Positions 1 through 36,592 of a stretch of DNA of 36,592 nt are shown piece by piece. The notes below the pieces were generated by a model that was not told where the DNA came from, made no database searches, and was given only the letters and a program-made list of their open reading frames with translations. Location of the stretch: IMG/VR virus record IMGVR_UViG_3300044627_000772, positions 1 through 36,592 of that record. One strand, given 5' to 3'. The stretch comes from a virus. Position 1 is the first letter of the stretch; every line of letters starts with the position of its first letter. A program made the position numbers and the translations under genes.

Positions 1-127
1 TCACAACCAATGCACAGATCGAGGGCGATGACATCACCTCTTTCACAGCAGTTACAGCTACAGTTCGTTTGGGCAACTACACCCAGATTAGCCGTAAGGA
101 TGTAATCATTGCTGGTACATTGGAAGC
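1..127. repeat. Terminal direct repeat, copy 1 (contig closure)
   Basis: Bases 1-127 match bases 36466-36592 exactly. The repeat lies inside the major capsid gene and joining the ends restores one intact reading frame. A 127-base overlap equals a common maximum k-mer of short-read assemblers, so I read it as the assembly signature of a circular or circularly permuted genome, not a biological terminal repeat. The unique genome length is then 36465 bp. Confidence 0.95.
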
Positions 128-806
128 TGTTGACAAGGCAGGTCGTCGCTCTGAATTGAGCTATCAAATGGCTAAAAAATCTGCGGAAATTAAGCGTGAC
201 ATGGAGTCAACAATGTTGGCTAACCAAGCCGCTGCCGCTGGTTCTACGTCATCTGCTCGTAAATCAGGCGCTTTGTTGGCCTTCTTAAAGACCAATACTA
301 GCGAAGGTACTGGCGGTAGTGATCCTTCATACACAACCATTCCTGATGCGGCTCGTACTGATGCCACAACTACTAACTTGCGTTCATTCAGCGAAGCATT
401 GCTGAAAGACGTAATTCAGAAGGTGTGGACAGAAGGCGGCAACCCATCTGTCGTTATGGCTGGTCCTGTTAACAAGCAGAACTTGTCTAAGATGGCTGGC
501 ATTGCTGGTCAGCGTTTCAATGTTACAGGTGCTAAACCTTCAACTATCATTGGCGCTGCGGATGTTTATGTTTCCGATTTCGGTAACGTGAGCATTGTTG
601 CTAACCGCTTCCAACGTGAGCGTGATGTATTTGTGCTTGATCCTGAGTACGCATCTGTTGCTTATCTGCGTCCCTTCCAGACAGTTGAACTGGCTAAGAC
701 AGGTGATGCCGAGAAGCGTATGCTCTTGTGTGAGTGGGGCTTGAAGATCAAGAACGAGAAGGCTCATGGCGCTGTCTATGACCTGAACTCTACAATTCAG
801 ACCTAA
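1..806 (+). CDS. Major capsid protein, C-terminal part (gene continues from 36291)
   Basis: This is the 3' part of the major capsid gene. The frame is open from base 3 with no start before it, and it continues the reading frame opened by the ATG at 36291, giving 326 residues once the contig is circularised. The protein resembles the SU10-type major capsid family (DUF5309): a conserved N-terminal stretch with QISPEETPFMS, a central region with ISRKDVIIAGTLE, and a C-terminal half with VYVSDFGNVSIV and an RPFQTVELAKTGDAEKR block. It would form the icosahedral shell. Portal and scaffold genes lie just upstream on the circular map. A strong terminator follows the stop. The TTG at 69 is only an internal leucine codon. 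Confidence 0.9.
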   Translation, partial: TTNAQIEGDDITSFTAVTATVRLGNYTQISRKDVIIAGTLEAVDKAGRRSELSYQMAKKSAEIKRDMESTMLANQAAAAGSTSSARKSGALLAFLKTNTSEGTGGSDPSYTTIPDAARTDATTTNLRSFSEALLKDVIQKVWTEGGNPSVVMAGPVNKQNLSKMAGIAGQRFNVTGAKPSTIIGAADVYVSDFGNVSIVANRFQRERDVFVLDPEYASVAYLRPFQTVELAKTGDAEKRMLLCEWGLKIKNEKAHGAVYDLNSTIQT

Positions 807-816
807 TCTGAAGACA

Positions 817-848
817 AAGGGGTGGGCTAATAACCCACCCTTTTTTTT
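817..848 (+). terminator. Rho-independent terminator after the capsid gene
   Basis: A GGGTGGG stem at 820-826 pairs perfectly with CCCACCC at 834-840 across a 7-base loop and is followed by eight T residues (841-848). It sits directly after the capsid stop codon, so it probably limits transcription of the downstream tail genes. The next gene starts at the very next base, so its upstream purine-rich sequence is buried in the stem. Confidence 0.92.
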
Positions 849-1163
849 ATGACTACAAAAATCTTTGACACAAACCTAGAGATGGGGACTCAGAAACTTT
901 GGCATTACGATGCTGAAAAAGATGAGGCGACCATTCAAACAATTATTGATGCTACTGAAGTAGTAGAGTCAAACAAAGAACGATTTAATTCTTTTGATGA
1001 AAAGGCTAATTGGAAGGGTGATCTGCACCATGTTGCATCGATTCCAATGGCTTTGTATTATCAAATGAAAGCAGAAGGTAAGCTTGAAGATCAAGCCTAC
1101 ATGAAACGATGGCTCAATGACCCTGATAATCGTGCATTTCGCACAAGACCTGGAGAAGTTTAA
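849..1163 (+). CDS. Conserved small virion-module protein of unknown function
   Basis: A 104-residue, mostly polar protein with no transmembrane segment or motif that I can name. It lies between the capsid gene and a glycosyltransferase-like gene, where many related phages carry small head-completion or unknown proteins. The ATG immediately follows the terminator T-run and has no free Shine-Dalgarno site; the only purine-rich stretch (AAGGGGTGGG) is inside the hairpin. An alternative ATG at 882 would give 93 residues but also has a weak ribosome site. The stop overlaps the next start (TAATG), so translation is coupled to the gene at 1163. Function unknown. Confidence 0.75.
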   Translation: MTTKIFDTNLEMGTQKLWHYDAEKDEATIQTIIDATEVVESNKERFNSFDEKANWKGDLHHVASIPMALYYQMKAEGKLEDQAYMKRWLNDPDNRAFRTRPGEV

Positions 1164-1828
1164 TGGATAGTAAGACCATTGGGATTTTAGTCCCAACACG
1201 GGACTTTGTTAACTCTGGATTTGCCTTTGACTTAGCTAGGCTAGTTGGATTTACTGTAGGTACAACAAATCACAAAGTAGTGATCTACACTAGCTCTGGC
1301 ACTTTGTTGTCGGCACAACGTCAGGATTTAGCGAGAGATGCTATTGAGGCGGAATGTACGCACACCCTTTGGTTAGATAGCGATATGCGCTTTCCAAAGG
1401 ATACTATTATTCGCTTGTTAAAGCATGATACTGGTATTGTCTGTGGAAACTATGCCAAGCGTAGATTCCCAACCGAGCCGATTGCGGTGAAAAAAAATAC
1501 TCCAGATATGGATGCAACATTTATCAATCGGGTATATACTGAGGACGATTCAACTGGACTTGTTGATGTAGACTACTGCGGGATGGGTGTAATGCTTGTC
1601 AAATCCGAAGTCTACAAATCTATGGAATATCCTTGGTTTGCTATCCCTTGGGTTCCCGCTGCGGAAGACTATATTGGTGAAGATGTATGGTTTTGCCGTA
1701 GAGCCGCCCAGAATGGGCATAAAACTTATGTTGACCAGGATCTCTCAAAACAGATCCACCATATTGGCACATTTGAGTATAAACATGAACACACATTAAT
1801 GTGTAGGGATGTAGAAAATGGCAATTGA
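1163..1828 (+). CDS. GT-A fold glycosyltransferase-like protein
   Basis: A 221-residue protein with the layout of a family 2-type, GT-A fold glycosyltransferase: an N-terminal beta strand (IGILVPTRD), a nucleotide-binding region with LSAQRQDLARDA, then a DxD-type metal site in LWLDSDMRFP near residue 73, an acidic EDYIGEDVWFCRRA segment near residue 168 and a late IHHIG. Such enzymes move a sugar from a nucleotide-sugar to an acceptor. It is embedded between capsid and adaptor genes and overlaps both neighbours by a few bases, so it is expressed with virion genes. It may modify a virion protein, DNA or a host surface glycan; the target cannot be read from the sequence. Confidence 0.72.
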   Translation: MDSKTIGILVPTRDFVNSGFAFDLARLVGFTVGTTNHKVVIYTSSGTLLSAQRQDLARDAIEAECTHTLWLDSDMRFPKDTIIRLLKHDTGIVCGNYAKRRFPTEPIAVKKNTPDMDATFINRVYTEDDSTGLVDVDYCGMGVMLVKSEVYKSMEYPWFAIPWVPAAEDYIGEDVWFCRRAAQNGHKTYVDQDLSKQIHHIGTFEYKHEHTLMCRDVENGN

Positions 1829-2438
1829 CACCTACAGTGGACTGAAGACAACCATAGCTGATTATCTTAATCGGGATGATTTGACTTCTGTTATTCCTTC
1901 ATTTATCACATTGGCAGAGGCAAAATTTAATCGTAAATTGCGTGTTCGCCAGATGGTAAAAAGGGCTACTGCCACTTTAGACACTCAATATTTTGCTTTT
2001 CCTGCTGATTTTTTACAGGCAAAAGAGTTTCAGTTAAATACGAATCCAATTACATATTTGCAATATGTCACCCAAAATCAGGGTGACTATGGATCTTCAA
2101 CACAGTATGTTGCAAGTGGAAAGCCTCAGTTTTATACAATTATTGGAACGCAAATTCAAGTAATTCCAACTCCTGATGGTAGTTATACGGGTGAATTAAC
2201 TTATTATGGTAAGATTCCAGTATTGAGTGATTCAAACACAAGCAACTGGCTTCTTGCTTACGCCCCAGACTTGTACTTATATGGTGCATTGCTTGAGGCA
2301 TCTCCATATTTGAAAGACGATGAACGTCTTGCTGTGTGGAGTACTTTGTATTCAAACTCCATTGGCGACATAGAAATAGCAGATCAAAGGGCTTCTGTTG
2401 CTTCTACACCTATTGTTCGTGCCCGATCTTTAGGATAA
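1818..2438 (+). CDS. Head-to-tail adaptor protein (SU10-type)
   Basis: A 206-residue protein that looks like the SU10-type adaptor family found in many short-tailed phages. It opens with SGLKTTIADYLNRDDL, then ITLAEAKFNRKLRVRQM, and a conserved middle with FAFPADFLQAKEF; the second half contains the GELTYYGKIPVLS strand and LYGALLEASPYLKDDE. These proteins form a ring below the portal that joins the head to the tail. The ATG at 1818 lies 11 bases inside the preceding gene and has an upstream AGGGATG. Position after portal, scaffold and capsid genes fits the role. Confidence 0.82.
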   Translation: MAIDTYSGLKTTIADYLNRDDLTSVIPSFITLAEAKFNRKLRVRQMVKRATATLDTQYFAFPADFLQAKEFQLNTNPITYLQYVTQNQGDYGSSTQYVASGKPQFYTIIGTQIQVIPTPDGSYTGELTYYGKIPVLSDSNTSNWLLAYAPDLYLYGALLEASPYLKDDERLAVWSTLYSNSIGDIEIADQRASVASTPIVRARSLG

Positions 2439-2441
2439 AAA

Positions 2442-2840
2442 ATGTCATCTTTTAATGATTACACCGAAAATCTTGTACTAACATATTTGTTTACAACGGG
2501 TTCAGCAACTCGTCCTACTGCTTGGTACGTAGGATTGTTTACTGCCGCTCCTAGCGATACTGGCGGTGGCACAGAGGTGTCAGGAAATGGTTATGCCCGT
2601 AAAGTTACTGGAACAATAACTGTTTCTGGAACATCTCCAACACTTGCCACAAATAGTGCTTCAATTGAATTTGATGCGGCCTCTGGTGGCAACTGGGGAA
2701 CAATTGGTTGGGCAGCAGTATTTGATGCGTCTACTGGTGGCAATATGTTGGCATGGGCTGCTTTGACTGCTGATAGAACAATTAATGATGGTGATGTGTT
2801 TAGAATTCCTGCTGGAAGCTTAGATATAACTTTGACTTGA
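2442..2840 (+). CDS. Tail protein of the gp80-like type
   Basis: A 132-residue protein rich in glycine, threonine and serine. It has the pattern of a widespread small phage tail or fibre-base family: an N-terminal helix (SFNDYTENLVLTYLF), WYVGLFTAAPSDTG, VSGNGYARK, a WGTIGWAAVFDASTGGNML core and a C-terminal NDGDVFRIPAGSLDITL. No enzyme motif is visible. It begins three bases after the adaptor stop and is followed almost at once by another structural gene, which supports a virion role. The exact place in the tail is inferred, not seen. Confidence 0.7.
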   Translation: MSSFNDYTENLVLTYLFTTGSATRPTAWYVGLFTAAPSDTGGGTEVSGNGYARKVTGTITVSGTSPTLATNSASIEFDAASGGNWGTIGWAAVFDASTGGNMLAWAALTADRTINDGDVFRIPAGSLDITLT

Positions 2841-2841
2841 T

Positions 2842-3363
2842 ATGGCTGCTTACGGATCTGGTTATTACGGAGGAGGGAATTACTCTTATGGAGTAACCCT
2901 TGGGGATGTTGTTTTCTCTGGCGTTAGCTCTGTATCAATTAGTTCTGGTGCTGTTACTACTGGCTCTTTAACGATTGCGGCTCAAAGTGCTGTTTCAATT
3001 AGTTCACAACAAGTAGCATCGGCTTCTGTCACGTTTAATTGCGTATCTAGTGCTTCTGTTGACGCAGTAAAAATTGCGTTTGTTTCTGCAACTGTAGCTT
3101 CAGAAGCAACAATGACAGTAGATTCTTCTGTCATTTTGAATGCATCAGTTTCAATGGATGCCATTAGTGATGCGTCTATATTTGGTCAAAAAGTACAGTT
3201 TTCTGGTGTTCAGTTTGATGGCGTGTCAAATTTTATTATTGCTGCCGAAAAGAAGTGGCAAAATGAAAACGATACTAGCGAAACATGGACGGATGTATCA
3301 AATACTCCAGAGACATGGAATGAAATTTCTGATAACAGTGAATCATGGCAAATTGCCGCATGA
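2842..3363 (+). CDS. Beta-rich structural protein with C-terminal tryptophan repeats
   Basis: A 173-residue protein with a glycine/tyrosine-rich N terminus (YGSGYYGGGNYSYG) and a long alternating Ser/Val region typical of beta-strand repeats (VSSVSISSG, SAVSISSQQ). The C terminus has three roughly ten-residue repeats with the form E-[TS]-W-x-[DE]-[VI]-S, at about residues 149, 159 and 169. I do not recognise a family. Location among tail genes suggests a tail or fibre-associated protein; the C-terminal Trp repeats may be a docking element for the fibre proteins encoded next. Confidence 0.65.
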   Translation: MAAYGSGYYGGGNYSYGVTLGDVVFSGVSSVSISSGAVTTGSLTIAAQSAVSISSQQVASASVTFNCVSSASVDAVKIAFVSATVASEATMTVDSSVILNASVSMDAISDASIFGQKVQFSGVQFDGVSNFIIAAEKKWQNENDTSETWTDVSNTPETWNEISDNSESWQIAA

Positions 3364-3371
3364 GGTGAAAA

Positions 3372-4262
3372 ATGGCTGATACTACAACCACAAATTTAGG
3401 TCTTACCAAACCAGAGGTAGGCGCTTCTACAGACTCGTGGGGTACTAAGATCAATACCGACTTAGACACTGTAGATGGTTTATTTACAGCTAATGGAACT
3501 GGAACCAGTGTTGGCCTAAATGTCGGCTCTGGCAAAGTTTTAAATGTTGTTGGAACATTACAGGGAACTGGCGTATCAACATATCTTGCAAGCCCACCTG
3601 CAATTGGTGGGACAACGGCAGCGGCTATTACAGGAACAATAGTTACTGGTAGCACAAAAGTCGTTACACCTTTTGTTGATGCTGTTAATTCTAGCGGTGC
3701 TCAATTAAGAAACGCTAGTGGCACAAGTCAACTATCATGGGGTGCGGGTGGTGGAAGCGTTTTATCATTAGATGTTGCAACCAACATCAATCCTGCCAAT
3801 GCATCAGTATCTATTGCGCCAACAGGAACTGGCTCCCTCACAATAAATCCTGCAACTGCGGGAACAATGAACAATGTAGCGATAGGTGGCACAACAGCGG
3901 CTGCTGGTACTTTTACCACTGCTACTGCTACTACAGTTGTTGCAACAAACTATACAGAAGGTACATTTTCTGCCAATAGTTCAACTGCAATTACATTGGA
4001 TCTAGCTAATGGAACAGTTCAAATAATTACATTAACTGATAACTGCACAGTAACAATGCCTACGGCAACTGCAGGAAAAAGTTTTATTGTCTTTTTGAAA
4101 TCAGGCACAGGTGGTTTCACTTGTAGCTTTAGTAGTGTTAAATGGTCTGGAGGAACTGCACCAACAATAACTGCTGTTGGAAGCAGACAAGATATTTTGT
4201 CGTTCTTTGCTGACGGCACAAACTGGTATGGTGTTGTTGTTGCTCAAAATTACACTCCATAA
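3372..4262 (+). CDS. Tail fibre protein
   Basis: A 296-residue protein that starts with the very common tail-fibre leader [19 protein letters not shown] followed by [13 protein letters not shown]. The body is a low-complexity Gly/Thr/Ala/Ser beta-rich repeat region, with two copies of an IGGTTAA[AG] element near residues 77 and 173. The C-terminal quarter ([20 protein letters not shown] and onward) resembles compact fibre tip domains. It has a clear GAGGTGAAAA ribosome site. It probably forms part of the receptor-binding fibre with the glycine-rich protein encoded next. Confidence 0.8.
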
Positions 4263-4270
4263 GGATTTTT

Positions 4271-5815
4271 ATGTTTGGATCAATAAAAACATCCTCTTCT
4301 AGTGCAGCGGCAGGACCTGCTGGTGGCCTATTGTTTAATACTGGTAATGGTGGGGAAACATACACATTTGAAGTCCCTACTGGTGTAACTTCTATTTCGG
4401 CATTGGCAATTGGTGGTGGTGGTGGTGGTGGTGGTACTAGCGGAACTGCTACTGCATCAGCAGGTGGTGGTGGTGGTGGCGCATTTGTTTACTCAAATAG
4501 TATTTCTGTAACGCCTGGCGAGACACTTACTGTTGGAATTGGCGCTAAGGGAGACGGTGGTAATGGTGGCACAACTAGCGCAACAAGCGGAAGTGCTGGC
4601 GGTCAATCTTATATTGCTAGAGGTGGTACAAATTTATTATTAGCAAAAGGCGGTTCTGGTGGAACAAGAAGTACAAGTTCAACCGCAGTAAATGGTGGTG
4701 CTGGTGGAGTTACAGCTACATCTGTTGGCGATACAAAAAACGCTGGCGGTGCTGGTGGCAATGGAAACGCCAATGATCGTGGTGGCGGTGGCGGTGGCGC
4801 AGGCGGTTATTCTGGTACTGGCGGTGCTGGTGGCTCTGGCACAACTTCACCTACAGCAGGTTCTGGCGGTGGTGGCGGTGGTGGCTTTTATGGATGGACA
4901 GGCTCTGCATTAACAGGAACTGGTGGTGGTGGTGGTGGCACTTTCTATTATGGAGCTGGATCAAATGGAGCTGCAGGAACTCAGAGTGCTACTGCTTCAA
5001 CAAGAACTGGAGATATTGGATCTTACTTAGGTGGATCAGATACTAACAGTAGTCCTAATTTTGGTGGCGGTGGTGGTGGCGCTAGGGCGGCAGGTGGTAA
5101 CGGAGATTTAGGAGCTAATGGTAGCTCTGGCGTAGTAAGAATTGTTTGGGGTGATACAGTTTCTTTCCCTTCTACAGATGTTAATGTTAGCAATTTAAGA
5201 TTAGTTTCTTCTTCAGTATCGTCTTCTAGCACCATAACTGTTCCTAGTAACGTATTGCCTGGTGATTGTGTAATTTTATTTGATTATGCAGATCATGGTT
5301 CTGTTTTGCCAACTTCAGTAGTTCCAAGTGGATATGTTGGAGCTGAAGATTTATCAGATGCTGCAACATTTACTAGATGTATTATTTCTCTAAAAAGAAT
5401 ATTGTTGCTAACAGATGCTGGTTCAACTTTAACTGGAATGGACTCAACTGAAAATCAAAAAATTCTTTTAGTTTTTAGGGCAGATGGTGGTACTAGTGGT
5501 GGATCAAGCGTAAGCCAACTTTTTGAATTTGACACAACATCAGCGCCAGCAACACAAACACTAATAGACGCATCAAGAAACTCATATTTAGAAGGTGTTC
5601 CAGTTAGTTTTGCCTTTTTTAAAGGTAGCGATGGAATTACGCCAGGTACAGACATTACTTTTTCTGGAGCAGAATTTATCTCTGGTACAAGCAATGTTTA
5701 CTATCTTGGATACAAAATATACACACAAACAACATCCTCAATTAGTGACGCTATATCTATGACAGATAGAGGCACTAATTCTTTGGTCAGTGTAATATTT
5801 GGAATTGGGAGATAA
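4271..5815 (+). CDS. Glycine-rich tail fibre adhesin
   Basis: A 514-residue protein. Residues about 15-295 are a glycine-rich domain with many runs of five to eight glycines separated by short Ala/Ser/Thr-rich loops, beginning with YTFEVPTGVTSISALAIGGG. This resembles the polyglycine sandwich domains of tail fibre adhesins. The remainder (from about residue 300) is a beta-rich C-terminal region with no named motif. It follows the tail fibre gene and precedes a fibre-assembly chaperone candidate, as expected for a receptor-binding tip. The glycine codons are mostly GGT/GGC repeats, which favours slippage and recombination. Direct binding specificity cannot be predicted. Confidence 0.8.
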   Translation: MFGSIKTSSSSAAAGPAGGLLFNTGNGGETYTFEVPTGVTSISALAIGGGGGGGGTSGTATASAGGGGGGAFVYSNSISVTPGETLTVGIGAKGDGGNGGTTSATSGSAGGQSYIARGGTNLLLAKGGSGGTRSTSSTAVNGGAGGVTATSVGDTKNAGGAGGNGNANDRGGGGGGAGGYSGTGGAGGSGTTSPTAGSGGGGGGGFYGWTGSALTGTGGGGGGTFYYGAGSNGAAGTQSATASTRTGDIGSYLGGSDTNSSPNFGGGGGGARAAGGNGDLGANGSSGVVRIVWGDTVSFPSTDVNVSNLRLVSSSVSSSSTITVPSNVLPGDCVILFDYADHGSVLPTSVVPSGYVGAEDLSDAATFTRCIISLKRILLLTDAGSTLTGMDSTENQKILLVFRADGGTSGGSSVSQLFEFDTTSAPATQTLIDASRNSYLEGVPVSFAFFKGSDGITPGTDITFSGAEFISGTSNVYYLGYKIYTQTTSSISDAISMTDRGTNSLVSVIFGIGR

Positions 5816-5816
5816 A

Positions 5817-6272
5817 ATGTTTGCAAAAGTTATAAATGGTGTGGTTGAAAAACCTTATTGGTCATGGCAAGAGATGCGAAATGACTATCCAGATGTTTTG
5901 TTTCCTAGCATCTATAACGAAGACATCATAAAAAGTTATGGTGCTGTTAAAGTAAAACAGATTGAAAAACCAGTTGAGAATCATCTTCAAAGCGTTGTTG
6001 AGCAAACTCCACAATTTATAGATGGTGTTTTGACGCAAGTATGGTCTATTGTTTCTGCAACAGAATCTGAAGTTGCTGAAAGAACAGCTAAAGAAGCAGA
6101 TGACGTTAGATCAACACGAAATGATCTTTTGGTTAAGTCTGACTATACACAAGTAGAAGATTTTGATGCTCAAGTTGACAAACAAGCTTGGGCTACATAT
6201 CGTCAAGCCTTACGTGATATTTCTTCACAACAAGGATTTCCTTGGACTATTACTTGGCCTGATGCACCATGA
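5817..6272 (+). CDS. Tail fibre assembly chaperone-like protein
   Basis: A 151-residue protein whose C-terminal half matches the phage tail assembly chaperone pattern: VRSTRNDLLVKSDYTQ, then a helix with AWATYRQALRDIS and the ending GFPWTITWPDAP. Such proteins help fold or trimerise fibres and usually follow the adhesin gene, as here. I use the ATG at 5817 behind GGGAGAT; the upstream in-frame TTG at 5799 lies inside the adhesin coding region. The stop overlaps the next start (ATGA). Confidence 0.78.
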   Translation: MFAKVINGVVEKPYWSWQEMRNDYPDVLFPSIYNEDIIKSYGAVKVKQIEKPVENHLQSVVEQTPQFIDGVLTQVWSIVSATESEVAERTAKEADDVRSTRNDLLVKSDYTQVEDFDAQVDKQAWATYRQALRDISSQQGFPWTITWPDAP

Positions 6273-6493
6273 ACAATGTAAGCCATGAGCAAATCTATGA
6301 GCGTCTACTAGCTGTTGAAGCAAAGGTAGATGAAATAGATAAGAACACTAAAGATCTTGTAACTGCTATTGACGCTGCCAAGGGTGCTGTTAAGGTTCTT
6401 AACTGGATAGCATCTATTGCTCAACCAGTTTTGTGGATTGGCGGGTTAGTGATTGCTGCGGGTGCAGTTTGGCAGACATGGCTTAAAAAGTAA
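6269..6493 (+). CDS. Small membrane protein, XhlA/holin-like
   Basis: A 74-residue protein with an N-terminal amphipathic coiled-coil (QIYERLLAVEAKVDEIDKNTKDL) and one C-terminal transmembrane helix (about residues 48-68, ASIAQPVLWIGGLVIAAGAV) ending in a short basic tail. This layout is like XhlA-type haemolysin/holin proteins. It is far from the endolysin gene and inside the tail block, so a structural or entry role is possible. Start and stop overlap both neighbours (ATGA, TAATG). Confidence 0.65.
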   Translation: MNNVSHEQIYERLLAVEAKVDEIDKNTKDLVTAIDAAKGAVKVLNWIASIAQPVLWIGGLVIAAGAVWQTWLKK

Positions 6494-7149
6494 TGGCTAA
6501 TGTAAAACAACAACTAGACATTCCTGCTATACCTTCTTTGGGTACATCGGGGATTGTTTATTCACAAAGTGTCCAGAATCAAAACAATGGACTTTTGAGG
6601 TTGTTTTTTACTAAGTTACTTAATTCAGTTCAGTCTGTTTTTGGCCCAAGGGGTGGCAAGTACATTAACTTTCCTTACGGAGTTTTTCATAACGAAACAG
6701 ACCAAGTTGCCACCAGTACAACTGATGCCTACCCTGTTTTTTTTCCAAGTACAGATTTCTCTAATGGCGTGAGCATTACTAGTGACTCACGAATAACAGT
6801 TGCTTTAGATGGTATTTGGAACTTGCAGTTTTCCTTGCAAATCAAGAACGTAAGTAACGATGGTCAAGACTTTGATATTTGGTTTCGCAAGAATGGTGTC
6901 AATATTGCTAACTCAAATAGTCGCTTCCATGTTCCTGCTCGTAAGTCTACTGGTGACGCATCACACATCGTTGCGGCACTAAACTTCATTGAAAGCCTAT
7001 CAGCAGGTGACTACATTGAAATTGTTGGAAGAGTTACAAGTCTTGATGTCACTCTTGAGGCATTCCCCACAAGTTCAAGCCCAACAAGGCCAGCAATCCC
7101 ATCAGCCATTGCTACAATGACGTTTGTGTCTAACCTGCCTACACAATAG
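6493..7149 (+). CDS. Virion protein with C1q/TNF-like jelly-roll domain
   Basis: A 218-residue protein. The N-terminal 55 residues look like an attachment segment (LLRLFFTKLLNSVQSVF). From residue 56 the sequence YGVFHNETDQVA, then ITVALDGIWNLQFSLQIKN, FDIWFRKNGVNI and LSAGDYIEIVGRV follow the strand pattern of C1q/TNF-like jelly-roll domains seen in marine and freshwater phage decoration or fibre proteins. Probable trimeric surface protein. Ends with a TAG stop, rarely used in this genome. Confidence 0.7.
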   Translation: MANVKQQLDIPAIPSLGTSGIVYSQSVQNQNNGLLRLFFTKLLNSVQSVFGPRGGKYINFPYGVFHNETDQVATSTTDAYPVFFPSTDFSNGVSITSDSRITVALDGIWNLQFSLQIKNVSNDGQDFDIWFRKNGVNIANSNSRFHVPARKSTGDASHIVAALNFIESLSAGDYIEIVGRVTSLDVTLEAFPTSSSPTRPAIPSAIATMTFVSNLPTQ

Positions 7150-7158
7150 AATACCAAC

Positions 7159-8634
7159 ATGGCTTATATTCCACTACAAATTCCTCCAGGCGTATTTAAA
7201 AATGGTACTGATTACCAGTCTAAAGGGCGTTGGAACGATTCCAATTTAGTTCGTTGGTTTGACGGCACTATTCGTCCTGTTGGCGGTTGGAGGAAGCGAT
7301 CAAGCTCTCAAATGACGGGATTGGCTCGTGGCGTAATTACTTGGCGTGACAACACAAATAACAGACGTATCGGGGTTGGTACACATTCAAAGCTTTATTC
7401 AATGAATGAGGCTGGTACATTAACAGACATTACACCCACAGATTTAGTTGTTGGTGATGCAAGTGCAGTTCAAAAAATAGGTTATGGATATAGCACCTAT
7501 GGTAGTTTTGCTTATGGCGTTGCAAGACCAGACTTGGGGGCATTTACCCCTGCTACCACATGGAGCCTAGATACATGGGGTGAGTATTTAGTTGCTTGCT
7601 CAACAAAAGATGGAAGATTGCTTGAGTGGCAATTAAATACAGCCAATGATGCTGCGGTAATTGCAAACGCACCAACAAGTTGTACTGGTTTAATTACTAC
7701 TCAAGAACGATTCTTATTTGCTTTAGGCGCTTCTGGCAATCCAAGAAAGGTTGCTTGGTCAGATCAGGAAAACAATACGATATGGACTGCCGCTGCTACC
7801 AATCAAGCTGGCGACTTTGATTTAACGACTATTGGCTCTTTGATGTGCGCTAAACGCATCCGTGGTGCTACTATTCTGTTTACTGATGTTGATGTACACA
7901 CTGCCACATACATTGGCCCTCCTTTCGTTTTTAGTTTTGAGCGTGTTGGCACTGGTTGCGGTGTAATTTCTAAGCAATCTGTTGCTGTTACTGATAATGC
8001 TTGTATTTGGATGTCTGGCTCTGGGTTTTGGATTTATGATGGATATATAAAACCATTGTTGTCTGATGTTGGAGATTATGTTTTTAACAATATAAATTTA
8101 TCTCAATCATCTAAAGTTTATGCAGTTCACAACTCTACTTATGGTGAGATTTGGTGGTTTTATCCAAGTTCAGCATCAAATGAAGTTGATTCATACGTAA
8201 CATATAACTACAGAGAAAATCATTGGTCAATTGGAACTCTAGCTCGTACCTGCGGTACTGATAGAGGCATATTCCCCAATCCAATTATGATTTCTACTGA
8301 TGGATATGTTTATGAGCATGAGGTTGGATTTGCTTATGATTCCCAAACAATTTATGCTAAATCTGGCCCTGTTGAATTGGGAGTAGGTGATAGAACCATG
8401 AGTCTTACTGGTTTAATTCCAGATGAAAAGACCGCTGGTGATGTACAGGTGCGGTTTAGCACTAAGTTCTACCCAAACACAACTGAATATAACTTTGGCC
8501 CATATTCAATGGCAAGCCCTACTTCAGTACGTATAAGCGGAAGACAAATAGCCGCAAAGATTGAGGGAGTGAGATTAGCTGATTGGCGTGTTGGAGTTAT
8601 TAGGTTTGATGGTAAACCTGGCAGTTTGAGATGA
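7159..8634 (+). CDS. Tail hub/nozzle candidate (beta-propeller-like)
   Basis: A 491-residue protein with repeated W-and-G-rich beta segments (GGWRKRSS, GVITWRDNTNNRRIGVGTHSKLY, WGEYLVACSTKDGRLLEWQ), the rhythm of a beta-propeller. The opening IPLQIPPGVFKNGTDYQSKGRWNDSNLVRW is typical of a large tail protein found in many short-tailed phages. Length and place resemble the P22 gp10-type head closure/tail hub, but I cannot prove that relation. It precedes ejection protein genes, which supports a role at the distal tail opening. Confidence 0.65.
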   Translation: MAYIPLQIPPGVFKNGTDYQSKGRWNDSNLVRWFDGTIRPVGGWRKRSSSQMTGLARGVITWRDNTNNRRIGVGTHSKLYSMNEAGTLTDITPTDLVVGDASAVQKIGYGYSTYGSFAYGVARPDLGAFTPATTWSLDTWGEYLVACSTKDGRLLEWQLNTANDAAVIANAPTSCTGLITTQERFLFALGASGNPRKVAWSDQENNTIWTAAATNQAGDFDLTTIGSLMCAKRIRGATILFTDVDVHTATYIGPPFVFSFERVGTGCGVISKQSVAVTDNACIWMSGSGFWIYDGYIKPLLSDVGDYVFNNINLSQSSKVYAVHNSTYGEIWWFYPSSASNEVDSYVTYNYRENHWSIGTLARTCGTDRGIFPNPIMISTDGYVYEHEVGFAYDSQTIYAKSGPVELGVGDRTMSLTGLIPDEKTAGDVQVRFSTKFYPNTTEYNFGPYSMASPTSVRISGRQIAAKIEGVRLADWRVGVIRFDGKPGSLR

Positions 8635-9035
8635 TTGACTACGAAAAGTACAAGATTAATGGTGAATTACCATTATGGGCTGTATCTTTTCAAAAAGTAG
8701 AAAAAATACTTGAACCTGCTTTAGAATACGATAACACACATAATATGCAGGACGTAGCCGACTGTATTAACAGTTGTACGATGCAATTATGGCCTAGTGA
8801 GAATAGTGCTGTTGTCACTCAGGTTCAAAACTTTCCAAGAATGAAGGTTTTGCATATATTTTTGGCAGGTGGTAATCTAGAAGAACTAGAGACACTTACC
8901 CCCCATATTCAAAAGTTCGCTGAACACATGGGATGCCAAAAGATCACCCTAACAGGTCGTAGGGGATGGTCTAGAACTTTTGTATCCAAATTTAACATGA
9001 AGCCAACACATTATTGGCTTTCTACGGAGGTGTAA
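8631..9035 (+). CDS. GNAT-like internal virion protein (T7 gp13-like)
   Basis: A 134-residue protein. The region MKVLHIFLAGGNLEELETLTPHIQKFAEHMGCQKITLTGRRGW has the acetyltransferase-like alpha/beta pattern, but no clean acetyl-CoA binding loop (Q/RxxGxG/A) is visible. Similar short GNAT-fold proteins, exemplified by T7 gp13, are encoded just before internal virion proteins in many podoviruses. It overlaps the preceding stop (ATGA) and is followed at three bases by the ejection protein gene. Confidence 0.6.
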   Translation: MIDYEKYKINGELPLWAVSFQKVEKILEPALEYDNTHNMQDVADCINSCTMQLWPSENSAVVTQVQNFPRMKVLHIFLAGGNLEELETLTPHIQKFAEHMGCQKITLTGRRGWSRTFVSKFNMKPTHYWLSTEV

Positions 9036-9037
9036 TT

Positions 9038-10621
9038 ATGTCTGGTGGTTCAAGTCAACAAACGTCACAACTTGATCCTGCGATGCGTGATGCGTTCTTA
9101 AAGAACGTTGAAGGCGCTCAAGGTGTTGCGGGTAATTTACAGGCAAGAGAGTTTGCAGGATTTAATCCTGACCAACAAGCTGGTTTTAATCTTGCCCGTC
9201 AATTTGCAGATCCTAGTGGTGAAGCATTTGCTGGTATGCGCCAGGCTTTTGGTCAGGCTACTACTGCGGCAAATTATTCGCCTCAACAGGTCGCCTCCCG
9301 TGATGTTAATGCGGCTTTAGCACAAGGCCAAGGTTACACAGCGGCACAATCTCGTGGGCAAGGATACACAGCGGCTAATTCACAGGCGGCCCAACTTGCT
9401 AGAGATGCTGTTCGTGATGTTAGGGCACAACAAGTTAAAGCCGCACAAGCCGCAAGAACTGGCGCTCGTGATGTTGGATTTGAAGGTGTTTCTGGTGCAG
9501 ATGTGGCTTCAGAAGCATTGGGACAAATTGCTCCAGAAGCAAGGGCGAATGTTCGAGATATTGATGCGGCCTCATTCTTGAACCAAAATATTCAGCAGTA
9601 TATGAATCCATATACTCAGGCTGTTACTGACCAAAGTTTGGCTGACCTTGAGCGTTCACGCCAGTTGCAACAACAACAAACTGCGGCTCAAGCTACTGCG
9701 GCTCGTGCTTTTGGTGGATCTCGCCAAGGTGTTGCAGAAGCAGAAACAAATCGTGCGTATGGAGAAAATGCGGCTCGATTGGTTGCTCAACAAAACGCTG
9801 CGGCTTATCAAGCGGCTCAACAGGCTTCTGAGGCTGATTTGTCTCGCCAGATGCAAGCTCAACAATTAAACCAAGCTCAAGATGCGGCTTCTACGCAACA
9901 AGCTTTGGCATTGGCTGGTCAATTTGGTTTGGCAAATCAGGATGCCGCAATCAGAACTCAGTTAGCTAATCAAGGTGTAGACGTCCAGTATGGTTTAACT
10001 AATGCACAGTTAAAACAACAAGCGGCAATTGCAAACCAACAAGCTTCACTTCAAGCGGCTCTTTCAAATCAAGGTTTTGATTTTAATGTTGGTCAACTAA
10101 ACACTCAGAATCAACAACAAGTTAACTTGGCTAACCAAGCGGCTATTAATCAGGCTGGTCAGTTTGGTGCTAGTGCTCGAAACCAATCTTCATTGGCTAA
10201 TCAGGCTGCACTAAACCAAGCAGGTCAATTTGGTGCTGGTGCTCAAAATCAAGCTTCTTTAGCCAACCAAGCGGCACGTAATCAAGTTGGCCTGCAAAAC
10301 GCACAAAACTTCTTGCAAGCTAATTTGGCTAATCAAGGTGCAGGGTTGCAAGCCAATCAACAGCGTTTAGGCGCTTCTGGTCAGATGGCTAATATTTCTC
10401 AAGCTGGTCAGAATTTAGGCTTGACTGGCGCACAAGCTTTGGCAAACATTGGCAATCAACAACAACAGTTATCACAACAACAGTTGGATGCCATCCGCAA
10501 TCTGCCATTGGAACAACAACAGATTATCAACCAAGCATTGGGACTGAATGTTGGTGGTGGGTCTGGTTCCACATCAACATCTACTTCACGCCAAGGTTTG
10601 CTTGGTTTGCTAGGTATCTAA
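9038..10621 (+). CDS. Internal virion / DNA ejection protein, Gln-Ala rich repeats
   Basis: A 527-residue protein extremely rich in Ala, Gln and Asn, predicted largely helical. I take the ATG at 9038, which follows a strong GGAGGT, not the upstream TTG at 9014. The middle carries coiled-coil-like stretches; residues about 364-425 hold a 22-residue repeat beginning LANQAA(I/L)NQAGQFGA, starting at bases 10127, 10193 and 10259. The ending is a glycine/serine linker and a hydrophobic GLLGLLGI. Composition, size and location before the transglycosylase protein fit an ejection protein delivered into the host with the DNA. The exact homology is uncertain. Confidence 0.7.
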   Translation: MSGGSSQQTSQLDPAMRDAFLKNVEGAQGVAGNLQAREFAGFNPDQQAGFNLARQFADPSGEAFAGMRQAFGQATTAANYSPQQVASRDVNAALAQGQGYTAAQSRGQGYTAANSQAAQLARDAVRDVRAQQVKAAQAARTGARDVGFEGVSGADVASEALGQIAPEARANVRDIDAASFLNQNIQQYMNPYTQAVTDQSLADLERSRQLQQQQTAAQATAARAFGGSRQGVAEAETNRAYGENAARLVAQQNAAAYQAAQQASEADLSRQMQAQQLNQAQDAASTQQALALAGQFGLANQDAAIRTQLANQGVDVQYGLTNAQLKQQAAIANQQASLQAALSNQGFDFNVGQLNTQNQQQVNLANQAAINQAGQFGASARNQSSLANQAALNQAGQFGAGAQNQASLANQAARNQVGLQNAQNFLQANLANQGAGLQANQQRLGASGQMANISQAGQNLGLTGAQALANIGNQQQQLSQQQLDAIRNLPLEQQQIINQALGLNVGGGSGSTSTSTSRQGLLGLLGI

Positions 10622-10630
10622 GGAGTTTAT

Positions 10631-12133
10631 ATGTTTAATCTTGGTTTGCTGTCTGATGCGGCACTTACTGGCCTTAGTGATGATGAAAAGAATAGCTTAC
10701 AAAAGCAAGCTACTCAACAGTTCTTGCTTGGCTCTTTGTTAAGCAATGACCCATCAATGGGCTTGAAGTCTGCCTTATCTGTACCAGATCAGTACTTGAG
10801 TGGTCAACGTGCTATTTCTGAGATGCAAGAGAAAAGACGCCAACGTGGTGAAGTTTCTAGCTTCTTAGAAGAGTTTGCTCCTAATCAGCAACAAGCACAA
10901 AGCCAAGCATTAAATGCAAATCTTGGAAGACCAAGGATGGCTACAAGCCCTTATGCTTTGGGTACAACTTTAGGATTGCCACAAGAGCGTGTTGAGCCTC
11001 AAGCAACTAATCAGCCAATTGATTACGACAGAGCTTTGTCTGCCTCTTTACGCTTATCTGGAAACCCTGCACAACCTCAAATTCGTGAAACTTTAAATTC
11101 AATGCAAAGAAAACTGCAAGATGGATTTATTGTTGCACCTGGTGGAAAAATAGAAGGTGTTGCTCCTAGAATTGATACAACTCGTGGAACTGTTACAACT
11201 GGAACAATGGTCGGTGGTCAGCCTCAATTTGAAACAAATGTTCTAAAGGGTGCGGCTAGAGCTACTGCGCTTAACACATTGCCTGAGCTTCAGAAGGGTG
11301 AGCAATACGCTTTTGACAACAACCAAAATGTTATTGGTATTGTTAATGCAAATGGTGCTTTACAAGCTTTAGCAGAAAGAACAAGAACAGAAACTGCTAA
11401 TCGTGAGGCTAATATTCCTCGTACATCACAAACTGCAACTGGCGCTCCTACATATACATTTGTTACACCGCCAGCTTTGCAAGGTCAAGGTGCTAATGTT
11501 GTCCAACCAGAAACTGGTCCTAGCACAGCACAAGCAACTTTAAATGCGGCATTTAAGCCAATTCTTGATGATGCCTACAAAGGTTTTTTAACAGCTAAAA
11601 AGACTGCACCAGTAATTGACCAGTTACAAAATGCCTACAATCAACCAGGCTTTGATACTGGTTCATTTACAAACGTCAGAACCCAACTAGGAAATGTGTT
11701 TAACAGTCTTGGTGTTTCTGGAGAGCGAAATAAACAATTCTTAACAAATGCTATTTCAGCCCGTCAAGGTATTAACGCCCTTACTGGTGAAAGCTTGTCT
11801 GAAGCCGTAGGTGCAATTTCTAACTTTGAAATTGGCTACTATGGTCAGCGTAACGCTCAAATTACTGATCCTAAAGAATCTACAAACTTTAACTTAGCAG
11901 TTTTGCGTGAAGCTAATAAACGTAAAGAGGATTTCTATAATTTTGTTTCTGATCCTAAAAATGCTGGCCCTGATGTTCTTAACAAATGGACGGCATCCCC
12001 ACAAGGTCAAAGAGGAATGTTTGAAGCACCAGGGTTGCGTAAGTATTTGCCTCAGTTCCAAGTTACTGCTGGTCCTGACAAAGGTAAAACGGCCTATCAA
12101 TTGCCTAGTGGCGTTTATCGGGTTTATGACTAA
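10631..12133 (+). CDS. Internal virion / DNA ejection protein candidate
   Basis: A 500-residue protein rich in Gln, Asn and Ala without a recognisable enzymatic domain. It starts with a mostly helical segment (LSDAALTGLSDDEKNSLQKQATQQF), has a Gln/Pro-rich middle and a helical C-terminal half (DPKESTNFNLAVLREANKRKEDFYNFV). It has an AAGGAG ribosome site and lies between two other ejection protein candidates; its stop overlaps the next start (TAATG). Probably part of the three-protein set that forms the trans-envelope DNA channel. Confidence 0.62.
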   Translation: MFNLGLLSDAALTGLSDDEKNSLQKQATQQFLLGSLLSNDPSMGLKSALSVPDQYLSGQRAISEMQEKRRQRGEVSSFLEEFAPNQQQAQSQALNANLGRPRMATSPYALGTTLGLPQERVEPQATNQPIDYDRALSASLRLSGNPAQPQIRETLNSMQRKLQDGFIVAPGGKIEGVAPRIDTTRGTVTTGTMVGGQPQFETNVLKGAARATALNTLPELQKGEQYAFDNNQNVIGIVNANGALQALAERTRTETANREANIPRTSQTATGAPTYTFVTPPALQGQGANVVQPETGPSTAQATLNAAFKPILDDAYKGFLTAKKTAPVIDQLQNAYNQPGFDTGSFTNVRTQLGNVFNSLGVSGERNKQFLTNAISARQGINALTGESLSEAVGAISNFEIGYYGQRNAQITDPKESTNFNLAVLREANKRKEDFYNFVSDPKNAGPDVLNKWTASPQGQRGMFEAPGLRKYLPQFQVTAGPDKGKTAYQLPSGVYRVYD

Positions 12134-14592
12134 TGGCTACCAGAGAACAAGTTTACGAATTTGCTAGGCAAGAAGCCCAAAGGCAAGGCGTTCCTTATTC
12201 TTTGGTACAGAAGATTGTTGAAACAGAATCTAAAGGCGACTTTAACGCTATAGGACCTAAAACACGAACTGGTGATCGTGCCTATGGTCCTATGCAGTTG
12301 ATGGGGGCTACTGCCAAAGATCTTGGTGTTAACAGAATGGAATGGAAAGATAACATCCGAGGTGGTGTTAAGTATCTAAGCCAGTTAACACAACAGTTTC
12401 AAGATCCAACATTGGTGGCGGCTGCTTATAACGCAGGGCCTGGCAATGTTCAAAAGTATGGTGGTGTTCCTCCATTCAAAGAAACGCAAGACTATGTTGA
12501 GAAAGTTGTAGGTACAAAAATGGCTACTTTTAGAGATATTGATCCTTCATTGATTGGTCAACCGCCACAACAAAGACAACCTAATGCAAATATTGGCACA
12601 TCTGATGTTGGCAATATTGTTGTTCCGCAAACTGGCTTTCGTGAAGTAGATCCATCGATGATTGGTCAACCAGTTGTTCAACAAGCACCTGTAAGACAAA
12701 ATACAGACTCTATTGCCCGTCAAGTAGGTTTAACTGCTCGATATGGTATGGAAGGCTTGGGTCAGGTCGCTGACATTGTTGGATCACCATTGAATATGTT
12801 GATTAACAGGGCAACTGGTAGTCAGCTTGGAACACCTAGTCAGTCAATGTCAAACTTTGCAACTTTGCTTGGTTTGCCACAACCACAAACTAACTTTGAA
12901 CGTGGCATTGGCAATGTTACTCGTGCAGTAGCAGGTATCCCTGCAATGGGTGGTGCTGGTGGTTTTCTACAACAATCTCCTAATTTAACAGCGCAAGTAG
13001 TTGGTCGTGGATTGGCGGCTCAACCTATTGCTCAAGCAGCGGGTGCAACTGTAGGCACTGGTTCTGCTGAAATAGCTAGAAATGTTTTTGATATTCAAAA
13101 CCCATTAGCTTTGCTTGGTATCAACTTGGCAACAGGCTTACCTGCAAGTGCTGTTGCTGCTCGTGCAGGAAACATCCCTTCTGGCACACGTTATCGTGAT
13201 CCTGTTACTGGTCAGATTATTGAATCTGCGGCTCAGAGGGGTGTAAATGTTGATGTCGGTGATGTAGGTGGCCCAGGCGCAGGAACTCTTACAAAATCCC
13301 GTCAGTTTGGCTACACAACAGAAGCATCAAATCAAGCAAAATCTAATCAAGTAAAAAGTTTAATTGAGAGAACAACTGATAATTTACGCCCTGTTGGAAT
13401 GAAGGATGGCGGGGAAAAGAAAATTATTGCCGATGATTTGCGTCAACAATATAAGACTGCAAAAAACAATGTAAACCCTGAGTTCAAACAAGCTGAAATA
13501 TTGGCTGGTGATGACATTATTCCATTACGCAATACCAACCAAGCAAAACTTAATGTTGTAAAGCAGTTTCCGTCTACTTCACAAACTCCAATTATTGAGA
13601 AGACTCTTAATAAATTAGACGAATTAAGTCAAAGTGGTGGTGGTTCTTATAAAGAATTGCGTGATTTGCAATCTACAGTTTTTGCAGAGTTGGAGCGTGT
13701 TCGCAAAGGTGTAGTGCCTGGCTCATACAACGAAAAGCAAGTTAACGCAATTAACCAGTTATACAAAGGTATGGCTGACGATGTGGATGTGTGGGCAGCA
13801 CCTGCTATTGATGAGAATGGCGCTAGATTATTTACACCTGCTGGCGCACAACACACTAAAGCTATGGATCAGTTTAAACAAACTGTTTTGCCATTCCGTG
13901 AAGATACAAATATCTACAAACTTGTGTCTAGCAGATCGGGTGTAGATGACATTGATTTAGCAGCGCAGAAGTTTAATTTTGACACCAACCCTGCAACAGC
14001 AGAACGGGCAGTTAGTTTGATGTCACCTGTTGGTAAACAAGCGGCTCAATACTCCATTCTTAATGAGGCTAGAAACAAAGCTATCAACCCAGATGCGGCT
14101 ACTGGATTTTCAGCACCTGCATTTACTAGAACTTTAAATCTTGGCAGACCAGATGCGCCTACTCCACAACGTACAGCATTTGCAAGCAACCCAGAATTGT
14201 TAGATGAAGTTACGATGTTGAGAGACATTGTTGATACGACTCGTGGTGCTATTACTCCTAAAGTTGCGCCTCAAACTGGTGCGGCATTACTTCCATTTGT
14301 TACGGGTGGTATTGGTGCTACAGCAGGAAATCAAGCAGCTCAAATGCTTGGCTTCGATAGTGCTTTGGGAATGGGCTTTGGTGGCTTACTTGGTGCAAGC
14401 CTAGCTCCAACTTCAGCAAATAGGTTGGGAAATGTATTGGGTAGTCAAGCTGGAACTAGATTCTTACTTGGTGAGCAATTGCAAGGTGCAGGTGGAATGG
14501 GTACAGCTTTGGGTCAGGGTATGACTTCTGCAACAAATGATCCAGAAAACTTTATCCCACCTGCAACTGGTCTTTTTGATATGTTTAGATAA
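12133..14592 (+). CDS. Ejection protein with N-terminal lytic transglycosylase domain
   Basis: An 819-residue protein. Residues about 1-125 are a soluble lytic transglycosylase (SLT, goose-lysozyme-like) domain: the likely catalytic glutamate is E32 in VETES, followed by AYGPMQLM (50-57) and AAYNAGPGNVQKYGG (97-111). The rest is long, Gln/Ala/Gly-rich, with repeated short FREVDPSMIGQP elements (near residues 133 and 173) and hydrophobic glycine-rich stretches near residues 270-330 and 720-760. Virion transglycosylases of this design open the peptidoglycan during DNA entry. It closes the ejection gene set. Confidence 0.83.
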   Translation: MATREQVYEFARQEAQRQGVPYSLVQKIVETESKGDFNAIGPKTRTGDRAYGPMQLMGATAKDLGVNRMEWKDNIRGGVKYLSQLTQQFQDPTLVAAAYNAGPGNVQKYGGVPPFKETQDYVEKVVGTKMATFRDIDPSLIGQPPQQRQPNANIGTSDVGNIVVPQTGFREVDPSMIGQPVVQQAPVRQNTDSIARQVGLTARYGMEGLGQVADIVGSPLNMLINRATGSQLGTPSQSMSNFATLLGLPQPQTNFERGIGNVTRAVAGIPAMGGAGGFLQQSPNLTAQVVGRGLAAQPIAQAAGATVGTGSAEIARNVFDIQNPLALLGINLATGLPASAVAARAGNIPSGTRYRDPVTGQIIESAAQRGVNVDVGDVGGPGAGTLTKSRQFGYTTEASNQAKSNQVKSLIERTTDNLRPVGMKDGGEKKIIADDLRQQYKTAKNNVNPEFKQAEILAGDDIIPLRNTNQAKLNVVKQFPSTSQTPIIEKTLNKLDELSQSGGGSYKELRDLQSTVFAELERVRKGVVPGSYNEKQVNAINQLYKGMADDVDVWAAPAIDENGARLFTPAGAQHTKAMDQFKQTVLPFREDTNIYKLVSSRSGVDDIDLAAQKFNFDTNPATAERAVSLMSPVGKQAAQYSILNEARNKAINPDAATGFSAPAFTRTLNLGRPDAPTPQRTAFASNPELLDEVTMLRDIVDTTRGAITPKVAPQTGAALLPFVTGGIGATAGNQAAQMLGFDSALGMGFGGLLGASLAPTSANRLGNVLGSQAGTRFLLGEQLQGAGGMGTALGQGMTSATNDPENFIPPATGLFDMFR

Positions 14593-14593
14593 C

Positions 14594-14686
14594 ATGAAAG
14601 ATTGGGCTGTAGCAATCATTGCGGCAGTCTGTATCAGTTGCTTTGTCATCTTTTGTAGCTACATTATTGTCTGGGCGTACCCGTGA
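14594..14686 (+). CDS. 30-residue single-span membrane peptide
   Basis: A short frame starting one base after the preceding stop, encoding MKDWAVAIIAAVCISCFVIF and then SYIIVWAYP-type residues, that is, almost nothing but one transmembrane helix. It overlaps a GTG start of the next frame at its stop (GTGA). It opens a chain of overlapping small membrane protein genes. The function is unknown; a lysis accessory or toxin-like membrane peptide is possible. Confidence 0.5.
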   Translation: MKDWAVAIIAAVCISCFVIFCSYIIVWAYP

Positions 14687-14835
14687 AATGGCTACTAATG
14701 CTTTCAATGTTGTTTACATTGGTGGCATCTAGTAAAGATAAAACTGAATACAGATGTGTTAGATGGGCATGGACAGGTGATGTTTACAACCGAAAAGTAG
14801 TATGCCTTGAGTGGCAAAAAGTTGATAAAAAATGA
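14683..14835 (+). CDS. 50-residue secreted or anchored small protein
   Basis: A GTG-started frame overlapping the preceding stop. The N terminus (MKWLLMLSMLFTLVASS) is a good signal peptide or membrane anchor, leaving about 33 residues with two cysteines (in YRCVRW and VVCLEW) that could form a disulfide in the periplasm. An ATG at 14698 would shorten the hydrophobic segment. The stop overlaps the next start (ATGA). Unknown function. Confidence 0.5.
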   Translation: MKWLLMLSMLFTLVASSKDKTEYRCVRWAWTGDVYNRKVVCLEWQKVDKK

Positions 14836-15329
14836 TTGATCCTCTAACCGCTCTAGCTGGCATACAGTCGGCAATCAGCATGGTCAAGAAGGCAGCTAAT
14901 GTTGCTAATGACTTAGGCTCACTTGCGCCCATGATTGGTAAGCTATTTGACGCAAAAAGTGTAGCTACAAAAGCCATGCTTCAAGCCAAGCAATCTGGCA
15001 AAGGTTCCAATATGGGAACAGCATTGCAGATTGAGATGGCGCTAGAACAGGCTCGTGCATTTGAAGAAGAGTTAAAGATGCTCTTCATGCAAACAGGCAA
15101 GATTGACGTATGGCAGAAGATTAAAGCCCGTCAAGCAGAGATGGACTTAGCTGATGCTAAAGAGATAAGCGCATTAAAGAAAGCAGAGAAAGCAGCCAAA
15201 CAGAAAGAGCAAGAACAACTAGAAATGGGTCTTCTTATTGGTGGCATTTTCTTTGTCTGTTTTTTATTGTTTATTGGCGTGTATGAGTTGATGGAATTCT
15301 GTGCAACTACTCGTAGATGTGGCAGATGA
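14832..15329 (+). CDS. Membrane protein with long coiled coil
   Basis: A 165-residue protein: Ala-rich helix at the N terminus, then a charged coiled-coil region (about residues 80-133, with KKAEKAAKQKEQEQLEMG), one hydrophobic helix (about 134-153, LLIGGIFFVCFLLFIGVYEL) and a Cys-containing tail. The N-out or N-in orientation is not clear. Similar proteins occur between ejection and lysis genes in aquatic podoviruses. It overlaps the genes on both sides. Confidence 0.65.
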   Translation: MIDPLTALAGIQSAISMVKKAANVANDLGSLAPMIGKLFDAKSVATKAMLQAKQSGKGSNMGTALQIEMALEQARAFEEELKMLFMQTGKIDVWQKIKARQAEMDLADAKEISALKKAEKAAKQKEQEQLEMGLLIGGIFFVCFLLFIGVYELMEFCATTRRCGR

Positions 15330-15481
15330 ATGAATACCAGAAGACCTTTGACTTATGCTTAAAAATCTTTGTCTATGGGCTTGTGGCTTTGTATTTCTTG
15401 GGTTTTCTAAAGTTCTTGCCCGATGATCTGTCAGACAGAATTGTTAATCTTCTACTTGGAAAGATTGGACTTGGTAAATGA
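15326..15481 (+). CDS. 51-residue membrane protein
   Basis: MNEYQKTFDLCLKIFVYGLV begins a protein with one transmembrane helix (about residues 12-31) and a short C-terminal amphipathic helix (LSDRIVNLLLGKIGLGK). Both ends overlap neighbours by four bases, consistent with translational coupling. No family recognised. Confidence 0.6.
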   Translation: MNEYQKTFDLCLKIFVYGLVALYFLGFLKFLPDDLSDRIVNLLLGKIGLGK

Positions 15482-15687
15482 AGTATTTACTTGTATTTGT
15501 AGCTTTTATGCTACATGGATGTGATGAAAAATATCGCTATTTCTGTCAAAACCCAGATAATTTCCATGCTGAACAATGTCAGAAACCTAGATGCCAATTC
15601 ACTCAGACTTGCCCTGAGTACTTGGTCGCCCCAATCTTGGAGAAAAAAATCAATGATGTCCAACCAGAAACCAAAGCTAACAACTGA
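15478..15687 (+). CDS. Small lipoprotein
   Basis: A 69-residue protein whose first 15 residues form a lipoprotein signal (KYLLVFVAFMLHGC) with Cys15 as the expected lipidation site. The mature part has five further cysteines (YFCQNP, QCQKPRCQF, TCPEY) and a polar tail, unlike the proline-rich Rz1 proteins. It overlaps the preceding gene by four bases and the following gene by about 35 bases. It may act in the outer membrane as an accessory lysis or superinfection-exclusion factor; function not shown. Confidence 0.65.
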   Translation: MKYLLVFVAFMLHGCDEKYRYFCQNPDNFHAEQCQKPRCQFTQTCPEYLVAPILEKKINDVQPETKANN

Positions 15688-16171
15688 AGAGATTGAGGTA
15701 AGAATTTGGGGGTTTGTTGTGATTTCCGTCACACTTATTCTCATGTTCATTGTTGCTGCTTTGCTCTACTCTGTGACTTTTGTCACTCAGCCAATCAAAA
15801 GTATGGCTCCGATTGACCAAGCCTACACCAAGATGCTGAACGATATTGTTCTGCTTATCGTTGGTGGCATCGGTGGAGTCATTGGTAAGAGGGCTATGTC
15901 TAGTGCCGCTAGAGCGTTTAATCCTCCAACGCAACCAATGTGTCAGCCAATGGGATACGGAGGCTCTATGGGCGGTTTTAATTCGTCCTATGCACCTCCG
16001 CAATCTGCGTATGGTTTGCCTAGTCAACCATTTGGTGCAATGCCTGTTTGGAAGAACCCAGAGTTAGATGAATCTTGGACACCTGGACCACCACCGACTA
16101 CCCCTCCAGACCATTTAGAAGATGACCAAGAGCGTGAAGAATTAGCTCAAGCAAGAAAAGAGGCTGAATAA
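15653..16171 (+). CDS. Two-span membrane protein, holin candidate
   Basis: A 172-residue protein (171 if the second ATG at 15656 is used). GGAG at 15639-15642 is well placed for these starts, so I reject the longer frame from 15515. Two transmembrane helices are visible, GFVVISVTLILMFIVAALLY and a second with IVLLIVGGIGGVIG, followed by a long soluble Pro/Gly/Tyr-rich tail ending in a charged helix. The two-span design and the place just before spanin and endolysin genes suggest a holin, although the long tail is unusual. Confidence 0.62.
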   Translation: MMSNQKPKLTTEEIEVRIWGFVVISVTLILMFIVAALLYSVTFVTQPIKSMAPIDQAYTKMLNDIVLLIVGGIGGVIGKRAMSSAARAFNPPTQPMCQPMGYGGSMGGFNSSYAPPQSAYGLPSQPFGAMPVWKNPELDESWTPGPPPTTPPDHLEDDQEREELAQARKEAE

Positions 16172-16668
16172 TGTTCCCAATACCTCTCCCGTGGCTTATT
16201 TTGGGTGTTTTGGTATCTCTCTTTGGTACATACCAAGTTGGACACCACTATGGATGGCTAGAGCGTGATGAAGACATGAAGATTGCCATTGCCGAAAAGA
16301 ATCAAGAAGCTCGTCAGATCGAGCAAAACATGACCGAAAAACTTAATCAACAATCTGCCAAACTACAGGAAGCCAATGATGCTATCAACAAAAAAACTAC
16401 TGCTCTTGCTGTTGCCAATCGTGCTGGCAAGTTGCGCCTCTGCCCCCCAAGTAACGTACAAGCCACCACAAGTACCGCCTTTACCAGCGCAGATTCAAAA
16501 GCAACCAGCCAATCTGACAGACCGACTAATGAACCTTCTGATGCCGAAAGAGCAACAATCGATGCCATCGCAGAAATAGTTGCCCAAGGTGATAAGAATA
16601 CTGTCGCTTTGAACGCTTGCGTAGACTCGTATAACCAGATGAGAGATTTACTAAATGTCAGTAAATAA
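16171..16668 (+). CDS. Rz: i-spanin (Rz-like)
   Basis: A 165-residue protein with an N-terminal membrane anchor (about residues 5-26, IPLPWLILGVLVSLFGTYQVG) followed by a charged coiled-coil domain (about 35-85) and a C-terminal helix with two cysteines. This is the standard inner-membrane spanin layout. A second frame inside it (16376-16579) encodes the lipoprotein partner, and the endolysin follows with a 14-base overlap. Together they disrupt the outer membrane at the last step of lysis. Confidence 0.83.
   Translation: MFPIPLPWLILGVLVSLFGTYQVGHHYGWLERDEDMKIAIAEKNQEARQIEQNMTEKLNQQSAKLQEANDAINKKTTALAVANRAGKLRLCPPSNVQATTSTAFTSADSKATSQSDRPTNEPSDAERATIDAIAEIVAQGDKNTVALNACVDSYNQMRDLLNVSK
16376..16579 (+). 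CDS. Rz1: o-spanin lipoprotein (Rz1-like), nested in the Rz frame
   Basis: A 67-residue frame in the +1 phase wholly inside the i-spanin gene. It begins MMLSTKKLLLLLLPIVLASC; Cys20 is the lipidation site of a clear lipobox (LASC). The mature part is proline-rich (TYKPPQVPPLPAQIQKQP), the hallmark of Rz1 proteins. Either ATG (16376 or 16379) may start it. Embedded architecture as in lambda strongly supports it as a true gene. Confidence 0.85.
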   Translation: MMLSTKKLLLLLLPIVLASCASAPQVTYKPPQVPPLPAQIQKQPANLTDRLMNLLMPKEQQSMPSQK

Positions 16669-17254
16669 AGAACAACTCCGACAACTTCATATTGGTGAGG
16701 AGTGGGTAGATGCCCTCAATGCCACTTTTGAGCGTTTTGACATTATGAATCCACTTAGAAAAGCGGCTTTCATTGGTCAATGTGGGCATGAATGTGGAAA
16801 CTTCAGAATCCTTGAAGAAAATCTTAATTATCGTGCAGAGGCTTTACAGAAACTATGGCCTAAAAGGTTTGATGCTGCCAAAGCCCAAATGTGCGCTCGT
16901 AATCCTAAGTTAATTGCGAATACTGTTTACTCAAATCGTATGGGAAACAGAGATGAAGTTTCTGGTGATGGGTATCGTTTCCGAGGCCGAGGATGTATCC
17001 AATTGACAGGCCATGCAAATTATTTCCATGCGGGTCAAGCTCTAGGGGTGGATTTTGTAATGCAACCTGAGTTGGTGGCAACTCCCATGTATGCTGCACT
17101 CACGGCAGGGTGGTTTTGGGACACCCATAAACTGAATCAATACGCTGATTCCAAAGATTACAAAACTTTAACAAAGAAGATAAATGGCGGTTTTATAGGG
17201 CTAGAAGACCGCATAAAGCACATAGATCACGCCTTACTTGTGTTAGCTTCTTAA
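16655..17254 (+). CDS. Endolysin, GH19 chitinase-like muramidase
   Basis: A 199-residue single-domain enzyme of the glycoside hydrolase 19 family used by many phages to cut peptidoglycan. Key parts are FIGQCGHECGNF (E46 probable catalytic acid), LEENLNYRAEAL with a second acidic pair near residue 54, YSNRMGNRDEVSGDGY and the family signature FRGRGCIQLTGHANY, then a C-terminal INGGFIGLEDR. There is no signal peptide, so export needs a holin. It closes the lysis set. Confidence 0.9.
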   Translation: MSVNKEQLRQLHIGEEWVDALNATFERFDIMNPLRKAAFIGQCGHECGNFRILEENLNYRAEALQKLWPKRFDAAKAQMCARNPKLIANTVYSNRMGNRDEVSGDGYRFRGRGCIQLTGHANYFHAGQALGVDFVMQPELVATPMYAALTAGWFWDTHKLNQYADSKDYKTLTKKINGGFIGLEDRIKHIDHALLVLAS

Positions 17255-17289
17255 ATAAAATTGTCATAAATCATGTATAAGGTGTTGAA

Positions 17290-17664
17290 ATGACTAACAT
17301 TCCTACACCAGAAGATGCAAAACTTTTCGCACAAAGTGTCAGAAAGTGGCAGCAAATTCTTAGTCTGGGTGATTGGAGAATTGAAAAAGGAAGTAAACCA
17401 GCAAAGGCTGCTATGGCTTCTGTTGAGTTTAATACTTCTGCTCGATTGGCTACTTATAGACTAGGTGATTTTGGTGCTGAAAAAATAACACCTGAGTCTC
17501 TAGATCAGACTGCTTTACATGAGTTACTTCATGTATTCCTACACGATTTAATGACTGTGGCGCAAGATCCTAAATCATCTCAAGATGAAGTGGAAATGCA
17601 AGAGCATAGAGTCATTAACCTTTTAGAAAAGTTACTGTCTAAGGATTCCAATGGGCGCTCATAA
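17290..17664 (+). CDS. Small zinc metalloprotease-like protein (HExxHxxxH)
   Basis: A 124-residue protein with a zinc-protease motif HELLHVFLH at residues 77-85 (His77, Glu78, His81, His85). The upstream part (WQQILSLGDWRIEKG, EFNTSARLATYRLGDF) gives the beta strands expected before the active-site helix of minimal metallopeptidases. It has its own AAGGTG ribosome site and a 35-base gap from the endolysin. Overlap with the next gene suggests joint expression. Substrate unknown; a host or virion protein are both possible. Confidence 0.7.
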   Translation: MTNIPTPEDAKLFAQSVRKWQQILSLGDWRIEKGSKPAKAAMASVEFNTSARLATYRLGDFGAEKITPESLDQTALHELLHVFLHDLMTVAQDPKSSQDEVEMQEHRVINLLEKLLSKDSNGRS

Positions 17665-18637
17665 TGAAACCTGTACTGACATGGAGTTCATCCAGTTATG
17701 GGGTCAACTTCAGTCTGCTACAAAAATAGCAAAACACTTAGGAATAAACAACAGGGCGGCTCATCTACGCAGAAGGTGGATTGAAAAAGAATACAACATG
17801 GTGCTTAACGCAAGTGACTTGCGTGGTATGCAATACGATAAAAACAAACCCAAGTCATTTAGTCCACTAAAGCAAGTTGAACTTGGGATGCTAGATGGAT
17901 GTGTAATTGTTTTTTCTGACGCTCACTTCATACCTGGTCAACGATCTACAGCGTTTAAAGGGCTTCTATGGGCTATCCAAGAGTTCAAACCTGTGGCGGT
18001 GATATGTAACGGGGATGCGTTTGATGGCGCTTCTATAAGCCGACATGATGTAAGTGACCAACCAGCAACTACTGTTATCCAAGAACTAAAAGCTTGTCAG
18101 GGTGCATTGGGTGAGATTGAAGAAGTAGCTAAAGCAGCAAGACACAATGTAAAACTCTTGTTTACATGGGGCAATCACGATGTTAGATTTGGCAATCGTT
18201 TAGCGCAACACGCACCACAGTACAAAGAAGTATTGGGCTTTAAACTGACAGACCACTTTCTTGATTGGGATTTCTGTTGGGCAGTATGGCCTACTCCTAA
18301 TTGCATCATTAAACACCGATATAAGGGTGGTGTTCATGCCACTCACAACAATACTGTCAATGCAGGTGTTAGTATTGTGACGGGTCATCTACATTCGTTA
18401 AAAGTCACGCCATTTGCTGACTATAACGGGAATCGTTTTGGGGTAGATACAGGCACTTTGGCTGAGACTGATGGCCCACAGTTTACTTATGCTGAGATAA
18501 ACCCAAGTAATCACAGATCAGGTTTTGCGGTGTTAAACTTCTTTAATGGAACACTACTTTGGCCTGAGTTGGTTCACAAGTTTGATGAGGATCAGATTGA
18601 GTTTCGTGGTGAAGTCATTGATGTAGGTGCATTTTGA
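17651..18637 (+). CDS. HTH plus calcineurin-like metallophosphoesterase
   Basis: A 328-residue protein. Residues about 11-46 look like a helix-turn-helix (LQSATKIAKHLGINNRAAHLRRR). The catalytic domain has the full metallophosphoesterase motif series: VFSDAHF (Asp90, His92), CNGDAFDG (Asp122), TWGNHDVRFG (Asn175-His176-Asp177), VHATHNN (His229/His232) and VTGHLHS (His246, His248). Such enzymes cleave phosphodiesters in nucleic acids or nucleotides with two metal ions. The HTH suggests a DNA substrate. It overlaps the metalloprotease-like gene and sits after the lysis genes, an unusual late position for a DNA enzyme. Confidence 0.82.
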   Translation: MGAHNETCTDMEFIQLWGQLQSATKIAKHLGINNRAAHLRRRWIEKEYNMVLNASDLRGMQYDKNKPKSFSPLKQVELGMLDGCVIVFSDAHFIPGQRSTAFKGLLWAIQEFKPVAVICNGDAFDGASISRHDVSDQPATTVIQELKACQGALGEIEEVAKAARHNVKLLFTWGNHDVRFGNRLAQHAPQYKEVLGFKLTDHFLDWDFCWAVWPTPNCIIKHRYKGGVHATHNNTVNAGVSIVTGHLHSLKVTPFADYNGNRFGVDTGTLAETDGPQFTYAEINPSNHRSGFAVLNFFNGTLLWPELVHKFDEDQIEFRGEVIDVGAF

Positions 18638-18777
18638 GTGCTTGGCTAATCATACTTACAGGGGCTATCTACGCCTACATTGCTGGTGAACAGCTTTGGA
18701 AAGATAACCCACACATGGCTATCGTGTACGCAGGGTACGCATTTAGCAATGTGGGGCTTTATCTGTTGGCAAAGTAA
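18634..18777 (+). CDS. 47-residue membrane protein (TTG start)
   Basis: A TTG start overlapping the preceding TGA (TTGA) opens a short frame: SAWLIILTGAIYAYIAGEQL, a short polar turn with HMAIVYAGYAFSNVGLYLLA. Two short hydrophobic helices form a hairpin. The only support is the exact overlap and hydrophobic pattern, so the call is moderate. It ends two bases before the convergent leftward gene. Confidence 0.5.
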   Translation: MSAWLIILTGAIYAYIAGEQLWKDNPHMAIVYAGYAFSNVGLYLLAK

Positions 18778-18778
18778 C

Positions 18779-18994
18779 TTATTCGCTATCGTCTAAACCA
18801 GCAACGATCACTTCTTCTTCTTCTGTTTCTTCAAAGTCTTCATCAAGATCGTCAATAGCTTCATATTCAACTTCCCATCCATTTTCCTCTTGGAACTGGA
18901 TAAATTCTTGAATGACTTTAATCTTATCGAAGTCGAAGGTTTCAACAACAATTTTCTCACTGCCTGTCCAACCAAATTCCATTTCAAATTTCAT
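18779..18994 (-). CDS. Acidic small protein of unknown function
   Basis: A 71-residue protein, start at 18994 behind AGGAG with six bases spacing. The N-terminal part has a beta-like MKFEMEFGWTGSEKIVVETF and the C-terminal third is strongly acidic (DDLDEDFEETEEEEV). Such acidic proteins may mimic DNA or bind basic proteins, but no family is recognised. It is the last gene of the leftward recombination block, ending next to the convergent late block. Confidence 0.7.
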   Translation of the reverse strand: MKFEMEFGWTGSEKIVVETFDFDKIKVIQEFIQFQEENGWEVEYEAIDDLDEDFEETEEEEVIVAGLDDSE

Positions 18995-19052
18995 GATGTT
19001 CTCCTGACGCAACCGATTGTTGCAATTACATAGTAAATTTGATTTATGACAC

Positions 19053-19358
19053 TCAAATGTCCTTCTGGAAGACTCCGTTGGGCAAAAGAGTACCCCTACG
19101 ATTCTTGATCTGATCGTATGCTATTTCCATACAGTCTACCAGATGTATGTCTTGAAGAGCGCAGTAGTTAATAAGACAGACCATGACATCACCAACAGAA
19201 TCAACAATACCTTCTTTGTCATTTTTAATGGTTGCATCAGCCAATTCTCCCATCTCCGACATTGCTTTTAGAAGCTGAACTTATGCTGTACTGTTTGGGA
19301 TAATCTTACGGGCTTCTGACCATTGGATTATCTTCATCTCAATTGCTGCGTAACTCAT
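19053..19358 (-). pseudogene. MazG-like nucleotide pyrophosphohydrolase, interrupted by in-frame TAA
   Basis: Reading from the ATG at 19358 gives 25 residues ending IIPNSTA, then TAA at 19283-19281, then VQLLKAMSEMGELADATI and the rest to residue 101 in the same frame. The joined product matches small MazG-like proteins: a first helix with WSEARKIIPNST, the metal-binding helix SEMGELADA (ExxE), the second acidic motif DSVGDVMV, and the ending IKNRRGTLLPNGVF. The 19358 start overlaps the upstream stop (ATGA), so it is the natural start. A one-base change created the stop. The 69-residue remnant from ATG 19262 has no ribosome site and lacks helix 1. Sequencing error, polymorphism, readthrough or real loss are the options. 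Confidence 0.8.
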
Positions 19359-19537
19359 CTCACTCTCCTTAAAGGTTCTTGATATTTCTCAGGTGGTGGT
19401 GGAAGCATTTTCTCTGAGGGTGGAGTCCATCCATGTTTTCTCCAAATAGCTTGGACATCCGAACCTGATTCCCATTTGAAATCTTTGTTTGGCATAGATG
19501 GATAACTGATCTTTGAATACGGGGGTTTTTCTATCAT
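19355..19537 (-). CDS. Small conserved phage protein of unknown function
   Basis: A 60-residue proline-rich basic protein with the core VQAIWRKHGWTPPSEK, a pattern I associate with small phage proteins near replication genes. The ATG overlaps the preceding stop (ATGA) and its own stop overlaps the MazG-like start. No catalytic motif. Confidence 0.65.
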   Translation of the reverse strand: MIEKPPYSKISYPSMPNKDFKWESGSDVQAIWRKHGWTPPSEKMLPPPPEKYQEPLRRVR

Positions 19538-19872
19538 TTAATTGCTTTCAAAACACGTTGAGAATGGCCTGTACTTGATTTGCGTCTTTCACCAGTATCT
19601 TCAATCAATCCTTTGCGGATCAATGGTGCATAACGTGGTGAAATTGTTTGAACACCTCTGTTTGGGAAGTGTTCAAGTATCTCGTCTGAGATACATCCAT
19701 TTGGATACGTTGCAATAACCTCATAGACCTGTTGCTCAAGTGTTGTTGAGTCAACCTTCTCCGCAGCATCCATGCTTGTATCTGGATCTGTGGTCCTGAC
19801 CATCATCTTTGGCTCTGAACCAAAGAGTCTGTTAAAGGTATCTTTAAAATACACGCTTGTTAGTAAACTCAT
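19534..19872 (-). CDS. Winged-helix DNA-binding protein
   Basis: A 112-residue protein. After a TTDPDTSMDAAEKV lead, residues about 43-100 have a winged-helix pattern: TTLEQQVYEVIATYPNGCISDEILEHF, then RYAPLIRKGLIEDTGERRKSSTGHSQRVL with the wing at TGERRKSSTG. Similar short proteins are common in phage early regions and may regulate transcription. It starts with AGGAG eight bases upstream. An 88-base gap upstream separates it from the SSB-like gene and contains an AGGAAAATCCT dyad at 19918-19928. Confidence 0.75.
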   Translation of the reverse strand: MSLLTSVYFKDTFNRLFGSEPKMMVRTTDPDTSMDAAEKVDSTTLEQQVYEVIATYPNGCISDEILEHFPNRGVQTISPRYAPLIRKGLIEDTGERRKSSTGHSQRVLKAIK

Positions 19873-19960
19873 TATTAACTCCTATTAGGTGGAGGGAAAA
19901 CTGCTCGTCTGCAAGCTAGGAAAATCCTTTGCACAGCTCTCCCCCCGTGGTTATATTAAC

Positions 19961-20200
19961 TTAAAAGGGCATGTCCAGGTCATCAAACCCTGAACTTTTA
20001 GGACTTGCTTTTTGAGGAGCTTGTTGCTCTTTGGGTGAGAGGGCTAGTCCCATGAACTTGCCGCCCTTACCTTCTTTAATCCATGCAGATAGCCAGAAAT
20101 CCTGACCATTAACTGTGATGTTGCCCTTGTAATCAGGCGCACGATCACTTTCTTTCTTATCATTTTTGAAAAGTACCCCAGAATTGTCGCGTTTTTCCAT
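19961..20200 (-). CDS. SSB-like small protein with acidic tip
   Basis: A 79-residue protein: [21 protein letters not shown] then [31 protein letters not shown], a beta-rich domain of the type found in small phage proteins, and an acidic end FDDLDMPF that looks like the protein-interaction tip of bacterial single-stranded DNA binding proteins (DDDIPF-like). I use ATG 20200, spaced 7 bases from AGGAG, instead of GTG 20206. Adjacent Sak3-like gene supports a role in recombination on single strands. OB-fold not proved. Confidence 0.62.
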
Positions 20201-20202
20201 TT

Positions 20203-20688
20203 TCACACTCCTTTATATGTCAATCCATTTAAAACTCGTCTGATTGTTGTTACAGACACTTGATATTGATTCGATAGTTTATCTACAGAATCATTTATTA
20301 ACCTAGATTGACGAATAGTCTTAATCATCTCATCAGTTAATTTGGCAGCACCATTTTTTGATCCAATGGTTGCAGTTCCATGCTTGATAGCATCGGCAAC
20401 ATTTTCTTTTCTTGTCCCCCACCTAAGATTTTCAAGGCGATTGTCTAGTTTATTGCCATTGATATGCAAAGCCTCGCAACCAAATGGACACTCACCCACA
20501 AAGGCATGAAGAAGTAACCTGTGTTTGTAATAGGTTTTGGTTTTGTTATTTGTTGAAAAGCTAACAACTTCATAACCTATTGGCCCAACAGTAAACTTCT
20601 TTTCTCTGCCATTTCTCCAAATACGACCATCTCTTGAAATGTGTGTGTTTGGCAGAAAATCTATTAGCTTGATGTCTTCCATTTCCAT
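20203..20688 (-). CDS. HNH homing endonuclease (NUMOD4-like, C-terminal HTH)
   Basis: A 161-residue protein with the NUMOD4/HNH design of free-standing homing endonucleases: N-terminal [18 protein letters not shown], a [14 protein letters not shown] segment (the HNH first His), [24 protein letters not shown] (central His-Asn and the third element), and a C-terminal helix-turn-helix (ISTIRR-like TTIRRVLNG). It sits between the annealing protein and the SSB-like gene and has its own AGGAG site, as expected for a mobile gene inserted into an operon. It cuts DNA of relatives lacking the insertion and spreads itself. Confidence 0.85.
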
Positions 20689-21354
20689 TTATAACTCCTT
20701 AGCCTTTTTCAAAGCTGAACGCACTTTACTGGGAAGCAGGGTCCACAATGCAATCTTTTGTTCTGCATCAAGGTTCTCTCCTTCCAACTTATCCCAAGCT
20801 GCCTTGGGGTCACCTTGCTCACAGGTGGCAATCAATTCGACTGCCATCTCTTGCAAGTACTGTAATTCCTCTGGAGGAATATTATCTTGTGCGCCTTGAG
20901 TGGGCGTAATGATTACTTTATCAGGCTTATCACCCTCTTCTGGAAGGTCCTCACCCGCATAAATATACAGGCCAAGTCCATGCAAACTGAGTGCTTTTGT
21001 CATGCACCGCATGATTGCTGTATTGACATTAAAGCTATCTAACTTGGTGGTTATTTCTTTGCCATACTTATTGGTTGTTGTTACACCTTCAATGGGGATT
21101 GGTCTATTAAAGTTATCCATCACAGGCAGTTGACAGACCATTGGCTTGCCAAACATTGTGACTGTCACCCAGACCATTGCTGTGCCGTTGATTTCCATGT
21201 AGCACTTGTCGCCAAACATCTGCACACTAAAACTGGCCTGTGGATCAGCTTTAAGAGCTTCTGCCCATGCCCAAGCCCACGATAGGTAGGTCAGGTTATT
21301 TTTCTTCTCTGTATGAGAATTGACATCTTTTTTAAGTAACGCTTCTATTGACAT
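20689..21354 (-). CDS. Single-strand annealing protein, Sak3-like (DUF1071)
   Basis: A 221-residue protein with strong family signatures: the N-terminal NSHTEKKNNLTYLSWAWAWAE, a middle TVTMFGKPMVCQLPVMD, and NVNTAIMRCMTKALSLHGLGLYIYAGEDLPE. These define the Sak3 group of phage annealing proteins, which pair single-stranded DNA during recombination-dependent replication. I take the ATG at 21354 behind AAAGGAG. The C-terminal 55 residues are an acidic helical tail. The neighbouring SSB-like protein and PD-(D/E)XK nuclease are likely partners. Confidence 0.9.
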   Translation of the reverse strand: MSIEALLKKDVNSHTEKKNNLTYLSWAWAWAEALKADPQASFSVQMFGDKCYMEINGTAMVWVTVTMFGKPMVCQLPVMDNFNRPIPIEGVTTTNKYGKEITTKLDSFNVNTAIMRCMTKALSLHGLGLYIYAGEDLPEEGDKPDKVIITPTQGAQDNIPPEELQYLQEMAVELIATCEQGDPKAAWDKLEGENLDAEQKIALWTLLPSKVRSALKKAKEL

Positions 21355-21355
21355 A

Positions 21356-21544
21356 TTAACTCCTTTGATTTTCATCTAATTCAGCATTGATAATTTCTTT
21401 TTGTTGTTCAATATATAAATCCTTGAACTTAGTAAAGTCTGCTTCTTGGCAGCAAACTATTTTATCCCCTTTGATTGCCAGGCAATAGGGGCAGTAGTGT
21501 ATGTCTGAGAAATGTTCAGAATACTGTTCAAATAGTGTTTTCAT
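21356..21544 (-). CDS. Small cysteine-rich protein
   Basis: A 62-residue protein with a CxxC...CC arrangement (Cys18, Cys21, Cys31, Cys32 in HYCPYCLAIKGDKIVCCQE) that may bind zinc, followed by a charged helix. The start overlaps the stop of the upstream gene (TGATG). No known function. Confidence 0.65.
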   Translation of the reverse strand: MKTLFEQYSEHFSDIHYCPYCLAIKGDKIVCCQEADFTKFKDLYIEQQKEIINAELDENQRS

Positions 21545-21744
21545 CAGTGGAAACTCTCGTAAGCCATTGTCCACAGAACATCACCCGCCAGATCGGTGAG
21601 CTTGTTTAACTCATCTTCTGTCAATGGTGTTCCATCTTCATAGCAGCCACTTGAAAAGTAGGCGTCAGCAAAGTCTGGAAAGTCCCTGCTATCTACTCCA
21701 TCTATCTCTAGGTCTACAACCTTTTTTCCATTAAGAATCGGCAT
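21544..21744 (-). CDS. Small early protein of unknown function
   Basis: A 66-residue acidic protein that is the first gene of the leftward recombination operon. It starts at 21744 after ACAGGAG with seven-base spacing. A core DLEIDGVDSRDFPDFADAYFSSGCYEDG and TEDELNKLTD is typical of small conserved phage proteins, but no role is known. The divergent control region follows immediately upstream. Confidence 0.7.
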   Translation of the reverse strand: MPILNGKKVVDLEIDGVDSRDFPDFADAYFSSGCYEDGTPLTEDELNKLTDLAGDVLWTMAYESFH

Positions 21745-21861
21745 ATTTACTCCTGTTAAGCGTGGGTTACTGTTTGCCCACACCACTAATGTGCCACATA
21801 CATTCCTGAATTTACATAGGGGTTTTCCCTAATTTACGCAACTTTTTTATCATGCTAGGCT
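21745..21861. promoter_or_regulatory. Divergent early control region with operator-like dyads
   Basis: This 117-base gap separates the leftward recombination operon from the rightward early operon, so it must hold two promoters. It contains a GTGGG/CCCAC inverted repeat at 21764-21783 and the dyad TAGGGGTTTTCCCT at 21817-21830. The second differs by one base from a copy upstream of the small terminase gene. On the minus strand TTGCGT and TATGTA, 17 bases apart, flank it (weak match). The first rightward gene has almost no Shine-Dalgarno site. Confidence 0.6.
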
Positions 21862-22047
21862 ATGGGTATGAACATCGAACAAATTGAACAAAAATGTGCA
21901 GAAACATTGCTTGATTACGCAATCACAATGGCTAATGCTTATGTAACCGAACCAGAGGACTTCAATGCCGCAGTTGTAGCTTTGCTTTGCAGAACACTAG
22001 AAAACCACATAAACCGCCCCATCAACATTCAGGAACTTTACCAATGA
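21862..22047 (+). CDS. Small early protein of unknown function
   Basis: A 61-residue helical protein (MGMNIEQIEQKCAETLLDYA). Two ATG codons, 21862 and 21868, are possible; neither has a good ribosome site, which may mean a leaderless or near-leaderless transcript from the adjacent promoter region. The stop overlaps the next start (ATGA). Unknown function; first gene of the rightward early operon. Confidence 0.6.
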   Translation: MGMNIEQIEQKCAETLLDYAITMANAYVTEPEDFNAAVVALLCRTLENHINRPINIQELYQ

Positions 22048-22406
22048 CCCAAGAAGCAGTTATCAGAGCATTACAAAACGGCCCACTTACTTCCTATCAA
22101 ATAGAAGACTTAACTGGCATTCCAAGACTATCTATTGCAGCTTGTTGCACAAAGATGAGCTACAAGAAGAAATTAAAAATCGGTAAAATTAAGATGGGTA
22201 GGTCTTGGGTTTCTCAGTACACTCTAGCGCCCCACATGATTGAGGCTGAAAAGGTAGAAGAGCCTCGTGATCTGCTTAACCCGTTTGACATCAGAAACGC
22301 AAAGGGCATCTTTTCTAAGTCTGAATATGCGAATATGAACGCCCAGGCTACACGATTGTTTGGCAAACAACCAACAAACGAAATTACCAACAATCAATTT
22401 ATTTGA
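22044..22406 (+). CDS. Winged-helix transcriptional regulator candidate
   Basis: A 120-residue protein, start 22044 after AGGAACTTT. Residues about 1-60 form a winged helix: QEAVIRALQNGPLTSYQIEDLTGIPRLSIAACCTKMSYKKKLKIG then GRSWVSQYTL. This MarR/HTH-like pattern is common for small phage regulators that act on early promoters. The C-terminal half is polar with no further domain. It could bind the TAGGGGTTTWCCCT dyads, but this is a guess from location. Confidence 0.72.
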   Translation: MTQEAVIRALQNGPLTSYQIEDLTGIPRLSIAACCTKMSYKKKLKIGKIKMGRSWVSQYTLAPHMIEAEKVEEPRDLLNPFDIRNAKGIFSKSEYANMNAQATRLFGKQPTNEITNNQFI

Positions 22407-22412
22407 TACAAT
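22384..22412 (+). promoter_or_regulatory. Candidate promoter for the replication operon
   Basis: TTACCA at 22384-22389 (4 of 6 against TTGACA) and TACAAT at 22407-22412 (5 of 6 against TATAAT) are 17 bases apart, and a TG lies just before the -10 box. It would fire into the gap before the replication protein gene. It overlaps the end of the upstream regulator gene. Confidence 0.5.
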
Positions 22413-22429
22413 GTTTTGAAACACGGCTA

Positions 22430-22451
22430 GGCAGGGAGTAATTATCCTGCC
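22430..22451 (+). other. Stem-loop in the leader of the replication gene
   Basis: GGCAGG (22430-22435) pairs with CCTGCC (22446-22451) across ten bases; a second CCTGCC follows at 22475-22480 and could compete for the same left arm. There is no T-run after the stem, so it is not a classical terminator. It lies between the promoter candidate and the start at 22523 and may affect translation of the replication protein. Confidence 0.45.
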
Positions 22452-22522
22452 GAAAAGGGTTCCCACTTTTTCCCCTGCCGAGGTTTCTTTGCTTCTAAGT
22501 GGCTTATAAAGTGGAAAATTGT

Positions 22523-23293
22523 ATGCACTACTACAAGAGAAATCTTGGCGACTATGCCAAGAAAGCAGGCCGTCTGACTATGCTTCAACACGGAGCGTAC
22601 ACGCTTCTAATTGATTCGTGTTATGACAGAGAAATCTTCCCTACACTTGAACAAGCACTTGAATGGACTTGGGCTTCAACAGAAGCTGAGATTGAGGCCG
22701 TCAAGTTTGTTTTAAGCAGGTTTTTTACGTTAGATAAAGATGGATGTTATGTGCAAGACAGGATACTTGCAGAGCTACTTCACTATCATAAAAATGCAGA
22801 TACAAATAAACGTATAGCTGATGAAAGAGAAGCAAAGCGTAGAGGAAATAGCACGAATCGTGTACAAGTCGTAGACGAAGCTCCACCTAACCAAGAACCA
22901 CTAACCACTAACCATAAACCAATAAAGAATACAGCAACTATCGTTGCACCGCCTGAAGGCGTTTCTGATTCTGTTTGGCAGGAATTCAAATCTTTGAGGA
23001 AAGCCAAGAAAGCCCCGATAACTCAAAGAGCCATTGATGCCATCACAAGTGAGGCAAACAAAGCTGGTTGGACTCTAGAGAAAGCTTTGGAGGAATGTGT
23101 TGTTCGTGGTTGGCAAGCATTCAAAGCAGATTGGGTTGCGACAAAAGCAAACCCTGCCGACATAGTAAGGCTCACAGTTCCGAGTAAAAATGAGCCTGAC
23201 CCTGCTTTAGAAAAGATTAAGGCTGATGCTTTAAAGGCAGCGCCCATGCCAGAAAGTTTCAGACAGTTTGCCCAACAAGTGAGAAAAGCATGA
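22523..23293 (+). CDS. DUF1376-type replication protein
   Basis: A 256-residue protein. The N terminus, MHYYKRNLGDYAKKAGRLTM then QHGAYTLLIDSCYDREIFPT, is the DUF1376 domain found in phage replication initiation or organiser proteins (residues about 1-100). A polar Asn/Pro linker follows, then a C-terminal helical part (VSDSVWQEFKSLRKAKKAPIT, ALEECVVRGWQAFKADWV) like the helicase-loading half of such proteins. I choose ATG 22523 because the family starts here and GGAAAA lies before it; GTG 22499 is longer. No helicase, primase or polymerase gene is seen, so it should recruit the host replisome. Confidence 0.78.
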   Translation: MHYYKRNLGDYAKKAGRLTMLQHGAYTLLIDSCYDREIFPTLEQALEWTWASTEAEIEAVKFVLSRFFTLDKDGCYVQDRILAELLHYHKNADTNKRIADEREAKRRGNSTNRVQVVDEAPPNQEPLTTNHKPIKNTATIVAPPEGVSDSVWQEFKSLRKAKKAPITQRAIDAITSEANKAGWTLEKALEECVVRGWQAFKADWVATKANPADIVRLTVPSKNEPDPALEKIKADALKAAPMPESFRQFAQQVRKA

Positions 23294-23403
23294 ACTACTT
23301 TGAAGCTATGAGACTGCTAGACAGAGTTAAGGAAGGCGTACCTTATCCCGTACGTTTAATCAATCAAGCATTGGAGCTAACTGGTGACTTGGAGCAGACG
23401 TAA
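23290..23403 (+). CDS. 37-residue conserved phage peptide
   Basis: The frame begins at an ATGA overlap with the replication gene and encodes MNYFEAMRLLDRVKEGVPYP then VRLINQALELTGDL. The pattern EAMRLLDxVxxGVPxPxxLxxxALxLTGDL is one I associate with small proteins encoded beside phage replication genes. The end overlaps the next gene by 20 bases. Role unknown. Confidence 0.6.
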   Translation: MNYFEAMRLLDRVKEGVPYPVRLINQALELTGDLEQT

Positions 23404-23596
23404 TATTGAAGGCCCAAGCGATAGAGTAATCCTAGAGCAAGCAGAAGCTAGGGAACTCTATCGTAATTGGGAAGGAAGTAAGAATCGTGATCTCATTCGT
23501 GCCAGGCTTGAGAGAGCAGAACGAATCTACGGCATAGGTGCTAGAGACAGGATCAGAGAATATATGAACCGAATCAAAGATGGGACTCTTTTATGA
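23384..23596 (+). CDS. Small basic protein of the replication operon
   Basis: A 70-residue protein with GTG start after GGAG. MTWSRRNIEGPSDRVILEQA leads into a charged Arg/Glu-rich helix (RDLIRARLERAERIYGIGARDRIREYM). Such proteins are frequent between the replication initiator and the nuclease in related phages. Nucleic acid binding is plausible from charge only. The stop overlaps the nuclease start (ATGA). Confidence 0.65.
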   Translation: MTWSRRNIEGPSDRVILEQAEARELYRNWEGSKNRDLIRARLERAERIYGIGARDRIREYMNRIKDGTLL

Positions 23597-23859
23597 GATA
23601 TGCCGCCAGAGTTGATGCTAATCAAGAGCAAATCGTATCCGCATTGAGGGCTGCTGGCGCTTACGTCTGGATCATTGGTCTGCCAGTAGATTTGTTAGTT
23701 GGATACAAGGGTCACACCTTTCTGGTTGAGATCAAGACAAGCTCTAAAAAGAAGTTTACAAAACTACAAACAGACTTTTTTGAGAATTGGGCTGGTGGCA
23801 CGTTAGCTAGGATTGATAACCCAGAAGCCGCATTGCGAATGATCGCAACACTAGGGTAA
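23593..23859 (+). CDS. PD-(D/E)XK nuclease, VRR-NUC/resolvase-like
   Basis: An 88-residue protein with a compact nuclease core: ANQEQIVSALRAAGAYVWIIG (Glu12 on helix 1), LPVDLLVGYKGHTFLVEIKTS (Asp33, Glu46, Lys48 of the PD-(D/E)XK site) and KLQTDFFENWAGGTLARI. Small VRR-NUC proteins cut branched or structured DNA. With the Sak3-like protein it could process recombination intermediates before packaging. Confidence 0.82.
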   Translation: MRYAARVDANQEQIVSALRAAGAYVWIIGLPVDLLVGYKGHTFLVEIKTSSKKKFTKLQTDFFENWAGGTLARIDNPEAALRMIATLG

Positions 23860-23918
23860 GTACCTATTCAAAATATTCCATAAAAGGAATAACATTTAAT
23901 TTTTAACAGGAGTAAATC

Positions 23919-24155
23919 ATGGAAAAAACTTGGGAATTTGACACAACTGTGGGTGCAGGTAGCGAAGTGGTCACAGTAGTTTATGAGTATGAATCAGATG
24001 AGGATTCAACCTACAACGAATCCATTAAAGAGATTTGGTTTGAGGGACGCAATGTCATTGGCCTTCTTTCTGATGAGCAATTTAAAGAGCTAGAGATGGA
24101 GGGAGCCATGCGCTTTCAGTATCACAAACTTAACTACAAAACAGAAGACGTATGA
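23919..24155 (+). CDS. Acidic small protein of unknown function
   Basis: A 78-residue acidic protein with a strong AACAGGAG site. The first part (KTWEFDTTVGAGSEVVTVVYEYESDEDSTY) suggests beta strands. Its architecture is somewhat like the acidic protein at 18779-18994, but no clear homology is visible. The stop overlaps the methyltransferase start. Confidence 0.65.
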   Translation: MEKTWEFDTTVGAGSEVVTVVYEYESDEDSTYNESIKEIWFEGRNVIGLLSDEQFKELEMEGAMRFQYHKLNYKTEDV

Positions 24156-24673
24156 CTTTACAAAAAAAAGAGCTTTTAATTGGTTGTGGATCTAACCACA
24201 CCAAAAAGATGGCAACAGATAGAACAACTGGTTTTGATAACTTAACCACCTTGGACTACAACGCTGACCACAATCCTACTGTGGTGTGGGACTTAATGGT
24301 TCTGCCATTGCCATTTCCCGACAACGAGTTTGATGAAATCCATGCTTATCAGGTGCTAGAACACCTTGGGCAACAGGGCGACTACAAACTATTCTTTGCT
24401 CAGTTCTCGGAGTTCTGGCGACTTCTCAAGCCAAATGGTCATTTCCTTGCGACTTGCCCATCCAGAAGTTCAGTCTGGGCTTATGGTGATCCAAGCCATA
24501 CAAGAATCATGCAGCTTGAACAACTGGTATTTCTATCCCAAGATGAGTACAAGAGGCAGGTTGGCAGAACGCCTATGTCCGACTTCAGGAATATCTACAA
24601 AGCAGACTTTAAAACTGTTTTCCAAGAAGAAGATGACGACATTAGGTTTGTCCTAAAAGCCATAAAGAATTGA
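24152..24673 (+). CDS. SAM-dependent methyltransferase (class I)
   Basis: A 173-residue protein with the class I methyltransferase scheme: LLIGCGSNHTKK (residues 8-19, the SAM-binding loop), TTLDYNADHNPTVVWDL (acidic residue at the ribose site), FPDNEFDEIHAYQVLEHLGQ (motif IV region) and FSEFWRLLKPNGHFLATCP (motif VI). It resembles the UbiE/COQ5-type small methyltransferases in phages. The substrate, whether DNA, RNA, protein or a metabolite, is not given by the sequence. Confidence 0.78.
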   Translation: MTLQKKELLIGCGSNHTKKMATDRTTGFDNLTTLDYNADHNPTVVWDLMVLPLPFPDNEFDEIHAYQVLEHLGQQGDYKLFFAQFSEFWRLLKPNGHFLATCPSRSSVWAYGDPSHTRIMQLEQLVFLSQDEYKRQVGRTPMSDFRNIYKADFKTVFQEEDDDIRFVLKAIKN

Positions 24674-24689
24674 TTTTGTAGCTATAATT
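24670..24689 (+). promoter_or_regulatory. Repeated promoter-like 20-mer, copy 1
   Basis: TTGATTTTGTAGCTATAATT occurs here and, with one base changed (TAC for TAT), at 28672-28691, both on the + strand just upstream of a rightward gene. It contains a perfect TATAAT at 24683-24688, seven bases before the ATG at 24696. The usual -35 box is not visible, so the conserved block itself may be the recognition element. Confidence 0.6.
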
Positions 24690-24695
24690 CAAGCC

Positions 24696-25022
24696 ATGAA
24701 ACAACGTGGCGGTTCAAGAAAAGGCGCTGGTCGCAAGAAGATCAGCGAACAAGGTAGGACTATCCGAGCAAGGGTAGCGCCTATCCATGAGCAAGCATTG
24801 ACCTTGGCAGGGAATGGTTCCTTGTCAGAAGGAATAAGACGTTTAGCTGAGAAGCATTGGAGATTAATTCATGGAGAGCAGCCCCGACAAAGCAATTCAG
24901 TATTTGATCGACACCGCACCCTTGTACGCCCAAGCGAAGTCCGAGCGCCTGTACTTGGAGGAGTTCCGAAAGTCCAAGAAGGCTCACCTGATGAGCCAGG
25001 CAGGGACGGAAGTTCTGGGTAA
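24696..25022 (+). CDS. Basic DNA-binding-like small protein
   Basis: A 108-residue protein that starts with the basic motif KQRGGSRKGAGRKKISEQG, common in small phage proteins, and has an Ala/Arg-rich helix up to about residue 58 (SLSEGIRRLAEKHW), the ribbon-helix-helix-like part. The ORF continues for 51 more residues in a different frame over the start of the next gene; that tail is Pro/Arg/Gly rich and may not be conserved. The TATAAT-containing repeat lies directly upstream. Confidence 0.62.
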   Translation: MKQRGGSRKGAGRKKISEQGRTIRARVAPIHEQALTLAGNGSLSEGIRRLAEKHWRLIHGEQPRQSNSVFDRHRTLVRPSEVRAPVLGGVPKVQEGSPDEPGRDGSSG

Positions 25023-25197
25023 ACAAGAAACCTTTGCCTATGCCCATGAGGAATACATTGAAGTGTTGGAGGGCATAAGGGCTGCAGTAGAAAAAGAAGA
25101 GAAGTATCGGTGGTTGATGACTGCTGCCCAAGCAAGGATCGAAGTCTGGAGAACTAATCAGTACTCAGCCAGAATGGAAATCAGGGCAACCCAATGA
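24871..25197 (+). CDS. Conserved phage protein of the early block
   Basis: A 108-residue helical protein, with GGAG at 24859-24862 and ATG at 24871. It follows the pattern KAIQYLIDTAPLYAQAKSERLYLEEFRKS then HEEYIEVLEGIRAAVEKEEKYRWLMTAAQARIEVWRT, which I recognise from many small phage proteins that cluster with HNH or resolvase genes. Function unknown. It overlaps the previous gene by 152 bases in another frame and the next start by ATGA. Confidence 0.72.
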   Translation: MESSPDKAIQYLIDTAPLYAQAKSERLYLEEFRKSKKAHLMSQAGTEVLGKQETFAYAHEEYIEVLEGIRAAVEKEEKYRWLMTAAQARIEVWRTNQYSARMEIRATQ

Positions 25198-25478
25198 ACA
25201 ACAAGCTGAACAACAAGGAAAGATTCCACCTAGCAAGGGTGAAGATGCTTCCCTGTTCAGTATGCGATAAGGCAGGACCATCAGAAGCCCACCATTACAA
25301 ACAAGGTCTTCAATATACCTGCATAGCATTATGTCAAGACTGCCATACTAATTCAGTATTAGGTTGGCATGGTCAAAAAAGAATGTGGCATATTAAGAAA
25401 ATGGATGAGATTGACGCACTTAATAATACGATTAAACGATTATTAGAAAATCCACCCGAAAATAATAATGCTTTCTAA
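25194..25478 (+). CDS. HNH endonuclease-like protein (Ref-like)
   Basis: A 94-residue protein with Cys/His groups typical of small HNH nucleases: PCSVCDKAGPSEAHHYKQG (Cys21, Cys24, His33, His34), CIALCQDCHTNS (Cys47, Cys50, His51) and a C-terminal helix with HGQKRMWHIKKMDE. The architecture resembles the Ref/NinG-type phage nucleases linked to recombination, but I cannot separate these families. It is the last gene of the rightward early operon before the gene-free region. Confidence 0.68.
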   Translation: MNNKLNNKERFHLARVKMLPCSVCDKAGPSEAHHYKQGLQYTCIALCQDCHTNSVLGWHGQKRMWHIKKMDEIDALNNTIKRLLENPPENNNAF

Positions 25479-25522
25479 TTTCCAAACTTTCAAAAACTTT
25501 GAGTTTCCAAAAATTGGTTAAC

Positions 25523-25542
25523 TTTACTTTTTAAAAAGTAAA
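25523..25542. repeat. Perfect 20-base palindrome
   Basis: TTTACTTTTTAAAAAGTAAA is its own reverse complement. In RNA it would form a ten-pair A/U stem with T-rich flanks; in DNA it could be a protein site or an easily opened element. It lies 45 bases after the last early gene. Confidence 0.75.
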
Positions 25543-25591
25543 TGCCACTTTTTTGTAAAACACCCATTTATTAGGGTAAACCCTCGGTTTT

Positions 25592-25642
25592 TGTAAGTTA
25601 GCACTCACTTCGCAAAATTATGTAAGTTAGCACTCACTTCGC
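25592..25642. repeat. Two tandem 22-base direct repeats
   Basis: The sequence at 25592-25613 (starting TGTAAGTTAGCACTC and ending ACTTCGC) recurs exactly at 25621-25642, period 29. A shortened relative, sharing ACTCACTTCGC, lies at 25819-25836. Repeats at helical-turn-like spacing (29 is near three turns) suggest a protein-binding array. Confidence 0.7.
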
Positions 25643-25845
25643 TAAACACCAGAATGCCGCTTTTTGCCAGAGTGCCACTATTGCATGAGACACAATGCAA
25701 TGATGCACCTATAAAGCCATTAAAACCCGTTTTGAGCCGTTTTTTTTGCTTTGCTAAGGCCTACTATGCTTGAGACACAATAAACCGATTCTAGGGCTTT
25801 ATAATCAATTCTAGAGAATGTGAGTACTCACTTCGCAAACACTTT

Positions 25846-25876
25846 CAAAAAAACCCAGTTTTTACGCTGGGTTTTT
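25846..25876. terminator. Bidirectional terminator between convergent operons
   Basis: AAACCCAG at 25851-25858 pairs with CTGGGTTT at 25867-25874 across an eight-base loop. A-rich sequence precedes and TTTTT follows the stem, so it can end both rightward transcripts from the early block and leftward transcripts from the clamp operon. It lies 10 bases after the last gene of the leftward block. Confidence 0.85.
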
Positions 25877-25886
25877 GTGGAAATGC

Positions 25887-26063
25887 TCAGAGCTTATCTG
25901 CCAATAGCCAAACTTCGCATTTGTATTTATAGATCAATTCAGAATTGCCAAAGGGCTTGATTGTCAAAAAGGTTTCAGAGTTTATGCTGCAAACTGAAAT
26001 TTTGATGACCTCACCGATTTTCGCTGGGTCACAATCATACGCAATGATGCTGCCAACTTGCAT
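25887..26063 (-). CDS. 58-residue protein, last gene of the clamp operon
   Basis: A leftward frame from ATG 26063 after AAGGGGCAGAAT, beginning MQVGSIIAYDCDPAKIGEV and ending CEVWLLADKL. A beta-rich fold is possible. It overlaps the upstream gene by 29 bases and ends just before the terminator, which supports a real gene. Function unknown. Confidence 0.6.
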   Translation of the reverse strand: MQVGSIIAYDCDPAKIGEVIKISVCSINSETFLTIKPFGNSELIYKYKCEVWLLADKL

Positions 26064-26241
26064 ATTCTGCCCCTTTCCAATGTTGCGAGTGACTCATTAC
26101 TGTTTCAGCATAGACGTTTTTTCCATCTAAACCCCTATGCTCACAAAAAAGCGCAAATGCTGCTTCTATGCTCTCTGCTCTGATTGTAGTCACGCTAAAA
26201 TCACCCTTTGCCCAAACATTGAATAAATATTCTTTTTTCAT
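26035..26241 (-). CDS. Small unknown protein
   Basis: A 68-residue protein (MKKEYLFNVWAKGDFSVTTI...). The beta-hairpin start YLFNVWAKGDFSVTTIRAES followed by a helix IEAAFALFCEHRGL looks like a small alpha/beta domain. The start overlaps the upstream gene by four bases. No family recognised. Confidence 0.65.
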   Translation of the reverse strand: MKKEYLFNVWAKGDFSVTTIRAESIEAAFALFCEHRGLDGKNVYAETVMSHSQHWKGAEYASWQHHCV

Positions 26242-26480
26242 GGTGTCACCTCTTCTAATTCACACCAGTTTTCTATTGCCATTGTGCCTGTGCATAAAGT
26301 GGCACGCAAACAATCAAGGGCCATTTGTGCATGGTAGGTGTTAAATTCTGGGCTTTTCAAATATGCTTCTAGGGTAGTCAATGCCCCAAAAACTGAATTG
26401 ATATCATTTAAGCCCTCATAAACCATCCACTCATTAATGATCTTTGGGTGTCTCTTATCTTTGGGTTTTGCTTTTGTCAT
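26238..26480 (-). CDS. Small helical protein of unknown function
   Basis: An 80-residue protein, start 26480 behind GGAGGATGT. A basic N terminus (TKAKPKDKRHPKIINEW) is followed by helices with LEAYLKSPEFNTYHAQMALDCLRATLCTG. Unknown function. Shares operon overlaps with both neighbours. Confidence 0.65.
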   Translation of the reverse strand: MTKAKPKDKRHPKIINEWMVYEGLNDINSVFGALTTLEAYLKSPEFNTYHAQMALDCLRATLCTGTMAIENWCELEEVTP

Positions 26481-26653
26481 ACATCCTCCATGCACATTGT
26501 GTGAACATAAGTGTTCAAAACTTTAGCTTCTGGATATTCTTTTTTTAGTTCAATCAATGCTTCGTCAACATTTAAAGCTCTAAATTCATCATATTCAGCA
26601 CATTGATAATCAGGGAATTTATAAAACTCAATTAAAAAAATCAATGTATTCAT
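26477..26653 (-). CDS. Small acidic protein of unknown function
   Basis: A 58-residue protein, start 26653 behind GGGAGG. MNTLIFLIEFYKFPDYQCAE leads into a helix VDEALIELKKEYPEAKVLN. Its short alpha/beta pattern resembles the proteins at 26035-26241 and 26849-27175, which also begin with M-x-x-[YL]-x-F and an edge strand. Unknown function. Confidence 0.62.
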   Translation of the reverse strand: MNTLIFLIEFYKFPDYQCAEYDEFRALNVDEALIELKKEYPEAKVLNTYVHTMCMEDV

Positions 26654-26847
26654 GCTGCCTCCCATTGTGCTATTGCTGCTTTTTTGCATTGTGTGACTTG
26701 TTTTTTTGTCAGACCTTTTGCTAATTGCTCTGCTAGTTCTGCTGCTTGTGCTGCTTTTTCGTCACTAGGGGCAGTGAGTGCCAAAACTAAGCAGCGGGTT
26801 AACACTTCGCTTTGAGTTATTGAATAATTTATTGCTACTTTTGTCAT
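26650..26847 (-). CDS. Small helical protein of unknown function
   Basis: A 65-residue protein from ATG 26847 (TKVAINYSITQSEVLTRCLV...) with an Ala/Glu/Lys-rich C-terminal half that should be helical (DEKAAQAAELAEQLAKGL). The AGGA site is about ten bases before the start. Stop overlaps the next start. Unknown role. Confidence 0.6.
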   Translation of the reverse strand: MTKVAINYSITQSEVLTRCLVLALTAPSDEKAAQAAELAEQLAKGLTKKQVTQCKKAAIAQWEAA

Positions 26848-26848
26848 T

Positions 26849-27175
26849 TTAATAATTCCTATAAACAATGCCATTAATTGAGTCACCTACATAAACACCT
26901 TCACCCTCAAGATGCTCAATAACTTGCTGCTTTTGATAGTCTTCGTCCATTTCAGCATCTAATTCAATGCCATATTGATCTGCAATGTTTTCAAAAGAAT
27001 CTTCTGAAAAGTCGCAACAAATAGCGATAACATCAAATTCAATTTCTTCACCAGTAGACTCTTCGTATTCTTCTAAATAGTCAAAAAGTATTCTTAATGC
27101 TTGATAAGAGAAATTATCAGGGCGAATTTCGTGGAAATAATCCCTGAATTCTGCAAAATAAACCATTGTTTTCAT
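26849..27175 (-). CDS. Acidic protein of unknown function
   Basis: A 108-residue, strongly acidic protein from ATG 27175 behind GGTGGAAGC. Sequence blocks: MKTMVYFAEFRDYFHE, then FDYLEEYEESTGEEIEFDVIAICCDFSE and a C-terminal IEHLEGEGVYVGDSINGIVY. The charge pattern and size could fit an anti-host or DNA-mimic protein, but nothing identifies it. Start and stop couple with neighbours. Confidence 0.65.
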   Translation of the reverse strand: MKTMVYFAEFRDYFHEIRPDNFSYQALRILFDYLEEYEESTGEEIEFDVIAICCDFSEDSFENIADQYGIELDAEMDEDYQKQQVIEHLEGEGVYVGDSINGIVYRNY

Positions 27176-27330
27176 GCTTCCACCTTTAAATTTTCTTGAA
27201 TGAATGCCATTGCAGTGCAAATGTCATCCCAAATTGCGTCATGTTGTTCGTCACCTTCTGAAATAAGGTCTTCCCTGTATGCTTCCAGTGCATCCCAAAC
27301 AGTGTTTAATTGCTCTTTCATGTCGTGCAT
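27172..27330 (-). CDS. 52-residue acidic helical protein
   Basis: A short leftward frame: MHDMKEQLNTVWDALEAYRE then a helix ending FIQENLKVEA. Its stop overlaps the ATG of the next gene (ATGA), and a GGGG lies upstream of the start. No clear family; unknown role. Confidence 0.6.
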   Translation of the reverse strand: MHDMKEQLNTVWDALEAYREDLISEGDEQHDAIWDDICTAMAFIQENLKVEA

Positions 27331-27340
27331 GGTTTGCCCC

Positions 27341-27961
27341 TTATGCTGCTTTTTGTTGAACTTGCATAAAATCAGGGTTTAGCCCTTGATAACTGCCTGG
27401 GCTGTTACGCATTGGCATAATGACCACCAGTGCATCGTTTTGGTCATTGTGTATGACACCAGAATAGTCACCCCTTGAAAGCAGCGGGAAAACTTTTCCC
27501 TTTTTAGACCCGTAATACATGGCTAGTGCTTCGTTTCCCTTAACTATCAAAGCAGGGTCAAAATAACTAGGTTTCAATTCTGAAAATGCGTCACGGGCAG
27601 GGACTACACGGGAAATGTCGGGATAACGTGCGTCAATGGCTTGAAAACGTGCATTGCCCAGCAAGTAATAATCCTTTGCACCACCTTCTATGGTTTCAAG
27701 ATCAATAAATTCTGACTTTTTATCAATGGCTTTGATAGTGTCAGAAGGGATAATGATGCTAAAACCAAAGTTATCAGGGCCTTCAATCACTTCAATGGGT
27801 GATTGACCTGCAAAAAGAATGTGTCCATCAGTCCCGTAAACCATTGCCACTTCTGGGTGATTGAATGAGACACAAACACCTTGCAAATAGTAGCGCAGGT
27901 CTTTTTTTGCAGCACAGATCAAGGCCGCACGTAAAACATTAGTTTTGAGAGTAATTTTCAT
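27341..27961 (-). CDS. Beta sliding clamp-like protein, short form
   Basis: A 206-residue relative of the bacterial DNA polymerase III beta clamp. Residues 1-121 line up with clamp domain II: DLRYYLQGVCVSF (clamp RYYLNGM), GTDGHILFA (clamp TDGHRLA), SIIIPSDTIKAI (clamp VIVPRK) and ARYPDISRVVP (clamp GRFPDYRRVLP). The end, ALVVIMPMRN at 177-186, matches the clamp C terminus VVMPMRL, part of the pocket that holds polymerase peptides. Domain I is missing, and domain III seems to keep only its last half. A 20-residue tail (SPGSYQGLN...) follows. A start behind AAGGTG is clear. It could replace, block or cap the host clamp; ring formation is not predictable here. Confidence 0.85.
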   Translation of the reverse strand: MKITLKTNVLRAALICAAKKDLRYYLQGVCVSFNHPEVAMVYGTDGHILFAGQSPIEVIEGPDNFGFSIIIPSDTIKAIDKKSEFIDLETIEGGAKDYYLLGNARFQAIDARYPDISRVVPARDAFSELKPSYFDPALIVKGNEALAMYYGSKKGKVFPLLSRGDYSGVIHNDQNDALVVIMPMRNSPGSYQGLNPDFMQVQQKAA

Positions 27962-28000
27962 TTGTAAACACCTTTTGATAGAAAAAAGAAAAGAAAAGAA

Positions 28001-28096
28001 TCAGGGCAGCAATACATCAAAGTATTCGAGCATGAGAGCCAAAGCCCCAAAGAATAGAGCAATAGCACAGAGAGCTTCAAAGTAGACTGATTTCAT
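28001..28096 (-). CDS. 31-residue single-span membrane peptide
   Basis: An ATG that overlaps the upstream stop (ATGA) opens MKSVYFEALCAIALFFGALAL and ends LEYFDVLLP. It is one hydrophobic helix with charged ends. The coupling and hydrophobicity support a small membrane peptide; function unknown. Confidence 0.5.
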   Translation of the reverse strand: MKSVYFEALCAIALFFGALALMLEYFDVLLP

Positions 28097-28281
28097 TTGA
28101 TTGACTCCAAACTGTATTGCTCACAATCAAAGCCAAACCCTAGGGCTTGAATGTGCTTGATCGTTTCCATTGTGAGAGTAGATGTGCCAGCGATCTTTGC
28201 AAACAGTTTTGATTGCTCACAAAGGGGATAAGCCTTGAGAGTGCCATAAACTGCCTTGATCTGGATTTTTAGGGTTGGCAT
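28093..28281 (-). CDS. Small unknown protein
   Basis: A 62-residue protein (MPTLKIQIKAVYGTLKAYPL...) with a helix STLTMETIKHIQALGF. It follows the two-span membrane gene by four bases, with GGGATAAG upstream. No domain recognised; a small regulator or inhibitor is possible. Confidence 0.62.
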   Translation of the reverse strand: MPTLKIQIKAVYGTLKAYPLCEQSKLFAKIAGTSTLTMETIKHIQALGFGFDCEQYSLESIK

Positions 28282-28285
28282 AGTC

Positions 28286-28516
28286 TTATCCCAAAATCCA
28301 AGGGTTGCGCTTTACATCACGATAAACACTAGAAGCAAAGCCACTAGCAGCCAAAGCAAAGAAACCAGAAGCAATCAATGCACAAAGAGCAAAAAAGTTG
28401 GCATTGTAAGCAAACAAGCCCAAAGCACATAGAAGCTCAATAAGGCAGCCAATAGCCATGAGAGCAGCCATTGGCGCTTCTGAGTAGATGCGGAAAATGC
28501 GGGAGAGTTTTTTCAT
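28286..28516 (-). CDS. Two-span membrane protein, first gene of the clamp operon
   Basis: A 76-residue protein with two hydrophobic helices: about residues 15-35 (PMAALMAIGCLIELLCALGLF) and 41-62 (FFALCALIASGFFALAASGF), and a basic N terminus and C-terminal tail. It starts after AGGTGTTCAC. Possibly an early host-membrane factor. The predicted leftward promoter is about 50-80 bases upstream. Confidence 0.65.
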   Translation of the reverse strand: MKKLSRIFRIYSEAPMAALMAIGCLIELLCALGLFAYNANFFALCALIASGFFALAASGFASSVYRDVKRNPWILG

Positions 28517-28568
28517 GTGAACACCTATTAAGAGTTAAGAAAAGAGAGGCTAAAAATCTACCCTCTCA

Positions 28569-28596
28569 CATATAGAGCATAAAAGATTCGTGCCAA
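28569..28596 (-). promoter_or_regulatory. Leftward promoter candidate for the clamp operon
   Basis: On the minus strand TTGGCA (28596-28591, 5 of 6 against TTGACA) is followed 16 bases later by TATATG (28574-28569, 4 of 6 against TATAAT). It points at the two-span membrane gene start at 28516. The A/T-rich spacer fits a sigma-70-like promoter. Confidence 0.58.
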
Positions 28597-28671
28597 CTGC
28601 TGTAACTTGTTGATTCCATTGACCCCTCCAAAACCCTATCAGTAGAAACCCTTAGAACATAGGTTCTCAGT

Positions 28672-28691
28672 TTGATTTTGTAGCTACAATT
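28672..28691 (+). promoter_or_regulatory. Repeated promoter-like 20-mer, copy 2
   Basis: TTGATTTTGTAGCTACAATT is the same as the block at 24670-24689 except for one base in the -10-like hexamer (TACAAT instead of TATAAT). It points towards the terminase genes 490 bases downstream, so a transcript would start with a long leader through the repeat array. Confidence 0.55.
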
Positions 28692-28708
28692 AGAAAAGAA
28701 AATAAAGG

Positions 28709-28782
28709 GATAGACCATGCCATGTTGTCCTAATGTCATAAGGGATAGATAAGGTGATCACATAGGATAGACAAGGGATAGA
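28709..28782 (+). repeat. Four GGATAGA direct repeats
   Basis: GGATAGA occurs at 28709-28715, 28743-28749, 28765-28771 and 28776-28782, the last three with a following ACAAGG- or TAAGG-like stretch. The spacings are 34, 22 and 11 bases, close to one, two and three helical turns, which fits protein binding on one side of the DNA. Confidence 0.55.
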
Positions 28783-28880
28783 GACAAGGTAAGAGCATTG
28801 ATAAGCATAGACCTAGAAACACATAGAGAAACCCTTTAGACCTCGATCTACACCAACCCCTTGCACACATGAGACAAGAT

Positions 28881-28899
28881 GCGAATGCGAATCATTCTC
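28881..28899. promoter_or_regulatory. Fur-box-like sequence
   Basis: GCGAATGCGAATCATTCTC agrees with the 19-base Fur consensus at 14 positions, and the imperfect dyad extends to 28906. It lies in the control region upstream of the terminase genes. A match of this quality can occur by chance in a window this size, so the call is tentative. Confidence 0.3.
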
Positions 28900-28926
28900 A
28901 TTTGCGTTTACTGTACGGAATCACAG

Positions 28927-29014
28927 TAGGGTTTACCCTCATAGGGTTTCTACCTAGGGGTTTACCCTTAAGGGTTAGTACGTAAGGGTAGGGTTTACCA
29001 GTAAGGGTTTACCC
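28927..29014. repeat. Array of about six TAGGGTTTACCC-type sites
   Basis: Copies start near 28927 (TAGGGTTTACCCT), 28942 (TAGGGTTTCTACCT), 28955 (TAGGGGTTTACCCT), 28969 (diverged), 28989 (TAGGGTTTACC) and 29002 (TAAGGGTTTACCCC). Each is a dyad of AGGG and CCCT around TTTA. A perfect palindrome ACCCTTAAGGGT lies at 28964-28975. Matching single copies occur at 21817-21830 and, inverted, at 25573-25584. Position just before the small terminase gene suggests binding by that protein or by a phage regulator. Confidence 0.75.
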
Positions 29015-29029
29015 CCCCCTTGAGTAAAA

Positions 29030-29098
29030 GTAGGGGGCGCAGTAACAGGGGACATAAACACATATCGGTATAGCATTTGAGCTATAGACCCCCCCTAC
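29030..29098 (+). other. Two-tier stem-loop in front of the small terminase gene
   Basis: Outer arms GTAGGGGG (29030-29037) and CCCCCTAC (29091-29098) enclose an inner hairpin TATAGC/GCTATA (29069-29086) with loop ATTTGA. The G5 arm could alternatively pair with the C8 run at 29012-29019, so two exclusive structures are possible. It may be a packaging signal or an RNA switch in the terminase leader. Confidence 0.5.
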
Positions 29099-29177
29099 GT
29101 TGTTTGCGTACACATATAACCCTCCAAAAAAATTTTTTATAGTTTAGAATTTGTAACCATTAAATCAAGGAGAAGAT

Positions 29178-29633
29178 ATGGCAGGATTTCCTATGAGGAG
29201 AGCGTTGGAGAAGAAGATAGAAGAGCTTGGGGGCATAGAGTTTGTTACAGCTCACATTAGCCAAGGAATGACCATAGGACGCTTGGCAGAGTTCATAGAG
29301 TGTTCTAGGCCAATGCTTTCTTTCTGGATCAACCATACTGATGAGCGTAGAGATGCGGTCCTTGCTGCTAGGAAGCTAAAGGCTGAGAAACTGGCAGAAG
29401 AGGCTTTAGACATTGCTGACCAAGCAGATGAGACAAGTAACAGTGGAGTTAACAAAGCCAGACTCCAGGTAGACACCCGTAAGTGGATGGCCTCTAAGCT
29501 TGACCCTGAGAACTACGGCGACACCGCCAAGACCCAAGTCAATATCTCTTTGGGTGATCTACACCTACAGGCTCTAAAGCACATGGGTAAGGCTGAAGTA
29601 GTTGTCGAGACATTGGAAAACAATGGCACATAA
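29178..29633 (+). CDS. terS: Terminase small subunit
   Basis: A 151-residue protein with an N-terminal HTH (HISQGMTIGRLAEFIECSRPMLSFWIN), a long central helix (RRDAVLAARKLKAEKLAEEALDIADQ) and the pattern VNKARLQVDTRKWMASKLDPENYGD, frequent in phage small terminase subunits. It should recognise phage DNA and feed it to the large subunit. Start is after AAGGAG. It directly precedes and overlaps the large subunit gene; repeats upstream could be its DNA site. Confidence 0.85.
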   Translation: MAGFPMRRALEKKIEELGGIEFVTAHISQGMTIGRLAEFIECSRPMLSFWINHTDERRDAVLAARKLKAEKLAEEALDIADQADETSNSGVNKARLQVDTRKWMASKLDPENYGDTAKTQVNISLGDLHLQALKHMGKAEVVVETLENNGT

Positions 29634-31020
29634 CCCGTTTATAGAGTTCATTCGGCTTTACAGGAATGACCCTGTTCTGTTCGTTAAAGAAGTCCTAGGA
29701 GTAGAGCCTGATGATTGGCAGAAGGACTTTCTTAACGCTGTAGCTACTGGTGAGCGAAAGATAAGTATCAGGTCTGGTCACGGAGTAGGTAAGTCAACCA
29801 CCGCTTCTTGGGCAATGCTTTGGTTCCTGTTGACCAGGTATCCCGTTAAGGTAGTGGTGACTGCCCCTACTTCTGCCCAACTGTATGACGCTTTGTTTGC
29901 CGAGCTTAAAAGGTGGGTTAAAGAACTACCCCAACCTATCCAAGACTTACTCGATGTCAAACAAGAGAGGATTGAGCTAAAGGCTTCCGCTACCGAGGCG
30001 TTTATCTCTGCTCGAACCAGTAGAGCTGAACAACCCGAAGCCCTACAAGGTGTTCACTCTGAGAACGTGATGCTAGTAGCTGATGAGGCTTCTGGTGTCC
30101 CAGAGGCGGTATTCGAGGCTGCTGCAGGTTCTATGTCTGGACATAACGCTCTAACCATCCTGCTAGGCAATCCAGTACGTAGTTCTGGCTTCTTTTTTGA
30201 CACGCATAACAGGCTCAAAGATGAGTGGTGGACAAAGAGAGTATCCTGTATTGACTCTACTAGGGTGAGTAAAGAGTACGTAGAAGACATGAAATCCCGC
30301 TATGGCGAGGAAAGTAACGCTTATCGGATCAGGGTTCTGGGTGAGTTTCCACGTAGTGATGATGACACGATTATTCCTATGGAGTTACTTGAGTCTGCCA
30401 AACACAGGGACACAAGAGCTTACGAAGATGCTCCGATCATTTGGGGACTCGATGTGGCTCGTTTTGGATCCGACTCCTCTGTCCTTTGTAAGCGTCAGTC
30501 CAATGTTGTCCACACCCTAGAGAGGTGGAGGAACCTCGATCTGATGCAGTTAACTGGTGCGGTAGTCGCTCAGTACGAAGCTTGTGACCACAAAAGTAAA
30601 CCCACAGAGATTCTGGTTGACTCCATTGGACTAGGTGCTGGTGTTGTTGACCGATTAAGAGAACTTAAGTTGCCATGCCGTGGGATTAATGTGTCCGAAA
30701 GCCCCGCAATGGGCGGGACGTATCTCAATCTTCGTGCGGAACTATGGCACAAAACCAAGGCTTGGCTTGAAAAGAGGGACTGCAAGATACCCAATAATGA
30801 AGACTTCATTGCTGAACTGGCGACTGTAAGGTACACCTTTACATCTAATGGCAAGATAAAAATTGAATCTAAAGATGATATTCGCAGGCGGGGTTTGAAA
30901 TCTCCCGACATGGCTGATGCTTTTGTCTTGACATTTGCGTCCGATGCCGCCACCATCTCATGGGGGTCTAATCTTTCTTGGGGTAAACCGATTAAAAGGT
31001 TGATCCGAGGTTTGGTCTGA
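29623..31020 (+). CDS. terL: Terminase large subunit
   Basis: A 465-residue motor and nuclease. The ATPase domain has the Walker A loop SGHGVGKSTT (51-60) and Walker B VMLVADEAS (149-157) with catalytic Glu155; the nuclease domain has LDVARFGSDSS (Asp277), ILVDSIGLGAG (Asp333) and KSPDMADAFVL (Asp429 or Asp432). I use ATG 29623, overlapping the small subunit by 11 bases; the in-frame TTG at 29602 is unlikely. A strong terminator follows. The enzyme cuts concatemers and pumps DNA through the portal. Confidence 0.93.
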   Translation: MAHNPFIEFIRLYRNDPVLFVKEVLGVEPDDWQKDFLNAVATGERKISIRSGHGVGKSTTASWAMLWFLLTRYPVKVVVTAPTSAQLYDALFAELKRWVKELPQPIQDLLDVKQERIELKASATEAFISARTSRAEQPEALQGVHSENVMLVADEASGVPEAVFEAAAGSMSGHNALTILLGNPVRSSGFFFDTHNRLKDEWWTKRVSCIDSTRVSKEYVEDMKSRYGEESNAYRIRVLGEFPRSDDDTIIPMELLESAKHRDTRAYEDAPIIWGLDVARFGSDSSVLCKRQSNVVHTLERWRNLDLMQLTGAVVAQYEACDHKSKPTEILVDSIGLGAGVVDRLRELKLPCRGINVSESPAMGGTYLNLRAELWHKTKAWLEKRDCKIPNNEDFIAELATVRYTFTSNGKIKIESKDDIRRRGLKSPDMADAFVLTFASDAATISWGSNLSWGKPIKRLIRGLV

Positions 31021-31036
31021 TTGCCGTTGCCATTTT

Positions 31037-31067
31037 GAGCCACCCTAAAAAAGTGGCTCTTTTTTTA
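31037..31067 (+). terminator. Rho-independent terminator after the large terminase
   Basis: GAGCCAC (31037-31043) pairs with GTGGCTC (31053-31059) across nine bases, then seven T residues. It separates packaging genes from the virion genes. Confidence 0.92.
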
Positions 31068-31074
31068 TTATTTA

Positions 31075-31083
31075 TGGTAATAT
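31075..31083 (+). promoter_or_regulatory. Extended -10 promoter candidate for the virion operon
   Basis: TGGTAATAT, an extended -10 element (TG-n-TAATAT), lies just after the terminator T-run and 26 bases before the first virion-module start at 31109. No good -35 box is visible. A new promoter here is plausible because the preceding terminator would otherwise stop late transcription. Confidence 0.45.
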
Positions 31084-31108
31084 CACGAAACCTATATTGG
31101 AGATTCCT

Positions 31109-31294
31109 ATGAAAATGGATGAAGCCGCCAAGAAGATTGGCAAGGTAATGGGCGAATACAAGCGAGGCAAGCTCAAGTCTTCCTCTGGTGACAAGGTTAA
31201 ATCCCGTGACCAAGCTGTTGCTATCGCCATGAGCGAGTCTCGTTCTATGCCCAAACGTGGCGGTAGAACTGCAACTAACCGAAGCAAAAAGTAA
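31109..31294 (+). CDS. Small basic DUF6496-like protein
   Basis: A 61-residue basic protein from ATG 31109 behind TTGGAG. KKIGKVMGEYKRGKLKSSSG then KVKSRDQAVAIAMSESR is a widespread phage signature (DUF6496-like). Its place before the portal and its positive charge suggest a DNA- or virion-associated protein. Function not shown. Confidence 0.7.
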   Translation: MKMDEAAKKIGKVMGEYKRGKLKSSSGDKVKSRDQAVAIAMSESRSMPKRGGRTATNRSKK

Positions 31295-31308
31295 CTTAAG
31301 GAGTAATC

Positions 31309-31629
31309 ATGGCTTTCTTAACAAGAGATAACAATGGAAATACCATACCTAATGTATTTAGGATTGGAACTAGTCAAGTAATTGCTGCTGGCAATACAAC
31401 TGCCGCCAGTACTGCTTTTGCCGCTAGTACAACTCATGTTCGGGTAGCTTGCTCTTTAGGTCATTGTTATGTTTCGTTTGGATCTGCTCCAACCGCAACT
31501 GTCACTACCAGTATGCTGATTCCAGCAAATACTAGCGAGATATTTGCCGTTGCCTCTGGTGACAAGATTGCTCTTATTAAAGACGCAACAGTTACTGGTT
31601 CAACGATCAGCGTTACGGAGTTATTATGA
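31309..31629 (+). CDS. Small beta-rich virion protein candidate
   Basis: A 106-residue protein with Ala/Thr-rich beta segments (IGTSQVIAAGNTTAAST, HVRVACSLGHCYVSFG, IFAVASGDKIALIKD). It resembles small head or decoration-like proteins but no family is certain. It has a strong AAGGAG site and ends with an ATGA overlap with the next gene. Confidence 0.65.
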   Translation: MAFLTRDNNGNTIPNVFRIGTSQVIAAGNTTAASTAFAASTTHVRVACSLGHCYVSFGSAPTATVTTSMLIPANTSEIFAVASGDKIALIKDATVTGSTISVTELL

Positions 31630-31772
31630 AACAAGGTTTATATGCCAATATCAATGCCAAACAAGAACGAATTAAAGCTGGCTCTAAAGAAAAGATGCGA
31701 AAGCCTGGCACTAAAGGTGCGCCAACTGCTAAAGACTTTAAGCAAGCGGCTAAGACTGCTAAAAAGAAATGA
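31626..31772 (+). CDS. 48-residue lysine-rich protein
   Basis: A short frame coupled at both ends (ATGA, ATGA). It encodes MKQGLYANINAKQERIKAGS and continues with RKPGTKGAPTAKDF, a pattern I know from small phage proteins located near portal or terminase genes. Very basic; nucleic acid binding in the virion is possible. Confidence 0.68.
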   Translation: MKQGLYANINAKQERIKAGSKEKMRKPGTKGAPTAKDFKQAAKTAKKK

Positions 31773-32020
31773 TTAAGCGTGGTTCAGAAGAGTTCTCTGG
31801 CTACAACAAGCCAAAGAAAACTCCTAACCACCCAAAGAAAAGCCATGCTGTATTGGCTAAGTCTGGTGACGAAGTGAAGTTAATTCGCTTTGGTCAACAA
31901 GGTGTTTCTGGTAGTCCTGATGGATCTAAAAGAAACGAAGCATTTAAAGCCCGTCATGCTCAGAATATTGCCAAAGGCAAAATGAGTGCAGCGTTCTGGG
32001 CAAACAAGGTTAAATGGTAA
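31769..32020 (+). CDS. Small basic conserved virion-module protein
   Basis: An 83-residue basic protein. The core VLAKSGDEVKLIRFGQQGVSG then FKARHAQNIAKGKMSAAFWANKVKW is typical of a small protein found beside portal genes in many phages. Role unknown. It starts in an ATGA overlap. Confidence 0.7.
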   Translation: MIKRGSEEFSGYNKPKKTPNHPKKSHAVLAKSGDEVKLIRFGQQGVSGSPDGSKRNEAFKARHAQNIAKGKMSAAFWANKVKW

Positions 32021-32022
32021 TT

Positions 32023-32463
32023 ATGAAATGCCCAACCGCTACCTATGACATTAAGTTCAACTTAAAGAATCGTAATTGGGCGATTAAGAATGTTGACTAT
32101 GGTCCTGCCAACCCAGAAGAAGATAACGAAGAGTACTGGCAGAACCTAGCTGATATGTGGACAGTATCTATTGATGAAGTCCAAGAGATGCGTTGCGGTA
32201 ACTGCGCTGCCTTTATCCAAACTCCAGAGATGCTAGACTGCATCCTAAAAGGTATCGATGAAGAGACTGATGGCTACGCCAAAGATGTACAGGGTGCGGC
32301 TAATCTTGGCTACTGTGAACTGTTTGACTTCAAGTGTGCAGGTGAGCGTACCTGTTCAGCATGGTTATCTGGTGGCCCTATCACCAAGAAGATGTCTAAG
32401 AGCCAAGAGAATATGTTGATGATGGCTAAGACCGAATACAACATGGAAGACGAGGAAGATTAA
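32023..32463 (+). CDS. Cysteine-rich protein, HiPIP-like
   Basis: A 146-residue protein (149 if ATG 32014 is used) with cysteines at 58, 61, 73, 98, 105 and 111 in CGNCAAF, DCI, GYCELFDFKCAGERTC and an aromatic partner SAWLSGGP. Phage proteins of this type are sometimes annotated as high-potential iron-sulfur proteins; the Cys spacing can hold a 4Fe-4S cluster or zinc. It lies between small virion-module genes. Whether it binds metal is not known. Confidence 0.65.
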   Translation: MKCPTATYDIKFNLKNRNWAIKNVDYGPANPEEDNEEYWQNLADMWTVSIDEVQEMRCGNCAAFIQTPEMLDCILKGIDEETDGYAKDVQGAANLGYCELFDFKCAGERTCSAWLSGGPITKKMSKSQENMLMMAKTEYNMEDEED

Positions 32464-32838
32464 ATGGAAGCCTTATTAGCATCGTTTCTAGAGTCGCTAA
32501 TGCCAGCGGCAGTTGGTGGCTCAGAAGCCGTTATAGGTGGTGGTGCGGCTCCAATGTCTTTTGGTGACACTCTTGGTGGCTTTGCTCAAAACCAATTTAG
32601 TCAGCAAATGGCTCCTGCTATGAATGTCTATAACACCATGACAAATCCAACGTCTACTATGGGTGATATGGCTAACTCAGCATTTAAATATTCCTTTAAT
32701 CCAAAGGAAGATGAGAAATCATTAATGATGTCCCCAATGGGTGGCGGTGGCGGTATGGCTAACAATTATGTTGGTGGCATCCCTTCTCTATTACAAAATA
32801 CTGGATCTGGAATCCTCCCCTATATCGGTTCACGATAA
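32464..32838 (+). CDS. Structural-module protein of unknown function
   Basis: A 124-residue protein rich in Gly, Met and Ser (PAAVGGSEAVIGGGAAPMSFGD). It begins directly after the preceding stop and ends before the portal ribosome site. Low-complexity Gly and Met segments point to a flexible virion protein. No family recognised. Confidence 0.6.
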   Translation: MEALLASFLESLMPAAVGGSEAVIGGGAAPMSFGDTLGGFAQNQFSQQMAPAMNVYNTMTNPTSTMGDMANSAFKYSFNPKEDEKSLMMSPMGGGGGMANNYVGGIPSLLQNTGSGILPYIGSR

Positions 32839-32846
32839 GGAAATAT

Positions 32847-35000
32847 ATGAATAACGAAAACCCAATGTTGATGGCTGAAACCTTGCAGGGTGAGATGCAA
32901 GAAGATGAGGTTATGTCTGAAGAGCAACTTCAAGGCGTAATTTCTGCTGAAATTTATGATGCCATTTCTTTCATAGATGATGACATTGGTGGCAATCGTG
33001 CGTTAGCTACTGAATACTATTATGGGCAACCCTTTGGCGATGAAGAAGATGGTCGCTCACAAGTAGTATCAATGGATGTGCGTGATACTGTTCAAGGCAT
33101 CCTACCTAGTTTGATGCGTATTTTCTTTGGCCCAGAGCGTGTGGTTGAATTTGCCCCTCAAGGACCAGAGGATGTTCAGTCTGCTGAACAAGCCACAGAC
33201 TATGTGGACTTTATTTTTAAGCGTGATAACCCAGGCTTTAAGATTCTCCACTCTGCCTTTAAAGACGCTTTGGTTCGCAAAGCTGGAATCGTGAAGTACT
33301 GGTGGGATGAGTCTGTAGAAGTTAAAGCAGAGTCGTTCTCTATGCTTGATGAGCAGACGATGATGTTCTTGACTCAAGACCCAGATATTGAAATTTCTGC
33401 GGTGCGTGAGTATCCTGTTCCTGGCACTCAGCCAATGAACGAAGCCCAAGGCATTATGACTCCCCCTCCCATGATGTACGATGTGGAGATCAAGCGCAGA
33501 ATCAAATCTGGCAAGGTAAAGATTGAAGCATTGCCCCCAGAAGAGTTCCTGATTGACCGAAGAGCAAAGTCGGTTGAAGAGGCTACCTTTGTTGGTCACA
33601 GGACTATGAAGACTGTTTCCGATCTAGTCGCTATGGGTTATGACTACGATGAAATGGTTGAGGTTGCAGGTAATGGGAATGACTTTGACAACAACGAAGA
33701 GTACATAGCCCGTAACCCATTTGCCGTTATCAGTACTGCAAACAATGGTGATCCATCTAGCAAGAGTGTTCTCTACATTGAAGGCTACTTGAAGGTAGAC
33801 TTTGATGGCGATGGCATTGCTGAAATGCGTAGGATTTGCACAGTCGGTACTGGCAACAAAGTTATCCGCAATGAAATTGTTGATGACCGCCAGTTTGCCG
33901 CCTTCTGTCCTGACCCAGAACCCCATACCTTTTTTGGTATGTGTCCTGCTGATGTGGTCATGGATATTCAGCGTATCAAGTCCAATGTCCAACGTGGCAT
34001 TTTAGATTCTTTAGCTCAGTCCATTCACCCCCGTACAGCGATTGTTGAGGGACAGGCCAACATGGAAGATGTGCTTAATACAGAAGTTGGTGCTGTTATT
34101 CGCATGAGAGCGCCAGGTATGGTTCAGCCGTTTACAACTCCATTTGTTGGTCAGGCAGCGTTCCCAATGCTTGACTACTTGGATGACATTAAACAGACCC
34201 GTACAGGCATTTCTAAGGCCGCCTCTGGCCTAGATGCAGACGCATTGCAAAGCACAACCAAAGCCGCAGTATCTGCGACTGTTAATGCCGCACATCAGCA
34301 CATTGAAATGATTGCCCGTATCTTTGCTGAAACTGGTTTGCGTAAACTATTTACTGGTATCTTAAAACTCGTTATTGAGAATCAAGATAAAGCCAGAATG
34401 ATTCGTTTGCGTAATACATTTGTACCTATTGACCCCCGTTCTTGGGATGCCAATATGGATGTAATTGTTAATGTTGGTGTGGGTGATGGCACTCTTGAAG
34501 ACCGAATCAATATATTGAATCAAGTAGCAATGCGTCAGGAAATGTTGATTAAAGAAACTGGCGTTAATAATCCTGTTGTTTCTTTGCCACAGTACACAAA
34601 CACATTAACTAAAATGTTGCAGTTAGCTGGTATTAAAGATTCACAGAATTACTTTAACCAGTTACCTGTTGACTTCCAATTGCCACCACCCCCAGAGCCA
34701 AAGCTTACTCCAGAGGAGATGTTGGCCCAAGTACAGGTTCAATCTATTCAAGCAGATATTGAAAAGAAAGCCGCTGAATTGGATTTAGAACGTGAAAAAA
34801 TGATTATGTCAGATGATCGTGAAAGAGATCGTGTTGAACAAGATGGTATTTTGCGTAGATATGAGCTAGAATTGAAATATGGTGTACAAATTCAAAGTGC
34901 GGAGATTAATGCCGCAATGAATACAGACCGAGAATTAATCCGTCAACAGGCTGCAATGAATCAGACGCAAGTCCCTCAACAGCCCCAACCAATGATGTAA
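32847..35000 (+). CDS. Portal protein
   Basis: A 717-residue protein of the large podovirus portal type. Features include the N-terminal DDDIGGNRALATEYYYGQPF, the RSQVVSMDVRDTVQGILPSLMRIFFG block, FLIDRRAKSVEEATFVGHR in the wing, HTFFGMCPADVVMDIQRIKSN and a long helical barrel near the C terminus (VQVQSIQADIEKKAAELDLEREKM) with a Gln-rich tail. It forms the twelve-part ring through which DNA enters and leaves. Starts after AAGGAAAT; scaffold and capsid genes follow. Confidence 0.9.
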   Translation: MNNENPMLMAETLQGEMQEDEVMSEEQLQGVISAEIYDAISFIDDDIGGNRALATEYYYGQPFGDEEDGRSQVVSMDVRDTVQGILPSLMRIFFGPERVVEFAPQGPEDVQSAEQATDYVDFIFKRDNPGFKILHSAFKDALVRKAGIVKYWWDESVEVKAESFSMLDEQTMMFLTQDPDIEISAVREYPVPGTQPMNEAQGIMTPPPMMYDVEIKRRIKSGKVKIEALPPEEFLIDRRAKSVEEATFVGHRTMKTVSDLVAMGYDYDEMVEVAGNGNDFDNNEEYIARNPFAVISTANNGDPSSKSVLYIEGYLKVDFDGDGIAEMRRICTVGTGNKVIRNEIVDDRQFAAFCPDPEPHTFFGMCPADVVMDIQRIKSNVQRGILDSLAQSIHPRTAIVEGQANMEDVLNTEVGAVIRMRAPGMVQPFTTPFVGQAAFPMLDYLDDIKQTRTGISKAASGLDADALQSTTKAAVSATVNAAHQHIEMIARIFAETGLRKLFTGILKLVIENQDKARMIRLRNTFVPIDPRSWDANMDVIVNVGVGDGTLEDRINILNQVAMRQEMLIKETGVNNPVVSLPQYTNTLTKMLQLAGIKDSQNYFNQLPVDFQLPPPPEPKLTPEEMLAQVQVQSIQADIEKKAAELDLEREKMIMSDDRERDRVEQDGILRRYELELKYGVQIQSAEINAAMNTDRELIRQQAAMNQTQVPQQPQPMM

Positions 35001-35273
35001 ATGGACGATCTAGAAATTAACCTCGCAAGAGGAGACAGAGCTAAGTTACTTCTTGAGGATGAACTCCTTAATGAAATGCTTAAACGAATTGAAGACGATT
35101 GTTATCGTGAGATTCGTTCTTCCAAACTAATGGAAGGACCAGTTAGAGAGCAAGCTTACTTGCTTCTGACAACAGTTGATATTCTGAGAGCAAAACTACG
35201 CTCTGTGATGGATACAGGCAAGATGGCAGAAGTTGCCCTTGTACGTAGACGGGGCAGACCCCCGAACAAATGA
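35001..35273 (+). CDS. Small helical protein with C-terminal AT-hook-like motif
   Basis: A 90-residue protein starting at the base after the portal stop. Most of the protein is helical (NLARGDRAKLLLEDELLNEMLKRIEDDC), with LLTTVDILRAKLRSV. The C terminus VRRRGRPPNK carries the GRP core of an AT-hook. Small proteins in this position are common but not functionally named. The tail may contact DNA at the portal. Confidence 0.65.
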   Translation: MDDLEINLARGDRAKLLLEDELLNEMLKRIEDDCYREIRSSKLMEGPVREQAYLLLTTVDILRAKLRSVMDTGKMAEVALVRRRGRPPNK

Positions 35274-35294
35274 TTGTTAAACTAAGAGGTAAAT

Positions 35295-36281
35295 ATGTCC
35301 GATAACGCAAACGCAGTCGGTTCGATTACAGTAAATCAAGCAGCGCAAAGCTTTGCTTCCATGCTAGACGCTCAAGAGGGTGTTGACACTGGTGCAGAGG
35401 CGCAACCAGAGGAGGGGCAACCCGAATCTGAGTCTGAGGAAATGGAATCTGCGGAGCCGCAAGACGAAGCAGAGGAAACTTCTGAAGAAGTAGAAGGTGA
35501 AGACGAAGAGTCCGAAGAAGAAGCTCCTAGGGATGAGAAGTTTGTTGTCAAAGTTGATGGCAAAGAAATCGAAGTCCCAAAGGATGAACTTATCCGAGGT
35601 TATCAACGTGAAGCTGACTACACACGGAAAACGCAGAAACTAGCAGAAGAGCGCAAATTAGTCGAGTCTGAGTTTCAGCAAGTACGTGGTGAGCGTGAAC
35701 AATACGCACAGGTGTTAGGACAATTACAGCAAAAACTGCAAGAGTTTGAGCCGCAAGAGCCTGATTGGAACCGATTAGAAGTTGAAGACCCAACTGAATA
35801 TGCCCGTCAATGGACATCTCATCAGCGTAGGCAACAACAGAAGTATGCGGTTCAAGCAGAGCAAGAGCGTATCAATCAAATGCGTCAAGTTGAACAACAA
35901 AAGCAGATACGAAATGTTTTAGCGCAGGAAACTGCAATATTGAAAGAGAAAATTCCAGAGTGGAGTTCTCCAGAGAAAGCTAAAGCAGAAGGTAAAGCTT
36001 TGTTAGAGTATGGTCAGAATTTGGGTTTTTCAGAGCAGGAACTGAACAGCATTAGCGATTCACGGGCATTGCTTGCACTCCATAAGGCGTGGAAGTATGA
36101 CCAGATGATGAGCAAGCGTCCAGAATTCCAAGCAAAGATTAAAAAAGCCCCGAAGATGGTCACTCCTGGTTCAGCGGGTAGCGTAAGTTCTAAGTCTAGC
36201 GATTTAAATAACGCAAAAAAGCGTCTTGCACAAACTGGAAGCGTCAGAGATGCCGCATCCCTATTCGAGAAATTTATTTAA
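35295..36281 (+). CDS. Capsid scaffolding protein
   Basis: A 328-residue protein with a very acidic N-terminal third (EEGQPESESEEMESAEPQDE and more), then KFVVKVDGKEIEVPKDELIRGYQREADYTRKTQ, a common signature of phage scaffolds, a long coiled coil rich in Gln/Glu, and a C-terminal helical segment with basic patches (NNAKKRLAQTGSVRDAASLFEKF) that should bind the capsid protein. Its place between portal and capsid fits a procapsid scaffold that leaves before DNA entry. Confidence 0.88.
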   Translation: MSDNANAVGSITVNQAAQSFASMLDAQEGVDTGAEAQPEEGQPESESEEMESAEPQDEAEETSEEVEGEDEESEEEAPRDEKFVVKVDGKEIEVPKDELIRGYQREADYTRKTQKLAEERKLVESEFQQVRGEREQYAQVLGQLQQKLQEFEPQEPDWNRLEVEDPTEYARQWTSHQRRQQQKYAVQAEQERINQMRQVEQQKQIRNVLAQETAILKEKIPEWSSPEKAKAEGKALLEYGQNLGFSEQELNSISDSRALLALHKAWKYDQMMSKRPEFQAKIKKAPKMVTPGSAGSVSSKSSDLNNAKKRLAQTGSVRDAASLFEKFI

Positions 36282-36290
36282 GGACCTATC

Positions 36291-36592
36291 ATGGCTGCTA
36301 TTACAAACACCTACACCCGCTTTGACGCAAAGGGTGTACGGGAAGATCTTTCAAACGTCATTTATCAGATCTCTCCAGAAGAGACTCCATTCATGAGCAA
36401 TGTTGGCCGTGAGAACGTCACCAACACATTCTTTGAATGGCAAACCGATGATTTGGCCGCTGCCATCACAACCAATGCACAGATCGAGGGCGATGACATC
36501 ACCTCTTTCACAGCAGTTACAGCTACAGTTCGTTTGGGCAACTACACCCAGATTAGCCGTAAGGATGTAATCATTGCTGGTACATTGGAAGC
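36291..36592 (+). CDS. Major capsid protein, N-terminal part (gene continues at base 1)
   Basis: ATG 36291 follows AAGGA with six bases spacing. The encoded start MAAITNTYTRFDAKGVREDL then LSNVIYQISPEETPFMSN is the conserved beginning of the SU10-type (DUF5309) capsid family. The frame runs off the window; the sequence from 36466 repeats bases 1-127, so the true continuation is at base 1 and the full protein has 326 residues. Confidence 0.92.
   Translation, partial: MAAITNTYTRFDAKGVREDLSNVIYQISPEETPFMSNVGRENVTNTFFEWQTDDLAAAITTNAQIEGDDITSFTAVTATVRLGNYTQISRKDVIIAGTLE
36466..36592. repeat. Terminal direct repeat, copy 2 (contig closure)
   Basis: These bases duplicate positions 1-127 exactly; see the first copy. 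Drop one copy to obtain the circular map. Confidence 0.95.

Follow-up and report, generated by a model that had tools for sequence, protein, structure and literature searches.

The question raised by this locus is what a phage might gain from a sliding clamp in which the pocket for partner proteins is kept and the ring-closing parts are missing. The DNA analysed, a viral sequence of 36,592 nucleotides (IMG/VR record IMGVR_UViG_3300044627_000772, positions 1-36,592; hereafter, the window), carries a short gene whose product resembles portions of the bacterial beta clamp (Table 1). The gene begins with an ATG, and the sequence AAAAGGTG is read seven bases 5' of it. All of the clamp landmarks pointed out in an earlier note on this DNA are present in the order stated; besides the motifs in Table 1, they comprise IIP (residues 70-72) and ARYPDISRVVP (residues 111-121). 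The resemblance is far beyond what chance would yield, as the profile matches below show.

The same note had described the product as lacking domain I and half of domain III, and profile alignments bear this out. In a single-sequence search, residues 8-123 matched positions 136-251 of the TIGR00663 (dnaN) model (E=1.7e-9), no other part of the model being matched, with a score of 37.1 bits against an equivalog cut-off of 137.65. A profile search aligned residues 1-187 with positions 1-187 of the 190 in PHROG 3007 (E=7.1e-31). When a profile of the family (47 sequences) was compared with the E. coli clamp by hmmsearch (E=3e-30), its C-terminal stretch fell on clamp residues 313-365. The distance from the FPD to the MPMR motif is approximately 63-89 residues in mini-clamps, as opposed to 121 in the E. 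coli clamp, so that about one half-domain is gone from this interval. From the alignments to clamp residues 136-251 and 313-365, the layout is therefore domain II, the second half of domain III and a tail. AlphaFold2 confidently recovered the anticipated clamp fold both for the window protein (pLDDT 88.3, pTM 0.85) and for a tail-less relative of the EP23 type (L079 8001-8510; pLDDT 94.1, pTM 0.89); with either model, Foldseek found its best PDB matches exclusively among bacterial beta clamps. The mini-clamp is almost certainly a member of PHROG 3007 and a homologue of the bacterial beta clamp.

Table 1. Location of the mini-clamp gene, its parts and other features of the window.
Feature	Position	Strand	Basis or remark
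Mini-clamp gene, 206 aa (stop included)	27341..27961	-	ORF, profile matches, predicted structure
Beta-clamp domain II, residues 1-122	27596..27961	-	TIGR00663, Pfam DNA_pol3_beta_2, E. coli clamp 136-251
Domain III, second half, residues 123-187 (first half missing)	27401..27595	-	Family profile against E. coli clamp 313-365; FPD-MPMR spacing
RYYLQG, residues 23-28	27878..27895	-	Pocket subsite I (E. coli R152, L155); beside DNA-facing K20
TDGHILFA, residues 44-51	27809..27832	-	Pocket (E. coli T172, G174, H175, L177)
YPDISRVVP	27599..27625	-	Pocket (E. coli P242, R246, V247)
VVIMPMR, residues 179-185	27407..27427	-	Pocket (E. coli V360-R365)
Conserved tail, residues 193-206, within YQGLNPDFMQVQQKAA	27344..27385	-	dN/dS 0.028
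Small downstream gene, PHROG 9974 (unknown)	26849..27172	-	Also adjoins the mini-clamp gene in relative L182
DUF1376/O-like replication initiator	22499..23293	+	Site where relatives of ~50% identity have PolA and primase

A gene of this kind could be a normal clamp gene broken by a frameshift or truncation. This was ruled out by the relatives: loci with 69-98% identity are of equal length wherever complete, and the dnaN model, when run against 43 phage records, matched only from about position 115 to 330 and reached its cut-off in none of them. The gene thus stands as a genuine short clamp homologue, as had been supposed. An open frame 5' of the RYYL motif that could fit domain I was found in a single one of the 164 loci read, and searches of the 43 genomes with the dnaN model yielded no full clamp, second clamp gene or separate domain I. 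The cut-down architecture might also be taken for that of a functionless remnant; this reading was rejected as virtually impossible, given dN/dS values of 0.12 for the body and 0.03 for the tail in the window's clade (43 sequences) and the maintenance of the gene across very diverse phages.

Relatives in other phages proved numerous. A tblastn search with the mini-clamp retrieved 176 phage records at E<=1e-3; scans of viral contigs returned 50 loci when the window protein was the query, and two small alignments gave 456 and 497 confirmed relatives. The family is thus common and already known, and the window protein is not unique in it. Mini-clamps occur in phages of Gammaproteobacteria and Betaproteobacteria, in phage-plasmids and in freshwater viruses; some plasmids and bacterial contigs carry further copies. 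Those of Bcep781, BcepC6B, EP23, LPST10 and Serratia phage Eta are similar in length and identical in domain make-up to the window protein, with which the named phage members of PHROG 3007 share 24-31% identity. The records of EP23, LPST10 and Hafnia phage yong1 name the product DNA polymerase III beta subunit, that of Eta has a putative beta-clamp protein, and a note in Bcep781 calls it a "DNA Pol III b subunit fragment". Short, more distant proteins of Burkholderia phage AH2 (gp20, 209 aa; PMC3483164) and Listonella phage phiHSIC (ORF2) also go by the name of DNA polymerase III beta subunit, a likeness of annotation. No functional test of the family was found in the literature searched.

PHROG 3007 itself is labelled "RusA-like Holliday junction resolvase", a name repeated in many RefSeq phage records (e.g., NC_004333 Bcep781-15). 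That label is all that speaks for a resolvase. The mini-clamp has no match to Pfam RusA up to E=10 and adopts a clamp fold, which refutes the assignment at the level of the fold and makes it vanishingly improbable. Since Bcep781 possesses a separate annotated Rus resolvase (gp22) besides its clamp fragment gene, and since the mini-clamp contains no RusA domain, the name looks like a transfer error; it appears to be wrong and to have spread through RefSeq annotation.

What the protein has retained was assessed by comparing the 17 columns of the peptide-docking pocket, as defined in PMC11139829, with the rest of the alignment. Mean conservation was 3.44 bits in the pocket and 1.53 bits elsewhere (p=3e-9). 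The window mini-clamp is identical to the E. coli clamp at 14 of the 17 residues, and the pocket had a dN/dS of 0.083 in the window's clade. Judged by column conservation, the pocket, which had been predicted at the MPMR motif, is the best-kept part of the protein. Conversely, the beta dimer interface involves Ile78, Arg103, Phe106, Ile272, Leu273, Glu298 and Glu304 (PMC11139829), and the segments that hold all seven (domain I and the first half of domain III) are missing from the mini-clamp. On sequence grounds, then, the pocket is retained and the ring-making parts are lost. DnaN (TIGR00663; PDB 1mmi, 2pol, 3bep) has in common with the mini-clamp domain II, the second half of domain III and the pocket residues; it differs in possessing domain I, the first half of domain III and the known interface residues.

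Because the interface-bearing segments are missing, both a standard ring and a cap docking on the interface of the host clamp are unlikely. The idea, raised in the earlier note, of a cap or subunit exchanger, which would have to insert itself at the dimer interface of the host clamp, is weakened accordingly: only general homology to the host clamp speaks for it, and of the two partner surfaces (in the second half of domain I and in the first half of domain III) the mini-clamp has neither. We consider such a role very improbable. The other proposal, a small clamp with a new ring geometry, is improbable to a lesser degree. A homo-oligomer could close a ring, for instance as a tetramer in which three half-domains per subunit add up to the usual 12, and the basic inner helices are partly retained. 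There is also a possible precedent in E. coli beta*, the UV-inducible C-terminal two-thirds of beta, which reportedly acts as a smaller clamp; like the mini-clamp, beta* starts at about domain II, but it retains the whole of domain III where the mini-clamp lacks half. T4 gp45 and PCNA likewise show the clamp fold in proteins of about 200-260 residues, the size range of the mini-clamp; they, however, consist of two full domains and form trimers, and the Pfam gp45 model does not match the mini-clamp. Positive evidence for a new ring did not emerge. The faces needed for it would be the strands of the second half of domain II, which are among the least conserved parts (27% mean identity) and thereby count against a ring. 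Moreover, the second DNA-facing helix of domain II has only five residues in the window model and is absent in the confident model of the EP23-type, enterobacterial-branch protein.

The DNA-facing side is otherwise not featureless. Helices 1 and 2 carry a net positive charge (+2.1 and +1.3, respectively), in a family whose proteins are, as a whole, close to neutral (mean +0.6). Every sequence has K, N or Q (K20 in the window protein) at position 20, the counterpart of the DNA-contact residue Q149 of the E. coli beta clamp, so that a polar or basic residue occupies this DNA-side position in DnaN and mini-clamps alike. These features bring in the main rival explanation, namely, that the mini-clamp is a compact processivity factor which, on DNA and without a closed ring, tethers the polymerase copying the phage genome. 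The polymerase would be a phage PolA where present and host Pol III otherwise, and the protein would work in the manner of herpesvirus UL42, a monomer, or UL44, a C-shaped dimer. Non-ring viral clamps that operate without loaders exist (PMC9690074), and the window record yielded no delta or delta-prime match and no phage clamp loader at the HMM level. Clamps of the UL42/UL44 type bind double-stranded DNA directly through a strongly basic face; the mini-clamp has its positive helices 1 and 2, but a near-neutral charge overall, unlike the strongly basic loader-free clamps.

Genome context cuts both ways. At the HMM level, the window record gave no match to the polymerases of families A, B and C in Pfam, in agreement with the earlier note, and none to the gp45 N-terminal domain (PF02916). 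In diverse relatives, most of the genes that flank the mini-clamp gene serve replication, and the family seen most often among them is DNA polymerase. PolA is the immediate neighbour in BcepC6B and PEi21 and, from coordinates, lies very close in four other genomes (G012, G020, G022 and G025), all of which suits a tether. (In Edwardsiella phage PEi21 the mini-clamp, at L198 5974-6501, is annotated as two short ORFs and may be split or mis-called.) Matches to PolA were found in 23 of 42 mini-clamp genomes, 18 of them over the Pfam cut-off, and in neither the window nor its close clade; absences are less sure than presences because some records are fragments. PolA presence changes at least six times on the clamp tree, three of the changes being forced by starred branches. 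Three relatives of about 50% identity (L181, L182 and L183) have kept the mini-clamp and carry PolA, together with a large second protein, convergent to its gene; in L183 this second protein is DUF5906 primase-like. The replication module is thus exchanged, PolA for a DUF1376/O-like initiator, while the mini-clamp stays.

Such gain and loss of PolA across the clamp tree is awkward for a dedicated polymerase tether. So is the T4-like Morganella phage vB_Mm5, which already has a T4-type polymerase and gp45 and nonetheless carries a mini-clamp among accessory genes (L060 5998-6513), as is the location of the gene among structural genes in Bcep781, EP23 and LPST10. In addition, none of the PolA proteins scanned has a canonical clamp-binding motif. 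Nor are canonical motifs enriched among the phage proteins of 18 sampled records, a point in favour of host partners: they were found 9 times, against 17.8 expected, with a motif definition too narrow to rule out unusual partners from the phage. On balance, a tether is a possible explanation to which we give serious weight, while doubting that it is the right one.

Two further features of the window were noticed. An HNH endonuclease gene (20203-20688) is located between the gene for a Sak-like annealing protein and an SSB-like gene. A series of imperfect repeats following the pattern AGGGTTTACC / TAAGGGT (28890-29020) lies in the divergent region that precedes the gene for the terminase small subunit; it is possibly an origin or a regulatory region.

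The C-terminal tail provides an additional clue. The earlier note had remarked on an extension of some 20 residues; the window protein has 21 residues after MPMR. In the window's clade, the dN/dS of residues 193-206 is below those of the relaxed linker (residues 188-192; 0.29), the body (0.124; 43 sequences) and even the pocket. Since synonymous change in this stretch is high, the constraint acts on the peptide, and this pattern leaves little doubt that the tail has a function in the clade. Sibling clades have different tails, and the EP23 and LPST10 lineages have none. In three siblings (L162 8001-8624, L073 7995-8588 and L090 4742-5341) the tails include QFDLPAP or W[LI][TDE]LP, motifs that resemble the clamp-binding motif of Hda, QLSLPL (PAQLSLPLYL in PMC11139829). 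Motifs of this sort occur in 12 of 34 representative tails versus 0.3 expected, a lead rather than a valid test since the pattern was drawn up after the tails had been viewed and the tails are related. As the tail starts at the wall of the pocket, self-docking is a natural guess; most likely, it would fill or gate the pocket or recruit a partner.

Tentatively, and aware that the case is less than even, we favour the view that the mini-clamp is a ring-less pocket module that binds clamp-binding peptides, those of host proteins more likely than those of phage proteins; this view fits most of the observations. The pocket, which domain II and half of domain III form jointly, would do its work without the segments by which the beta ring is closed, and the protein would be a monomer or would self-associate through its own pocket and tail. 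The clamp-binding motifs recognised would belong to replication or repair proteins, such as Pol III alpha, delta, Hda, MutS/MutL or TLS polymerases of the host. These partners might be diverted from the host clamp or held at phage DNA, and the conserved tail, emerging beside the pocket, would control access to it or bring in a partner. The host-clamp decoy proposed in the earlier note survives in part. The anatomy of the mini-clamp is compatible with such a role; but the replication-gene neighbours, the adjacent PolA, the positive helices and the K, N or Q at the Q149 position better suit a DNA-bound role in replication than a free decoy. In targeting the clamp system of the host, a ring-less pocket module would resemble Gp168 of phage Twort, although Gp168 binds inside the DNA channel of the host clamp and is not described as a clamp homologue (PMC11139829). 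A more far-reaching version, in which a pocket-only clamp, tail-gated in some clades, titrates or redirects host clamp-binding proteins in many unrelated phages, with any polymerase, strikes us as rather unlikely.

Mini-clamps of PHROG 3007 are widespread, yet often mislabelled as resolvase. Should their pocket bind such peptides as clamp partners use, with no ring formed, then the docking function of the clamp has been split in phages from its DNA-encircling function. This, if true, would be a new route by which phages take over the host replisome and a natural starting point for ways to block a site that is a known antibiotic target.
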